56,276 nucleotides of DNA from an uncultured Actinomycetes bacterium (lineage in GTDB: Bacteria > Actinomycetota > Actinomycetes > Nanopelagicales > Nanopelagicaceae), in NCBI GenBank assembly GCA_903843225.1, contig CAIMOX010000016.1:103358-159633 (forward strand), written 5' to 3'. The position numbers and the translations under genes are program-made. Below the pieces are notes generated by a model. That model made no database searches. It was not told where the DNA came from and saw nothing but the letters and a program-made list of their open reading frames with translations. Shown here piece by piece: positions 1-56,276 of this stretch. How positions within the stretch are numbered: position 1 is the stretch's first letter; every line of letters begins with the position of its first letter.

Positions 1-1
1 C

Positions 2-580
2 GCTCCAGCACTTCTTGCGACTTCGGCGATGAACGGTGCCATCTATGACTCCACGTGGAATATCTTCTTCCGCCTGAAATATGACGGTACCTACAAGGCG
101 ATGTTGGCAACCTCTCTTGGACCATTGGATGTCGCACTTGGCGAGATCGGTTGGGCGCTCCTTCGTGGCTTGATCTATGCCGTTGGGTTTACCGCAATTG
201 TCTTCCCTCTGGGAATCATGAAGGGTTGGTATGGCCTGCTCGCCATCCCTGCTGCCGTTGTGATCGCCTTCGGCTTTGCATCGATCGGAATGCTTTACAC
301 AACCTTTGCTAAATCAATTGCGCAGATGGATTGGGTAAATGTCATCATGCTCCCGCTCTTTCTCTTCTCGGGATCGCTCTATCCACTATCTATCTACCCA
401 CAGTGGCTTCGAGTAATTATTGAAGCACTTCCACTCTGGCATGGAATTCAAATAGTTCGCTCACTCTCACTAGGAATTATCCAGTGGAGCCTTCTCTGGC
501 ACTTTGCATATTTTGTGGCGATGATCGCTATTGGACTGACTTTGACAACACGCAGACTTCGCGTGCTCTTCATGCGATAA
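2..580 (+). CDS. ABC-2 type transporter permease, C-terminal part (truncated by window edge)
   Basis: The frame is open from base 2 and has no stop before the window edge, so the start lies upstream. About 192 residues are visible. The opening residues (PALLATSAMNGAIYDSTWNIFF) and the following KLxYDGTYKAMLAT-like segment resemble the NodJ/DrrB-type permease family of ABC exporters, which pair with an ATPase usually encoded just upstream. Several hydrophobic membrane segments follow, including one near the C-terminus before a short basic tail (TTRRLRVLFMR). The substrate cannot be told from this fragment. It is the only gene of its transcription unit in the window and converges on the minus-strand DUF3040 gene, with a gap of about 10 bases. 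Confidence 0.8.
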   Translation, partial: APALLATSAMNGAIYDSTWNIFFRLKYDGTYKAMLATSLGPLDVALGEIGWALLRGLIYAVGFTAIVFPLGIMKGWYGLLAIPAAVVIAFGFASIGMLYTTFAKSIAQMDWVNVIMLPLFLFSGSLYPLSIYPQWLRVIIEALPLWHGIQIVRSLSLGIIQWSLLWHFAYFVAMIAIGLTLTTRRLRVLFMR

Positions 581-590
581 AAAAAACTAC

Positions 591-956
591 TTACTGATTG
601 TTGCGATCATCCCAACGTTGACCAAGGCGGTCACCGATTCCTGGGCCGCGTTGCTTTCTTGAATTAGTCCCGGTGTTCTTCCCCAGCATTTGGCGGAGAG
701 AAAAATTAGAGATCGCAGTAAATGCTCCAGCGAGTGCGATGACAAATCCGATAATTCCCACTGGCGTGCTCTTTGCGACTAACCCCGCAAGAATCACTGC
801 AAGGCCCATGAGTACCGATACAAAACCAAGGAGGACTCGAGAGGCTTGTCTCGTGCGCACCTTTCCGGTGAGCGCGCCTACGAGGCGAGGGTCGTCAGCG
901 GCAAGCGCTGCTTCCATCTCGGCGAGGAGCTTCTGTTCATGATCTGATAGGGCCAC
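591..956 (-). CDS. DUF3040 family small membrane protein
   Basis: The 121-residue protein opens with MALSDHEQKLLAEMEAALAAD and a DDPRL segment, the signature of the actinobacterial DUF3040 family. Two hydrophobic helices lie at about residues 41-61 and 67-83, and the C-terminal tail is basic and hydrophilic. The biochemical role of the family is not known to me. It is the last gene of the minus-strand run that starts at the LexA box near 5.9 kb and lies 15 bases after dinB, so it may be co-transcribed with the SOS polymerases. That link is inferred from position only. Confidence 0.8.
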   Translation of the reverse strand: MALSDHEQKLLAEMEAALAADDPRLVGALTGKVRTRQASRVLLGFVSVLMGLAVILAGLVAKSTPVGIIGFVIALAGAFTAISNFSLRQMLGKNTGTNSRKQRGPGIGDRLGQRWDDRNNQ

Positions 957-971
957 ACGAGAAGATTATCT

Positions 972-2189
972 CTATTCAGAGGAATCGCCAGCCTCGGAAT
1001 TCTCCATAAGACGGGCGGGGCGAACGCTCCCCTGGCCAAAGCGGCGGGTTGCAGCATCGATCGCTTCTGTAGCCTCTCGCCAACCTTTTTCACGCTCGCC
1101 CAGGAGTAATTGCTGAGGAGAACCCGTGCCCTCACTGAGATTCTCAAGGCTCACCCCCACGAGGCGAATTCGCGCCCGATCTAATTTCAGCGCGAGGTAG
1201 AGAGCGCGGACGACCTCATAACACTCCTGCACACCACTGAGTGGAAGGGCGACTGTCTTTGATCGACTAATGGTCGTGAAATCAGCGAAGCGAATTTTGA
1301 TCGCGATTGTCTTTGTGACAAGGCTTCGATCTCGCAAGCGATGTGACGATCGCTCTACCATGCGAAGTAGCTCCCTCAATATCTCATCATGGTTATCGAG
1401 ATCAACGAGGAAGGTTTCTTCGGCGCCAATACTCTTATCGGGTTCATCCATTGTGATTGTTCGATAATCGCGACCCCATGAGAGTTCGTGCAGCGTTTCA
1501 CCGCTCGCCTGCCCTAGGACTCGGATGAGGGTCTGTCTCGGAGTCTTTGCAATGTCGCCGATAGTTCGTAATCCAATTTTTTGTAACTCAGTTTCGGTCT
1601 TAGGACCGACTCCCCACATCGCACCGACAGGAAGTGGGTGGAGAAATTCTAAAACGCGATCTTTATGAATCTGTAGCACTCCATTTGGTTTTGCGTAAGT
1701 CGAGGCTAACTTGGCGATAAATTTTGATGAGGCAATACCAACCGAGCAGGTGATTCCTTCTTCAGATTCCACTCGTGCTCGAATCTTTGCCGCAATCTCT
1801 GGCCCGCTACCGTGCAAGCGTTTGCTCCCCGTGACATCAAGAAATGCTTCATCAAGTGAGATTGGCTCCACGAGTGGAGTAAATGCCTGGAAGATCGCCA
1901 TGATATGTGTAGAGATCTCAGCGTTACGTTCCATATTCACCGGAACAAAGATCGCATCTGGCGCTAGCCGCCTCGCTTGGCCGAGTGGCATCGCAGATCT
2001 CACGCCAAGATTTCGTGCAATGTAGTTCGCGGAAGAGACAACTCCCCTTGCGCCCATTCCAACAACAACGGCCTTGCCTTTGAGGGTCGGATCATCACGC
2101 TCTGCCACAGATGCATAGAAGGCATCCATATCGACATGGAGAATGGTGAGCTCTCGCTCGTATTGCTCACTCACCACTGACTCGCTCAT
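972..2189 (-). CDS. dinB: DNA polymerase IV (Y-family translesion polymerase)
   Basis: A Y-family polymerase that bypasses damaged template bases. The first catalytic segment HVDMDAFYASV lies near residue 18-28 and the second, SLDEAFLDV, near 112-120. Both carry the acidic residues needed for catalysis, so this is a working DinB rather than the inactive ImuB type. Helix-hairpin-helix and little-finger regions follow. A QQLLLG segment near residue 359 resembles a beta-clamp binding motif. The ATG at 2189 (MSESVVSEQ) is preferred because it overlaps the end of dnaE2 by only 23 bases; an ATG at 2237 would add 16 residues that do not look conserved. No Shine-Dalgarno is obvious, so translation is probably coupled to dnaE2. 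It belongs to the LexA-controlled operon. Confidence 0.9.
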   Translation of the reverse strand: MSESVVSEQYERELTILHVDMDAFYASVAERDDPTLKGKAVVVGMGARGVVSSANYIARNLGVRSAMPLGQARRLAPDAIFVPVNMERNAEISTHIMAIFQAFTPLVEPISLDEAFLDVTGSKRLHGSGPEIAAKIRARVESEEGITCSVGIASSKFIAKLASTYAKPNGVLQIHKDRVLEFLHPLPVGAMWGVGPKTETELQKIGLRTIGDIAKTPRQTLIRVLGQASGETLHELSWGRDYRTITMDEPDKSIGAEETFLVDLDNHDEILRELLRMVERSSHRLRDRSLVTKTIAIKIRFADFTTISRSKTVALPLSGVQECYEVVRALYLALKLDRARIRLVGVSLENLSEGTGSPQQLLLGEREKGWREATEAIDAATRRFGQGSVRPARLMENSEAGDSSE

Positions 2190-5100
2190 AAGAGTTGAGG
2201 CTACGCGATTGGTCGCGCCATTTAGCGTAAGAAGCACTTAACTCCCACGCCCGTGTAGCTCGAATCGAAATTCCGCGGGGACCGGTTCTGCGCACCTCAC
2301 CACGAACCAAGAAGAGCCATGAGCTGTAGAGCAGCGCGGCAGAGCTCTCTTGGGCATCTTCAAAGAATGTGATGTCGTTACAACCATTGCCATCGTCGAG
2401 AGTCAGGAAGATGACGCGTCGACCAGAGCGTATCGGTGGTGTTTGAAGCGCGACCTTTACGCCAGCAATAAGCACAGTACTGCCAGAGCGTTGATGGATC
2501 AGATCAGAAGATTTTATTGCGCCGATATGGTTAAGAAATTCTCCGTAAAATTCCAGCATATGGTGCGAGATATCCATCCCTGTGAGATCAACCTCGTGAT
2601 AAATCTTCTCTGATTGAGTGAGATCGGGTAGCCCAGATGACTCAAGGAGCGGTGGCGCTAAGCCGAGCGTTAATTGATCGCTACTGAGTGCTCCGCGCTT
2701 GCCACTCTTTCCACTTACCGAACCTTTACTTGCCGATAACTTATAGAGATCTTGTGCGTGAAGTAGAAGATCGCGCCTATTAAGAGCGCCATCTATTGGT
2801 TCTGCTTGTAAGTGGTGAAGGCGATCAAAGGCGCCAACCAAGATCAATGACTCCGTTGTGGGGTATGCCGAGCCTGATCTCACGACGAAATCTGCTAAAT
2901 CGATATATGGGCGACCCTGAATAATTGTTGAAATCTCGTTTCCACTTATTCCTTGGATACCGCTCAGCGCCATACGAATTGCATAGCCACGCGCATCTGG
3001 CAGGGTGAGCGGTGAACCAGTACTCGCGATATTTGGTGCACGGTAAGGAGCTCTAAAAGGATGCGAGGGTTTCGCTTCGACCTTCTCAACTCGATAGGTG
3101 CGATCTGAGAGATTGATATCAATAGGTGTGATCTCGATACCCCATTGTCGCGCCTCATCGAGGATAAGGCGCTTGGGGTACATTCCTGGATCATGTGTGA
3201 GCGCTCCTGCAATAAATGCTGCAGTGTGGTGAGCCTTTAACCAAGCAGATTGATATGTCGGTAGTGCAAAGGCAGCGGCATGCGCTTTACAGAAACCAAA
3301 TGATGCGAAAGCTCGAAGCACTTCCCAGACCTTATCAACCACCTTCATCTCAAATCCTTGAGCAAGCGCAGTGGGATAAAACCACTTGCTTACTAACTCT
3401 TGACCATCATCTGACCCGAGTTGGCGGCGACGCTCATCAGATTCAGCTAGAGATGAGCCAGTCATTGCCGAGATCAGGCGAATCACTTGCTCGTGGAATA
3501 CAACGACGCCTTCAGTCTCATTCAAGATCGGGTCAAGGCGAGGATGGAGGAGGATCTTGCTGCGATGGCCATGCCGAGTATTAATAAAGGGCGTGATCAT
3601 GTCACTCTTTACTGGCCCTGGGCGAAAGAGTGAGATATCGATAATGAGATCGGTAAACGTGGCGGGTGCGAACTTTCCTACTAACTCACGCTGCCCCGGA
3701 CTCTCGACTTGGAAGATGCCAAGTGTGCGCGTTGATTTAATAAGATCAAAGGTATCCCTGTCATCAAGTGGGATCGCATCGATATCGATCGTTGATTCTT
3801 CTACCCGCTCGATCTCTGAGATCGCGTAGGAGATCGCAGATTGCATACGTACCCCAAGGACATCGAGCTTCAGAAGTCCAATCGCTTCCACATCATCTTT
3901 ATCAAAGTAGACCATGGGGTAATCACTTGAATTACGCAGGATAGGTGCAACATCTAAGAGCTTGGCATCAGAGAGGACAATCGCACAGGGATGCATCGAC
4001 AAGTGGCGAGGCAATCCATCGATTTGCTGCGCAAGTTCGATCATCATCTTCATAATCTTCGAATCAAGTTTGAGGCTTTTAAGCTCAGGGAGATTGGTGA
4101 GAGCCTTGCTGATGTTACGAGCACGAATATGGGGCATGGATTTTGCGATGAGGTCGATCTCCATCTGGGATATGCCAAGTGCGGCGCCAACATCACGTAT
4201 CGCATGGCGAGCTCGATAGGTATCGACCATTGCAACGGTCGCGGTTCGCTCTGGTCCATAGCGCTTAAAGATTGCTTCATAGATCTCTAATCGACGATGC
4301 GATTCGACATCGATATCAATATCAGGAAGCTCACCACGAAGAGTGGAGCAGAAGCGCTCCATCAAAAGTCCTTGGCTGAGTGGTTCAACCCCGGATATAC
4401 CTAAGAGGTAGCAGATCAATGAGCCTGCACCACTTCCGCGCGCTGCGACTCGAATCCCCCGGTCTCGCGCCATCTCAGCGATATCTGCGACGGTGAGAAA
4501 GTAAGACTCAAAGCCCAAGGTGCGAATAGTTGCAAGCTCTTCTTCAAGACGCAGCGCTGCATCAACAGATTGAGATGATGAGTAACGCCTGGATAGACCA
4601 GCCTCGGCTCGGTCGCGAAGCTGCACACTCATTTGCGCATGGCTATCTGCCCCTACAACGCTGCTCTCTGGAAGGTGGACTCCTCCAATCCCAATATCTC
4701 TGCGAGGTGAGAGTCGGCAGCTTTCAGCAAATAATGCAGTACTCGCCAAGAGTGAGTTTCCATTGCGCTCCCCCGCCATCCGCGAGATCTCATCAGCGAC
4801 ATAGCGCATCTCGCTATCGCTCTTAAGGTACCCCTCGCTGTTACGCCGCTCGACATGGCTCTGATGAAGTGGAACGAGAAGTCTTGAGGCATCTAAGACA
4901 TCGGCGAGTGGGCCATCACTAGGACCAAGCATCCGCGCAGCATTTGTCAGAATAGCTGGAAGGTTGTGATCTCTAGCAAAGCCAAGTGCTCGTGCGGCAT
5001 AGGGGGTAGAGAGTGGGCCATCGCCTCGTATTAAATGAGATGTGCACTCAATAATCTGCTGCGCAAAGAGATCCCGGCCAGCGTTATAGATAGAGAGCGC

Positions 5101-5517
5101 AGCATCGTATTTACGAGCGGCAATACTCTGCGAAAGTTGAGAATCGTAGCCATGCATGAAGAGAAGCTGTGAAGAGTACTCACTCGCCTCTTCAAGAATC
5201 TCATAGGTTAGAAGGTTCTCATTATTTGCACGGTTGATGGCGGTCATCAAGCGATAGAGAGCAGGCAACTTTCCAGATTGAGCAAGGAGCGTCACTCGAT
5301 ACTTCTTCTGAATAAAACTTAGATTGACACCGAGTATTGGAGCTATGCCATGCGCTTCACAACTCTGAGCAAAGCGAATTGCACCAGCTAGTCCGTCACG
5401 ATCGGTGAGAGCGATAGCGTCCATTCCATATTCAGCGGCACGTGATACGAGAGCATCAGGTTGCGCAGTTCCATATTTGAAGGAGTAGCCACTTGAAAGG
5501 CGCAGATGGGTGAACAT
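2167..5517 (-). CDS. dnaE2: Error-prone DNA polymerase III alpha subunit, DnaE2-like
   Basis: A C-family DNA polymerase of 1116 residues. The order is an N-terminal PHP domain, then palm, fingers and a C-terminal OB-fold. The catalytic acidic pair is in PDIDID (398-403) and the third aspartate in KLDVLGV (D552). A QLTLG segment in the C-terminal quarter looks like a clamp-binding motif. The PHP metal site is degenerate: HLRLSS replaces the usual HxHxxS-type start and TDRDG (38-42) replaces TDHDG, so proofreading by this domain is unlikely. DnaE2 lengths of about 1050-1100 fit. The gene sits 6 bases after the DUF6504 gene and overlaps dinB, which supports a damage-induced mutagenesis role rather than replicative DnaE1. 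Confidence 0.85.
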   Translation of the reverse strand: MFTHLRLSSGYSFKYGTAQPDALVSRAAEYGMDAIALTDRDGLAGAIRFAQSCEAHGIAPILGVNLSFIQKKYRVTLLAQSGKLPALYRLMTAINRANNENLLTYEILEEASEYSSQLLFMHGYDSQLSQSIAARKYDAALSIYNAGRDLFAQQIIECTSHLIRGDGPLSTPYAARALGFARDHNLPAILTNAARMLGPSDGPLADVLDASRLLVPLHQSHVERRNSEGYLKSDSEMRYVADEISRMAGERNGNSLLASTALFAESCRLSPRRDIGIGGVHLPESSVVGADSHAQMSVQLRDRAEAGLSRRYSSSQSVDAALRLEEELATIRTLGFESYFLTVADIAEMARDRGIRVAARGSGAGSLICYLLGISGVEPLSQGLLMERFCSTLRGELPDIDIDVESHRRLEIYEAIFKRYGPERTATVAMVDTYRARHAIRDVGAALGISQMEIDLIAKSMPHIRARNISKALTNLPELKSLKLDSKIMKMMIELAQQIDGLPRHLSMHPCAIVLSDAKLLDVAPILRNSSDYPMVYFDKDDVEAIGLLKLDVLGVRMQSAISYAISEIERVEESTIDIDAIPLDDRDTFDLIKSTRTLGIFQVESPGQRELVGKFAPATFTDLIIDISLFRPGPVKSDMITPFINTRHGHRSKILLHPRLDPILNETEGVVVFHEQVIRLISAMTGSSLAESDERRRQLGSDDGQELVSKWFYPTALAQGFEMKVVDKVWEVLRAFASFGFCKAHAAAFALPTYQSAWLKAHHTAAFIAGALTHDPGMYPKRLILDEARQWGIEITPIDINLSDRTYRVEKVEAKPSHPFRAPYRAPNIASTGSPLTLPDARGYAIRMALSGIQGISGNEISTIIQGRPYIDLADFVVRSGSAYPTTESLILVGAFDRLHHLQAEPIDGALNRRDLLLHAQDLYKLSASKGSVSGKSGKRGALSSDQLTLGLAPPLLESSGLPDLTQSEKIYHEVDLTGMDISHHMLEFYGEFLNHIGAIKSSDLIHQRSGSTVLIAGVKVALQTPPIRSGRRVIFLTLDDGNGCNDITFFEDAQESSAALLYSSWLFLVRGEVRRTGPRGISIRATRAWELSASYAKWRDQSRSLNSYERVSGE

Positions 5518-5523
5518 CTTGCG

Positions 5524-5901
5524 TTAAACCGATCCTGTGGTTGGGCGAGATGTTGGACGGATCTGCCAACTGCCAGTGATCTCATCGAGTTCAATCTCAA
5601 AGGTAGCGAGCGCACCGACCGGAGCCGCCTCTACTCGCCAGATTGCCCGAGCGCCATCATCAAAGATTGTCTGTTCTAAATGGGCTGACTGTTGGATGTG
5701 CTGGAGCCTTCTCCCATCATCGATTCGGTTCCACCACCCACCCGATTCGCGCCAGCGAGAGAGAGTCGCATGGATATGAAAACGTCTACCTTGATAGAGG
5801 AACTCAATCGGCTCCCCTTCTGGTGCAAGAACTGGGGCAGGGCGGAGCGCCCCGGCGGCTGGAGCGGCGGGTAGGGCTGGGATATCTGATGATTCGAACA
5901 T
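5524..5901 (-). CDS. DUF6504 family protein, first gene of the SOS polymerase operon
   Basis: A 125-residue protein with a low-complexity Ala/Pro N-terminus (about residues 8-28). It is followed by a beta-rich region with FLYQGRRFHIHATLSRWRES, GGWWNRID and IWRVEA, the pattern of the actinobacterial DUF6504 family, which is often found beside dnaE2 and dinB. No catalytic motif is visible. A role as an accessory factor of translesion synthesis, comparable in position to ImuA of other cassettes, is inference. The ATG is the only canonical start before the conserved region and lies in the centre of a perfect LexA palindrome. The transcript is therefore probably leaderless. Confidence 0.75.
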   Translation of the reverse strand: MFESSDIPALPAAPAAGALRPAPVLAPEGEPIEFLYQGRRFHIHATLSRWRESGGWWNRIDDGRRLQHIQQSAHLEQTIFDDGARAIWRVEAAPVGALATFEIELDEITGSWQIRPTSRPTTGSV

Positions 5902-5910
5902 ATGTTCGAA
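5893..5910. promoter_or_regulatory. LexA operator (SOS box)
   Basis: A perfect 18-bp palindrome, TTCGAACATATGTTCGAA. Its core TCGAAC-N4-GTTCGA is identical to the LexA box known from mycobacteria and other actinobacteria. It overlaps the last base of the -10 hexamer and the predicted transcription start of the minus-strand operon, a position where a bound repressor would block RNA polymerase. The ATG of the first gene is inside the box. Confidence 0.9.
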
Positions 5911-5938
5911 AGATAGCCTCCTCCACTGACAGTGGCAA
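5910..5938 (-). promoter_or_regulatory. Promoter of the SOS operon
   Basis: On the minus strand a -35 TTGCCA (5938-5933) and a -10 TATCTT (5915-5910) are separated by exactly 17 bp. The predicted start of transcription, 6-9 bases after the -10, falls on or next to the ATG at 5901, so little or no leader is expected. The -35 overlaps a small inverted repeat, CCACTG-A-CAGTGG (5923-5935). Confidence 0.7.
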
Positions 5939-6000
5939 GGTGGCTCCTCTCAGTAGACCTAATGGGTAGGGCTGAGGCAGATCCCTGAGACTATAAGCGC

Positions 6001-6750
6001 ATGATTCTTCTCGAAGCGATCCTGGCCGGCACCTTTATCGGCTCAGTCCTTGGCTTTGTCGGGGCTGGCGGAGCGATGGTCTCCGTGCCGATCCTGCTCT
6101 ACATCTTCCACTTCACCAATGAACAGGCGACGATCGCAGCGCTAGTAATCGTTGGTCTTGCCGCAGCATCTGGAGTGCTACCTAAGTTTAAGCGTAAAGA
6201 AGTGCTCGTCCGCGAAGCGGTCTCAATCTGGGGCATTGGATTACTCACGACGATTCCACTCACAGCCGTTGCATCACATATCAATGTAAAGCTTCTTCAT
6301 ACTGGATTCTCACTAGTGCTCATAGTCGCTGGCGCCTCGATGCTACGCGGGCCAATCACAGCAAATCCAGAACGTCGGATGCCGTTACCGATACTCATTC
6401 TCGTCTCCCTCATCATCGGTACCCTGACCGGGCTCTTTGGTATCGGGGGTGGGTTCCTTGCGATTCCTATTCTTGTTCTCTTCTATAACAGTCCGCAGAG
6501 CAAGGCTGCCGGTACATCACTATTGATTATCGCCATGAACTGCACAACCTCATTCCTCGAGCGTTATAAGAGTTGGCATCTCGTCGATTGGAAGACGCCT
6601 ATCACAATCGCGATCGTAGCTATTGTGATCTCAAGAATCGCTTCGCTTCAAAGCGGTAAGGTCAATGCGAAGTTACTCAAGATCTCATTCGCCTATCTCC
6701 TCTTTGCTCTCTCCGTATTCACCCTCGTCAAGACCTACTTCATTCATTAG
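6001..6750 (+). CDS. TauE/SafE family membrane permease (sulfite exporter family)
   Basis: A 249-residue integral membrane protein with two related halves. Each half opens with a glycine-rich segment: SVLGFVGAGGAMVSVPIL near residue 15 and GLFGIGGGFLAIPIL near residue 142. This duplicated motif defines the TauE/SafE (UPF0721) family, whose members move sulfonates, sulfite or related organic anions. The length matches the family norm. The substrate cannot be told from the sequence and no sulfur gene lies next to it. It is divergent from the SOS operon, with 99 bases between starts. A TATAAG hexamer at 5992-5997 lies only 3 bases before the ATG. Confidence 0.85.
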   Translation: MILLEAILAGTFIGSVLGFVGAGGAMVSVPILLYIFHFTNEQATIAALVIVGLAAASGVLPKFKRKEVLVREAVSIWGIGLLTTIPLTAVASHINVKLLHTGFSLVLIVAGASMLRGPITANPERRMPLPILILVSLIIGTLTGLFGIGGGFLAIPILVLFYNSPQSKAAGTSLLIIAMNCTTSFLERYKSWHLVDWKTPITIAIVAIVISRIASLQSGKVNAKLLKISFAYLLFALSVFTLVKTYFIH

Positions 6751-6766
6751 TACTAGTTGACTGGGA

Positions 6767-6778
6767 TAAAGTAAGAAC
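6767..6778 (+). promoter_or_regulatory. Putative -10 element for the hydrolase-carotenoid operon, leaderless type
   Basis: TAAAGT (6767-6772) fits the TANNNT actinobacterial -10 pattern and is followed by six bases and then the ATG at 6779. No Shine-Dalgarno is present. A -35 at the right distance is not obvious, so this is a weak call that rests on the same arrangement being seen at other starts in this window. Confidence 0.4.
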
Positions 6779-7567
6779 ATGATGGAGTTATGGCACGAAA
6801 AGACTGGTAGCGGTGAGCCGCTGCTGTTGATTCATGGCATGGGCTCTTCGCATACCGCTTGGCAGCTCATCGTTCCAGAGCTTGCCAAAGAATTTGAAGT
6901 CATCATTGTCGATCTTCCGGGCCATGGAAATAGCAAACTTCCAGGCGGAACTCGCATGGATGCGCTCTCACTTGCGAAACTTCTCGTCCAGCAGATGGGC
7001 AGCTGGGGTTATGAGAGTTTTCACGTTGCCGGAAACTCTTTAGGGGGTTGGATCTGCTTAGAGATGGCGGCGGCCTTCCCGAGCCAGATTCGATCTGTCA
7101 CTGCGCTGGCGCCTGCTGGGTTATGGCTCGTTCCAGAGACAAAACGTGAATCTCTTGGAGCGGTTTCACGTTATATGGCGACAACTACCAGGCCGCTTGT
7201 TCCGCATTTGATGAAATACCGTTGGGCGAAGAAGATTGGTTTTGCAATGGTGAGCCCACAATGGGAGACCCTGCCATTAGGACTATGTATTGATGCTGCT
7301 ATCGCCATGGGCAGTTCGTCGGGATATTTCCCAGCATGGGATGCAATGCTCGGTCTGCGCTTCGATAAAGATATTCGTGACGATATTCCAGTGACTGTGA
7401 TCTTCGGTGATAGTGATAACACGCTACCTGCGAAACACTCCCAGGAACGATCACTTACACCGCTTCACTCGCGCTGGGTCTTACTCTCTCAATCAGGGCA
7501 TGCTCCAATGTGGGATCGATCAGCAGAAGTGATTGCTGAGATTAGACACACAGCGCTATCGTTATGA
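6779..7567 (+). CDS. Alpha/beta-fold hydrolase, first gene of the carotenoid end-group operon
   Basis: A 262-residue alpha/beta hydrolase. LLIHGMGSSHTAW forms the oxyanion region, GNSLGGW near residue 87-93 is the nucleophile elbow with the catalytic serine, an aspartate in FGDSDN near 210 and the histidine in SGHAPM near 240 complete the triad. The family covers esterases, lipases and C-C hydrolases, so the substrate is open. Its stop overlaps the start of the CrtA-like gene by ATGA, so the two are translated as a unit. A role in ester formation or removal on a carotenoid or glycoside is possible from context but is inference. Confidence 0.8.
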   Translation: MMELWHEKTGSGEPLLLIHGMGSSHTAWQLIVPELAKEFEVIIVDLPGHGNSKLPGGTRMDALSLAKLLVQQMGSWGYESFHVAGNSLGGWICLEMAAAFPSQIRSVTALAPAGLWLVPETKRESLGAVSRYMATTTRPLVPHLMKYRWAKKIGFAMVSPQWETLPLGLCIDAAIAMGSSSGYFPAWDAMLGLRFDKDIRDDIPVTVIFGDSDNTLPAKHSQERSLTPLHSRWVLLSQSGHAPMWDRSAEVIAEIRHTALSL

Positions 7568-8232
7568 ACACATACCTTTTCATCTGGAAAATTAGGCGAA
7601 GCGATATCTGGAGAGCAATTCTACATATGGGCTTAGATCGCCGAACACTTCGTAGAAATGAAGCGATCAAATTCTTTAAATTACTGGGGACCGGCAGCGG
7701 TGAACGATTTACTCCGCGCGATGCTGATAGCCAAACGTGGGCCATTCTGGTGACAAGTAATCAGACCGCTGATTCGCTCATTGCAATGAAACCATTCATA
7801 TCGTGGCAAAAATTCGCTCTCGCGGAAGAGAGCTACACCCTTGCTCCCATCTCCTCCCACGGTGCATGGGGTGGAATCGAGCCATTTCAGATCGAACCTC
7901 TCACTGAGTGGAAGGGTGAGATCGCTGCGATTACGCGCGCAAGAATTAAATGGCGACTCAACCTGAAATTTTGGCGAGCAACTCCTACGGTCACGCAGGC
8001 ACTACATAGTTCTCCAGGTTTAATTCGCGCGATCGGAATAGGTGAGGCCCCTATCGGACTTCAGGGAACTTTCTCACATTGGCGCTCATCTGAGGATCTG
8101 CGAGCCTTTGCCTACAAAGGTGAGGCCCACCAGCGTGCCATCGCGCTCACCTCGGAGCTTAATTGGTACTCCGAAGAGCTCTTCGCCCGCTTCGCAGTTC
8201 TTGATTACCGAACATCAGCGTTCAATTTATGA
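7564..8232 (+). CDS. crtA: Spheroidene monooxygenase-like carotenoid oxygenase (CrtA family)
   Basis: The 222-residue protein carries the CrtA landmarks in order: FFKLLGTGSGERFTPRD near residue 36-53, AWGGIEPF near 99-106, ITRARIKW and FWRATP near 125-140, GIGEAPIGLQGTFSHW near 158-173, FAYKGEAHQ and ELFARF near the end. CrtA of purple bacteria adds oxygen at C-2 of an acyclic carotenoid end in spheroidene and related pigments. Here there are no photosynthesis genes, and the neighbours are carotenoid hydratase, glycosyltransferase and desaturase genes, so a 2-oxo or 2-hydroxy end group is the natural inference. The start overlaps the hydrolase stop by ATGA. Confidence 0.8.
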   Translation: MNTYLFIWKIRRSDIWRAILHMGLDRRTLRRNEAIKFFKLLGTGSGERFTPRDADSQTWAILVTSNQTADSLIAMKPFISWQKFALAEESYTLAPISSHGAWGGIEPFQIEPLTEWKGEIAAITRARIKWRLNLKFWRATPTVTQALHSSPGLIRAIGIGEAPIGLQGTFSHWRSSEDLRAFAYKGEAHQRAIALTSELNWYSEELFARFAVLDYRTSAFNL

Positions 8233-8278
8233 GCCCAATGAGCACAGGGATCTACCTGAGCTACGGCAGAATTAGCTT

Positions 8279-9091
8279 ATGAGCATCCGGCAGTACCGAC
8301 CACGAGGTGGTCGACGTCGGCAGATCGATAACAAGAAAAATCTTCTTCTCTACGGGTTGCTCGCACTCTCCATCGCGCTGCAGATGACCTACCCACTCGT
8401 TCACGGCGACCTGCTGCGTACGATCACGATCGCCACGGTCTACTGCGCGGCGGTCGCAATGATTACACATTCATTCTTCGCTTTCGGTGCAAGATTCGCG
8501 ATCACCTTTGCGATTCTCACCTTTGGGTACGCACTTGGTGTTGAAATTCTTGGAAGTAAAAGCGGTTGGCCATTTGGCACCTATCATTACGATAGCTCAC
8601 TAGGCGCTGCGATCGCAGGGGTTCCGATTCTTGTTCCCTTTGCTTGGATGATGCTCACTTACCCACTGTTGATTGCGGCACGTAAAGTGGGAAAGAGTTG
8701 GGTCTTCCTCTATGGCGGATTAGGACTTATGGCATGGGATCTCTTCCTTGATCCCCAAATGGTGAGTGCGCATCGTTGGGTCTGGGAGTTCCACGCAAAT
8801 GCAACTCCTTTTGCACCCATGGTTCCACTCTCTAATAGCTTTGGGTGGTTGCTCTCTGGAATGGGCCTCATGGCACTCCTCCATTGGGCGTTACCGAAAG
8901 ATCGGCGTAAGGGCGGTGCAAACCTCACCGTGCCAAATATTTTCCTAACTTGGACCTGGTTCTCAGGAGTTATCGGAAACCTCTTCTTCTTCCACCGACC
9001 AGGGCTCGCTCTCTTTGCTGGTGTGATATTCGCACTTATCTTGGCGCCATACTTCTTTGCGCAGTACCTGGGTCAACCAGATAATTACTAA
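8279..9091 (+). CDS. cruF: Carotenoid 1,2-hydratase family membrane protein (CruF)
   Basis: A polytopic membrane protein of 270 residues matching the CruF/DUF422 family. Hallmarks are GYALGVEILGSKSGWPFGTYHY near residue 80-101, a PILVPFAWMM segment, LMAWDLFLDPQMV near 145-157 and NSFGWLLSGMGLM near 185-197. CruF adds water across the C1',2' double bond of a psi end group in Deinococcus, Synechococcus and haloarchaeal C50 pathways. It precedes the glycosyltransferase by 6 bases, the same pairing as cruF-cruG elsewhere. The 46 bases before its ATG hold no clear Shine-Dalgarno. Confidence 0.85.
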   Translation: MSIRQYRPRGGRRRQIDNKKNLLLYGLLALSIALQMTYPLVHGDLLRTITIATVYCAAVAMITHSFFAFGARFAITFAILTFGYALGVEILGSKSGWPFGTYHYDSSLGAAIAGVPILVPFAWMMLTYPLLIAARKVGKSWVFLYGGLGLMAWDLFLDPQMVSAHRWVWEFHANATPFAPMVPLSNSFGWLLSGMGLMALLHWALPKDRRKGGANLTVPNIFLTWTWFSGVIGNLFFFHRPGLALFAGVIFALILAPYFFAQYLGQPDNY

Positions 9092-9097
9092 TTTCTC

Positions 9098-10183
9098 ATG
9101 AATCTCCTTATCGCAGTGCTCTGCGGGCTTACAGCTCTCTCACTCTTGCTCTCAATTCTCAACTTCTTTACCGTGCGCCGGATCTCAAGGTCAATGGCAG
9201 TAATCCCCGAACGCGTTGCGATCTTGATTCCGATGCGTAATGAGGAGAGTAACGTCGATGGCGTTATTAACTCTGCCCTCGCTTCAACCGGTCTAACAGA
9301 CTTTGAGGTCATCGCACTCGATGACTCATCTGCTGATCAAACATCTGAGTTGCTCAAGCGGTTTAGGGAGAAGATCAGAGTCCTTCGAGGTCAGGAGCTT
9401 GCACCTGGCTGGCTTGGCAAGCCATTTGCCTGTTATCAACTCTCGAAGGCAAGCGTCGCGGATTACCTCGTCTTTATTGATGCTGATGTCAGACTCTCCC
9501 CATCCGCAGTATCTTCGGCAATTGCCTTCATGAAAAAACATCAATGGGATTTTCTTTCGCCATACCCAAAACAACTCGGCCAGACCTTCCTCATGAAATT
9601 AATTCAGCCACTACTCCAATGGTCGTGGCTTACTTCAGTTCCGCTTCGCTTTGCTGAGCGAGGCCTGGTCAACTCCATGATTGTTGCGAATGGTCAATTC
9701 TTCATTCTTCGCCGAGAAGCCTATGAGGCGGTGAAGGGACATGAGGCGGTGAAGTCTGAAGTCCTTGAGGACTTATCACTTGCGCGGGTCCTCAGTGCGC
9801 ATGGGTTTAGAGGATCAGTCGCTGATGCGAGTTCAATAGTCACATGTGCGATGTATGAAACAGACAAACAGCTCATCGCGGGATATACAAAATCATTATG
9901 GAAAGCTTTTGGTGGACCAGTCGGCACTGTATTCACAATGGCGCTATTGCTCCTCACTCAGGTAGTACCGATCACGCTCTTCTTACTCGGGTATACAGCA
10001 GCGCTATTGCCCTTTCTCGCAGTGGCAATCACTCATTCTTTAGCTTCTTACCGAACGCGCGCATCGTTCATCAATATCCTCGCTCACCCACTAGCTGCTA
10101 TCGCACTCATCGCTTTAATCTGCGAATCATGGCGCCGTAAATCGCGCGGGCAGTTAGAGTGGCGAGGCCGTAGAGTGAGCTAA
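9098..10183 (+). CDS. cruG: Family 2 glycosyltransferase, CruG-like carotenoid glycosyltransferase
   Basis: A 361-residue GT2 enzyme. It has an N-terminal membrane helix (about 2-24), the nucleotide-sugar core with AILIPMRNEESNVDG and VIALDDSSADQTSELL, a DxD-type metal site in FIDADVRLS near residue 125-133, a VLEDLSLARVL acceptor segment near 223-233, and two to three C-terminal membrane helices. This layout and its position directly after cruF match CruG, which puts a sugar on the 2'-hydroxyl of myxol-type carotenoids. The sugar cannot be predicted. Its stop overlaps the next start as TAATG. Confidence 0.75.
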   Translation: MNLLIAVLCGLTALSLLLSILNFFTVRRISRSMAVIPERVAILIPMRNEESNVDGVINSALASTGLTDFEVIALDDSSADQTSELLKRFREKIRVLRGQELAPGWLGKPFACYQLSKASVADYLVFIDADVRLSPSAVSSAIAFMKKHQWDFLSPYPKQLGQTFLMKLIQPLLQWSWLTSVPLRFAERGLVNSMIVANGQFFILRREAYEAVKGHEAVKSEVLEDLSLARVLSAHGFRGSVADASSIVTCAMYETDKQLIAGYTKSLWKAFGGPVGTVFTMALLLLTQVVPITLFLLGYTAALLPFLAVAITHSLASYRTRASFINILAHPLAAIALIALICESWRRKSRGQLEWRGRRVS

Positions 10184-11712
10184 TGCGTAAGGTCATCATT
10201 GTCGGAGCAGGAATGGGCGGGATGTCCGCTGCTGCACGATTGGCTCGCGCTGGTCTATCGGTTGAGATATATGAGGCTTCGTCTCGCACCGGTGGTAAAT
10301 GTCAGACTGAGTGGATCGGTGATTATGCCTTTGATACCGGGCCTTCACTTCTGACGCTCCCCGCGGTCTACCGCGACCTCTTTAAAAAAACTGGCAAGCG
10401 ATTAGAGCTTGTGAAGGAGATCCAACCAGTAGATCCAGCATTTGCTTATCACTTCGCCGATGGCACCTCGCTTGATTTTGCAAACCTCTCATTGCCAAAG
10501 ATCTGCACAGAGATCGATCGGGTCTTAGGCAAGAAAGCCGGGGATGAATTCCACGCTCTCATGCAACGTGCTGAAGCGATGTGGGATGTATCTCGGACTC
10601 CATTTATTGAATCCGAGCTCGAATCGATTCCAAAGCTTTTACGCCGTAAGGGATTCCTTAAGGATTTAAAACTCATATCGCCTTTCCAAACCCTGGATTC
10701 CATTACTCACAAATATTCAGATAACCCTTACCTCCAAAAAATCATCAAACGCTATGCCACATATACGGGCTCAGATCCTCGAAAGGCGCCAGCAGTACTG
10801 CTGACTATCGCCTTTGTTGAAATTACCTTTGGTGCCTGGCATGTGAGTGGCGGAATTGGAACTCTTGCCGAAGCACTGCGCGATCGCTGCTTAGAACTTG
10901 GAGTGCAGTTCCACGTTAACACTCCGGTCGAGAAGATCCTGACAGATGAGAACGGCGCGACTGGAATCTTGGTGAACGGTGAAGCGATCGAAGCTGACTA
11001 CATCATTTCTAATGCTGACTCAGAGCTCACCTTTAATGCCTTACTGCCGCAGTCAGAGCGCCGGGCAAAACGGGAGCGCAAGAAGTTAAGGCATGCTGAG
11101 AAATCACTCTCGGGATTTTCGCTCCTCCTCGGATTAGATAACCGGAAGATCGACGGAACTCCCCCTGTGATGAATCATCACAATGTCTATTTCCCAGAAG
11201 ATTATGATCGAGAGTTCGATCAAGTCTTTGACCAGAGCGAGCCAGTCGATGATCCAACAATCTATATCTGCGCACCGAACGATCTCTCGATGGTGAAGAA
11301 TCCTGGTCAAGAAGCTTGGTTTGTGCTCGTCAATGCACCGCGACATGATCCAGAGCAAGGCTGGGATTGGAGTAAAGATCCCGAGAGTTATGCGAAGAAG
11401 ATTATTGCAAAACTGGATGCCCTTGGTCTTCGTGTCTCAGAGCGATTAGATGTTATGGAGTTTCGAACCCCTCACGATCTCGAGCACCTCACTGGCGCGC
11501 CAGGGGGGTCAATCTACGGAACTTCGAGCAACGGAAAGCGTGCAGCATTTTTGAGAGCGAAGAATAAAAGTGATATTCCGAATCTGTATAGCGTTGGTGG
11601 TTCTGCCCATCCTGGTGGCGGATTGCCACTCGTTGGAATCAGTGGTGAGCTTGTCGCAGAATCAATTATCGCGTTGCAGGGCGGCGTAGGAGTCGCGAAG
11701 GACTACCACTAA
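10183..11712 (+). CDS. Carotenoid desaturase of the CrtI/CrtD family, paralogue 1
   Basis: An FAD-dependent desaturase of 509 residues. The N-terminus holds the dinucleotide fold VIIVGAGMGGMSAAARLARAG, and the C-terminus the family signature GGSAHPGGGLPLVGISGELVAESI. A second paralogue lies next to crtE at 14.3 kb and is the better candidate for phytoene desaturation. This copy is translationally coupled to the cruG-like gene (TAATG), so it more likely acts on the hydrated end as a 3',4'-desaturase (CrtD role). Assigning the two copies is inference from context. Its last 51 bases overlap the convergent gene on the minus strand. Confidence 0.8.
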   Translation: MRKVIIVGAGMGGMSAAARLARAGLSVEIYEASSRTGGKCQTEWIGDYAFDTGPSLLTLPAVYRDLFKKTGKRLELVKEIQPVDPAFAYHFADGTSLDFANLSLPKICTEIDRVLGKKAGDEFHALMQRAEAMWDVSRTPFIESELESIPKLLRRKGFLKDLKLISPFQTLDSITHKYSDNPYLQKIIKRYATYTGSDPRKAPAVLLTIAFVEITFGAWHVSGGIGTLAEALRDRCLELGVQFHVNTPVEKILTDENGATGILVNGEAIEADYIISNADSELTFNALLPQSERRAKRERKKLRHAEKSLSGFSLLLGLDNRKIDGTPPVMNHHNVYFPEDYDREFDQVFDQSEPVDDPTIYICAPNDLSMVKNPGQEAWFVLVNAPRHDPEQGWDWSKDPESYAKKIIAKLDALGLRVSERLDVMEFRTPHDLEHLTGAPGGSIYGTSSNGKRAAFLRAKNKSDIPNLYSVGGSAHPGGGLPLVGISGELVAESIIALQGGVGVAKDYH

Positions 11713-12288
11713 CGAATAAAGCTGCATCACTAACCAGAGCGAAGCGATCGCAACAACGAGATGAATCGATACTAGGTAGGCAATCAACGCAATAAATAAG
11801 AGGCTCGCTCGCACAGGGCGTTCGCAGATTGTGACGACTGAGATATTGCGATAACCCACTCCACCGGCGCGCGCACGTAAATACTCTTGTGTGAGAGCGG
11901 CTACCCAGGCGATTGCAACGATGACCACAGGTGCGCCGATTCGAATAAAGGTAAGAGCCCAGAAGAATTCGACCAATCGATCAATCACTGAATCTAGCTC
12001 TGCTCCCCAGCGTGAGACGCGATTTGTGACAATCGCAAGCGTGCCATCAACGCCATCGGCAAAGAGCGACAAGATGAGGAAGATTATTCCGAGTGGGTTT
12101 CGACCTTGCACCCACGTCAAAATCCCAAAGATCAATCCAGCGAGTGAGACCATCGATGGTGAAAGGCGAAGTGCTCGCAAAGGCTTGACTGCCACGAATG
12201 AAATAGTGAGCCAAGCCTTCACGATTCCAGTGACCTGTGCGCCACCGTGCAACTCACTCCACTGGCCAAAGAATTTATCGCGATTCAT
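11662..12288 (-). CDS. CDP-alcohol phosphatidyltransferase family membrane protein, motif variant
   Basis: A membrane protein of 208 residues with about five to six hydrophobic helices. The CDP-alcohol phosphotransferase motif (D-x2-D-G-x2-A-R-x8-G-x3-D-x3-D) is present as DGVDGTLAIVTNRVSRWGAELDSVID with all four aspartates, but the arginine after the alanine is isoleucine. Enzymes of this family swap CMP for another alcohol to make phospholipids such as phosphatidylinositol or phosphatidylglycerol phosphate; the acceptor here is unknown. The ATG at 12288 overlaps metF by 14 bases; an upstream start at 12321 would overlap by 47. The 3' end overlaps the carotenoid desaturase by 51 bases. Confidence 0.7.
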   Translation of the reverse strand: MNRDKFFGQWSELHGGAQVTGIVKAWLTISFVAVKPLRALRLSPSMVSLAGLIFGILTWVQGRNPLGIIFLILSLFADGVDGTLAIVTNRVSRWGAELDSVIDRLVEFFWALTFIRIGAPVVIVAIAWVAALTQEYLRARAGGVGYRNISVVTICERPVRASLLFIALIAYLVSIHLVVAIASLWLVMQLYSLVVVLRDSYAALQRDN

Positions 12289-13159
12289 ATGAGCCAAATC
12301 CAATATTTCGTGCGATCGCAAGCGTTGCCGCTGCCGAATTCATTGTATAAAAATGTAACCCCGGAGCGCCGTAATCTAAAAGCGCCTGGGAAAGTTCTGT
12401 GGCGATCTCAATGCCGAGCGCTGTTACCGCCTCTGGATCATCTGCGATTGGTTCAAAGGCATCAGAGATTCGCTTCGGTATTGGAGTCCCCGAGAGCTCT
12501 GCCATGCGAGTGAGTTGCTTAACATTGGTAATCGGCAAGATGCCAGCGATGATCGGCAGATCAGCACCACGTGCTGCCAATGCCTCCACAAGTCGTTTAT
12601 ATGCTGAGATCTCAAAGAAGAACTGAGTTGTCGCAAATGATGCTCCGAGTTCGCGTTTGCGCAAGAGAACATCGATATCGGTATCAAACTCTCCTTGTGA
12701 TGCAGGATGGCCATCAGGAAATGCAGCAACACCAATGGTGAGTCCGCCCTCATTAGCTGCAAGTTCTACGAGTTGATCGGCATAATCCAAACCACCGGGC
12801 GTCGATACCCATGGCGTTGTTGGGCCACCGGTTGGGTCGCCGCGGAGCGCGAGCACGCTAGAGATTCCAGCAGATTTATATTGACGCAGGATCTCAATTA
12901 ATTCATCGCGGGTTGACCCAACGCATGTGAGATGCGCAAGAGTCGGGACTCCAGTACGGGTCGTAAACTCCTGGGCAATTCGAACAGTTCGGTCGCGCGT
13001 GCTGCCACCAGCCCCATATGTCACAGAGACAAAATCAGGGGCGAGCACTCGTAACTCTTCAACTGCGCGCCAGAGCCTGGCTTCACCATCACTATCCTTG
13101 GGTGGGAAGAGTTCGATGGAGAAAGTCGCCTTACGCGGGCTTTCAAGAGGCATAACCAT
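12275..13159 (-). CDS. metF: Methylenetetrahydrofolate reductase
   Basis: A 294-residue flavoenzyme that reduces 5,10-methylenetetrahydrofolate to 5-methyltetrahydrofolate, the methyl donor for methionine synthesis. Family landmarks are FSIELFPPKDSDGEARLW at the start, FVSVTYGAGGSTRDRT near residue 43-58, LAHLTCVGSTRDEL near 72, LALRGDPTGG near 103, and FATTQFFFE near 175. The ATG at 13159 (MVMPLESP) is chosen because the stretch upstream has no conservation and runs into the divergent crtE. The start lies 24 bases from the crtE start, so the two promoters must overlap. Confidence 0.92.
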   Translation of the reverse strand: MVMPLESPRKATFSIELFPPKDSDGEARLWRAVEELRVLAPDFVSVTYGAGGSTRDRTVRIAQEFTTRTGVPTLAHLTCVGSTRDELIEILRQYKSAGISSVLALRGDPTGGPTTPWVSTPGGLDYADQLVELAANEGGLTIGVAAFPDGHPASQGEFDTDIDVLLRKRELGASFATTQFFFEISAYKRLVEALAARGADLPIIAGILPITNVKQLTRMAELSGTPIPKRISDAFEPIADDPEAVTALGIEIATELSQALLDYGAPGLHFYTMNSAAATLAIARNIGFGSYESR

Positions 13160-13171
13160 AGAGAGGCAGGG

Positions 13172-13183
13172 TACCTTTACCGC
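13172..13183 (+). promoter_or_regulatory. Putative -10 element for crtE, leaderless type
   Basis: TACCTT (13172-13177) fits TANNNT and is followed by six bases before the ATG of crtE at 13184. There is no Shine-Dalgarno and no convincing -35. The element sits just upstream of the metF start on the other strand. Confidence 0.35.
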
Positions 13184-14260
13184 ATGAAGCCTGGCGAACA
13201 CCTCGAGCTTTCGGCGCTTCGTGAGTCGATTAATGGCTCTCTAGCCACCTTTATTGAGCGCGAGAATCGCTATCTCACAGAGATCGGATCCGAGCTGGAC
13301 CCAGTAGCCGGCGCACTTCACTCCTTCCTTTTAGATAGCGGCAAGCGCTTTCGCCCACTCTTTGCCGTTATTGGATATCTCGGATCAGGTGCGCTGCTCT
13401 CCCCCGAAAATATTTCAGCGCTATCAAGTCTTGAGCTCATCCATGTCTGCGCTTTAATCCATGACGATGTCATGGATGCGTCGGATACTCGCCGCGGTGC
13501 GCCAGCAATCCACAAGCATTTTGAAAATATTCATACCGCTCAAAAATTGTCAGGCTCGGCTCCTCAATTCGGTATTGCCAGTGCAATCCTGCTCGGAGAT
13601 CTCGCCTTGGTCTGGGCTGCGAAGATGTTGCATGAGTCAAGGGTTTCAAGCGATGCGCTGGTTTCGAGTCTCTCCGTCTTCAATGAGATGCAGGTTGAGC
13701 TCATGGGCGGGCAATATCTCGATATCTACGAACAAGCCCTTGCTAGCGAAAGCGTCGAACGATCGCTCAAAGTCGCTCGTTATAAATCTGGCAAGTACAG
13801 CATCGAACGTCCACTTCACTTCGGGGCCGCTCTCGCTCGTCAGAACCCAACAGAACTTTTCTCAGCCTACTCTGCATATGGATTACCACTCGGTGAAGCC
13901 TTCCAACTTCGCGATGATCTCCTCGGAGTCTTTGGTGACTTTGCCACTACCGGAAAACCTACCGGTGATGATCTTCGCGAAGGTAAGCGGACTGTGATGA
14001 TGGCGATGACGCACGAGCGAGCAACAGCTCCACAACGCGCAACAATCAAAGAACTTTTTGGTCGCCCAGATCTCGATGAATCAGGTATTGCTGCGCTTCA
14101 ATCAATCATTATTGAGACGGGTGCTCGTGATCATCTCGAGTCACTCATCTCCGAGCTCTATACCGAAGCAACCGCCGTGATCGATCACCCAGAGATCGAT
14201 AGTGCCGCACGTCCACTACTTCTCACCATGGCGAAGCTCGCCACCCAACGAAGCTCATAG
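13184..14260 (+). CDS. crtE: Geranylgeranyl diphosphate synthase (polyprenyl synthetase)
   Basis: A trans-prenyltransferase of 358 residues making the C20 precursor of phytoene. The first aspartate-rich motif is in HDDVMDASDTRRG near residue 92-104 and the second in LRDDLLGVFGD near 243-253. GKRFRP near 50 and a GGQYLDI segment near 175 are also typical. The gene is followed after 7 bases by crtI, with a Shine-Dalgarno for crtI overlapping its end. This supports a crtE-crtI operon. A longer-chain prenyl product cannot be excluded from sequence alone. Confidence 0.88.
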   Translation: MKPGEHLELSALRESINGSLATFIERENRYLTEIGSELDPVAGALHSFLLDSGKRFRPLFAVIGYLGSGALLSPENISALSSLELIHVCALIHDDVMDASDTRRGAPAIHKHFENIHTAQKLSGSAPQFGIASAILLGDLALVWAAKMLHESRVSSDALVSSLSVFNEMQVELMGGQYLDIYEQALASESVERSLKVARYKSGKYSIERPLHFGAALARQNPTELFSAYSAYGLPLGEAFQLRDDLLGVFGDFATTGKPTGDDLREGKRTVMMAMTHERATAPQRATIKELFGRPDLDESGIAALQSIIIETGARDHLESLISELYTEATAVIDHPEIDSAARPLLLTMAKLATQRSS

Positions 14261-14267
14261 GAGATTC

Positions 14268-15752
14268 ATGCCAAAGCAGATTAAAGGACCCACCGACCAC
14301 GTCGTGATTGTTGGTGCGGGATTAGCTGGCTTAAGCGCCGCCCTCCGTTTAGCTGGAGCAGGTCGCAAGGTCACTGTCGTAGAGCGTGAATCTGTCCCAG
14401 GTGGTCGTAACGGTCTCCTGCAACAAGATGGTTATTCATTCGATACCGGACCAAGTGTTCTGACGATGCCATCCTTGATTCAAGATTCCTTTACAGCCGT
14501 TGGTGAAGATATGAAGGATTGGCTTGAGCTCATGCCAGTCGATCCGCTCTATCGCGCCTTCTTTGCTGATGGGTCCCAGCTCGATGTTCACGCTGATACC
14601 GCCCGAATGCAGGAAGAGATCCGCTCGGTCATTGGTCCAGATGAGGCAGCTGGTTATGCAAAATATGTTGAGTTTGTCACGAAGTTATATAAGTATGAGA
14701 TGAATGACTTCATCGATCGCAATATCGATAGTCCACTCAATTTGCTCACACCAAACCTCGCAAAGCTCGTTGCCCTCGGTGGATTCCGCAGATTAGCTCC
14801 AAAGGTTGAGCAATTCCTCAAAGATCCTCGCACTCAGCGCGTTTACTCATTTCAGGCGATGTATGCCGGAGTGAGCCCACAGCAAGCGCTCGCAATCTAC
14901 GCCGTGATCGCCTATATGGACTCAGTCAATGGCGTCTTCTTCCCTAAGGGTGGAATGCATGCAGTACCTCGAGCGATGGCTGCTGCTGCAGCAAAACATG
15001 GAGTTGAATTCAAGTACAGCACCTCGGTTACCTCGGTTGAACACCACAATGGTCGAGCAACAGCTGTCGTCACGGATACCGGTGAACGTATTACCTGTGA
15101 TGCGCTCATTCTCAATCCTGATCTACCTGTTGCCTACCGAGAATTACTCGGACGAACACCGAAGAAGATCAATAAGCTCAAATATTCACCATCATGCGTC
15201 ACTTTGCTCCTAGGCTCATCCAAGTCATATGACCGCCTAGCTCACCACAATATTCACTTCGGTAAGTCATGGGATGGCGTCTTCGACGAACTCATCAATA
15301 AGAAGATCTTGATGACGGACCCAAGTATCTTGGTGACAGTTCCAAGTATGGATGATGCCTCGCTCGCTCCAGCGGGAAAGAACTCTTATTACGTCCTATT
15401 CCCTACCCCAAACCTCACGGCAGATATTGATTGGACCAAGATCGGTCCTTCCTATCGCGATGAGATGATTCGCACCCTTGAATCACGTGGATATGACGGC
15501 TTCGGTGACTCTATCGAATTCGAAAAGATGACCACCCCACTTGATTGGAAGAATATGGGCATGGAGGCTGGTGCACCTTTTGCTAGCGCGCATACCTTTA
15601 TGCAGACGGGGCCATTCCGCCCACGCAATATCGCTGAGGGTTTTGAGAATGTCGTCTTCGCTGGATCCGGAACCCAACCTGGCGTTGGCGTACCGATGGT
15701 TCTGATCTCAGGACGCCTTGCTGCCGAGCGAATCGTCGGGACAATCGCTTAA
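14268..15752 (+). CDS. crtI: Phytoene desaturase
   Basis: An FAD-dependent desaturase of 494 residues that converts phytoene to lycopene. It begins with the dinucleotide fold VVIVGAGLAGLSAALRLAGAG near residue 12-32, followed by PGGRNGLLQQDGYSFDTGPSVL, and ends with the CrtI signature FAGSGTQPGVGVPMVLISGRLAAERI. The ATG at 14268 is chosen because AGGAG (14260-14264) precedes it at a good distance; an earlier in-frame ATG at 14202 lies inside crtE and would add 22 unconserved residues. Its partnership with crtE makes it the best phytoene desaturase of the two paralogues in the window. Confidence 0.88.
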   Translation: MPKQIKGPTDHVVIVGAGLAGLSAALRLAGAGRKVTVVERESVPGGRNGLLQQDGYSFDTGPSVLTMPSLIQDSFTAVGEDMKDWLELMPVDPLYRAFFADGSQLDVHADTARMQEEIRSVIGPDEAAGYAKYVEFVTKLYKYEMNDFIDRNIDSPLNLLTPNLAKLVALGGFRRLAPKVEQFLKDPRTQRVYSFQAMYAGVSPQQALAIYAVIAYMDSVNGVFFPKGGMHAVPRAMAAAAAKHGVEFKYSTSVTSVEHHNGRATAVVTDTGERITCDALILNPDLPVAYRELLGRTPKKINKLKYSPSCVTLLLGSSKSYDRLAHHNIHFGKSWDGVFDELINKKILMTDPSILVTVPSMDDASLAPAGKNSYYVLFPTPNLTADIDWTKIGPSYRDEMIRTLESRGYDGFGDSIEFEKMTTPLDWKNMGMEAGAPFASAHTFMQTGPFRPRNIAEGFENVVFAGSGTQPGVGVPMVLISGRLAAERIVGTIA

Positions 15753-15759
15753 ACGAGAT

Positions 15760-16308
15760 TTAAAGAAGTACGTGAACAGCCGATCCAGCGCGACGAGATG
15801 AATAATTCTCGCCTCCGCCTAAACCATCGATCTCCATGATCACGGCGGTGCTATCAACAATTCCACCGCATCGTTCAATCAAAGCAGCTGCCGCAATAAG
15901 TGTGCCACCAGTTGCGAGCACATCATCAATCAGCAGGACCCGTTGACCAGGCAGGATCGCATCTTGATGGATCTGTAAAGTGGCTTCGCCATATTCAAGG
16001 GCAAAGCTCTCTGAATAAGCCGCGGCGGGTAATTTGCCGCTCTTGCGAATCGGTACAAGGCCTTTGCCGGTTGCATAAGCAATCGCACTCGCAAGAATAA
16101 ATCCTCGAGCCTCTACTCCGGCAACTACATTATAAGAATCACTGACATCAGCGAGCTCTCCAATCAATACTTGAAAAGCCTGCGCATCACCAAGAAGTGG
16201 GGTGATATCTTTAAAGAGGATCCCCTCTTTCGGGAAGTTTGGGACATCACGAATCAGGCTCCGAAGAAGATTCTTCGGAGCCTGATCGCTATGTGATGAG
16301 GTGCTAAT
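15760..16308 (-). CDS. apt: Adenine phosphoribosyltransferase with a non-canonical start codon
   Basis: A purine salvage enzyme joining adenine and PRPP to make AMP. LIRDVPNFPKEGILFKDITPLL is the conserved APT N-terminus, VAGVEARGFILASAIA follows, and VLLIDDVLATGGTL is the PRPP-binding motif. Between the upstream in-frame stop (16314-16312) and the conserved LIRDVPNFP there is no ATG, GTG or TTG. The first TTG (16167) would delete about 37 conserved residues. The best candidate is ATT at 16308, which overlaps the permease stop as TAATT, one base away from the TAATG junctions seen elsewhere in this window. CTG at 16257 is the alternative. The product and frame are firm; the start is not. Confidence 0.8.
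   Translation of the reverse strand: MSTSSHSDQAPKNLLRSLIRDVPNFPKEGILFKDITPLLGDAQAFQVLIGELADVSDSYNVVAGVEARGFILASAIAYATGKGLVPIRKSGKLPAAAYSESFALEYGEATLQIHQDAILPGQRVLLIDDVLATGGTLIAAAALIERCGGIVDSTAVIMEIDGLGGGENYSSRRAGSAVHVLL
16253..16286. repeat. 34-bp perfect palindrome (stem-loop) in the 5' part of apt
   Basis: The half-site ATCAGGCTCCGAAGAA is followed by GA and then its exact reverse complement TTCTTCGGAGCCTGAT. As RNA it can fold into a stem of about 13-14 bp with a small loop. There is no T-run after it on either strand, so it does not look like a standard intrinsic terminator. It lies between the permease stop and the conserved part of apt on their common transcript, where it could limit read-through or translation of apt. 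Confidence 0.85.
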
Positions 16309-17750
16309 TACTTACCAGTCCAAACGTTGATTGGTGCCTGCAAGAAGTAGACCACGAACAACCCTGTAACAACGTAAAGAAGGGCGTGGATCTCCTTAGC
16401 GCGACCTTGAACAACTCGAACAAGTACGTGCGAGACGAAGCCTGCGCCGATACCTACTGAGATGCTGTAGGTGAAAGGCATCAAGATGATTGTCAGGAAG
16501 GCTGGAATCGCAATTCCAAGATCTGCCCAATCAAGGTTCTTGATCTGAGTCATCATCAAGAATCCGACGATGATCAAAGCTGGGGTTGCTGCCTCGTAAG
16601 GAATCACGGCGACAAGTGGCGCAAGGAAGGTGGTGAGCAAGAAGAGCAGGCCGGTAACTACTGATGCGAGACCAGTACGGGCTCCTTCACCAACACCAGA
16701 AGCTGACTCGATGTAGCTGGTATTTGAGGAGATATTTCCAACTCCACCAGCTACAGCTGCAATTCCATCAACGAGGAGGATTCGGTCGATATTAGGGATA
16801 TTTCCCTCTGCATCAATCAATCCACCTTCAGTTGCAATCGCTGTGACGGTTCCGACATTGTCGAAGAAGTCAGAGAGAAGAAGAGAGAAGATCAGCAAGA
16901 TTGCAGTCACAACAGTTACCCGGTTGAAAGCGCCGTGGAGATTGATATGACCAAAGAGGCTGAAATCTGGCTTAGCGAAGATCTTTGAAGGGATCGTAGG
17001 AACGTTAAGTCCCCAGCCCTTTGGATTGACCTTGCCAGTTGCCCCATCAAAGTTAGGGCCAATCTTAAATGCCTTCTCAATAATGATTGCCAGCACAGTT
17101 GTGGTCACAATGCCAATAAGCAATGCGCCCTTAACCTTGCGAACAACGAGCGCGATCATTAGGAAGAGACCGAAGGCGAAGACAATGACAGGCCATCCAA
17201 CAAGATTTCCATTATCGCCAAGTTGAACCGGAACTGGTCCAGCACTTGTGCGACGAACGAATCCAGAATCAACGAGTCCGATTAAGGTAATGAAGAGTCC
17301 GATACCTACGGCAATTGCGATCTTAAGTTGGGCTGGGACGGCGCGAAACACGGCAGCTCGGACGCCAGTAATAACAAGCACAACGATGATGAGACCTTCG
17401 ATAATAACAAGACCCATTGCATCAGCCCAGGTCATCTTCGAAGCGATACCAACAGCAACGAAGGTATTGAGTCCGAGGCCAGTTGCGAGAGCTAATGGAA
17501 AGTTTGCAACAGTTCCCATCAAAATAGTGAGCAGTCCTGCCATGAGCGCAGTCATCGCTGCAACCATCGCTAGATTTGGATGATCACCGCTTCCGCCCAG
17601 GTACTTTCCGTCGCCATCTTTCGCGAGTCCGATAATGAGCGGATTAAGCGCAACGATGTAAGCCATGGTGAAGAAGGTGACGAATCCGCCACGAACCTCA
17701 CGACTAATCGTTGAACCGCGCTCTGTGATCTTGAAGAATGAATCAAGCAT
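16308..17750 (-). CDS. NCS2 family purine permease (AzgA/PbuG type)
   Basis: A polytopic permease of 480 residues. RGGFVTFFTMAYIVALNPLII near residue 20-40 and FPLALATGLGLNTFVA near 85-100 match the AzgA-like branch of the NCS2 family, which imports adenine, guanine or hypoxanthine with protons. The branch signature continues in DFFDNVGTVTAIATEGG near 300. The ATG at 17750 (MLDSFFKITERG) is preferred; an extension upstream to 17930 is not conserved and would overlap crtB. It is followed by apt, so import and salvage of adenine form one unit. Confidence 0.85.
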   Translation of the reverse strand: MLDSFFKITERGSTISREVRGGFVTFFTMAYIVALNPLIIGLAKDGDGKYLGGSGDHPNLAMVAAMTALMAGLLTILMGTVANFPLALATGLGLNTFVAVGIASKMTWADAMGLVIIEGLIIVVLVITGVRAAVFRAVPAQLKIAIAVGIGLFITLIGLVDSGFVRRTSAGPVPVQLGDNGNLVGWPVIVFAFGLFLMIALVVRKVKGALLIGIVTTTVLAIIIEKAFKIGPNFDGATGKVNPKGWGLNVPTIPSKIFAKPDFSLFGHINLHGAFNRVTVVTAILLIFSLLLSDFFDNVGTVTAIATEGGLIDAEGNIPNIDRILLVDGIAAVAGGVGNISSNTSYIESASGVGEGARTGLASVVTGLLFLLTTFLAPLVAVIPYEAATPALIIVGFLMMTQIKNLDWADLGIAIPAFLTIILMPFTYSISVGIGAGFVSHVLVRVVQGRAKEIHALLYVVTGLFVVYFLQAPINVWTGK

Positions 17751-17832
17751 GAGGAGCCCTTCTGATTTTGTTATCGGGGGTGTTTGCGACCCCGTGTGAA
17801 ATAACGGCTCACAGACCGAGGGAGTTGGGTAA

Positions 17833-17859
17833 CGGTAATCCAAAACTGAGAGATTACCG
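17833..17859. repeat. Inverted repeat in the permease/crtB divergent intergenic region
   Basis: CGGTAATC (17833-17840) and its reverse complement GATTACCG (17852-17859) flank 11 bases. A second, weaker pair, ACTCTC/GAGAGT, lies at 17868-17890. The 180-base region between the NCS2 permease and crtB holds no gene. The repeats could be a regulator binding site or a leader stem-loop of the permease transcript; no known purine riboswitch pattern was recognised. Confidence 0.5.
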
Positions 17860-17917
17860 AGCCTGCCACTCTCGACACTTGGTTGAGAGTTGAGCGCGAT
17901 AGACGGGATATTCTCAC

Positions 17918-17930
17918 TAGAATCTGCCAA
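17918..17930 (+). promoter_or_regulatory. Putative -10 element for crtB, leaderless type
   Basis: TAGAAT (17918-17923) matches TANNNT and is followed by seven bases and the ATG at 17931. No Shine-Dalgarno is present before that ATG. A -35 at 17 bp is not recognisable. Confidence 0.4.
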
Positions 17931-18830
17931 ATGAGAGAGTTAGATGCGGCGGGTATCGAAGGCAGTGAGCTTCGAGCCTCTTATGCAGAGTGCAAGCGGC
18001 TCAACTCACTCCACGGCAAGACTTATTACCTAGCGACCCTGCTCCTTCCAAAAGCTAAGCGTCCTTTCGTCCACGCCCTCTACGGCTTTGCCAGATACGC
18101 CGATGAGATTGTTGATGACCTTGGGTCAACGCTCACGATTAATGAGAAGGCCGAGCTCCTCAAGAACTGGGGAGATGGCGTGCTCGCCGATCTCGCTACC
18201 GGTCAAAGCCGTGATGCAATTGGCATGGCGCTAGCAGATACCGTTCGCAGATTCTCAATTCCGATTGAATACTTTGAAGCATTTCTTCACTCGATGACGA
18301 TGGATCTCACAGTGAGTGAGTATCAGAGCTATGACGATCTGATGGAGTATGTCTACGGCAGCGCAAGCGTTATCGGCCTCCAGATGGTTCCAATTCTTGG
18401 TCCACTCTCCCCTGATGCGTATCCGCTGGCGGAGAAACTTGGCACAGCATTTCAACTAGCCAATTTTATTCGCGATGTCGGCGAAGACCTAGATCGTGGC
18501 CGGATCTATCTACCAATTAATGAACTCGAAAGCCATAGCGTCACATACGAGATGCTGCATGATCGCGTTCTCACACCACAAATTCGAGCAGCTCTTCAAG
18601 AACAGATCGCCCGTGTCAGGCAGCTCAAGCGCGAAGCTGATGCTGGTATCCATCTTCTAGAGCCATCAAGCCGTCCTTGCATCGAAGCGGCAAGCGAGCT
18701 CTACTGCGGAATCGTCGATGAAGTCGAGAAGATTGATTATCAAATCTTTACTCACCGTGCGAAAACTTCGCAGTGGCGCAGAGCAAGTGTTGCCGCTCCT
18801 GCCCTTATTCGTGCGATTGCCGCTCGCTAA
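17931..18830 (+). CDS. crtB: Phytoene synthase
   Basis: A squalene/phytoene synthase family enzyme of 299 residues that condenses two geranylgeranyl diphosphates into phytoene. The first acidic motif is in GFARYADEIVDDL near residue 52-64, and the second in FQLANFIRDVGEDLDRGRIYLP near 173-194. HGKTYYLATLLLP near 29 is also typical. The ATG at 17931 (MRELDAAGIEG) is preferred over one 48 bases upstream because the added residues are unconserved. Its stop overlaps the convergent crtYd stop by 4 bases, which puts the synthase next to the cyclase genes. Confidence 0.9.
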   Translation: MRELDAAGIEGSELRASYAECKRLNSLHGKTYYLATLLLPKAKRPFVHALYGFARYADEIVDDLGSTLTINEKAELLKNWGDGVLADLATGQSRDAIGMALADTVRRFSIPIEYFEAFLHSMTMDLTVSEYQSYDDLMEYVYGSASVIGLQMVPILGPLSPDAYPLAEKLGTAFQLANFIRDVGEDLDRGRIYLPINELESHSVTYEMLHDRVLTPQIRAALQEQIARVRQLKREADAGIHLLEPSSRPCIEAASELYCGIVDEVEKIDYQIFTHRAKTSQWRRASVAAPALIRAIAAR

Positions 18831-19120
18831 CAGCGCTTACCGGCCTTAACCCAGAGGGTGAGTACACCCAGCAAGAGCGAAAATCCAAAGAGCAGATCCT
18901 CTACCGGTGCTGCTGCAATCCGTAGCCCGATAATGGCGCCACTGCGATACATGACGATATTGCGCGAGGTAAGCCACCAATTAGTGAGTAATTGAAAAGG
19001 AAGGATGATCGCGTACGAAACCCAGAAGGCTTTTCGGCTGATGAGTCGAACTTTCGTCACTTTCGCATCGATGAGGACGCTGAGGCAGACGGCGACAACC
19101 GCTGTGATTGTGTAACTCAT
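18827..19120 (-). CDS. crtYd: Lycopene beta-cyclase subunit, C-terminal half type (CrtYd)
   Basis: A 97-residue membrane protein with three hydrophobic segments and the motif PVEDLLFGF near residue 72-80, typical of one half of the heterodimeric actinobacterial lycopene cyclase. Its start overlaps the stop of the partner gene by ATGA. Together the two halves cyclise lycopene ends to beta rings, giving gamma- or beta-carotene. The order crtYc then crtYd is the same as in other actinobacteria. Confidence 0.85.
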   Translation of the reverse strand: MSYTITAVVAVCLSVLIDAKVTKVRLISRKAFWVSYAIILPFQLLTNWWLTSRNIVMYRSGAIIGLRIAAAPVEDLLFGFSLLLGVLTLWVKAGKRC

Positions 19121-19449
19121 TTCTCATCGCCAATCAACCAGGTGCTACGAACTCGACGCACCGCTTCTAGCGTCATGATTCCAGCAAGTGGGATAACGAG
19201 GAAGAATAAATACTCTTCAAGTGGGATCTGGAACGGGCCGTAAATGCCGAGGATCTGACGCTTATCAAAGTACCAATCGTGGTGGTGGATTGCGAGTGCA
19301 TCCCAGAGAATAAAGAGTGCGGCGATCGGAAGAATTGACTGCACCCACCTGCGAACTCGCCGTAAGACTCGGACCTTAAATGCGATCTCGAGCCAAAATG
19401 AGCCAGCGACAGTGAAGGCCAGCATCGCGATGTAGCCCCAATTTCCCAT
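19117..19449 (-). CDS. crtYc: Lycopene beta-cyclase subunit, N-terminal half type (CrtYc)
   Basis: A 110-residue membrane protein with three hydrophobic helices and the motif IPLEEYLFFLVIP near residue 74-86, the counterpart of the PVEDLLFGF motif of CrtYd. IHHHDWYFD near 54-62 is also conserved in these cyclases. Beta-carotene made here could feed retinal synthesis for a rhodopsin, but no rhodopsin or blh gene is in the window. The start lies only 13 bases from the thiamine riboswitch on the other strand, so the two promoters overlap. Confidence 0.85.
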   Translation of the reverse strand: MGNWGYIAMLAFTVAGSFWLEIAFKVRVLRRVRRWVQSILPIAALFILWDALAIHHHDWYFDKRQILGIYGPFQIPLEEYLFFLVIPLAGIMTLEAVRRVRSTWLIGDEK

Positions 19450-19462
19450 AGGAGTAATGGTA
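19450..19462 (-). promoter_or_regulatory. Putative -10 element for crtYc, leaderless type
   Basis: On the minus strand TACCAT (19462-19457) is followed by seven bases and the ATG of crtYc at 19449. No Shine-Dalgarno is present. The -35 is not clear. Confidence 0.4.
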
Positions 19463-19556
19463 ACCTCTCACTAACGGGAGCCGCTGATTGGCTGAGAGGA
19501 CTTGAGATTCAAGTCGACCGTATGACCAGTTCGGTAATGCGAATTGGAAAGGGGTT
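19462..19556 (+). promoter_or_regulatory. TPP riboswitch (THI element) controlling the PnuT-like transporter
   Basis: The conserved core is complete: CTAACGGGAGCC (19471-19482), GGCTGAGAGG (19490-19499), a long P3 hairpin from GACTTGA/TCAAGTC, GACCGTATGACC, and the P5 hairpin CCAGTTCG-GTAATG-CGAATTGG. P1 pairs AACCTCT (19462-19468) with AGGGGTT (19550-19556). The latter contains the ribosome binding site AAAGGGG (19548-19554). Thiamine pyrophosphate binding should stabilise P1 and so directly hide the Shine-Dalgarno. This is translational control read from the base pairing. Confidence 0.92.
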
Positions 19557-19560
19557 CATT

Positions 19561-20172
19561 GTGCATTCCATTAATTCGATCATCATGACAACACTCTTTA
19601 CGGCATGGGGTTACCATCTCACTATCCTTGAGTTTGTTGCATTTATTACCTCTGTTGTCGGGGTCTGGCTTGGAGTCTTAGGACCACGATCAACCTGGCC
19701 CTGGTGGAACATCAGCAGCTTCCTCTACGCCATTCTCTTCTTTGAGCAGAAATATTATGCAAGTGGATTTCTACAATTCATCTTTATCGCCGGTGGCTTT
19801 TGGGGTTGGTTTGGTTGGGGGCGAAAAGGTGCCAAGCCTGCAAAACTCTCGATCAAAGTTAATTCGCTCTGGATTGCTGGCTTTGCCATTAGTTGGTTTG
19901 CACTCAATCCACTCCTCATCCACCTTGGGGCTGCTGCGACGCTTACCGACTCATTTGGTTTTGTCGGAAGCTGTATCGCACAGGTGTTAATGGTAAAAGA
20001 GAAGTTTGAGACCTGGCCGCTCTGGTTCGTCGTGGACGCGGTGTATACCTATCAATTCTGGCGCGGTGGCCAATATCTGACCTCAATTCTCTATCTCATC
20101 TTTGTAGCGATAGCGATAGCTGGATGGATTCGTTGGCGCCGAGAGTCTGGCCGTCGAGTAGTTGCAGAGTAA
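19561..20172 (+). CDS. pnuT: PnuC-family thiamine transporter (PnuT-like)
   Basis: A 203-residue membrane protein of the PnuC family with about seven hydrophobic helices. The typical WPWWNISSFLYAILFFEQKYYAS segment lies near residue 46-68, GFWGWFGWGRKG near 80-91, and a late WPLWFVVDAVYTYQFWRGGQYL segment near 156-177. The TPP riboswitch immediately upstream identifies thiamine as the likely substrate. The start is GTG at 19561, six bases after AAAGGGG; an ATG at 19522 lies inside the riboswitch and cannot be right. PnuC-type proteins import by facilitated diffusion and rely on a kinase to trap the vitamin, which makes the next gene relevant. Confidence 0.88.
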   Translation: MHSINSIIMTTLFTAWGYHLTILEFVAFITSVVGVWLGVLGPRSTWPWWNISSFLYAILFFEQKYYASGFLQFIFIAGGFWGWFGWGRKGAKPAKLSIKVNSLWIAGFAISWFALNPLLIHLGAAATLTDSFGFVGSCIAQVLMVKEKFETWPLWFVVDAVYTYQFWRGGQYLTSILYLIFVAIAIAGWIRWRRESGRRVVAE

Positions 20173-20673
20173 ATGTTTCTCATCACGATCGATGGACCGG
20201 CGGGATCAGGTAAAACTACGCTTGCCGCTCAAATTCATGATCATTTAAGTGCCGCGGGTGAGACGGTTCTGACGGTCCATATGGACGATCTCTATGATGG
20301 TTGGGAGGAGCCACTTGGGGAAGAGCTCGCGGCCAAACTCGACTCTCTTCTCAGTGATGCATATCGTGGCGGTGCAATCATGATTCCCCAATATAACTGG
20401 ACCGATGATGCATTTACTCTTCCGATTATCGCGTCAACTCCACAGACGCTGATTCTCGAAGGTGTCGGTAGCTCCCAATCAATCACCCGAGGTTTTGCCC
20501 CGCTATCTATCTGGATTGAGGCACCACGAGAGGTGGCACTGCAGCGAGTGCTTGATCGCGATGGCGCAGAGTTGCGCTCTCAGATGTTGGATTGGCAACG
20601 ACGCGAGGAAGAACATTTCACCCGAGAATCGACGAAAAGTGCCGCGGATTACCAGGTAAAGAGCGCGCCTTAA
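20173..20673 (+). CDS. P-loop kinase of the uridine kinase-like family, candidate thiamine-trapping kinase
   Basis: A 166-residue P-loop NTPase. Walker A is GPAGSGKTT near residue 9-17, VHMDDLYDGWEEP near 36-48 carries the acidic substrate-side residues, ILEGVGSS near 96-103 fills the place of the Walker B-like strand, and RVLDRDG near 125 resembles the lid. The sequence resembles proteins annotated as uridine kinase in actinobacteria, but it is short for a true Udk. Its ATG follows the pnuT stop directly (TAA then ATG), so it shares the TPP-controlled transcript. A role in phosphorylating imported thiamine or a precursor is inference. Confidence 0.7.
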   Translation: MFLITIDGPAGSGKTTLAAQIHDHLSAAGETVLTVHMDDLYDGWEEPLGEELAAKLDSLLSDAYRGGAIMIPQYNWTDDAFTLPIIASTPQTLILEGVGSSQSITRGFAPLSIWIEAPREVALQRVLDRDGAELRSQMLDWQRREEEHFTRESTKSAADYQVKSAP

Positions 20674-20709
20674 CAGGCTATCCACAGTCGCCATCTTTAA
20701 ACTTCGAGC

Positions 20710-22626
20710 GTGTCAGATCTCACCGGCGAACTCATCGATGGGCGTTACCAACTCGAACGCTTGATCGCTTCAGGTGGAATGGCCTCAATTTATGTAGCGA
20801 TGGACACAAGGCTGGATCGACTCGTTGCAGTCAAGATTATGCACCCTCATCTGGCCAACGATGAAGAGTTTGTCAATCGATTTATCCGAGAAGCTAAAGC
20901 CGCTGCCGCACTCTCCCACCCAAATATTGTTGCAATTCAAGATCAGGGGTGGAACGAAGGCGGCAGTCCAGCAGTCTTTATCGTGATGGAATATATCGAC
21001 GGCTTTACTCTGCGTGAGTTACTCCACGAGCGAGGCTCACTCTCCCCTGACGAATTACTCCGCTATATGATCCCGGTGGTGAGCGCGCTTGCGCAGGCAC
21101 ACCAGAGCGGGATCGTTCATCGCGATATTAAGCCAGAGAACATTTTGATCTCAAAAGATGGCAGGGTAAAACTTGCGGACTTTGGACTCGCGCGGGGTGC
21201 GCAACTTGGCGCCACGATGACTGTTGAATCAAGTGTTGTTTTAGGAAGCGTCTCATATCTCTCCCCCGAACAGGTCCAACGCGGAATTTCAGATCAGCGT
21301 AGTGACATTTATTCAGTCGGCGTGGTTCTCTTCGAACTCCTCACTGGACGAAAGCCTTACGAGGGTGAGTCCCCGATTCAAATCGCTTACAAGCATGTGA
21401 ATGAGCGAATCCCAGCGCCCTCTACTCTGCGAAAAGATCTTCCACCATCTCTTGATGCGATCATCTCTAAGGCAACTTCGCCCAATCCAGATCAACGACA
21501 TAAGGATGCCGGCGTACTGCTTTCAGAATTGCGCACTGTCCAGATTGAACTAGACCCTCAAAAGCGCCAACTCACACTCGAATTAGATATTCCCATCGCC
21601 GCAAGCAAGAAAAAATCCAGGCGCCTGCCTGGCGAAGTACGAATCGGAAATTCCATCGTAGATCGAGTGAGAACTCTGACGGAGCCAATTATGAGAGATG
21701 CCGAGCCAGTGGAGAGCACTGCACAGATTCGTCGTCGTGCTTCAAGGCGAGTAATACGTAATCGATTCGTTGGACTCATCCTTCTCCTCTCTATCGGAAG
21801 CGGCGCGGCCTGGTATGAATTGATAGGTTCAAAGATTTCGATTCCCTCAATCGCAGGCCTCTCTCAAAGTGAAGCGCAAAGCTCACTCGCTCCCCTTGGC
21901 CTCAATCTTGTGGTCATAGCGCGCGCGTACAGCGAAGATATACCTGCCGGCAAAGTCATTACCTCTGATCCTGGTGGTGGAGGCCATCTCAGTAAGGGCG
22001 AAAGTGTGAAGGTGACCCTTTCAAAGGGGCCAGAACGTATTGCAATTCCATCGATTGCCGGGATGACACCAGATGCCGCATCTGCTGCTTTAACTGCAGC
22101 GGGACTTAAAGTTGGTACAACAACTCAAGGTTTCAGTAGCACGATTACAACAGGAATGGTGATCGATGGTGATCCCGTCGCAGGTACTCCAGTTCGTAGG
22201 AATTCCATCGTTAATCTTCTCATCAGCAAGGGAATTCAACAGGTTACACTGTCATCCTATGTTGGTCTCAGTGGCGATCAAGCTAGCAATGAATTAACCA
22301 CGGCCGGCTTTAAAGTGATCTCGACCTTTGGTTATAGCGATACCGTGCCAGCTGGATCTGTTATCAGTCAGAAACCTGATGGTGCCGGTACTGTTCCATT
22401 TGGTGCAAGTATCTCCATCGTTGTATCTCAGGGACCGCAATCGGTCTTCATTCCAAATCTTTACAGTCTCTCCCAAAGCCGTGCGACGCTCGCCCTTGAA
22501 AATCTTCAACTCAAGGTGAAGGTGAGGAAGATCGGTAGCAAGAAGAACAAGACTGTTACTAATATTTCGCCGAAGGTGGGCACGAAGGTGAAGCGAGGAT
22601 CGACCGTAACGATCACCTTGGGGTAA
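20710..22626 (+). CDS. Serine/threonine protein kinase with PASTA domains (PknB/Stk1 type)
   Basis: A transmembrane kinase of 638 residues starting at GTG. The kinase domain spans about residues 10-275, with SGGMASIYVA as glycine loop, VAVKIMH with the ATP lysine, HRDIKPENIL as catalytic loop near 137 and DFGLA. A juxtamembrane basic stretch and one membrane helix (about 349-366) follow. Four PASTA repeats lie outside, each opening with a (I/V)PSIAG-like motif and ending in (V/I)T(L/I)SKG. Such kinases sense muropeptides and tune cell-wall synthesis and division. No partner phosphatase or PBP gene adjoins it. A TTTAAA stretch upstream without Shine-Dalgarno suggests a short leader. Confidence 0.9.
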   Translation: MSDLTGELIDGRYQLERLIASGGMASIYVAMDTRLDRLVAVKIMHPHLANDEEFVNRFIREAKAAAALSHPNIVAIQDQGWNEGGSPAVFIVMEYIDGFTLRELLHERGSLSPDELLRYMIPVVSALAQAHQSGIVHRDIKPENILISKDGRVKLADFGLARGAQLGATMTVESSVVLGSVSYLSPEQVQRGISDQRSDIYSVGVVLFELLTGRKPYEGESPIQIAYKHVNERIPAPSTLRKDLPPSLDAIISKATSPNPDQRHKDAGVLLSELRTVQIELDPQKRQLTLELDIPIAASKKKSRRLPGEVRIGNSIVDRVRTLTEPIMRDAEPVESTAQIRRRASRRVIRNRFVGLILLLSIGSGAAWYELIGSKISIPSIAGLSQSEAQSSLAPLGLNLVVIARAYSEDIPAGKVITSDPGGGGHLSKGESVKVTLSKGPERIAIPSIAGMTPDAASAALTAAGLKVGTTTQGFSSTITTGMVIDGDPVAGTPVRRNSIVNLLISKGIQQVTLSSYVGLSGDQASNELTTAGFKVISTFGYSDTVPAGSVISQKPDGAGTVPFGASISIVVSQGPQSVFIPNLYSLSQSRATLALENLQLKVKVRKIGSKKNKTVTNISPKVGTKVKRGSTVTITLG

Positions 22627-22645
22627 CTTCCTATAGGGTGTCGTA

Positions 22646-23509
22646 ATGGCTACTCGTCCCCGTATTGGTGCTCATACCCCTACATCAGGGGGCATGGCGA
22701 AGCGTTCGATCGAATATGCGATCACAACCGAGGCTGAGGCGGTTCAAGTCTTTGCATCCAATCCCCGAGGTTGGGCGATGCCAGAAGCGAACCCAGAAGC
22801 AGATCAAAAGTTTATTGATAAATGTCTCGAGCTTGATATTGAAAGTTATGTTCACGCTCCATTCCTCATCAATCTAGGTTCGCCCACCGTCGGAACCTAC
22901 GAGAACTCTTTGGCATCAACGGCTTACTCACTTAAGCGCGGCCGCGAGGTTGGCGCTAAAGGTGTTGTCATTCATACCGGTTCCGCCGTTGACGAGAAAC
23001 ATCTACCAACCGCATGGAAACAGATTCATGAAGGCATGATGCCGGTCCTCAACGCACTGACCGATGACGATCCCTGGCTCTTGCTCGAACCAACAGCGGG
23101 TCAAGGTCAGTCGCTGGTAAAAAAGCTCTCTGATCTCACCCAATATTTTGATGCACTCGAATGGCACCCAAAGGTTGGTGTCTGTCTCGATACCTGCCAC
23201 GTATTTGCCGCCGGTCATGACATCGCAACTAAAGGTGGAATGACAAAGACGCTTGATGAACTCGTCGAACTCGTCGGCATCGAACGTATCCAACTTATCC
23301 ACGCTAATGACTCTATGGATGTCTGCGGCGCACTCAAAGACCGCCACCAAAATATCGGCCAAGGTGAGATCGGCGAGAAACCCTTCGCCGAATTATTGGC
23401 ACATCCCGCAGTTGCCAACTCACCACTTATTCTCGAGACGCCAGGAATGGAAGCAGAACACGGAGCCGAAATCGCGCTCCTGAAAAAGATGAGAGCCAAG
23501 ATTAAATGA
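22646..23509 (+). CDS. nfo: Endonuclease IV (deoxyribonuclease IV, AP endonuclease)
   Basis: A TIM-barrel zinc nuclease of 287 residues that cuts abasic sites in base excision repair. The start RIGAHTPTSGGM, VQVFASNPRGW near 32, VHAPFLINLGSP near 68-79, GVVIHTGS near 106, LLLEPTAGQG near 143, VGVCLDTCHVFAAGHD near 174-189, LIHANDSM near 215 and LETPGM near 266 give the expected histidine, glutamate and aspartate zinc ligands. It follows the kinase by 19 bases and overlaps the EamA transporter gene by ATGA. Confidence 0.9.
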   Translation: MATRPRIGAHTPTSGGMAKRSIEYAITTEAEAVQVFASNPRGWAMPEANPEADQKFIDKCLELDIESYVHAPFLINLGSPTVGTYENSLASTAYSLKRGREVGAKGVVIHTGSAVDEKHLPTAWKQIHEGMMPVLNALTDDDPWLLLEPTAGQGQSLVKKLSDLTQYFDALEWHPKVGVCLDTCHVFAAGHDIATKGGMTKTLDELVELVGIERIQLIHANDSMDVCGALKDRHQNIGQGEIGEKPFAELLAHPAVANSPLILETPGMEAEHGAEIALLKKMRAKIK

Positions 23510-24372
23510 TTCTGGGCAGAAATAAGTATGGAGTCTCATCGCTTCTGCTCGCAGTTACCGCTATCTGGGGTGGTTCCTTCGTCATCATGAAAGATGCACT
23601 GCATCGCATCGATGTGAATTCGTTTTTGGGGTGGCGTTTCTTGATTGCTGCAGTCATCATGGCAGCGCTACGGCCGAAGGCTCTGCTTCTCATCCGTGGA
23701 AAATTTCTTCTTAAAGGAGCGATCGTAGGAACACTTCTCGGGGGCGGATATATCTTCCAGACCTTTGGGCTCACCCAGACCTCAGTAGCAAAGACTGGAT
23801 TCATAACGGGGCTTTATGCGATCTTCACACCCTTGTTGGCTGCTGGATTATTTAAGAAGAAGATCAATAAACTGCAGTGGGCTTCAACGGCCCTCGCCTT
23901 CACCGGACTCTGTGCCCTCTCCTTTAATGGTCTATCCATTGGAATTGGTGAACTTCTAGTTCTGGTCAGCGCAATTCTCTTCGCAGCTCACATACTCGGG
24001 CTTGGCGAATGGAGTTCGGGTATGGATACCTACGCCTTAACTCTCATTCAACTCTCCGTTGTTTCGTTGGTCAGTTTCGGTGCCGCCGCTACGACCAAGA
24101 TAGAAGCCCCGCATGATTGGGGGGTTTGGAGAGCGGTCCTCTTCACCGCCATCCTGGCGAGCGCCTTTGCATTTCTCGTCCAGACCTGGACTCAATCATT
24201 TATGTCTCCAACTTCCGTGGGAATCTTGCTCACAATGGAATATATCTTCGCTGCAATCTTCGGAGTAATCTTTGCGCACGAACACTTAGGCCTAAAGACA
24301 CTTATTGGTGGCTCACTTGTTATTTCTGCCATGATCGTCGTGACCACATCTGAAGAGAAGGTATCCCAATGA
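23506..24372 (+). CDS. EamA family (DMT superfamily) transporter
   Basis: A membrane protein of 288 residues with about ten helices in two EamA repeats. The N-terminal [17 protein letters not shown] motif is typical, and [34 protein letters not shown] is the end of the second repeat. Members export or import amino acids and metabolites. The start overlaps nfo and the stop overlaps the threonine aldolase gene, both by ATGA. An amino acid substrate is possible from that neighbour but not shown. Confidence 0.85.
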
Positions 24373-25415
24373 TTGATTTACGCTCTGATACCGTCACTCT
24401 TCCCTCGCCTGAGATGCGTAGCGTCATAGCGAACGCACCTGTTGGCGACGATGTGTATGGTGATGATCCAACCGTCAACGCTCTTCAGGAGCGAGTAGCT
24501 GCACTCTTTGGTAAAGAGGCTGGACTCTTCACACCGACCGGTTCACTGAGCAACCAACTTGCCATACGTTCATTGGTTAAGCCTGGGGAAGAACTACTGA
24601 CCGAGACCGCATCCCATATTGTTCGAGCAGAACTTGGTGCCGGCGCAGTATTTAGCGGAATCACGACACGAACCTGGCCGTCACAAGATGGCATACTTAA
24701 AGCTTCACAACCACTTGAGATTGCCACGCCAGATGCTGGCCCATACTTGGTATCCACGACTGCGATCGCAGTTGAGAACACCCACAATTTTGGTGGTGGC
24801 ACAGTTCAATCCATCGATGAGATTGCGAAGTTACGAAAAGAGTCCCAAGCACTTGGAATCACCATGCACCTTGATGGTGCGAGAATCTGGAACGCACATA
24901 TTGCGACCAGAACATCGTTCTCTGAATTCGGACAATACTTTGACACCATCAGCGTCTGCTTCTCAAAGGGACTTGGTGCACCAGTTGGTTCAATGATGCT
25001 CAGCACAAAGGAGCGTATTGTCGAAGCTACCAGATGGCGTAAGCGCTACGGAGCCGGCATGCGTCAGATTGGAATCCTCGCTGCCGCTGCTGATTACGCG
25101 ATTACGCATAATATGGAGCGGTTATCAGAGGATCATGCTCGAGCCAAAGCGATTGCATTGGCTTGTGCAGAGGTTTCACCAGAGCTCATAGACCCATCTC
25201 TTGCTCATACCAATATCGTTGCGATTAACCTGCGTCAGACAGGTAAAAGTGCGCCACAACTTGTTGCCGAGTTAAAGGAGCACGGAATTCTTGCCGGCGC
25301 AATGGGCTCTCACCTACTCCGCCTTGTCACGCATATGGATTTTGATGATAACGCGCTTGAACAAGTTCTCTCAATAGTCCCAGAATTATTAAAGAGCGCC
25401 CTCGTGGCGAAGTAA
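24369..25415 (+). CDS. ltaE: Low-specificity L-threonine aldolase
   Basis: A PLP enzyme of 348 residues that splits threonine or allo-threonine to glycine and acetaldehyde. [31 protein letters not shown] near 25-40, [13 protein letters not shown] near 55-67, [11 protein letters not shown] near 135-145, [11 protein letters not shown] near 163-173 and [14 protein letters not shown] with the PLP lysine near 199 are the family landmarks. Its last 27 bases overlap the convergent ogt gene. It is the third gene of the nfo-transporter-aldolase run. Confidence 0.92.
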
Positions 25416-25862
25416 TAGCTCTTTCGTTTCAACGCCGAACCCGTAATTTCCTAGTGCTCCACCACTTTTTACAATTCGATGGCACGGAATGATTGGCGCA
25501 ACTAAGTTCTTTCCGCAGGCGGTTCCGACTGCTCGTACTGCAGCAGGTGATCCAATCTTCTTTGCGAGATCTGCATAACTCCACGTCTTGCCGACCGGAA
25601 TCTTGCGCATCATCTTCCAGACATCTTGGGAGAATTCAGTACCAGGTTGGCGTACTTGAATGCCATTGATAGCGCTTAAATCGCCATCAAAATAATTCTG
25701 GATGAGTTCAGTGATAATTGGAATCTCCTTAACATCCTTCACGCCAATTTTGAACTCTGAATCATCCATTCTTTGATGGAGGTCATCGAAACTTCGAAAC
25801 CCAGCTGCTAACAAGAGATGTTCGCGCGCAACCAGGAAGAGCGTCCCTGCGGGAGTCTTCAT
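25389..25862 (-). CDS. ogt: Methylated-DNA-protein-cysteine methyltransferase
   Basis: A suicide repair protein of 157 residues that removes alkyl groups from O6-methylguanine. The active site PCHRIVKSGG follows RAVGTACGKNLVAPII near residue 105-130, and IPVGKTWSYADLAKKIGSPAAVRAVG is the conserved helix-turn-helix region. The ATG at 25862 (MKTPAGTLFLV) begins at the normal Ogt position; a GTG at 25880 would add six residues. The 3' end overlaps ltaE by 27 bases on the other strand. Confidence 0.9.
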   Translation of the reverse strand: MKTPAGTLFLVAREHLLLAAGFRSFDDLHQRMDDSEFKIGVKDVKEIPIITELIQNYFDGDLSAINGIQVRQPGTEFSQDVWKMMRKIPVGKTWSYADLAKKIGSPAAVRAVGTACGKNLVAPIIPCHRIVKSGGALGNYGFGVETKELLLRHEGAL

Positions 25863-25930
25863 CTGAGATTGCCAAAGCACCGTCTAACCCTAGACCTGAT
25901 TGAACGGTAAGGGTAGAGAGAAGGTGAGAA

Positions 25931-27274
25931 TTAACGGTCGCGCAACATCTCAGCTACGAGGAAGGCAAGCTCTAGGGATTGAGTATGGTTCAAGCGAGGA
26001 TCGCAGGCTGACTCATAACGTGTTGCAAGATCGCTCTCGGAGATCTGCTCCCCGCCACCCAAGCACTCGGTAACGTCATCGCCAGTAAGCTCAATATGTA
26101 CTCCACCCGGATGCGTACCAACCGCCTTATGAGCTTCAAAGAAGCCACGTACTTCATCCATAACATCATCAAATTTTCTCGTCTTGTACCCGGTAGTGCT
26201 CTCAAAAGTATTTCCGTGCATCGGGTCGCAAACCCACAGCACCTTCGCGCCTGACTCTTGTACCGCTCTGAGTAGAGGTGGGAGCTTCTCGCGTATTGCT
26301 CCTGCACCCATGCGGGTAATAAAGGTGAGTCGGCCAGGCTCATTTGTTGGATTGAGCTTGGCAATCATGGCAAGAGCATCTTCTGGTGTCGTCTTTGGTC
26401 CAAGCTTGATACCGATCGGATTTTGAATCTTCGAAGCGAAATCCATGTGTGCGCCATCCATCTGACGGGTGCGCTCACCAACCCATAGGAAATGAGCCGA
26501 GACATCGTAAGGAAGATCAGTGCGGGAATCGATGCGCGTCAGTGGGCGCTCATATTCCAGGATCAGCGCTTCATGGCTTGAGTAGAAATCGACCGACTTA
26601 AATGATTCGGGATCGACGCCAGCAGATTCCATGAAGGCAAGTGCTCGGCTAATCTCATTCGCCATCTCTTCATAACGCGCACCAAAACGCGGATCCTTCG
26701 CAAAGCCCTTGTTCCAGGTATGAACCTGGCGCAGATCTGCAAAACCACCTTGGGTAAATGCGCGAACTAAATTAAGGGTTGCCGCGGAAGTGTTGTACAC
26801 CTGGACCAATCGCTCTGGGTTTGGTGTACGTGATTCAAGTGTAAATTCAAGATCATTGACAGCATCACCGCGATAGGCAGGAAGTGTCACGCCGTCTCGG
26901 GTCTCGTCGTTGTTGCTGCGGGGCTTTGCAAATTGTCCAGCCATGCGGCCGACTTTGATAACAGGAAGGCTTGCAAAGTACTGAAGCACTGCCGCCATCT
27001 GCAAGATTGTCTTGATGCGATTACGAATAGAATCCGCATTCGCCGCGGCGAAGGTTTCAGCACAATCGCCACCTTGGAGCCAGAAAGCTCTCCCCTCTTG
27101 CGCCTCTGCAATACGCGCTTTCAAATTATCGCACTCACCCGCGAAGACAAGCGGTGGTAGCTTTGAAAGGGTCGCGACTGCTGCTTGAACTGCATCGCCG
27201 TCAACTCCCCCAGGCCATTGGGGTTGCTGAGCAGCGACAAGGCCTGGAGTGAAGAGGTTATCTAAAGTGGTCAT
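25931..27274 (-). CDS. 3-deoxy-7-phosphoheptulonate synthase, class II
   Basis: The first enzyme of the shikimate pathway, joining phosphoenolpyruvate and erythrose 4-phosphate. The 447 residues carry the class II landmarks: WPGGVDGDAVQ, FAGECDNLKARIAEA, FWLQGGDCAETF with the metal cysteine near residue 87, KVGRMAGQFAKPRSN near 123, FYSSHEALILEYERPLTR near 230, WVGERTRQMDGAHM near 268, VWEW-like CDPMHGNT near 355 and GGVHIELTGDDVTECLGG near 400. The class and length are those of Mycobacterium AroG. It is monocistronic or follows pfkA by about 40 bases. Confidence 0.93.
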   Translation of the reverse strand: MTTLDNLFTPGLVAAQQPQWPGGVDGDAVQAAVATLSKLPPLVFAGECDNLKARIAEAQEGRAFWLQGGDCAETFAAANADSIRNRIKTILQMAAVLQYFASLPVIKVGRMAGQFAKPRSNNDETRDGVTLPAYRGDAVNDLEFTLESRTPNPERLVQVYNTSAATLNLVRAFTQGGFADLRQVHTWNKGFAKDPRFGARYEEMANEISRALAFMESAGVDPESFKSVDFYSSHEALILEYERPLTRIDSRTDLPYDVSAHFLWVGERTRQMDGAHMDFASKIQNPIGIKLGPKTTPEDALAMIAKLNPTNEPGRLTFITRMGAGAIREKLPPLLRAVQESGAKVLWVCDPMHGNTFESTTGYKTRKFDDVMDEVRGFFEAHKAVGTHPGGVHIELTGDDVTECLGGGEQISESDLATRYESACDPRLNHTQSLELAFLVAEMLRDR

Positions 27275-27315
27275 AATGTAATCGTAGAGATAGTTACCTG
27301 GCTCTCGCCGAGTAA

Positions 27316-28341
27316 TTATCCGAAGAAGACCCCGGCTTCCGCATAGAGAGCAGGCTGAACTAACTTGAGTTCAGTGGTAGCAGATGCAAGGGGCACTCGT
27401 GCAATCTCAGTGCCGTGAAGAGCCATCATCTTTCCAAAATCACCTTCGTGAATTGAGGTAATCGCCTGCAGGCCAAATCGTGTTGAGAGGACTCGGTCAA
27501 AGGCGGTTGGTGTTCCGCCACGTTGAATATGGCCAAGAACAGTACAACGGGTCTCATACTTCGTCTTCTCGGTGATCTCGGCTGCGAGCCAATCGCCGAT
27601 ACCAGATAACTTCACATGGCCAAAGGCATCAAGGCTCTGATCTTTAATCACCATATCGCCATCTTGTGGGATTGCACCTTCTGCGATCACGATAATGGGT
27701 GCACGGTTTGCTGCAAATGAGGCGTGGACATATTCACAGACCTTCTCGACCGAGAATTTCACTTCAGGAATCAGTACCGCTGCTGCACTGCTCGCCATTC
27801 CCGAGTGGAGCGCAATCCAACCCGCATGGCGACCCATCACTTCAACCACGATTGGGCGGTGATGTGATTCGGCAGTTGTGTGCAGTCGATCAATTGCTTC
27901 CACCGCGATGTTGACCGCAGTATCAAATCCGAATGTGTAATCGGTATTATTTAAATCATTATCAATTGTTTTAGGAACGCCGACGACTTTGACGCCAAGT
28001 GCATCAAGCTTTGTGGCGACGCCTAAAGTATCTTCGCCTCCAATTGCGATGAGTGCATCGATACCGTGTTTGGCGAGATTATCTTTGATCTTCTCAACGC
28101 CGCCCTCAATTTTAAATGGATTGGTTCGGGATGAGCCGAGGATCGTTCCACCCTTAGGGAGGATATCGCGGACCGTCTCCAGGTTGAGCTCCATGGTGAG
28201 CCCCTCAAGTGGGCCCTTCCAACCATCACGGAATCCAATTAAGTCATAGCCGTACTCTTTAACGCCCTTAGTCACTGCTGCGCGAATAACTCCATTGAGG
28301 CCGGGGCAATCTCCGCCACCTGTAAGAACACCAATACGCAT
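27316..28341 (-). CDS. pfkA: 6-phosphofructokinase
   Basis: A glycolytic kinase of 341 residues. MRIGVLTGGGDCPGLNGVIR, IGGEDTLGVA near 97-106, VPKTIDNDLNNTDYTFGFDTA near 120-140, VEVMGRHAGWIALHSG near 163-178 and GHIQRGGTPTAFDR near 270-283 are conserved. The ATG at 28341 follows GGAG (28351-28348). The ED in GGEDTLG and the lysine in VPKTIDND are positions linked to phosphoryl-donor choice; actinobacteria have both ATP- and PPi-using enzymes with similar residues, so the donor is left open. A small hairpin and a palindrome lie upstream. Confidence 0.9.
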   Translation of the reverse strand: MRIGVLTGGGDCPGLNGVIRAAVTKGVKEYGYDLIGFRDGWKGPLEGLTMELNLETVRDILPKGGTILGSSRTNPFKIEGGVEKIKDNLAKHGIDALIAIGGEDTLGVATKLDALGVKVVGVPKTIDNDLNNTDYTFGFDTAVNIAVEAIDRLHTTAESHHRPIVVEVMGRHAGWIALHSGMASSAAAVLIPEVKFSVEKVCEYVHASFAANRAPIIVIAEGAIPQDGDMVIKDQSLDAFGHVKLSGIGDWLAAEITEKTKYETRCTVLGHIQRGGTPTAFDRVLSTRFGLQAITSIHEGDFGKMMALHGTEIARVPLASATTELKLVQPALYAEAGVFFG

Positions 28342-28373
28342 GTAAATCTCCAAATAAGCTCGATGATAACGTC

Positions 28374-28388
28374 GCCACCAGCGGTGGC
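28374..28388. repeat. Small perfect hairpin in the pfkA/xylB divergent region
   Basis: GCCACC-AGC-GGTGGC forms a 6-bp GC-rich stem with a 3-base loop about 35 bases upstream of the pfkA start. It could fold in the pfkA leader or be part of a regulator site. Confidence 0.5.
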
Positions 28389-28404
28389 TCTTTCATTCAC
28401 AAAT

Positions 28405-28418
28405 GGTCAACGTTGACC
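28405..28418. promoter_or_regulatory. Palindromic operator candidate between pfkA and the xylulokinase gene
   Basis: GGTCAACGTTGACC is a perfect 14-bp palindrome with a central CG, the form of a LacI- or ROK-type operator. It lies 22 bases before the xylulokinase ATG, where a -35 region would be, and about 65 bases before pfkA. A regulator of sugar use acting on both genes is inference; no regulator gene is in the window. Confidence 0.45.
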
Positions 28419-28427
28419 CCTTAAGTC

Positions 28428-28440
28428 TACCCTTGCCCCT
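28428..28440 (+). promoter_or_regulatory. Putative -10 element for the xylulokinase gene, leaderless type
   Basis: TACCCT (28428-28433) matches TANNNT and is followed by seven bases before the ATG. No Shine-Dalgarno precedes the start. The expected -35 position coincides with the palindrome at 28405-28418. Confidence 0.4.
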
Positions 28441-29826
28441 ATGCCTATAGTTGCCGGTGTCGATAGCTCGACCCAATCCGTCAAAGTGGTAATCCGCGAT
28501 GCAAAGACCGGTGAGCTCCTCCGCGAAGGACGTGCTCATCACCCCTCAGGTACTGAAGTGGATCCAGCAGCGTGGTGGGACGCGCTAGAGGAGGCAATAT
28601 GCGCCGCTGGCGGACTAAGCGATGTGGATGCGATCTCTATCGGCGGGCAACAACATGGCATGGTCGCACTCAATGCGGAGGGAGAGGTCATCAGACCCGC
28701 CTTGCTCTGGAACGATACAAGATCTGCTCCGCAGGCCACTGCTCTCAATGAAGAATTTCCAGATATCTCCCAGCGGACAGGTTCAGTGCTCGTTGCATCC
28801 TTCACCGCAAGCAAGGTTCGATGGCTTGCCGAACACGAACCAGCTCATTCGGATCAGGTTGCAGCAATCTGCCTCCCACACGATTGGCTCTCTTGGAAGC
28901 TCACTGGAAGTAAAGATGTTGCAGATATCTTTACCGATAGAAGTGATGCCTCTGGAACTGGTTACTTTAACTCGGTGACAAACTTGTACGACAATGAAAT
29001 ATTTCACGCTGCTCACAAGAGTAGGTCGACCACCTATCTTCCAAAGATTATTTCGAGTGAAGAATTTGGCGCAACCACTCCATCTGGCATAAAGATTGCT
29101 GCAGGTGCCGGAGATAATGCCGGGGCGGCATTTGGTTTACAGGCAGAACCCGGTGATCTCATAATCTCACTGGGTACTAGCGGTACCGCTTTTGCTGTCT
29201 CAGATACCCCAACCCATGAGGAAACTGGGGAGGTTGCCGGCTTTGCAGACCTGACCGGGAGATTCTTGCCTCTTGTCTGCACACTCAATGCGGCGCGAAT
29301 ACTCGATGCGGCCGCGGAAATTTTACAGTGCACTCATGATGAGCTTGGCGAACTTGCCCTCTCTGCCGCGCCTGGTGCCAATGGACTCAGCCTCTTGCCA
29401 TACTTTGAGGGAGAGCGCACCCCGAACCGTCCGACTGCAACCGGCGTTTTAGCAGGACTGACATTGGCCAATTCAAATCCTCGCGATATTGCTCGCGCTT
29501 ATGTCGAAGGGATGCTCGCCGGTTTAGTTGATGCCGCTGACTCATTGATCCACCGCGGAGTTCAAGTCAATCGTGTCTTCATTATTGGTGGTGCGGCAAA
29601 GAACCGCGCTATTGGTGAGATTGCATCTGCTCTCTTTGGCCGCGAGGTCTTGATACCTCCTGCAGGTGAATATGTTGCAAATGGCGCTGCCCGGCAAGCT
29701 GCGTGGGCCCTTTTAGGGAGCGCACCGCAATGGAATTTAGGTGAAGTTGTACACATAAGTGCTGCGCCAACACCTGAAGTCATGAACAAATATCGCCGTT
29801 TGCGCGATCAGACTGCGCATTGGTAA
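28441..29826 (+). CDS. xylB: Xylulokinase (FGGY family sugar kinase)
   Basis: A FGGY kinase of 461 residues. AGVDSSTQSVKVVIRD is the first phosphate loop, ISIGGQQHGMVALN near residue 67-80 and RPALLWNDTRS near 86-96 match xylulokinase substrate-site residues, LPHDWLSWKLTGS follows near 144, ISLGTSGTAFAVS near 240 is the ATP-site motif, and IIGGAAKNRAIGEI near 381 closes the second domain. It phosphorylates D-xylulose for entry into the pentose phosphate pathway. No xylose isomerase gene adjoins it, so a related ketose substrate is possible. Confidence 0.85.
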   Translation: MPIVAGVDSSTQSVKVVIRDAKTGELLREGRAHHPSGTEVDPAAWWDALEEAICAAGGLSDVDAISIGGQQHGMVALNAEGEVIRPALLWNDTRSAPQATALNEEFPDISQRTGSVLVASFTASKVRWLAEHEPAHSDQVAAICLPHDWLSWKLTGSKDVADIFTDRSDASGTGYFNSVTNLYDNEIFHAAHKSRSTTYLPKIISSEEFGATTPSGIKIAAGAGDNAGAAFGLQAEPGDLIISLGTSGTAFAVSDTPTHEETGEVAGFADLTGRFLPLVCTLNAARILDAAAEILQCTHDELGELALSAAPGANGLSLLPYFEGERTPNRPTATGVLAGLTLANSNPRDIARAYVEGMLAGLVDAADSLIHRGVQVNRVFIIGGAAKNRAIGEIASALFGREVLIPPAGEYVANGAARQAAWALLGSAPQWNLGEVVHISAAPTPEVMNKYRRLRDQTAHW

Positions 29827-29835
29827 CGGCCGAAA

Positions 29836-30702
29836 ATGAGTAGAAAAAACTGGTTTCTCTTTCTCACCGTGGGTCTCTTGTGGGGAATGCCTTATCTTTT
29901 GCTGAAGGTTTCCGTGCGTGAACTTTCTGTACCTGTGATTGTATGTAGTCGTACTTTTATTGGCGCACTAATACTTGTCCCCATTGCGCTTCATCAGCGC
30001 ACTATTATTCCAGCCCTAAAAAAATATCACTTCGTGCTTTTTTATGCAGTACTTGAGCTCTTCCTTCCCTGGGTATTGATCACATCTGCAGAGCAGAAAG
30101 TTCCTTCAGGGCTAGCGGGTTTACTGGTTGCCACGGTACCTATCTGGTCATCAATCCTCGCCTCCTTGAGTGGCGACAAGACTGTCTGGCATTCAAAGCG
30201 ATTAGGCGGAATGATCCTTGGTTTTGTCGGCGTATTACTGGTTGTCGGCATTGAGAGTATTCACTCCAATCAAAATCCTCTCGCGATATCGATGATTCTG
30301 ATCGCTTCACTCAGCTACGCCTTAGCGGTATTTACTGTCACTAGAAATATTCCTCAGATTGATCCAATCGCGATCAACGGCCTAGCAATGCTCACGACTG
30401 CAATTTTTTATCTACCCTTTGCTCTGCTTACACTTCCAAAACACAGACCAAGCGCTCACGTAGTCTTATCGCAAATTACCTTAGGGCTCTTACCTACAGC
30501 GCTCGCCTTCTTCCTCTTCTTTGAACTACTTCGAGATGTTGGACAGGCGCGAGCATCCATGGTGACCTACTTGAATACGGCATTTGCAGTTGTGCTCGGA
30601 GTAGTAATCTTGAAAGAACCTTTGACGCCAGGAATCCTCATAGGGCTACCGTTAGTGCTGATTGGTTCTTACTTTGCCGGCCGAAAGAGCGTTACTCAGT
30701 AA
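29836..30702 (+). CDS. EamA family (DMT superfamily) transporter, second copy
   Basis: A 288-residue membrane protein with about ten helices in two EamA repeats: LTVGLLWGMPYLLLKVSV at the start and YLNTAFAVVLGVVILKEPLTPGILIGLPLVLIG near the end. It starts 9 bases after the xylulokinase stop and is probably co-transcribed. It is not close to the transporter at 23.5 kb outside the family motifs. Its last 11 bases overlap the convergent era gene. The substrate is unknown. Confidence 0.82.
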   Translation: MSRKNWFLFLTVGLLWGMPYLLLKVSVRELSVPVIVCSRTFIGALILVPIALHQRTIIPALKKYHFVLFYAVLELFLPWVLITSAEQKVPSGLAGLLVATVPIWSSILASLSGDKTVWHSKRLGGMILGFVGVLLVVGIESIHSNQNPLAISMILIASLSYALAVFTVTRNIPQIDPIAINGLAMLTTAIFYLPFALLTLPKHRPSAHVVLSQITLGLLPTALAFFLFFELLRDVGQARASMVTYLNTAFAVVLGVVILKEPLTPGILIGLPLVLIGSYFAGRKSVTQ

Positions 30703-31600
30703 AGCCCATCCGTGCTAACGCCTTTGGATCGCGCTGCCACTCTTTTGATACTTTAACGTGAAGCCCAAGGAAGATTTTTGCATCAAGAAAGGTCTCGATA
30801 CTCGCGCGCGCAACTGTGCCGATCGCCTTCAAGCGCGAACCTTGTGGTCCAATGATTATTGATTTCTGGCTGTCGCGCTCTACATGCAGGGTCGCATGTA
30901 TATCGTAGAAGTTTTTACCATCGCGTTTTGTGAACTCATCGATTGTGATCATGACTGAGTGTGGAAGTTCTTCGTAGAGATCTTCAATCGCTGCCTCGCG
31001 AATTAATTCGGTGATAGTGAGCTCACTCGCCTGGTCGGTTGAAATATCTTCTGGGTAGAGGGAGGGCGATTCTGGCAGCGCTGCTGCGAGCAGCTCTAGG
31101 AGTAGCTCCGTCTGCTCCTCACGCTTAGCTGAAACCGGGACTACTTCACGAACAGTGAGGTTCAGGCGCTCCATAAATTCTGAGACTTCAACGAGCTTGG
31201 CAATCAAGATCTCTGGTTTGGTCGCCTTATCCACTTTAGTTACCGCTATAAAAATATTTTTAATATGGCCCAACTGCTTGACGATGAATTCATCGCCAGC
31301 ACCAATTTCTTCATCAACTGGTAGGCAGATCAGTGCAGCATCAACAGACTCAAGGTTTTGCGCCACCATCGCGTTGAGTCTGGTGCCAAGCAAGGTCTTT
31401 GGCTTATGTACACCAGGTGTGTCAACGAGGATCATCTGATAATCGGGTTTTGACACGATCCCGCGAATTGGATTTCGCGTGGTGTTGGGATGATGCGAAG
31501 TGATAACAATCTTCGTCCCAACGAGGGCGTTAACAAGCGTGGACTTACCCACATTAGGGCGGCCAATGACGGCAACAAATCCAGCTTTATGTTCACTCAT
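30692..31600 (-). CDS. era: GTPase Era
   Basis: A ribosome-assembly GTPase of 302 residues binding 16S rRNA near its 3' end. G1 is GRPNVGKS near residue 13-20, G2 includes HHPNTTRNPIRG near 37-48, G3 is DTPGVHKP near 60-67, and G4 is TKVD near 122. The C-terminal KH domain carries IIGPQGSRLKAIGTVARASIE near 250-270. It is the last gene of the long minus-strand block and follows dprA by 15 bases. Confidence 0.95.
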   Translation of the reverse strand: MSEHKAGFVAVIGRPNVGKSTLVNALVGTKIVITSHHPNTTRNPIRGIVSKPDYQMILVDTPGVHKPKTLLGTRLNAMVAQNLESVDAALICLPVDEEIGAGDEFIVKQLGHIKNIFIAVTKVDKATKPEILIAKLVEVSEFMERLNLTVREVVPVSAKREEQTELLLELLAAALPESPSLYPEDISTDQASELTITELIREAAIEDLYEELPHSVMITIDEFTKRDGKNFYDIHATLHVERDSQKSIIIGPQGSRLKAIGTVARASIETFLDAKIFLGLHVKVSKEWQRDPKALARMGFTE

Positions 31601-31615
31601 ACGAGAATTGTCTCA

Positions 31616-32488
31616 CTACAACGGGGAGAGAAACTCCACAATCTCTTGGACTGACGAGACGAGTTCTGCCTTTCTCTCATTGATGAGGCGGTGGCAACCC
31701 TCACTCGAAGGCGAAGTAATCAGACCCGGGACCGCCATGACCGGACGCATTAACTCAGCAGCATCTCGTGCCGTTCGCAGCGAACCACTTCGATGAGCAG
31801 CTTCAACGACGAGTACTCCACGCGAGAGTGCAGCGATTAAGCGATTGCGGATAAGAAATCGATGTGGGGCGGCCGGGACACTTGGAAGCACCTCTGAGAG
31901 CAGAAGACCGTGAGTTGCGATCTCAGAGAAGAGTCGATCGTTACCTGATGGAAAGATGCTACGCACTCCCCCGCCGAGAATTGCAATCGTATCTCCTTCG
32001 ACTGCCAAAGCTCCACGGTGAGCTGCGCTATCTATACCAAATGCGCCACCACTTGTGATCAACCAGCCTTGGTCAACGAGCGTCGCTGCAAATTCACTCG
32101 CTACTCGCGATCCATACTGAGTCGGATTCCTCGTACCTACAATTCCGATCGATCGATCGGCTCCCTGGAGTATCTCTCTATTCCCAAGGCCTATTAAACC
32201 AAAGGGTGGCGCACCTAAATCGTTAAGTTGCAGCGGCCAATCCTCCGATTCTGGGGTTAAGAAGAATGTGCCTTCAAGTTGGTCAATCAGTGATTCAACT
32301 GAGATCTCGGAGAGTCTCTGTGAGATCTTCTCCCCTGCATGTCGACCACCCGCGTAGTGAAGGGATTTCAAGCGATCGACAAGCTCAGCTGCGCCATGTG
32401 TGGAAAGCTCGCTACTCCAATATTTGGAGTTTCCTTCGATAGCTGCAATCAAAAGTAAACGTGCCTTCTCCTCTTCTGTCACGATCAT
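31616..32488 (-). CDS. dprA: DNA-processing protein DprA (Smf)
   Basis: A 290-residue Rossmann-like protein that binds incoming single-stranded DNA and loads RecA in transformation. GIVGTRNPTQYGSRVASEFA near residue 112-131, GWLITSGGAFGIDSAAHRGAL near 137-157, ILGGGVRSIFPSGNDRLF near 166-183 and FLIRNRLIAALSRGVLVVEAAHRSGSLRTARDA near 214-246 are the family motifs. The start overlaps the comM stop by ATGA. Whether the host is competent cannot be judged; no com pilus genes are present here. Confidence 0.93.
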   Translation of the reverse strand: MIVTEEEKARLLLIAAIEGNSKYWSSELSTHGAAELVDRLKSLHYAGGRHAGEKISQRLSEISVESLIDQLEGTFFLTPESEDWPLQLNDLGAPPFGLIGLGNREILQGADRSIGIVGTRNPTQYGSRVASEFAATLVDQGWLITSGGAFGIDSAAHRGALAVEGDTIAILGGGVRSIFPSGNDRLFSEIATHGLLLSEVLPSVPAAPHRFLIRNRLIAALSRGVLVVEAAHRSGSLRTARDAAELMRPVMAVPGLITSPSSEGCHRLINERKAELVSSVQEIVEFLSPL

Positions 32489-34002
32489 AGGAAAGTTCCT
32501 TCTCGCATCAGGTATGCCAGTTCGACATCATCACGAGTTGGGCGAAGGTGGCCCGATAAATCTGCAATCGACCAAGCGACTCGAAGCACCTTATGGAATC
32601 CACGAGCACTCAATCGCTCGGCATCAAGTTCTGAGTGGAGAAAGGACATTCCTTCACGCTCTGCTTTAAAGCGCGATCTCAAATGAGCCGAAGGAATTTT
32701 TGAGTTAATACTCCAGGACTCTCCGGCGAATCTGGTAGCAGCAATTGTGCGAGCTGTGACGACTCGATCCCGCACGATTTGACTTGATTCGCCATGGATC
32801 TCAGATGCCATCTCAACGCGAGTAGGCGCCTCAACAAAGGCCCGAATATCTATTCGATCAAGGAGCGGACCGGATAACTTCTTGAGGTAATTTCGAATTT
32901 GTAGGGATGAACAGGTGCATCCCCGACCGCGACCGTTGAACTTCCCGCAGGGACATGGATTTGCTGCGAGCACCAAGAGAAAACTTGCCGGGTAGGTGAC
33001 AGTTCCGACCGCTCTGGAGATCGTCACGCTCCCGGATTCGAGCGGTTGCCGGAGAGCATCGAGCACACCACTTGCACACTCTGGTGCCTCATCAATAAAG
33101 AGGACTCCTGCATGTGCCAGCGAGACCGCCCCGGGTTTTACCGCGTGTGAACCTCCGCCAACCATGGCAGCCGTTGTCGTCGTATGGTGAGGCGCAACGA
33201 ATGGGGCGGTATGTGTTAAAACTCCACGTTGAGCAAGTGATCCAGCAACGGAGTGAATAGCACTTACCTCAAGCGATTCCTGCGCCGCGAGTGCAGGCAG
33301 GATTGATGGCATCCGCTCAGCCAACATTGTCTTTCCAGTTCCGGGTGGGCCGATTAAAAGTAAGTGATGACCGCCAATAGCGGCTATCTCTAGCGCCTTA
33401 CGTGCCGCTGACTGCCCAACGACATCTACCAGATCAAGCGTCTGCGCTATCTCTGTGTTCTGTGCTTGGAGTTCGTAACTTCTCACACCACCTTCATTTA
33501 AATACTGAACTAAATCGGATAAGTGATCAAACCCATGGATCTCGATAGAAGGCACTGCCCGTGCCTCGTAGTAATTGCTCATGGGCACAATCGCGCAGTT
33601 AGCGCCAAAAGTGAGTGATGCGATCAAGGTAGGCAAAACTCCGCGAATAAACCTGATCCCGCCATCGAGGCCAAGTTCACCCATTAATACAGTTGACTCT
33701 GGAATGTGATGTGGAATGAGACCTTGAGCTACCAGCAATCCGATTGCGATAGGAAGGTCGTAATGCGATCCACTCTTTGGCAGCCATGCCGGCGATAGGG
33801 AGATCGTTACCTTCTTATTTGGCCACGGTAAGCCACTGTTGAGCAAGGCTGATCGCACACGCTCGCGAGACTCAGTGAGAGCGGCATCTGGGAGTCCAAG
33901 CAAGGTGTAACCGGGAAGTCCGTCGGAGATATCTACTTCCACATCGACTTGGTGCCCGATTAATCCTAGGAGAGCAACAGTTCGAACTTTTGCAAGGGCC
34001 AT
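32485..34002 (-). CDS. comM: YifB/ComM family AAA+ ATPase (Mg chelatase-like)
   Basis: A hexameric helicase-like ATPase of 505 residues that supports branch migration during uptake and integration of DNA in transformable bacteria. The N-terminal Lon-like fold includes ALLGLIGHQVDVEVDISDGLPGY. Walker A is LIGPPGTGKTML near residue 217-228, Walker B is VLFIDEAPE near 297, and NPCPCG with the cysteine cluster FNGRGRGCTCS near 345-362 is a family mark. It is coupled to yraN by TAATG and to dprA by ATGA. Confidence 0.93.
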   Translation of the reverse strand: MALAKVRTVALLGLIGHQVDVEVDISDGLPGYTLLGLPDAALTESRERVRSALLNSGLPWPNKKVTISLSPAWLPKSGSHYDLPIAIGLLVAQGLIPHHIPESTVLMGELGLDGGIRFIRGVLPTLIASLTFGANCAIVPMSNYYEARAVPSIEIHGFDHLSDLVQYLNEGGVRSYELQAQNTEIAQTLDLVDVVGQSAARKALEIAAIGGHHLLLIGPPGTGKTMLAERMPSILPALAAQESLEVSAIHSVAGSLAQRGVLTHTAPFVAPHHTTTTAAMVGGGSHAVKPGAVSLAHAGVLFIDEAPECASGVLDALRQPLESGSVTISRAVGTVTYPASFLLVLAANPCPCGKFNGRGRGCTCSSLQIRNYLKKLSGPLLDRIDIRAFVEAPTRVEMASEIHGESSQIVRDRVVTARTIAATRFAGESWSINSKIPSAHLRSRFKAEREGMSFLHSELDAERLSARGFHKVLRVAWSIADLSGHLRPTRDDVELAYLMREGTFL

Positions 34003-34361
34003 TACAGAATACCTTCTCGGTAATCAATCTCGCACCGACCATCTCTGGCAAAAATGACTCCTGCGCAATCGATTCGATACTCAGCTCCCCATAAGCCATT
34101 GAGTACAAGCCATGCCAGAGCGAGTTTTTGTAAGCGAAGCGCCTTCTCTGAATTTATGGCTTCGAGCGGGTCACCAAAAGAGCGCGAAGACCTGCTTTTA
34201 ACTTCAATAAAGGTGATAACTCCTCGCGGAGTTCGGGCAATCAGATCAATCTCACCGCTCTTAATTCGCCAATTTCGATCTACGACCGTGAATCCCTTTG
34301 CCTCGACATATTTCTTTACTGCATCTTCGCCACTTGCCCCGAGTATCTGGTTCTTCATCAT
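34002..34361 (-). CDS. yraN: YraN family (UPF0102) putative endonuclease-fold protein
   Basis: A 119-residue protein with the restriction-endonuclease-like fold pattern: GASGEDAVKKYVEAKGF at the start, NWRIKSGEIDLIART near residue 32-46 and VITFIEVKSRSS near 50-61, giving the D-ExK catalytic arrangement. The exact function of the family is unsettled. It sits in the usual rnhB-yraN-comM-dprA order and overlaps comM as TAATG. Confidence 0.9.
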   Translation of the reverse strand: MMKNQILGASGEDAVKKYVEAKGFTVVDRNWRIKSGEIDLIARTPRGVITFIEVKSRSSRSFGDPLEAINSEKALRLQKLALAWLVLNGLWGAEYRIDCAGVIFARDGRCEIDYREGIL

Positions 34362-34364
34362 GGT

Positions 34365-34402
34365 GCGCAGGGTAGAACTGCGCTTCTGCGATCGTGCAGA
34401 AG
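34365..34402. repeat. Two adjacent perfect hairpins between rnhB and yraN
   Basis: GCGCAG (34365-34370) pairs with CTGCGC (34378-34383) over a 7-base loop. CTTCTGC (34383-34389) pairs with GCAGAAG (34396-34402) over a 6-base loop. The pair lies just upstream of the yraN start on the minus strand. No T-run follows, so a leader structure or processing site is as likely as a terminator. The 79-base gap holds no tRNA or gene that I can recognise. Confidence 0.55.
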
Positions 34403-34440
34403 GCTAACTCCATTGTGGAATAAGCGGGGTTGTTTACAAC

Positions 34441-35052
34441 CTAGTGAGCGTTAAGAATCGCTGCTACATTGGCAAAGCTCTTGCGATGAATTGGAGATAT
34501 CCCAAGCTTCTTCATAGCTGCTGTATGTGCGGGCGAGCTATATCCTTTATGTGCAGCAAAGCCATATCCTGGGTATAGCGCATCCATCTCGATCATCAGG
34601 CGATCACGGTACACCTTGGCGATAATGGAGGCCGCGCTGATCGAGATAGCAACTTGATCACCCTTCCAGATTCCAAGAGCCGGCATTTCAAGGCCATCAA
34701 TCGGATAGCCATCAGTCAAAACATAATCGGGTTGAGTACCAAGAGCGCTTATTGCTCGACGAAAACCTTCAAGATTTGATTTATGAAGTCCGCGTTGATC
34801 AATCTCCTCGTGAGAAATTTCGATAATTGAGAGTGCAAGTGACTCGTGTCTAATGAGGTCGTAGAGACGCTCTCGCTTCGCAGCTGTCAGCGCTTTGGAG
34901 TCCCGAACTTGCGATAGCAGAGGCGAGAACGGATCTTTGAGAATTACCGCAGCAACTACTAGCGGACCGGCACAAGGGCCACGGCCAGCTTCATCAACGC
35001 CAGCGATATCTTTAATTCCGGCATCACGGAGAGTCTGCTCGATCGCCGTCAT
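34441..35052 (-). CDS. rnhB: Ribonuclease HII
   Basis: An enzyme of 203 residues that removes ribonucleotides and RNA from RNA-DNA hybrids. The active-site motif IAGVDEAGRGPCAGPLVVAAV starts near residue 15 with the Asp-Glu pair. DGYPIDG near 113 and SIIAKVYRDRLM near 140 carry further conserved residues, followed by YGFAAHKGYSSPAH. The ATG at 35052 (MTAIEQTLRDAG) avoids overlap with lepB and leaves a 4-base gap; an earlier ATG at 35073 would add seven residues. Confidence 0.93.
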   Translation of the reverse strand: MTAIEQTLRDAGIKDIAGVDEAGRGPCAGPLVVAAVILKDPFSPLLSQVRDSKALTAAKRERLYDLIRHESLALSIIEISHEEIDQRGLHKSNLEGFRRAISALGTQPDYVLTDGYPIDGLEMPALGIWKGDQVAISISAASIIAKVYRDRLMIEMDALYPGYGFAAHKGYSSPAHTAAMKKLGISPIHRKSFANVAAILNAH

Positions 35053-35056
35053 TGAA

Positions 35057-35734
35057 CTACTTCTTAACTGCAACCTTAGATAAATCGTGACCTACCGATA
35101 GATATTTTGCATGGTTCAGCGGCCACACTGTGACAAATGCTCGACCCACCACATCTGAGAGAGGGACCATTCCATGATGAATATCGTCGGTGTGGAATCG
35201 TGAATCTGCAGAGGCGCCGCGATGATCACCCATCACCCAAATAAATCCTTTTGGTACTGTAACTTTAAAGGTTGAATCACTCGGAGTATTTCCGGCAAAG
35301 ATATATGGCTCAGTGATTGAAGTGCCATCAACGGTCAGATGTCCCTTAGTATCGCAACAAATTACGGTATCTCCTCCGACGCCAATAACGCGCTTAATAA
35401 GATACTGCTTCGCTGGATCTGGCAAAATACCAACCGTCACAAGCGCATTCTTGATTGCGACAACCGGCTTTGAGCCAGTCTCACCTGGTGCCTGTCCAAG
35501 CCAATTAGCTGGATCTTTAAAGACGACAACCTCTCCACGCTTAATATCCGTAAAGAAGTTTGCAAGCTTGTTCACTGCGATTCGATCGCCAACTTTTAAG
35601 GTGTTCTCCATCGATCCAGATGGGATATAGAAGAAATGGATCAGGAAGGTTTTAACAAAGATCGACACGACAAGAGCCGAAAGAACAATGATGGGGACTT
35701 CGCGAAGCAGAGAGCCCTTCTTTGGAAGGCGCAT
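35057..35734 (-). CDS. lepB: Signal peptidase I
   Basis: A membrane-bound serine protease of 225 residues that removes secretory signal peptides. One N-terminal helix (about 13-34) anchors it. The catalytic serine is in YIPSGSMENTL near residue 37-47, the lysine in KRVIGVGGDTV near 113-123, and WVMGDHRGASADSR near 175-188 is the conserved box E. It lies between rplS and rnhB, its normal actinobacterial position. Confidence 0.93.
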   Translation of the reverse strand: MRLPKKGSLLREVPIIVLSALVVSIFVKTFLIHFFYIPSGSMENTLKVGDRIAVNKLANFFTDIKRGEVVVFKDPANWLGQAPGETGSKPVVAIKNALVTVGILPDPAKQYLIKRVIGVGGDTVICCDTKGHLTVDGTSITEPYIFAGNTPSDSTFKVTVPKGFIWVMGDHRGASADSRFHTDDIHHGMVPLSDVVGRAFVTVWPLNHAKYLSVGHDLSKVAVKK

Positions 35735-35745
35735 AGGGAAGTTTT

Positions 35746-36279
35746 TTAGGCTTCTGGAGTTGCTTCTGGAGCTGGAGTTTCAACAGCAGGAGTTTCAACC
35801 ACTGCGGCTTCAACCAAGGTTTCTTCTACAGTCGCTTCAACAGCAGGAACCACTGCCTCATTGATTGATTCAACGGCTGGGACATCAACCGGGGCTTGGG
35901 TTACGACAACATCTTCAACGATAAATGAACCGCCGATGCCGCGCTTCTCTTTGATCTTTGCAGCCTTACCGCGGAGATCGCGGAGGTAGTAAAGCTTTGC
36001 GCGTCGGACATCGCCACGACGAACCATCTCGTACTTTTCGATTACTGGTGTGTGTACTGGGAAGGTACGTTCTACTCCGACGCCATAAGCAAGCTTACGG
36101 ATAGTGAAGGTCTCGCGGATGCCAGAACCCTGGCGACGAATGACTACTCCCTGGAAGAGCTGGATACGGCTCTTAGTACCTTCGATAACACGAACGTGGA
36201 TCTTGATCTCATCGCCTGGTCGGAAGTTGATAACACCACTGCGGAGTGAGGCAGCATCGACTGCATCTAACACGTTCAT
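35746..36279 (-). CDS. rplS: 50S ribosomal protein L19 with an acidic C-terminal extension
   Basis: Residues 1 to about 115 are a normal L19, with [35 protein letters not shown] and [44 protein letters not shown] at the expected places. Bacterial L19 usually ends there, at about 115-120 residues. Here about 60 further residues follow, made mostly of Val, Glu, Ala, Pro and Thr with repeats such as [17 protein letters not shown]. The tail is acidic and probably disordered. Its function is unknown to me. Confidence 0.93.
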
Positions 36280-36310
36280 CTTTAGGTCCTAACGTTGTGA
36301 AAATTTCTAC

Positions 36311-36328
36311 TCGCAGGTCTGCCTGCGA
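36311..36328 (-). terminator. Possible weak terminator between suhB-like gene and rplS
   Basis: TCGCAGG-TCTG-CCTGCGA is a 7-bp stem with a 4-base loop. On the minus strand it is followed by GTAGAAATTTT, which is only partly a T-run. It may end or lower transcription from the upstream phosphatase gene before the rplS promoter. Confidence 0.4.
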
Positions 36329-36357
36329 AGGCCCAATCCTGCCACATTCAGCCCTGA

Positions 36358-37137
36358 TCACCCAATTCGAGCGGTAAGGGCTGCATGTAGGGCCGGCCCA
36401 GCGGCGATCACCATCTCTTCACCAGGCGCTCCTCCGAGCCGCCCGGTAACGAGCGCTCCCGCTTCCCTCGCTATCAAGCCACCTGCTGCCAGATCCCACT
36501 CCTTCAAATCCCTCTCAAAGTAGCCATCGAGGGCCCCCATCGCCACGTGGCAGAGATCGACCGCGGCCGCACCCTGGCGGCGAAGGTCTCGGATCTGTGG
36601 AATGAGGTCATTCACAAAGGCTGCCTGCCCGACTCGCTTCTCGACCGAATAGGAGAAACCAGTTCCTAGAAGCGCTAGCTCGATGGCGACCGGATCGTTG
36701 CATCGGATTGGAGCGCCATTGAGAAAAGCTCCACCGCCACGCGTCGCGCTCCACAGTGAGTTAATTGATGGTGCATTGACAACTCCAACGATCACACCAT
36801 CTGCATCCTTTGCTGCGATCGAGACATTCCACCCAGGCAGGTCATAGAAGTAGTTGACCGTGCCATCGAGAGGATCTATCACCCAGGTAATCCCAGACTG
36901 ACTGGGACGGCTCGACCCCTCCTCGCCAATAATTCCATCCATCGGGCGGGCGGCGAGTAAGCGCTCCACAATTAAGTTCTCACTCGCGTGGTCCATCTGC
37001 GTTGCAAAATCTACCGCCGAGCTCTTTTGATTAATCTCGAAATTGGTTGGTCTCGATGAAAGCAGCGACGCCGCTTCGTGCGATACCGCGATAGCTAGCT
37101 CGAGAAGGGAGTGACGAGCTACTTCCATCTCATCCAT
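36358..37137 (-). CDS. Inositol monophosphatase family protein
   Basis: A Mg-dependent phosphatase of 259 residues. The metal sites are GEEGSS near residue 76-81, WVIDPLDGTVNYFYDLPGWNVSIA near 90-113 and EWDLAAGGLIAREAGA near 218-233. The closest roles are inositol-1-phosphatase (SuhB/ImpA), fructose-1,6-bisphosphatase-like or histidinol-phosphatase activity, which this family can switch between. The DLPGW variant of the usual GxPxF loop does not settle it. It is divergent from sepH. Confidence 0.85.
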   Translation of the reverse strand: MDEMEVARHSLLELAIAVSHEAASLLSSRPTNFEINQKSSAVDFATQMDHASENLIVERLLAARPMDGIIGEEGSSRPSQSGITWVIDPLDGTVNYFYDLPGWNVSIAAKDADGVIVGVVNAPSINSLWSATRGGGAFLNGAPIRCNDPVAIELALLGTGFSYSVEKRVGQAAFVNDLIPQIRDLRRQGAAAVDLCHVAMGALDGYFERDLKEWDLAAGGLIAREAGALVTGRLGGAPGEEMVIAAGPALHAALTARIG

Positions 37138-37190
37138 AGTGAGATCTTACCAATTTCGAAGCGTTGCAGGGTTATGAAGCGCTCAATCGC

Positions 37191-37202
37191 TATCCTTCAC
37201 CT
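37191..37202 (+). promoter_or_regulatory. Putative -10 element for sepH, leaderless type
   Basis: TATCCT (37191-37196) matches TANNNT and is followed by six bases before the ATG at 37203. No Shine-Dalgarno is present and no convincing -35 is at the right distance. Confidence 0.4.
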
Positions 37203-38036
37203 ATGAAAGATCTGCGACTCGTTGGCCGGACTGAAGATGGTGCTGAACTAGAGCTCACTGACCAAGAAGGAACTACATATACCCTTCGTATCAGCGACCA
37301 GCTTCGCGCAACTATTAATCAGCCACGACTTGTCGCCGTTACATCTGCAGATGAGACTGCATTTACTCCTGTGAAAGAGATTCAATCACGCCTTCGCTCG
37401 GGCGAAACTGCCGAGTCGATCGCGCGCACAACTGAGTGGGATCTTGAGAAGATCGAAAAATTCTCAGGGCCGATCATGCAAGAGCGTGCCTTTGTTATTG
37501 GTCAAGCCCTCGCAGCGCTCCTTCGTCGCGATCCACAGTCTCCAACCTTGATGGCAGCAACTATCGCTCAACTCTCACCACGCGGGGTTGATATGCAACT
37601 CGTTGAATGGAACACGTGGCGCCGAGACGACGGTCTCTGGAACATTATTCTTTCCTATCCAATTTCAACCGGATCTGGCGAAGCGAACTGGGCATTTGAT
37701 ACAAACAACCGAACACTTATCAGTGAAGATGATGGCGCACGTTGGATTTCAGGTGAAGAAAAGCCAGCCAGACCTGCCACCCCTTCACACGGAATGGTAT
37801 TTCCTGCGACATCAAATCCTGCGCCTCGCCTAGTCGCAGTGAAGCCTGATGAGCTAATCCGTATCTCAACAACTCCGACTCAGGAAGAACGTCCAGTTGT
37901 AGAGGCAAAGCCCACCCGCGAAGATGTTGAGCCAGAAGCAAAACGCGATGGTGTGACGAAGCGAATCCGTATCCCATCCTGGGATGACATTATGTTCGGT
38001 AAGAAAGAAGAGGGATCAGAACCTCGTCCGGAGTAA
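37203..38036 (+). CDS. sepH: Septation protein SepH (DUF3071)
   Basis: An actinobacterial cell-division protein of 277 residues that stimulates FtsZ assembly in Streptomyces and mycobacteria. The N-terminal DUF3071 domain begins MKDLRLVGRTEDGAELELTD and includes the helix-turn-helix-like IQSRLRSGETAESIARTTEWDLEKIEKFSGPI near residue 60-91. The C-terminal half is variable, Pro/Glu/Arg rich and likely disordered, with a final KRIRIPSWDDIMFG segment that is conserved in the family. The ATG at 37203 is chosen because the 13 residues before it are unconserved. Its last 47 bases overlap a convergent gene. Confidence 0.88.
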   Translation: MKDLRLVGRTEDGAELELTDQEGTTYTLRISDQLRATINQPRLVAVTSADETAFTPVKEIQSRLRSGETAESIARTTEWDLEKIEKFSGPIMQERAFVIGQALAALLRRDPQSPTLMAATIAQLSPRGVDMQLVEWNTWRRDDGLWNIILSYPISTGSGEANWAFDTNNRTLISEDDGARWISGEEKPARPATPSHGMVFPATSNPAPRLVAVKPDELIRISTTPTQEERPVVEAKPTREDVEPEAKRDGVTKRIRIPSWDDIMFGKKEEGSEPRPE

Positions 38037-39105
38037 ATCCGCCATGGTGGCCGACCATCTTCGTCTCTTTCGATGCGATCGCTGGATCAAGTAATACCAA
38101 TTCATTTTTCGGAACTGCAATCAGATCCCCCATGCGATCGAGCGCATCCTCACTGATTTCATTGCCAAAGAGTTCGTGCGCATCCTGTTTTGTGAAGATG
38201 TCGACCCGGTCAGCAAAGTGCTCTCGCCATTGCGCTGCAACGTCCATCTCAGAACCTTCACGAAGATAGATATGTCGCGCACGAGCCTCGCCACCAATCA
38301 ACGTCACCTGTTCGAGAAGTGTATTTCCCTCACCCAAAATCTCTTTCTCCCCGACATTGAGCATTCCATGATCCGCAGTGAGGTAAATCTGAGTGTCCGA
38401 GGGTAGACGTTCGACCAATCCCGTAAGTAACTGCGTGACAGATTCGAGTGCAGCGATCCATTTCTCCGAACCAACACCGTCACTGTGTCCGGCAGCATCA
38501 ACTCCATTGAGATAAAGATAAGAGAATGAACCATGATTGCTGTGGGCCGATACCGCCATATCAACCATATCCGGAATGTAGTTGGCACCTAAGTATGTGG
38601 CACCGCGCATACCTGCGCGGGTAAAGCCACTTCCCTCGTAACGCTTCTCAGCAATATGCGAAACTGATAAACCCTCTGACATCGCTCGCTCATAGAGTGT
38701 TGGAACTTTCTGCCATGAGAGTGGGTCAACGCGTTCATCCCATTTCAACGCATTAAGCAAACGACCTGGCTCACCTGATCGCGGAACCCGAGTCGTGTAG
38801 CCCAGCATTCCGTGCACTCCAGGATTTACTCCGGTTCCAAGAGAAACGAGGTTTGTTGCCGTGGTGCTTGGAAAATCAGAGGTGAGCGGGGAGCGATCGG
38901 TGAAGGTTGAAAAAATCGGAAACTCTGATTGATATTTCTTCAGTGCATTAAAGCCGAGACCATCGATAAGCACGAGCGCAGTTCTTGTGCTCTGATCGAA
39001 AGCTAAATAATTTGTCGTCTCATTCAGACCAAGAGAGTGGAAGATCGATTGCGAGAGTTCGGCCAAGCCAGAACGAGCGCTTGCTTGGTGGCTCTCAGAG
39101 GACAT
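37990..39105 (-). CDS. Alkaline phosphatase superfamily protein (nucleotide pyrophosphatase/phosphodiesterase type)
   Basis: A 371-residue protein of the alkaline phosphatase superfamily. ALVLIDGLGFNAL near residue 48-60 gives the first metal aspartate, FPSTTATNLVSLGTGVNPGVHGMLGY near 79-104 the nucleophile threonine region, YLNGVDAAGHSDG near 199-211 and TADHGMLNVG near 244-253 the metal histidines. It lacks a clear signal peptide. It keeps the usual actinobacterial place next to sepH. AGGA precedes the ATG at 39105. A direct repeat upstream resembles a Pho box. Confidence 0.85.
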   Translation of the reverse strand: MSSESHQASARSGLAELSQSIFHSLGLNETTNYLAFDQSTRTALVLIDGLGFNALKKYQSEFPIFSTFTDRSPLTSDFPSTTATNLVSLGTGVNPGVHGMLGYTTRVPRSGEPGRLLNALKWDERVDPLSWQKVPTLYERAMSEGLSVSHIAEKRYEGSGFTRAGMRGATYLGANYIPDMVDMAVSAHSNHGSFSYLYLNGVDAAGHSDGVGSEKWIAALESVTQLLTGLVERLPSDTQIYLTADHGMLNVGEKEILGEGNTLLEQVTLIGGEARARHIYLREGSEMDVAAQWREHFADRVDIFTKQDAHELFGNEISEDALDRMGDLIAVPKNELVLLDPAIASKETKMVGHHGGFTPDEVLIPLLSYRT

Positions 39106-39125
39106 ATCCGAATCCTGCCATGCAA

Positions 39126-39143
39126 TTAACCTTGATTTAACCT
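39126..39143. promoter_or_regulatory. Pho-box-like direct repeat between two divergent phosphoesterase genes
   Basis: TTAACCT (39126-39132) is repeated at 39137-39143, a spacing of 11 bp. Two 7-base units with an 11-bp period are the usual form of a site for OmpR/PhoB-family response regulators. It lies about 20 bases upstream of the phosphatase-family start and about 100 before the PHP-protein start. No regulator gene is in the window. Confidence 0.45.
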
Positions 39144-39243
39144 GGAATTATTGAAGGATTAATAGCAACCATTGGCAAAATACACCTTGATTTCACCCAG
39201 CGAGAGAAGTATCCCCTCACCGAACCCTGAGGAGGGCAAGCTT

Positions 39244-40959
39244 ATGTGTGAAGGTCACTCACATCATCACGATCAGACTCAAGCTGAGTCTGTTGAAATG
39301 TCTCCAGAATTTGAAATCTCACGCCGTGGCGTAGTTAAGGCCGTCTCAGCACTGGCCGGCGCAGCAGCAATTGCTCCACTTGGCGCAGCACCTGCTGGTG
39401 CAACAACTCGCGTGGAAGTCGCAAAGCAGACCACGAATAAGTGGAAGCCAAATCGCTATCTTCTCGCAGGTGATCACCACATCCACACAATGCACTCTCC
39501 TGATGCGACATACACACCACTCCAGCAAATTAAGAATGGTGAAAATAATGGTCTCGATTGGCTTGTTATTACCGATCATGGCGGAACTGCCCACCAAAAG
39601 TATGCAATTGATTTGATCTCACCGGAAATTGCTGCAGCACGTAAGCAGACTTCAGTTCACGTTTTCCAAGGTCTTGAATGGAACGTTCCTGGGGCAGAGC
39701 ACGCCACTGTGATCGTGCCACCAGGGCGCAACACTGTTGATGTACTGAAGAAGTTTGAAGGAATGTATGACGGTTCAGTTCTCGCTGATCTCAAGAAGGT
39801 TACGCGCGCAACGTCAACTGATGGAGAACCAATGGCGGTCGAAGGTCTGAAGTGGCTTCAGACTCAGGTGCAGAGTGGAACTATTCCAATGGCACTGATG
39901 TTTGCTAATCACCCAGCTCGTAAGGGTTTGGACTCACCTCATGAAGTTCGCGCATGGCGTGATACCGCGCCAGGAATTGCTGTCGGTTGGGAAGGCGCAC
40001 CTGGTCACCAAATGGCGGCTCATCCTGATGTCCAAGCGGCGTTAAAGGCAATCGGGTCGACGACAATTAACGGCCGTGGTTACTACGACAATTCTCCAGG
40101 CGCAGATTCATTTGCAGGATTTGCACCAACTGCATCTGAGAATCCTTACCGTACCTACGGCGGATACGACTGGTTCACAGCGCGCGTTGGTGGACTCTGG
40201 GATTCACTCCTTGCCGAAGGTAAGCCATGGTGGATCACTGCCAACTCTGACTCACACTCAATATTCGGAAGTTCACTTCAGGGAACCCATCTTGTCGGGG
40301 GAATTCCAGGAAACCAAGATTCTGCTTATTACAACACCACGGGTTCATATGGCGCCCCAGTAGATTCTGGTGCTCCTATCAACTTGTACGGTGACTTTGC
40401 CCCAGGCGCCTATAGTCGCACCATTGTTGGTGTAGCTGAGAAGTCTTACCTGGGCATTATGCAGTCATTGAAGTCAGGAAATATCATCACGACCCATGGT
40501 GGAATCATTGATTGGGCTGATATTCGTGTCACGACTGATACTGACAAGCAAGGCGTCACAATCGGCGGACGTACAGTGGCTGCACGCGGAGATAGTGTGA
40601 CTGCATCAATCACTGTCAAGCTAGCATCAGTCGTTAATTCAAATGGAGTGATTCCACAGCTCAAGCTCGTTCAATTAATCTCTGGCGCTGTCACAGGCCC
40701 AGTGACTGATAAAGATACGATCTTTGCCCCACAAACCACTATCACCGAAAGTTATACAGTCAACCAGACAAGTGGAACGGTAACCTTCTCGCACACCTGG
40801 AAGAACGTACAAGGAGACTTCTATCTCCGGTTCCGTGGTGGCGACGGTAACAAGGTTGATGCAACTGGTAACCCAATGATGGATGTTATGGGTAATGCAT
40901 CACCATGGGAGAGCCTCTGGTTCTATACAAACCCAGTATTTGTAACCGTTCTCAAGTAG
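39244..40959 (+). CDS. Tat-exported PHP-domain phosphoesterase
   Basis: A 571-residue protein. After a histidine-rich start (MCEGHSHHHDQ) comes a twin-arginine signal, ISRRGVVKAVSALAG (about residue 25-39), with a hydrophobic stretch and AGA-type cleavage region near 54. The PHP metal motifs are DHHIHTMHSPDA near 78-89 and LVITDHGG near 107-114; HNH-type NADSHSIFGSS lies near 337. A beta-rich C-terminal domain of about 150 residues follows. The ATG at 39244 is set by AGGAGGG at 39230-39236. The substrate is unknown; an extracytoplasmic phosphoesterase role is inferred from the domain. Confidence 0.82.
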   Translation: MCEGHSHHHDQTQAESVEMSPEFEISRRGVVKAVSALAGAAAIAPLGAAPAGATTRVEVAKQTTNKWKPNRYLLAGDHHIHTMHSPDATYTPLQQIKNGENNGLDWLVITDHGGTAHQKYAIDLISPEIAAARKQTSVHVFQGLEWNVPGAEHATVIVPPGRNTVDVLKKFEGMYDGSVLADLKKVTRATSTDGEPMAVEGLKWLQTQVQSGTIPMALMFANHPARKGLDSPHEVRAWRDTAPGIAVGWEGAPGHQMAAHPDVQAALKAIGSTTINGRGYYDNSPGADSFAGFAPTASENPYRTYGGYDWFTARVGGLWDSLLAEGKPWWITANSDSHSIFGSSLQGTHLVGGIPGNQDSAYYNTTGSYGAPVDSGAPINLYGDFAPGAYSRTIVGVAEKSYLGIMQSLKSGNIITTHGGIIDWADIRVTTDTDKQGVTIGGRTVAARGDSVTASITVKLASVVNSNGVIPQLKLVQLISGAVTGPVTDKDTIFAPQTTITESYTVNQTSGTVTFSHTWKNVQGDFYLRFRGGDGNKVDATGNPMMDVMGNASPWESLWFYTNPVFVTVLK

Positions 40960-40962
40960 TTC

Positions 40963-41523
40963 ATGGTTGCAGCTGCACTCTCTGAGATCTCCTGGGTCGC
41001 AATCGACCCAGGAGATTCTCGTCTGTCCCCAGCCCACATTGAAAGCGTCATTCGATCACGAGCGACCGCATTGGGAATTACCATAAAGTGGTTAGCAACA
41101 AATCCCCTCGCTACCGGCGATGCTCGCTATGGCTTTCTCATAGCGGCAGACTATGACCTCGTAGCGCTGAAAGCGCAAGTTCTCACTGAATTACAAAGCG
41201 AAACCTCTCCCTTCGAGGATGAACTCATTGCCGCTATTGCAGGCAAGGAGCAAGGGAGATTGATTTCCTTCCCCTCTGATATCAATGTCTTTACTAAGCA
41301 CACGCCTCTGGAAATCACATCGAGATCTGCAATCGAGCAAGTTGTCGCAGTGGGCGAAGAACTCCCCGCAGATGCGGTGATTGAGACTTACGGGTACGTG
41401 CGACCGGTTCTTTATGAAGGAAAGATCACCCTCTTTGTCGAGCGCCAGTACAACGGAGAGTTTGCGCCGATTGAGAAAGCGAATCCTCATGAATGCTGTG
41501 GTGGGGCTCACGCACCCTACTGA
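40963..41523 (+). CDS. Uncharacterised protein with a C-terminal ECCGGAH motif
   Basis: I do not recognise this 186-residue protein. It has no signal peptide or membrane helix. The composition is mixed alpha/beta with acidic patches. The last residues, NPHECCGGAHAPY, hold two adjacent cysteines and two histidines and could bind a metal. It starts 3 bases after the stop of the Tat-exported PHP gene, so the two are almost certainly one operon. Parts such as ETYGYVRPVLYEGKITLFVER look like beta strands. A role linked to the PHP enzyme or its metal is inference. Confidence 0.7.
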   Translation: MVAAALSEISWVAIDPGDSRLSPAHIESVIRSRATALGITIKWLATNPLATGDARYGFLIAADYDLVALKAQVLTELQSETSPFEDELIAAIAGKEQGRLISFPSDINVFTKHTPLEITSRSAIEQVVAVGEELPADAVIETYGYVRPVLYEGKITLFVERQYNGEFAPIEKANPHECCGGAHAPY

Positions 41524-41611
41524 GGGCTCGCTCCTCTTCTAATTCTTCAATAGTGCCCCGTAGTCGAGTCGCTACGCTCATTTATCCCTTTCAGTTGGCA
41601 AGATACGACTC

Positions 41612-43114
41612 ATGGCAACTAAGACCCCTAAAGCCGTTCTCCCTAAACCAGGTGAGAACCCAGGAAAGATCGTCGATATTGATGTCTCTGCCGAGATGTC
41701 TGAGTCATTTCTTGAGTACGCATATTCAGTGATCTACTCGCGCGCACTCCCTGATGCGCGAGATGGGTTGAAGCCAGTTCAACGCCGAATTCTCCACATG
41801 ATGTTTGATATGGGCCTACGCCCCGATAAAGGCCATGTGAAGTGTGCCCGTGTCGTCGGTGAAGTCATGGGTAAGTTGCACCCACACGGAGATGGTGCAA
41901 TTTATGATGCCGCAGTTCGTCTCGCTCAACCATTTACTACTCGCCTACCGCTGATCGATGGTCACGGAAACTTTGGTTCACTTGATGCCGGCCCAGCTGC
42001 CATGCGTTACACCGAAGCGAGGCTCGCACCAGCAGCACTCGCGATGGTCAATGAATCTGATGAAGATACGGTCGACTTCGGAGGCAACTATGACGGTCAG
42101 CTCCTTGAACCGCTCGTACTCCCTGCCGCATTTCCAAACCTGCTGGTAAATGGCGCAACTGGTATCGCGGTCGGTATGGCAACCAACATGGCTCCACATA
42201 ACCTTGGTGAAGTTGTTGCAGCGACGAAGCACCTGATCGAAAATCCTCAAGCAACCCTTAAAGCGCTGATGAAATTTATCCCGGCACCTGATTTCCCAAC
42301 TGGCGGGGAGATCGTTGGGCTCTCTGGGCTGGAAGAAGCCTACGCAACTGGACGCGGCTCATTTAAAGTCCGCGCAACAGCTGTTATCGAAAAGGTCACT
42401 GCTCGCAAGCAAGGCATCGTGATTACCGAGTTCCCATTCAATATCGGACCTGAGAAGGTTGTTGAGAAGATCGCCGATCTTGTGAAGGCGAAGAAGATTC
42501 AAGGTATCTCAGATATCGTCGATCTCTCGGATGGTCAGCAAGGCACCAAGGTTGTTGTTGAGATCAAGAATGGTTATGAGCCGGAAGAGATCCTCGAGAA
42601 GCTTTACAAGCTCACTCCAATGGAAGATCAATTCTCAGTGAACGCCGTTGCACTAGTGAATGGTCGCCCACAGACCCTAGGGTTGAAAGAGCTTCTGCAG
42701 GTATTTATCGATCACCGTATTGATGTTGTCCGTCGCAGATCTAGCCATCGACTAGGCAAGGCGCAAGCGCGCCTCAATCTCGTTGACGGTCTCCTCAAGG
42801 CGATCATCGATATTGATAAGGTCATTAAAATTATTCGAGCATCAGAGGATGCTACGAGCGCTAAGGCTGACCTGATCAAGTCCTTTAAGCTGACCGAAGA
42901 ACAAGCAACCTACATTCTGGATATGCCACTTCGCCGCTTAACGAAGATGAGCAAACTAGAGCTTGAGACAGAACAGAAAGAGTTAAGTGCCACAATCAAG
43001 GCTCTTACTACTCTGCTCGGATCAGAGGATGCAATTCGTAAGCAAGTCTCCGCAGAGCTCACCGAAGTCTCCAAGAACTTCGCTACGCCTCGTCGCAGTC
43101 GTATCGGAATCTAA
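41612..43114 (+). CDS. parC: DNA topoisomerase IV / type IIA topoisomerase subunit A lacking the C-terminal domain
   Basis: A type IIA topoisomerase A subunit of 500 residues. The breakage-reunion core is complete: SYAYSVIYSRALPDARDGLKPVQRRIL near 30-55, the winged-helix region and the active-site tyrosine in AAMRYTEARL (Y133, preceded by R132). The tower and coiled-coil region ends at about residue 485 with ELTEVSKNFATPRRSRIGI and a stop. GyrA and ParC proteins normally continue for about 300 residues as a beta-pinwheel. None is found here or in the 16 bases before the next gene. Its partner parE is 1.9 kb away on the other strand. Confidence 0.9.
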   Translation: MATKTPKAVLPKPGENPGKIVDIDVSAEMSESFLEYAYSVIYSRALPDARDGLKPVQRRILHMMFDMGLRPDKGHVKCARVVGEVMGKLHPHGDGAIYDAAVRLAQPFTTRLPLIDGHGNFGSLDAGPAAMRYTEARLAPAALAMVNESDEDTVDFGGNYDGQLLEPLVLPAAFPNLLVNGATGIAVGMATNMAPHNLGEVVAATKHLIENPQATLKALMKFIPAPDFPTGGEIVGLSGLEEAYATGRGSFKVRATAVIEKVTARKQGIVITEFPFNIGPEKVVEKIADLVKAKKIQGISDIVDLSDGQQGTKVVVEIKNGYEPEEILEKLYKLTPMEDQFSVNAVALVNGRPQTLGLKELLQVFIDHRIDVVRRRSSHRLGKAQARLNLVDGLLKAIIDIDKVIKIIRASEDATSAKADLIKSFKLTEEQATYILDMPLRRLTKMSKLELETEQKELSATIKALTTLLGSEDAIRKQVSAELTEVSKNFATPRRSRIGI

Positions 43115-43130
43115 CCAAGCGAAGAGGCTT

Positions 43131-44948
43131 TTAAGGCAGAAGTGTGGATAGCGCGGGTGCTAGCGCGAGTGATGTACTGACACTGATATGTGATGCATCT
43201 CGGTAGGTGTTATGCCCTTTGTAGGTTGCGGTGCAGATGCCTCGAGGACAGAGTAGCTGATTGAAGGTCAGAAGATTCACTCCACTACCTGCAATCGCGT
43301 GATTGATCTCAACCGTGGCTTTGCTCCGCTTTAATGGAAAATCACAACGTGAAATCTTCGCCGAGCTTTTGGAGAGACAATCTGGAATGGATCGGGTCGG
43401 CCGAGGCGTATCTTCGATGTAATAGATCGACGACGGGTTAATTCCCAGTGATGAGAAGTAGCGAGTCTGAGCTGCTGCATATGTCGATGCGTACGATGCG
43501 CCGGTCTGCACAAGTGGATAGTCGTACTCACTAAAAGCTGTTATAAATACTTTTGACGGTGCTTCGGACTTTATTCGATCTATGGTGTATTTCTGCCATG
43601 CATTGCACGAGGAGTCAGCTACACCATTTCGTAGCGTTGGCATGAGCGCCGCTGGGCATGATGATTTTGTCAGTGAGAGCAACTTCCAATGGCGAGTAAT
43701 CGCGACCTTGTTCAGTGCGCTAAACCATTGCGCTGCATGGGAATCCCCCACAAGCACAATCTCGGTCTTAGATGTGAGATCACCGAAGAGGCAAGGCGAA
43801 CTGGGAGCGGCTATGCCAAAATCTAAATGACACTTATCCTTATAAATGATCGGTTCAGAGAGATCGATCGATACTCCGACTGGGCTTGCAGTCGCTGGCG
43901 CAAAACTTGAAACTCCGAAGACGAGTGCTCCCACAACACCCAGAGCGATCCCCCACACCGGGAAGGTGATGGCGAACCGTTTATTAAATCTGATCGGTGA
44001 CTCGATAAATCGCACAATCAGATAACCAATTATCAAAGAGAGCGCCACAATTCCGACTTGAGCCGTGCGACTCAGGTTCTGGTACCTATCAAGAGCAATA
44101 ACGACGAGTGGCCAATGGATGAGATAAATCGAAAATGAGTAATCCCCGAACCAGGTGAGTGCGCGCCCCCACGGCACCTGCCCTTTGGCAGCAAGAATCG
44201 CCATGCTTGCCGTAACGGGGATCAGGGTCGTAAGACCTGGTACCGCGGTATTGCTACCGATCAAGAGAACCGAGAGCAGAAGAGCAAGCCAGCCGGCGAT
44301 GCAAATTAGCTTGGCATACCTGCCTATCTTGAGTGGAAATAAAGCGATTGCGATTCCCGCCAAGAACTCAAAGGCACGTGAAGTCGGGAGGTAGAACGAA
44401 CTCACGGGTGAGTGATTCGTGAACCAGAGCGCGAAGATCGTGCTGGCGAGTAAGAGTGGAATCACAAGAAACTTGCGTCGCTTCACAAAGAGAAGAAAGA
44501 GAATGGGCCAGATGAGGTAGAACTGCTCTTCTACACCGAGCGACCAGTAGTGCAGGAAAGGCGTCGGACTCATCGACTGGTTCAGATAATTATTTCCTTG
44601 CGCTGCGAATCGCATATTTCCTGCGAAGAAAGTGCTCGCGATACCATCAAGGCCAAACCGTTTGAGTGAATTAGGCGCGAGTAAGAGTCGAGCTACGATT
44701 ATTGTCAGAACGATGACAAAGAGTGAAGCGGGAAGAATTCGCTTCGCCCGGCGGCGGTAAAAATCTGTGAGCTGCTCTTTAAAGCTTCCATTGCCACGAG
44801 CCAACCCCTCGGTGATCACAAAACCGGAGATCACGAAAAAGATATCTACACCGAGGTAGCCACCTTTGAAGGTGGTCAGCTGTAGATGAAAGAGTAGGAC
44901 CGCTAAAACAGAGAAGCCACGAAGTGCCTGGATATCAGTGCGCTTCAT
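43131..44948 (-). CDS. Membrane acyltransferase of the OafA/YrhL family with SGNH domain
   Basis: A 605-residue protein. Residues 1 to about 340 form the acyltransferase-3 membrane domain with about ten helices: RTDIQALRGFSVLAVLLFHLQ and YLGVDIFFVISGFVIT at the start, and HYWSLGVEEQFYLIWPILF near 130-148. The C-terminal half is an SGNH hydrolase-like domain, with VLVGDSHAAQWF near 400 and the DASHIS motif near 590. These proteins O-acylate surface sugars or peptidoglycan. It lies between parC and parE, where other actinobacteria usually have no such gene, so it may be an insertion. Confidence 0.88.
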   Translation of the reverse strand: MKRTDIQALRGFSVLAVLLFHLQLTTFKGGYLGVDIFFVISGFVITEGLARGNGSFKEQLTDFYRRRAKRILPASLFVIVLTIIVARLLLAPNSLKRFGLDGIASTFFAGNMRFAAQGNNYLNQSMSPTPFLHYWSLGVEEQFYLIWPILFLLFVKRRKFLVIPLLLASTIFALWFTNHSPVSSFYLPTSRAFEFLAGIAIALFPLKIGRYAKLICIAGWLALLLSVLLIGSNTAVPGLTTLIPVTASMAILAAKGQVPWGRALTWFGDYSFSIYLIHWPLVVIALDRYQNLSRTAQVGIVALSLIIGYLIVRFIESPIRFNKRFAITFPVWGIALGVVGALVFGVSSFAPATASPVGVSIDLSEPIIYKDKCHLDFGIAAPSSPCLFGDLTSKTEIVLVGDSHAAQWFSALNKVAITRHWKLLSLTKSSCPAALMPTLRNGVADSSCNAWQKYTIDRIKSEAPSKVFITAFSEYDYPLVQTGASYASTYAAAQTRYFSSLGINPSSIYYIEDTPRPTRSIPDCLSKSSAKISRCDFPLKRSKATVEINHAIAGSGVNLLTFNQLLCPRGICTATYKGHNTYRDASHISVSTSLALAPALSTLLP

Positions 44949-44987
44949 GGCTTTAACTCTATCTTGTGGGGTACCTCGTGAGAATAG

Positions 44988-47063
44988 TTAAGCGTCGATC
45001 CGATCGCGATCGATCTCTGCAGTTGAGATGAACTCTTTGCGTGGCGCTACCTCATTACCCATGAGAAGCTCAAACATCGCCTCTGCCGCCGCTGCATCCT
45101 TCATCGTGATGCGTCGCAAGGTGCGCTTCTCTGGATCCATAGTGGTCTCACGGAGTTGATCTGCATCCATCTCGCCAAGACCTTTGTATCGCTGAACCGG
45201 CTCTTTCCAACGCTTACCATTCTTCGTGAGATCAGCGAGGACTCGCTTCATCTCATCATCTGAATATGTGTAATGGAGTTCGCCTCGTTTTCCTCCGACA
45301 ACATCAATGCGATGCAGCGGCGGGATTGCAGCAAAGACGCGACCATCTTCAATCAGTGGGCGCATGTAACGACAGAGCAGGGTGAGCAAGAGGCAGCGGA
45401 TATGGGCGCCGTCGACATCAGCATCAGACATCAAGATGATGCGACCGTAGCGTGCATCTTCAAGTGAGAAAGATTTACCGGAGCCTGCGCCGATTACCTG
45501 GATAATCGATGCGCACTCAGTATTTTCAAGCATCTGAGAGAACGAGGCTTTTTGGACGTTAAGAATCTTTCCACGGATCGGCAAGATCGCCTGGAACTCA
45601 GAGTTACGGGCGGCCTTTGTGGTCCCGAGCGCGGAGTCTCCCTCAACAATAAAGAGTTCGGTGCGGGCGGTGTCGTCAGAGCGACAATCGGAGAGTTTTG
45701 TTGGAAGTGATGAAGATTCGAGCGCATTCTTACGGCGCTGAAGATCTTTGTGAGCTCGGGCAGAGACGCGTGTGCGCGAAGCATTTGCGATCTTCTCTAG
45801 AATGAGCTTTCCGGTGGCCTTCTCGATGCGCTTGGTTGTGTTAAAGAATTTATCCATCTCTTCGGTCACAACAGCGGCCACGATCTTCGTCGCAGCGGCA
45901 GTTCCGAGAACTTCCTTCGTCTGGCCTTCAAATTGCGGCTCTGACATGCGGACAGTGACAACGGCCGTGAGACCTTCGAGCACATCGTCCTTGATGACAT
46001 CCGCTTCGTTGTTCTTTAGTGTTTTGGTTGAGCGAAGTACATCATTCATCACCTTCGTGATTGCTCGTTCGAAACCAAGTGTGTGGGTTCCACCCTTTGG
46101 GGTAGAAATAATATTTACAAAGGATGAGCCTGTGGTCTCGTATCCATTGCCCCATTGCATCGCAATATCAACGCCCATGGTCCGCTCGACTTCTGTCGGC
46201 ATCATGTGGCCCTTTTCATCGAGGACTGGAACGGTTTCAGTGTATTCGCCACTACCTGAGAGACGAATAACATCTCCGACAGGTTCATCGGGACGCAGGA
46301 ATGAGCAGAACTCAGAGATGCCACCCTTGTGATAAAAAGTTTCAGATGTCTTTGCCTTCGTACGATTGTCATTAACAATCAAGGTAAGTCCTGGGACTAA
46401 GTATGAAGTCTGGCGAGCTCGAGCGTAGATATCTTCGATCGAGAGCTCGGCCTCCTTCAAGAAGATCTGGCGATCAAACCACCACTTGACGCGAGTTCCG
46501 GTGACCTTTGCTGCAACCTTGCCAATCTGGCGAAGTCCAGAGGATTCTTCAAAGGCTGCCTTTGGTCCATCACCATCGAAGATTCCAGCATTTCCACGTT
46601 GGAATGACATCCAATAAATCTTGCCGTTACGATCAACTTCAACATCAAGTCGTGAGGCGAGCGCGTTTACAACTGATGCGCCAACACCGTGTAACCCGCC
46701 AGAGGCTGCATAGGAGCCACCGCCAAATTTTCCACCGGCGTGCAACTTGGTAAAGACAACTTCAACACCGGTAAGGCCAGTCTTCGGCTCTTTATCTACG
46801 GGAATACCGCGACCGTTATCGTGCACTTCGACGGAGCCATCAGCTTCGAGGTTGATCTCAATACTCGTACAGAAACCAGCGAGCGCTTCATCTACAGAGT
46901 TATCAATGATCTCCCAGAGACAATGCATGAGCCCGCGTGAATCGGTCGTACCGATATACATTCCAGGGCGTTTACGAACGGCATCTAATCCTTCAAGGAC
47001 AGCCAGGTCTTTCGCCGTATATTGGTTCTCAGACGAAACCTCGTTATTACTTTTAGTTGCCAC
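44988..47063 (-). CDS. parE: DNA topoisomerase IV / type IIA topoisomerase subunit B
   Basis: The ATPase subunit of a type IIA topoisomerase, 691 residues, starting at GTG. The GHKL ATPase has LWEIIDNSVDEALAGF near residue 50-65, VHDNGRGIPVD near 79-89 and GGLHGVGASVVNAL near 122-135. The Toprim region has LFIVEGDSALG near 476 and LMSDADVDGAHIRCLL near 545. QRYKGLGEMDADQL near 628 completes the B subunit. The close linkage to parC and to rpoD matches the topoisomerase IV locus of actinobacteria rather than gyrB beside dnaA. Confidence 0.92.
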   Translation of the reverse strand: MATKSNNEVSSENQYTAKDLAVLEGLDAVRKRPGMYIGTTDSRGLMHCLWEIIDNSVDEALAGFCTSIEINLEADGSVEVHDNGRGIPVDKEPKTGLTGVEVVFTKLHAGGKFGGGSYAASGGLHGVGASVVNALASRLDVEVDRNGKIYWMSFQRGNAGIFDGDGPKAAFEESSGLRQIGKVAAKVTGTRVKWWFDRQIFLKEAELSIEDIYARARQTSYLVPGLTLIVNDNRTKAKTSETFYHKGGISEFCSFLRPDEPVGDVIRLSGSGEYTETVPVLDEKGHMMPTEVERTMGVDIAMQWGNGYETTGSSFVNIISTPKGGTHTLGFERAITKVMNDVLRSTKTLKNNEADVIKDDVLEGLTAVVTVRMSEPQFEGQTKEVLGTAAATKIVAAVVTEEMDKFFNTTKRIEKATGKLILEKIANASRTRVSARAHKDLQRRKNALESSSLPTKLSDCRSDDTARTELFIVEGDSALGTTKAARNSEFQAILPIRGKILNVQKASFSQMLENTECASIIQVIGAGSGKSFSLEDARYGRIILMSDADVDGAHIRCLLLTLLCRYMRPLIEDGRVFAAIPPLHRIDVVGGKRGELHYTYSDDEMKRVLADLTKNGKRWKEPVQRYKGLGEMDADQLRETTMDPEKRTLRRITMKDAAAAEAMFELLMGNEVAPRKEFISTAEIDRDRIDA

Positions 47064-47263
47064 GGGTGCAGAGGCTATCTCTCACGAGGCCAAATGGAGC
47101 CTCTCACGCGCCGTCTGAGCCATTTTTTCCCGAAACCACGTGAGAAATCTCCCAGAATGGAGATTATTGCGCGAAAGATCTGGTTTTAACGCGCGTGGGA
47201 ATATCCATCTATGTTTTACTGTTCCAGTACCAATAAGATTCTCAGAACGCTAAAGGAGCCGAT

Positions 47264-47494
47264 ATGTCAGAGCAGTTGATCCTCGAACCAACGCCACTTA
47301 ATGCTGTCGATCGTTGTGATCGTTGCGGTGCTCAGGCCTATGTTCGTGCGACCTTGCTCAATGGCGGCGAATTACTCTTCTGCGCTCATCACGCAAAGCA
47401 ATATGCAGAAGGACTTAAGCCAGTTGTTGCTGCGATTCAAGATGAGAGTGCAAAGCTCTCGGTGAGTTCTACCGCCTCAGCGCAAGACGAGTAA
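47264..47494 (+). CDS. DUF7455 family small zinc-ribbon-like protein
   Basis: A 76-residue protein with VDRCDRCGAQAYVRATLLNGGELLFCAHHAKQYA. The CxxC and CxxH pairs suggest a zinc site. This matches the actinobacterial DUF7455 family, commonly found between the principal sigma factor gene and parE. Function is unknown. AAAGGAG (47252-47258) gives a strong Shine-Dalgarno. The 200-base region to parE holds both divergent promoters but no clear operator. Confidence 0.88.
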   Translation: MSEQLILEPTPLNAVDRCDRCGAQAYVRATLLNGGELLFCAHHAKQYAEGLKPVVAAIQDESAKLSVSSTASAQDE

Positions 47495-47497
47495 CTC

Positions 47498-47707
47498 TTA
47501 CACTCTTTCGACTGACTCCGCAGGAGTCGTCACTTCTTTATGCGAGCCATCACAATAAGGCTTATCTTTCGATCGTCCACAACCGCAGAGTTTTACATTG
47601 CTCTCGCTTTTAATCACCACGCCATCAGCGTCGATGAAATCGACTTCACCCGAGATCCGGATTGAACCAGATTTCGGGTTGATGAAGATCGTGGGCTTAT
47701 CACTCAT
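47498..47707 (-). CDS. CDGSH iron-sulfur domain protein
   Basis: A 69-residue protein with VKLCGCGRSKDKPYCDGSHKE, the CxC-x-C-x3-H signature that binds a redox-active 2Fe-2S cluster in mitoNEET-type proteins. Only one CDGSH motif is present. It lies 15 bases from rpoD on the same strand, so it may be read from the rpoD transcript, and converges on the DUF7455 gene with a 3-base gap. Confidence 0.9.
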   Translation of the reverse strand: MSDKPTIFINPKSGSIRISGEVDFIDADGVVIKSESNVKLCGCGRSKDKPYCDGSHKEVTTPAESVERV

Positions 47708-47722
47708 AGAGAAGACGAATTC

Positions 47723-49243
47723 TTAATCGAGGTAATCGCGGAGAACTTGTGATCGAGATGGGTGGCGAAGCTTCGACATCGTCTTGCTCTCAATCTGACG
47801 GATACGCTCACGCGTAACTCCGTAGACCTTGCCAATCTCATCGAGCGTCTTCGGTTGGCCATCTGTCAATCCAAATCGCATCGCGACCACGCCAGCTTCA
47901 CGCTCTGACAAGGTATCGAGGACAGAGTGGAGTTGCTCTTGGAGAAGGGTAAAGGAGACGGCATCAGCAGGAACGATCGCTTCAGAATCTTCGATCAAAT
48001 CACCAAACTCCGAATCACCTTCCTCGCCCAATGGAGTGTGGAGTGAGATCGGCTCACGGCCATACTTCTGAACTTCGACAACCTTCTCAGGTGTCATATC
48101 TAATTCTTTAGCAAGCTCTTCTGGGGTCGGTTCGCGACCAAGATCCTGAAGCATCTGGCGCTGTACTCGTGCCAACTTATTGATTACTTCAACCATATGT
48201 ACTGGAATACGAATTGTGCGGGCCTGGTCCGCCATCGCACGAGTGATCGCCTGACGAATCCACCATGTTGCATATGTCGAGAACTTGTAACCCTTTGTGT
48301 AATCGAACTTCTCAACTGCGCGAATTAAGCCAAGGTTGCCCTCCTGAATAAGATCCAAGAAGAGCATTCCGCGACCGGTGTAACGCTTCGCAAGTGAGAC
48401 AACTAAACGTAGGTTCGCTTCTAAGAGGTGGTTCTTCGCGCGCTTTCCTTGCAGAACAAGCTGCCCATACTCGCGCTTTAACTTCTTATCCATCTTCTTA
48501 TCAAGAAGGAGCTTCTCTTCAGCAAAGAGGCCAGCTTCTACTTGGAGTGAAAGCTCAACTTCCATCTCAGCATTAAGAAGTGGAACGCGACCAATTAACT
48601 TCAAGTAATCCTTTACTGGGTCTGCAGTCGCACCAGCGGTAAGCACTGTCTGAACTGGAGCATCATCTTCTTCGGAATCCTTGATCGTAAAGGCGTTCTC
48701 TTCGTTCTGAGACTCTTCAGCGACGTTAACGACGCGGATCTCATTCTCTTTCTCTTCCGTTGCAACAATCTCAGTAACTTCTTCAACCAGCGTCTCGAGG
48801 TCTTCGAGCTCAACTTCTTCGAGCTCTACTTCTTCGCCATCAATCTTTGTGACAACTGGCTTTGCGCCCTTTTGATCCTTTGATAGCGCATCAGCTTTCG
48901 CTGCAGCTGGGTTCTGTGCAGCGAGTTCGGCAAGACGCTTCGCTTCTAATTCTGCTTTTGTTGGGAAGAGTTTGCGACCGGCAGTTTTCTTCGCCGCTGC
49001 AGCTTGCGCCTCTGCCTCTTTTGCAAGCTTTAGCGCTTCAAGTTCTGCCTTTGTTGGGAATCTACGTGGGCCTGTTGATACTTTCTTTACCGGTGCAACT
49101 TTTTTCGCTACCGCTTTCTTCGCAGGTGCCTGCTTCGCTGGTGCTGCCTTCTTTGCAACGCTCTTCACAGCAGCCTTCTTGGCTGGTGCTGCCTTCTTCG
49201 CTGTTGCTTTCACGCCGTTTTTGGGCGCACTTGTTCCAGGCAC
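47723..49243 (-). CDS. rpoD: Principal RNA polymerase sigma factor (HrdB/SigA type)
   Basis: A group 1 sigma-70 of 506 residues starting at GTG, with AAGGA six bases upstream. Region 1.2 is [25 protein letters not shown] near residue 207-231, region 2 is [46 protein letters not shown] near 310-355, and region 4 is [23 protein letters not shown] near 475-497. Residues 1 to about 120 are a Lys/Ala/Pro-rich extension with repeated KKAAPAKKA-type units, followed by an acidic segment. The long basic leader is like those of Streptomyces HrdB and is much like the histone H1-like protein at the end of the window. Confidence 0.95.
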
Positions 49244-49300
49244 AGGTCATCCTTTTGTTTATCTGACTCACTGTCGGGTCAGGGAAAATTGCTTGGCTAT

Positions 49301-49306
49301 ATTATA
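49301..49306 (-). promoter_or_regulatory. -10 element of the rpoD promoter
   Basis: The minus strand reads a perfect TATAAT (49306-49301) about 60 bases before the GTG of rpoD. The predicted leader is about 50 bases. A -35 at 17 bp (TGCAAT) is weak. Confidence 0.6.
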
Positions 49307-49341
49307 AATTGTCCACAGGGTAAATTGCACATCTACACTCT

Positions 49342-50442
49342 TTATCGCAGGTGTTTTGAGCCTGCCACAACCGCTCTGCGGAGGAAATCTCCGACCGTTT
49401 CGACCTCAATGAGGAAACCATCATGTCCAAATGGAGAGTTCAGGCGCTCAATGGGGGCTGCTGTCGGCGTTAATTCAGCAATCTCCTCCTGTAGCCGTGG
49501 CGGAAAGAGGCGGTCGGTCTCGATCGCCATCACATAGGTCGGGACTGTGATGGTAGCGAGCGCAGCAGCGACTCCCCCGCGGCCTCGGCCGACATCATGA
49601 GAGTTCATCGCATCGGTAAGCGAAATATATGTATTGGCATCAAATCGGCTCGCGAGCTTATCTGCGTGGTGGTCAAGGTATGACTCAACCGCCCATCTGC
49701 CGGTCTCATCTCCCTGAATCTCGCGTCCGAAGCGAACATCCATCTCAGACTCAGTGCGATAGGTTAGGTGAGCAATGCGGCGGGCTAGCCCCATGCCATT
49801 GATCGGCCCAGCCGATTCTTCGTAGTAATCCCCTGCGAAGAAGTTCGGATCGGTCTCAATCGCACGAATCTGGATCGATGCGGTGCCAATCTGATCGCCA
49901 GTCGCTACGGCGCTGGAGCCAATTGTCGCGATCGCGCCAACGCGATCCGGATGAGTGATCGCCCATTCCAAAGCGCGCATGCCACCGAGGGATGGACCCA
50001 GTGAGAGAACAAACTTGGTAATTCCTAGCCGATCAGCGAGTGCGAGCTCGGCTGCAACCATGTCTCGGATGGTGATCCTCGGGAAGCGTGAACCCCAGCG
50101 CTTGCCATCAGGTGCGAGCGAGGATGGCCCCGTACTCCCCTGGCATCCACCGATGACATTCGGGCAGATAATGAAATATTTATCCGAGTCCAATGGCGCC
50201 CCAGGACCAACCATCGATGGCCACCACCCTGGAATATCAGACCAACCGGTGAGCGCATGATTTACCAGGATTGCATTATCGCGCTCTTCGTTGAGAGTTC
50301 CCCAACTTTGATAGGCGATAGTGACATCCTGCAGTACTTCGCCAGACTCAAGTTCGAGATCACCTATTTTGTGGAATAGCCGATCGCCGGGATCGTGGTC
50401 TTCAAACCAGGCCCCGGAGATCTGACTATCGACTTTAGCCAT
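49342..50442 (-). CDS. metX: Homoserine O-acetyltransferase
   Basis: An alpha/beta hydrolase-fold acyltransferase of 366 residues activating homoserine for methionine synthesis. VIGGCQGSTGPSS near residue 99-111, SLGPSLGGMRALEWA near 150-164 with the catalytic serine, MAIETDRLFPP near 304 and NSPFGHDGFLIE near 340 with the histidine are the MetX marks. It is coupled to metY by TAATG and lies under the same SAM-IV riboswitch. Confidence 0.92.
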   Translation of the reverse strand: MAKVDSQISGAWFEDHDPGDRLFHKIGDLELESGEVLQDVTIAYQSWGTLNEERDNAILVNHALTGWSDIPGWWPSMVGPGAPLDSDKYFIICPNVIGGCQGSTGPSSLAPDGKRWGSRFPRITIRDMVAAELALADRLGITKFVLSLGPSLGGMRALEWAITHPDRVGAIATIGSSAVATGDQIGTASIQIRAIETDPNFFAGDYYEESAGPINGMGLARRIAHLTYRTESEMDVRFGREIQGDETGRWAVESYLDHHADKLASRFDANTYISLTDAMNSHDVGRGRGGVAAALATITVPTYVMAIETDRLFPPRLQEEIAELTPTAAPIERLNSPFGHDGFLIEVETVGDFLRRAVVAGSKHLR

Positions 50443-51761
50443 TATGAGATCGCGGCAAACCCATCTGCAATGTCTGCCTTGATGTCATTGATATTTTCAA
50501 TGCCAACAGAGAGGCGGATTAGCCCTGGGGTTACTCCCGCAGCACTTAACTCTTCAGGTGAGAGCTGTGAGTGAGTTGTTGATGCCGGGTGAATTACTAA
50601 TGATCGAACATCACCGATATTTGCGACATGGGAGTGGAGTTTGAGCGCTTCAACAAATTTCTGTCCCGCTGCAATTCCGCCCTTGATCTCAAAGGAGAGC
50701 ACTGAGCCACTTCCCTGAGGTGAGTACTTGGTAGCAAGCGCGTGGTACTTCGATGATGGCAACGAAGAGTAGTTGACGCTCAAAACTTCAGGTCGCGTCT
50801 CTAGCCAGGCTGCAAGGGTCTGAGCATTTGAGACGTGACGTTCCATGCGAAGTGAGAGCGTCTCAAGTCCTTGAGCAAGCAACCAGGCGTTAAATGGGCT
50901 GACGGCAGCACCGGTATCGCGAAGTAAGGTCAAGCGGATCTTGAAGATATACGAGAGGTTTGCACCGAATGGCGAGCCAACTCCGAGCGCTTGTGCGTAA
51001 ACGAGGCCATGATAAGAAGGATCTGGCTCATTAAAGCTCGGGAACTTCGTCGCCTGCTTTGCATAATCAAAGCGACCAGCATCTACGATCGCACCGACTA
51101 CTGCATTTCCGTGACCTGAAAGGAACTTCGTCGCCGAGTGCACAACAACATCTGCGCCATGTTCAATCGGACGGATTAAGAATGGTGTTGCGACGGTGTT
51201 ATCGACGATCAGTGGAACTCCGGCATCGTGCGCCACCTTTGCTACTGCAGCGATATCCAGAATTTCATTAGATGGATTTGAAATCGTCTCACCAAAGAGC
51301 GCCTTGGTATTTGGGCGGATCGCAGCCTTCCATGACTCTGGGTCAGATGGATTATCAACGAAGGTAACGTCAATGCCAAACTTTTTGAAGGTGTAGTGGA
51401 ACAAGTTATAAGTACCGCCATAGAGCGCCGGCGACGAGACGATGTGATCACCTGATTCCGCAACATTGAGAATCGCATATGTTGTTGCAGCAGACCCTGA
51501 GGCAAGGAGTAATGAAGCTACGCCACCTTCAAGTGATGCGATGCGCTGCTCGACGGCATCTTGTGTTGGGTTCATGATGCGGGTGTAAATATTTCCAAGT
51601 TCGGCCAGTCCGAAGAGATCTGCGGCATGCTTGGTATCGCGGAATTGGTAGGCAGTTGTTTGGTAGAGCGGAAGTGCACGGGCACCCGTGGTTGGATCCG
51701 GAACTTGACCGGCGTGAACCTGACGAGTTTCAAAGGATGCGGTTGATAGATCAAATGACAT
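50442..51761 (-). CDS. metY: O-acetylhomoserine sulfhydrylase (Cys/Met metabolism PLP enzyme)
   Basis: A PLP enzyme of 439 residues that makes homocysteine from O-acetylhomoserine and sulfide. FETRQVHAGQVPDPTTGARALPLYQTTAYQF at the start, YTRIMNPTQDAVEQRIASLEGG near 60-81, VVVHSATKFLSGHGN with the PLP lysine near 210 and the C-terminal VGIENINDIKADI are typical of the long MetY type. AGAGGGAG (51775-51768) lies six bases before the ATG and can pair with an upstream CCCTC, which supports riboswitch control. Confidence 0.92.
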   Translation of the reverse strand: MSFDLSTASFETRQVHAGQVPDPTTGARALPLYQTTAYQFRDTKHAADLFGLAELGNIYTRIMNPTQDAVEQRIASLEGGVASLLLASGSAATTYAILNVAESGDHIVSSPALYGGTYNLFHYTFKKFGIDVTFVDNPSDPESWKAAIRPNTKALFGETISNPSNEILDIAAVAKVAHDAGVPLIVDNTVATPFLIRPIEHGADVVVHSATKFLSGHGNAVVGAIVDAGRFDYAKQATKFPSFNEPDPSYHGLVYAQALGVGSPFGANLSYIFKIRLTLLRDTGAAVSPFNAWLLAQGLETLSLRMERHVSNAQTLAAWLETRPEVLSVNYSSLPSSKYHALATKYSPQGSGSVLSFEIKGGIAAGQKFVEALKLHSHVANIGDVRSLVIHPASTTHSQLSPEELSAAGVTPGLIRLSVGIENINDIKADIADGFAAIS

Positions 51762-51769
51762 TTGTATCT

Positions 51770-51818
51770 CCCTCTAGCTAAAAAGGAGGGTCCTACGGCG
51801 AATTGCTGTATCAGACCC
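51770..51818 (-). promoter_or_regulatory. Expression platform of the SAM-IV riboswitch (competing hairpins)
   Basis: On the minus strand GGGTC (51818-51814) can pair with GACCC (51792-51788), followed by a TTTTT run (51784-51780), which looks like a terminator. Alternatively CCCTC (51790-51786) can pair with GAGGG (51774-51770), which is part of the metY Shine-Dalgarno. The two helices share three bases and exclude each other. The choice between transcriptional and translational control is not settled by sequence. Confidence 0.55.
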
Positions 51819-51819
51819 A

Positions 51820-51926
51820 CGCTTGCCGATGCACTGTGCATGCGACCTGGTCTTCACCCGGAGCACCCCACCGTGGTGGAGGGTTGCCGTCCAATAAGCC
51901 GGGGCTAAACATTGGAACTCGTGACC
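51820..51926 (-). promoter_or_regulatory. SAM-IV riboswitch upstream of metY-metX
   Basis: The minus strand reads GGTCACGAG, then CAATGTTTAGCCCCGGCTTATTG, GGCAACCCTCCACC, ACGGTGGGGTGCTCCGGGTGA and AGACCAGG. This is the ordered core of the SAM-IV class, which is largely restricted to actinobacteria. GGTCAC pairs with GTGAAGACC to close P1 (51926 to 51849). The core G-rich segment GGTGGGGTGCTCC follows the family closely. Binding of S-adenosylmethionine should lower metY-metX expression. Confidence 0.9.
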
Positions 51927-51944
51927 GATAGAAATACTAAAGGT

Positions 51945-53642
51945 TTAGTTAGATTCCGTCCAATGCGAGGTGATCGGTAGGCGGCGATCTTTGCCAAAGG
52001 CCCGGGATGAGATCTTGGTGCCGGGTGGATATTGGCGACGCTTGTATTCAGCGCGGTCGACCATACGGATCGTCTTCATCGCCAACTCGGGCGCAAGGCC
52101 AGCGGCGAGTAGCCCTTCGAGCCCACCATCTTCATCAATATAGATCGAGAGCATGCGATCTAGGGTTGGGTAATCAGGGAGTGAATCACTATCTACCTGC
52201 CCAGGGCGCAACTCAGCTGACGGCTCCTTATTGATGGAGTTCTCGGGAATCGGTTCAACTTCGCCGTTCTGGCGCGCCTGCGCATTACGCCATTTGGCGA
52301 TCGCCCAGACTTCCATCTTCAAAAGATCTTTGATCGGCGCATACCCTCCGACGGCATCGCCATACAAGGTTGAGTATCCAACGGCGAGCTCTGACTTATT
52401 TCCGGTGGCCAAAACAAGATGACCATCTTGATTAGATAGTCCCATCAACGTTGTTCCGCGAACTCGAGCCTGAACATTCTCCTCAGCAACTCCGGTCAGT
52501 CCGAGTTCACTTAAGAAGCTATTCACCATTGGCTGAATCGGGATTACTGAATAGTTGAGTCCGATGCGGCTAGCGCTATCGGCAGCATCGCTGAGTGAAT
52601 GCTCACTTGAATATTGGCTTGGGAGTGAGACGCCAAAGACTCGACGGGCACCAATTGCATCCGCGGCGATTGCTGCAACGACTGCAGAATCAATACCGCC
52701 AGAGAGTCCGAGCAAAATACTTTTAAAATTATTCTTCTCAACGTAGTCGCGAAGCCCTACAACTAAGGCCTGCCAGATTTGAGCGGCATCTACTTCTCGT
52801 ACTGCAATTCCTGGCGTTGATTTCTTGTACTTAGCGATCGGTGTATCTGCCAGCACGAGATCGGGGGTAGCTGAATTCACCACAAGATCAAGGTCGACGA
52901 TCATGAGGCCGTCATCAAATTGAGGGGCTCGGGCGATAGTCGCTCCGTTCTCATCTACAACCACTGAGTCACCATCAAAGACGAGATCATCTTGGCCGCC
53001 AGTCATATTGACGTAACACAACGGGGCCGCGATTTCACGCGCGCGGGTAGCGACGAGGCTCGCGCGCACGTCATTCTTTCCCCGCTCAAATGGGCTGCCA
53101 TTCGGAACTACAACAAGCCCGGGTCTACGCGCGGCGAGATCAGAGACCACACCATCGCTGTGCCAAATATCTTCACAGATCGCGACTCCGACGTCGACGC
53201 CATGCAATCGAAAAACGAGCGATCCACTGCCAGAGACAAAGTTTCGGAACTCGTCAAAGACGCCATAGTTCGGGAGATGCCGTTTGGCATACTTAGCGAC
53301 GATCTGACCGCGGTGTACTACTGCAACACAATTTTGTGGGGCACCGTTGAGATCTTCATCAAGGTAACCGATCACTGCCGTGAGGTTCGGTGCGATCTCG
53401 CCGATTGAATCAGCCACTTCGGCGATCACCTTACGAGAAGCCTTGCGGAAGGTTGAACGGAGCGCGAGATCTTCTACTGGATAGCCGGTAAGCACCATCT
53501 CGGGAAAGACCAAGAGATGGGCATCGGCGAGCGCAGCCTTCTCGGCATATTCAAGAATGAGAGCGCGATTCTTGATCAGATCGCCCACCGTAGGGTTGAT
53601 CTGAGCAAGTCCTACGCGTAGTTGCGACCTTTGGCTGCTCAC
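51945..53642 (-). CDS. nadE: Glutamine-dependent NAD+ synthetase
   Basis: A two-domain enzyme of 565 residues starting at GTG. The N-terminal nitrilase-type amidase has the glutamate in LVFPEMVLTGYP near residue 45-56, the lysine in AKRHLPNYGVFDE near 118-130 and the cysteine in VAICEDIWH near 153-161. The synthetase has the ATP loop LLGLSGGIDSAVVAAIAADA near 311-330, and QARVRGTTLMGLSNQDGHLVLATGNKSELAVGY near 393-425. It makes NAD+ from deamido-NAD+ with glutamine as nitrogen source. Confidence 0.93.
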   Translation of the reverse strand: MSSQRSQLRVGLAQINPTVGDLIKNRALILEYAEKAALADAHLLVFPEMVLTGYPVEDLALRSTFRKASRKVIAEVADSIGEIAPNLTAVIGYLDEDLNGAPQNCVAVVHRGQIVAKYAKRHLPNYGVFDEFRNFVSGSGSLVFRLHGVDVGVAICEDIWHSDGVVSDLAARRPGLVVVPNGSPFERGKNDVRASLVATRAREIAAPLCYVNMTGGQDDLVFDGDSVVVDENGATIARAPQFDDGLMIVDLDLVVNSATPDLVLADTPIAKYKKSTPGIAVREVDAAQIWQALVVGLRDYVEKNNFKSILLGLSGGIDSAVVAAIAADAIGARRVFGVSLPSQYSSEHSLSDAADSASRIGLNYSVIPIQPMVNSFLSELGLTGVAEENVQARVRGTTLMGLSNQDGHLVLATGNKSELAVGYSTLYGDAVGGYAPIKDLLKMEVWAIAKWRNAQARQNGEVEPIPENSINKEPSAELRPGQVDSDSLPDYPTLDRMLSIYIDEDGGLEGLLAAGLAPELAMKTIRMVDRAEYKRRQYPPGTKISSRAFGKDRRLPITSHWTESN

Positions 53643-53745
53643 ATGCTCAGCCTACAGGCACTACTCTTTTCGTACCCAGATACCCATCCACGGCAACAGA
53701 GACCTCATGGCTTTGATTGCAGGAGTGGACCGGAAAGGTCTTCAT

Positions 53746-54537
53746 ATGCGCGTCACAACCTCTGAACTTAACCTCCGTAAAAAGCGCGGCGAGAAGTGGG
53801 CAATGCTCACCGCCTACGACTCGATGATCGCCAATATCCTCGATAGCGCCGGGATCCCGGTTCTCTTAGTGGGCGACTCCGCCGGCAATAATTTCCTTGG
53901 CGAAGAGAACACCATCCCCGTCACAGTCGATGAGTTAATCGCGCTCTCACGAGCAGTCGTCCGCGGATCAAGCAACGCAATGGTCGTCGCTGACTTTCCC
54001 TTTGGCTCCTACGAGAGCGGACCAGAGGCAGCGCTTGCTACTGGTATTCGCTTCTTCAAAGAAGCAAAGGTTCAAGCGGTAAAACTTGAAGGTGGCTCAA
54101 AGGTTGTGCCCCAGATTCAGACACTGATCGCCGCCGGAATCCCAGTAATGGGCCACCTTGGCTTAACACCCCAGTCAGTGCATGCACTCGGGGGTTTTAA
54201 AGTTCAGGGTCGCGGCGACGATGGCGAGCGAATCAAGGCCGATGCCCGCGCCTTAGCGGCCGCCGGCGTTTTTGCGATCGTTCTCGAATTAGTCCCAGAA
54301 GAGCTTGCCGCTGAAATCGCTGCTGAACTCTCGATCCCCATCATCGGAATTGGCGCTGGCAAGTTAGTGGATGCCCAGGTACTGGTCTGGACCGACCTCA
54401 TGGGACTCACGGTCGGAGCCCCAAAGTTCGCCAAGTCTTACCTCGATGGTCGAGCACTGATCGCAGATGCAGCAAAGCGCTGGGCAGATGATGTTCGAGA
54501 TGGCGCCTTTCCTGGACCTGAGCAGACCTTTCACTAA
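53746..54537 (+). CDS. panB: 3-methyl-2-oxobutanoate hydroxymethyltransferase
   Basis: The first committed enzyme of pantothenate synthesis, 263 residues, a TIM barrel. MLTAYDSMIANILDSAGIPVLLVGDSAGNNFLGEENT near residue 20-56, VVADFPFGSYES near 84-95, VKLEGG near 114, GHLGLTPQSVHALGGFKVQGR near 137-157 and IPIIGIGAGKLVDAQVLVW near 197-215 are typical. The ATG at 53746 is chosen because GGAAAGG (53732-53738) lies seven bases upstream and the family normally starts MR-type here; an ATG at 53707 adds 13 unconserved residues. Confidence 0.93.
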   Translation: MRVTTSELNLRKKRGEKWAMLTAYDSMIANILDSAGIPVLLVGDSAGNNFLGEENTIPVTVDELIALSRAVVRGSSNAMVVADFPFGSYESGPEAALATGIRFFKEAKVQAVKLEGGSKVVPQIQTLIAAGIPVMGHLGLTPQSVHALGGFKVQGRGDDGERIKADARALAAAGVFAIVLELVPEELAAEIAAELSIPIIGIGAGKLVDAQVLVWTDLMGLTVGAPKFAKSYLDGRALIADAAKRWADDVRDGAFPGPEQTFH

Positions 54538-54559
54538 AGTCTGAAGGTTTGCCCCTTAA

Positions 54560-54588
54560 CTGACACAAGCACTCTCGCGCCTTAAGGT
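54560..54588 (+). promoter_or_regulatory. Promoter of the MFS transporter, leaderless type
   Basis: CTGACA (54560-54565) and TAAGGT (54583-54588) are separated by exactly 17 bp. Seven bases then lead to the ATG at 54596 and no Shine-Dalgarno is present. The best complete example of the leaderless pattern in the window after the SOS promoter. Confidence 0.6.
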
Positions 54589-54595
54589 TTCTCCC

Positions 54596-55858
54596 ATGAG
54601 TAAGTTTGCGATCGACCTTACCCCGCTAAAAAAATATCGAGAGTTGCGGCTTCTCTTTACCTCGGGGCTCGTGACCCGACTTGGCTCGATGGTCACCTAT
54701 GTCGCGCTTCCCTTTCAGATCAAGGATCTCACCAACTCCTATATCGCCGTTGGTTTGATGGGCGCTGCCCAAATCATCCCCCTGATTCTCTTTAGCCTCT
54801 ATGGCGGGGTACTCGCTGATTCGCTCGACCGCAAGAAGCTGATCTTCATTACCGAGTTCGGGTCACTTGGGTTATCAGCGCTTTTGCTTGCAAACTCCTT
54901 GCTCCATAAACCCCATTTAATACTGCTTTACTTCGTCGCCGCCGGAGTCACCGCACTCGATGGTCTTCAAACTCCAAGTCTCTCCGCAATCGTTCCGCGG
55001 ATTGTTGACCATAAAGATTTGCCATCAGTGACCGCTCTCATGAGTATCCGTTGGCAGGTTGGCGCAGTAATCGCGCCGGCGATTGGTGGAATCATGATCT
55101 CAACCCTTGGCGTTAAATCTGCTTACTTCCTCGATGTCGCAACCTTTATCTTCTCACTCTCATTGATTTCTCGGATGAAACCAGTACCACCAAGTGAGAA
55201 GGCGACTCCTGCTTCTCTGGCGTCGCTGATCGATGGAGTGAAATATGCGGCACGGCGTAAGGATTTGCTGGGTACATACATCGTCGACTTCGCTGCCATG
55301 TTCTTTGCAATGCCGAATGCCCTCTTCCCTTTTTGGGCTGACCATATTCACGCCCGGTGGGCTCTCGGGCTCTTCTACTCAGCCGGAATTATCGGGGCGA
55401 TTGTCGTAACTCTGACGAGTGGCTGGATGAAGAGCTATCCATTCCATGGTCGAGCCGTCACCTATGCCGCACTTGGCTGGGCCGCGGCCATTGCGCTCTC
55501 GGCGACGACCAATAATTTGTGGGTGATCCTCTTCTTCCTCTCACTTGCGGGGGCATCTGATCAGGTCTCGGCGATGATGCGAGCAAATATCTGGAACCAA
55601 TCGATCGCCGATGAATATCGGGGACGGTTGGCAGGAATCGAACTCCTCTCCTATGCAGTGGGTCCCATGGGTGGTCAATTGCGCGCCGGCGCGATGGCGG
55701 CATGGACGACATTGCGGATCTCCATCGCTGGCGGCGGGCTTATTTGCCTGGGATTTGTCGCTTTAAGTGCGAAATTGATGCCTGATTTTCTCAATTATGA
55801 CGTTCGGAGCAATAAATTCGCGGTCGAGAAGCGAAATTCGCAAGGATCGAGTAATTAG
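54596..55858 (+). CDS. MFS transporter, EntS/enterobactin-exporter-like family
   Basis: A membrane protein of 420 residues with about twelve helices. LFTSGLVTRLGSMVTYVALPFQIKDLTNSYIAVGLMGAAQIIPLILFSLYGGVLADSLDRKKLI near residue 20-84 is the typical opening of the MFS_3 family, with the loop GGVLADSLDRKK as motif A. Members export siderophores, drugs or other metabolites. No substrate clue is found in the neighbours. The last residues are polar and probably cytoplasmic. Confidence 0.85.
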   Translation: MSKFAIDLTPLKKYRELRLLFTSGLVTRLGSMVTYVALPFQIKDLTNSYIAVGLMGAAQIIPLILFSLYGGVLADSLDRKKLIFITEFGSLGLSALLLANSLLHKPHLILLYFVAAGVTALDGLQTPSLSAIVPRIVDHKDLPSVTALMSIRWQVGAVIAPAIGGIMISTLGVKSAYFLDVATFIFSLSLISRMKPVPPSEKATPASLASLIDGVKYAARRKDLLGTYIVDFAAMFFAMPNALFPFWADHIHARWALGLFYSAGIIGAIVVTLTSGWMKSYPFHGRAVTYAALGWAAAIALSATTNNLWVILFFLSLAGASDQVSAMMRANIWNQSIADEYRGRLAGIELLSYAVGPMGGQLRAGAMAAWTTLRISIAGGGLICLGFVALSAKLMPDFLNYDVRSNKFAVEKRNSQGSSN

Positions 55859-56061
55859 CGATTCCCTCACTCTATAAAAGTGAATCGATGAAATAAAAAA
55901 TCGCTATCAAAATCTGCGAAATGCATAAAAAAATAAAAAAATAATGTTGCGACACGCACTCGCTTTTTTACCGAAAATAGTGGCGCAATTCTCTATTTGA
56001 TGTCAGGCTTCTCCTTGAACAGATTCGGTGACGGATCGAATCATTCTGATAGGAGACTCAC
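55859..56061. other. AT-rich intergenic region before the histone H1-like gene
   Basis: These 203 bases hold no gene. The first part contains an imperfect inverted repeat from CGATTC near 55859 to GAATCG near 55887, then A-rich tracts near 55890-55945. The A-tracts could bend DNA. TTGAAC at 56015-56020 could be a -35, but no good -10 follows at the right distance. AGGAG at 56051-56055 is the ribosome binding site of the next gene. Confidence 0.6.
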
Positions 56062-56276
56062 ATGGCTGCAGCTAAGAAAACTGCTCCAAAGCGTCGCAAG
56101 GCCGCTGCAAAGAAGGCTGCTCCAGCAGCTAAGAAGGCAGCTCCAAAGCGTCGTAAGAAGGCCGCTGCAAAGAAGGCTGCTCCAGCAGCTAAGAAGGCAG
56201 CTCCAAAGCGTCGTAAGAAGGCCGCTGCAAAGAAGGCTGCTCCAGCAGCTAAGAAGGCAGCTCCAAAGCGTCGTAA
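56062..56276 (+). CDS. Histone H1-like Lys/Ala/Pro-rich DNA-binding protein, N-terminal part
   Basis: The frame is open to the window end, so the 3' end is missing. About 71 residues are visible. The protein starts MAAAKKTAPKRRK and then repeats the 20-residue unit AAAKKAAPAAKKAAPKRRKK. It has no hydrophobic core and is very basic, like the C-terminal tails of histone H1, HupB/HU2 and the bacterial Hc1/AlgP-type nucleoid proteins. AGGAG lies six bases before the ATG. It probably compacts DNA. The final bases TAA of the window are not an in-frame stop. Confidence 0.8.
   Translation, partial: MAAAKKTAPKRRKAAAKKAAPAAKKAAPKRRKKAAAKKAAPAAKKAAPKRRKKAAAKKAAPAAKKAAPKRR
56101..56276 (+). repeat. Perfect 60-bp tandem repeat, about 2.9 copies to the window edge
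   Basis: Bases 56101-56160, 56161-56220 and 56221-56276 are identical over their shared length, including every silent position. The unit encodes exactly 20 residues. Each unit is itself built from smaller AAAKKAAP-like pieces. The array continues past the window. Confidence 0.95.

Follow-up and report, generated by a model that had tools for sequence, protein, structure and literature searches.

Can the operator of an SOS operon also supply the operon's start codon? The question arises in the window analyzed here, a 56,276-nt stretch of a Ca. Nanopelagicales genome in which an operon of the order DUF6504-dnaE2-dinB lies on the minus strand. Its first gene encodes a DUF6504 protein of 125 aa (5524-5901; PF20114, E 1.5e-7). 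Behind it follow a dnaE2-like error-prone polymerase gene of 1116 aa (2167-5517, minus strand), identified as an ORF with a domain match and with a DnaE2 N-terminus in 120 of 123 related loci, and a dinB-like (Pol IV) Y-family polymerase gene (972-2237, minus strand), the only IMS-domain gene in the genome. The presence of dnaE2 and dinB after DUF6504 supports the SOS assignment made in the first-pass annotation. No ImuB, the catalytically dead protein that stands beside DnaE2, was found in the genome; the single Y-family gene retains DMD and DEA motifs, as an active DinB typically does, which would set the operon apart from an ImuA'-ImuB-DnaE2 mutasome. Rfam searches of the operon, recA and lexA regions returned no RNA family matches.

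A start codon within the predicted LexA operator

The predicted LexA operator is a perfect 18-bp palindromic SOS box at 5893-5910 (TTCGAACATATGTTCGAA), with the LexA core CGAACNNNNGTTCG at 5895-5908; the minus strand across promoter and operator reads CTTGCCACTGTCAGTGGAGGAGGCTATCTTTCGAACATATGTTCGAATCA. The 14-bp core occurs at four sites in the 1.35 Mb genome (backwards-read control, 0): at the DUF6504 operon, in the upstream regions of lexA and recA, and in or near uppS, where the copy is probably due to chance. The genome encodes LexA and RecA, both behind a core of their own, and the perfect box with an actinobacterial core that had been described for this site is confirmed. With an operator at its promoter and boxes at lexA and recA, the operon would be classed among the actinobacterial LexA-regulated (SOS) operons. 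The DUF6504 ATG (5901-5899, minus strand) is indeed the central ATG of the palindrome, and no in-frame start lies between it and the preceding stop codon.

DUF6504 was found in 26 of the 32 genomes of the genus. The first-pass annotation had staked its reading on the box persisting in relatives that keep the operon, and the box is present in 27/27 genus loci, all of which read TATCTTTCGAACATATGTTCGA with the ATG in frame as the DUF6504 start. A family-wide search with the Pfam model recovered DUF6504 in 177 of 201 genomes, and this survey together with extra loci gave 134 box-bearing loci, all of which keep GAACNNNNGTTC. In 76 of the 134, DUF6504 starts in frame at the box ATG, and that ATG is the sole in-frame start ahead of the domain in 16/27 genus loci and 40/76 in-box loci. 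The 76 loci span nine genera (27, 15, 12, 11, 4, 3, 2, 1 and 1 loci), and the box-centre start codon is conserved across eight or more genera. A collection search of named Ca. Nanopelagicaceae and Nanopelagicales metagenome genomes found the in-box start in 65 of 68 loci, a count that may lean towards in-box loci because the search patterns included the MFESSDIP start; the Pfam-based survey, unlike that search, is free of the MFESSDIP bias. The associated Fisher values are descriptive rather than a strict test, since related sequences are not independent.

The bases that follow the box centre are nearly invariant. Codon 2 is TTC in 76/76 in-box loci and codon 3 is GAA or GAT; across the family, TTC follows the box centre in 134/134 loci, with GAA or GAT directly after it in 131. 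TTCGAA is retained even where it is non-coding, in the genera with a downstream translation start (the large genus g18 and the small genera g24, g29 and g31). In g18 the box is kept, the sense centre usually reads ATCTG, ACCTG or ACTTG (46/52), and 46 of 51 loci have an SD-like sequence ahead of the downstream start. Because TTC and GAA persist in the family's box loci whether they are coding or not, the bases of codons 2-3 appear to be held by DNA binding, in support of the earlier proposal that LexA binding fixes residues 2-3 (Phe-Glu). The accompanying claim, that operator and first codons cannot evolve independently, does not extend to the start codon: four genera retain the operator and begin translation downstream. 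As judged from these loci, codons 2-3 are set by DNA binding and the ATG is kept mainly where it is the start, so the start codon can escape.

A CTG start within the g18 box, which has similar downstream bases, was considered and rejected: the frame often misfits, an SD-preceded ATG lies downstream in most loci, and leaderless translation in mycobacteria reportedly needs ATG or GTG (PMC4633059). In g31 (L071, G165) about 250 bp separate the LexA box from the DUF6504 domain downstream of it; a PafBC-like element shares the orientation, but the distance from −10 to box is longer. In one species (L173, G063) the stretch from the −10 to the LexA box holds a second box-like repeat, TTTTCGAATATCTAGTCGAACACCTGTTC, which is partly decayed.

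Promoter elements and the predicted transcription start

The promoter had been read as TTGCCA-N17-TATCTT. Both hexamers are present on the minus strand (TTGCCA, −35-like, 5938-5933; TATCTT, −10, 5915-5910, its last base shared with the palindrome), 8 bp separate TATCTT from the ATG, and the TTG is conserved in the family. That reading overlooked a better-supported arrangement of the PafBC type, TGTCRG-N10-TAnnnT, whose −26 element TGTCAG lies at 5926-5931 (minus strand). The window site, TGTCAG-TGGAGGAGGC-TATCTT, matches exactly the PafBC motif published for M. tuberculosis in a 2021 study (TGTCGG, TGTCAG or TGTCAC-N10-TA-NNN-T; PMC8151990). Single-stranded DNA activates PafBC, which makes contact with a −26 element and with domain 4 of sigma-A (PMC11804915). 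The PafB and PafC genes are adjacent in the genome, their sole PDB sequence matches being PafB/PafC structures, and PafB is present in 116 of 121 family genomes. Having both the TGTC(GG/AG/AC)-N10-TA-NNN-T motif and the pafB and pafC genes, the site is a candidate PafBC-dependent promoter.

The register of these elements is conserved. Within the genus, the upstream sequence diverges apart from the TTG at −35 and the TGTC at −26. TGTC-N12-TAnnnT is found in 125 of the 134 family loci, and in 126 the distance from the start of the −10 to GAAC is exactly 8 bp; a few small box-keeping genera have no clear in-register TGTC or place the −10 elsewhere. The strict form of the motif, TGTCRGTG-N8-TAnnnT, occurs three times in the genome (controls, zero): at the DUF6504 operon; next to the lexA box, on the other strand and facing a LysM gene; and ahead of a small zinc-ribbon gene. 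Two of the three adjoin LexA boxes.

The neighborhoods of these and related sites show further features. In the lexA/LysM intergenic region (L046:1458-1530; G000:C38, about 132.3 kb) the divergent genes have two LexA boxes in common and the PafBC-type promoter faces the LysM gene; in the comparable M. tuberculosis lexA/Rv2719c pair, a PafBC-type motif beside lexA faces the divergent gene (PMC8151990). The zinc-ribbon motif (L045:1428-1530; G000:C46:3890-3911) lies upstream of one small zinc-ribbon gene and one membrane-protein gene without a LexA box, and the sister genus g18 has similar motifs with a LexA box attached. In the region from the LexA box to recA (L069:1385-1567; genus loci L249-L277), upstream of that gene, a short genus-conserved stretch (CCCAACCAGAGCGGTTCCACA...) can be read as an ORF of 30-40 aa across the PafBC motif, its first codon being ATG or ATA depending on the species.

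To place the transcription start, we compared the −10 spacing of the operon with that of its genome. A scan of 418 kb, covering 331 candidate starts of 173 operon-first genes, revealed that TAnnnT peaks at −12 (n = 47) and −13 (n = 19), against under 1% for internal ATG/GTG controls. This concentration indicates that leaderless genes are common in the organism, as they are in mycobacteria (PMC4633059). At DUF6504 the spacing from the start of the −10 to the ATG is 14 nt, 1-2 nt beyond the peak and shared by only 5 of the 331 starts (p about 0.02 versus control), which counts against the regulatory reading proposed below. Relative to the −12/−13 peak, this spacing predicts a leader of 0-2 nt and a transcription start within 5901-5903 (minus strand), from A5903 (2-nt leader) to A5901 (no leader). 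No SD-like sequence precedes any of the in-box starts (0/76). Being too distant, at 15 nt before the ATG, and not conserved, GGAGGAGG was not accepted as a Shine-Dalgarno sequence. Of the proposal that transcription begins exactly at the ATG, a leaderless or nearly leaderless message remains probable given the missing SD sequences and the genome's many leaderless genes, though the 14-nt spacing falls outside the 12-13 nt peak, and the exact position softens to a leader of 0-2 nt.

Recurrence of the layout across Actinomycetia

A search for TGTCRG-N10-TAnnnT followed within 16 bp by GAACNNNNGTTC found matches in 118 of 247 Actinomycetia genomes, with one match in total for the backwards control. 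The arrangement recurs across the class and is not special to one operon. Register counts were taken from 91 listed sites outside the family, some near-duplicates being omitted. Gaps of 0-1 pair with an ATG at box position 7 (24 sites) and gaps of 2-3 with position 5 (18 sites), and 46 of the 61 in-box ATG/GTG codons sit 12 or 13 nt from the −10. As the register of the ATG shifts with the gap, the in-box codon would be kept at the leaderless distance. Those composite sites that were checked belong to genes for DUF222/HNH proteins and RuvC; RecA dependence is reported for five HNH endonuclease genes of M. tuberculosis (PMC8151990). Many of the composite sites are probably related DUF222 copies, and the site count is not a count of independent origins.

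We lean towards the view that, repeatedly in Actinomycetia, a LexA box has come to provide the start codon for a leaderless SOS gene preceded by a PafBC promoter, registers 7 and 5 keeping the codon 12-13 nt from the −10. If so, repressor site, activator-dependent promoter, and transcription and translation starts would form one module of about 40 bp that answers both damage pathways.

Regulatory logic and comparison with known systems

LexA and PafBC binding, the precise nucleotide at which transcription starts and the logic of the gate are inferred here from the observed elements, their fixed register and conservation, the reading frame, the leaderless habit of the genome, and the genes lexA, recA, pafB and pafC. 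The reading that we consider likely is that PafBC activates and LexA blocks one promoter, that a nearly leaderless message begins inside the operator, and that the expected result is an AND gate. The sigma-A polymerase would open the TGTCAG (−26)/TATCTT (−10) promoter once single-stranded DNA activates PafBC. The LexA box, running from the downstream edge of the −10, would cover the transcription start, so that bound LexA blocks the PafBC promoter until RecA on single-stranded DNA provokes LexA self-cleavage and the block is lifted. The message would then start 0-2 nt ahead of the in-operator ATG and be translated without a Shine-Dalgarno sequence. LexA cleavage and PafBC activation both respond to single-stranded DNA, and the operon would accordingly be expected to fire only with LexA cleaved and PafBC active.

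Three alternatives bear on parts of this reading. That the in-box ATG arose by chance from the favored centre of the palindrome, with translation beginning elsewhere, is very improbable. Box centres can read ATG without being starts: the frame from the lexA box ATG is interrupted by stops in several relatives, on which ground a start of lexA in its own box was rejected, and four genera begin DUF6504 downstream of the box. Against coincidence, the frame from the box ATG is open in 27/27 genus loci, 16 of which offer no other start ahead of the domain, most loci of the large genus with a downstream start have lost the ATG, and the class-wide register of in-box ATGs tracks the −10 spacing. We likewise regard as improbable, if less extremely so, control by LexA alone of an ordinary sigma-A promoter (TTGCCA-N17-TATCTT) in which the TGTC has no role. 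The family-wide TTG at −35 with 17-bp spacing fits such a promoter, but the rest of TTGCCA drifts (TTGCCC, TTGTGC, TTGCTA) while the −26 TGTC stays at one distance from the −10 in 125/134 loci; PafB and PafC are present, the PafBC motif is rare in the genome and sits by LexA boxes, and the class-wide PafBC/LexA composites lie far above their control.

The third alternative concerns the gate, and although unlikely it deserves more weight than the other two: in a graded logic LexA would be the sole effective switch and PafBC a booster, basal sigma-A transcription being enough after LexA loss. The conserved TTG at −35 favors this alternative and counts against an AND gate, since sigma-A might fire without PafBC, and dnaE2 expression in M. 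smegmatis biofilms hung mainly on recA rather than pafBC (PMC12702967). In M. tuberculosis, combining a recA deletion with a pafBC knockdown left a dnaE2 response in place (PMC8151990), so an AND gate cannot be taken for granted. Against a graded logic, many relatives have no full −35 hexamer, and conservation is stricter at the −26 TGTC than at the −35.

If dual control by PafBC and LexA is correct, the two actinobacterial DNA-damage pathways are joined at the single promoter of mutagenic polymerases, and PafBC-type control extends to a freshwater lineage with very small genomes. Mycobacterial mutagenesis reportedly depends on both PafBC and SOS, via the mutasome, according to a 2021 study. 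The need for both damage signals becomes directly testable at the DUF6504 operon promoter. Here the regulatory site and the protein's first codons use identical bases, and the genera with a moved start codon provide a natural experiment that separates the constraint on DNA from that on protein.

Several components of this arrangement are already known: LexA boxes, PafBC promoters, mycobacterial genes carrying both motifs (PMC8223512), leaderless lexA (PMC2897130) and mycobacterial leaderless translation (PMC4633059). Our literature search, whose coverage is incomplete and does not prove absence, returned no account of a start codon provided by a LexA box, nor any statement of the register rule. 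The M. tuberculosis lexA message is leaderless, its experimentally placed translation start coinciding with the transcription start (PMC2897130); in the available text of that report the start codon is not described as part of a LexA box, whereas in the window it is the box centre. The Streptomyces venezuelae dnaE2-dinP operon resembles the window operon in having a LexA-controlled dnaE2 followed by a Pol IV gene, but its box is at −68 from the predicted start and the PafBC motif was not found to be conserved in that species (PMC9380542). With the mycobacterial LexA regulon (SOS box TCGAACNNNNGTTCGA) the window operon has in common the box core, the targets lexA, recA and dnaE2, and the placing of mutasome polymerases under LexA; it differs in that the box holds the first gene's start codon and abuts the −10, and in the order DUF6504-dnaE2-dinB in a genome without ImuB. 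The mycobacterial PafBC, or RecA-NDp, promoters (TGTCRG-N10-TA-NNN-T) are matched exactly in motif, with PafB and PafC in both. At recA in the window's own genus, 73-109 bp lie between the LexA box and the PafBC motif, a distance at which separate promoters are possible. At the DUF6504 operon, in contrast to the mycobacterial PafBC promoters, the predicted PafBC promoter and LexA operator form one fused unit in fixed register.
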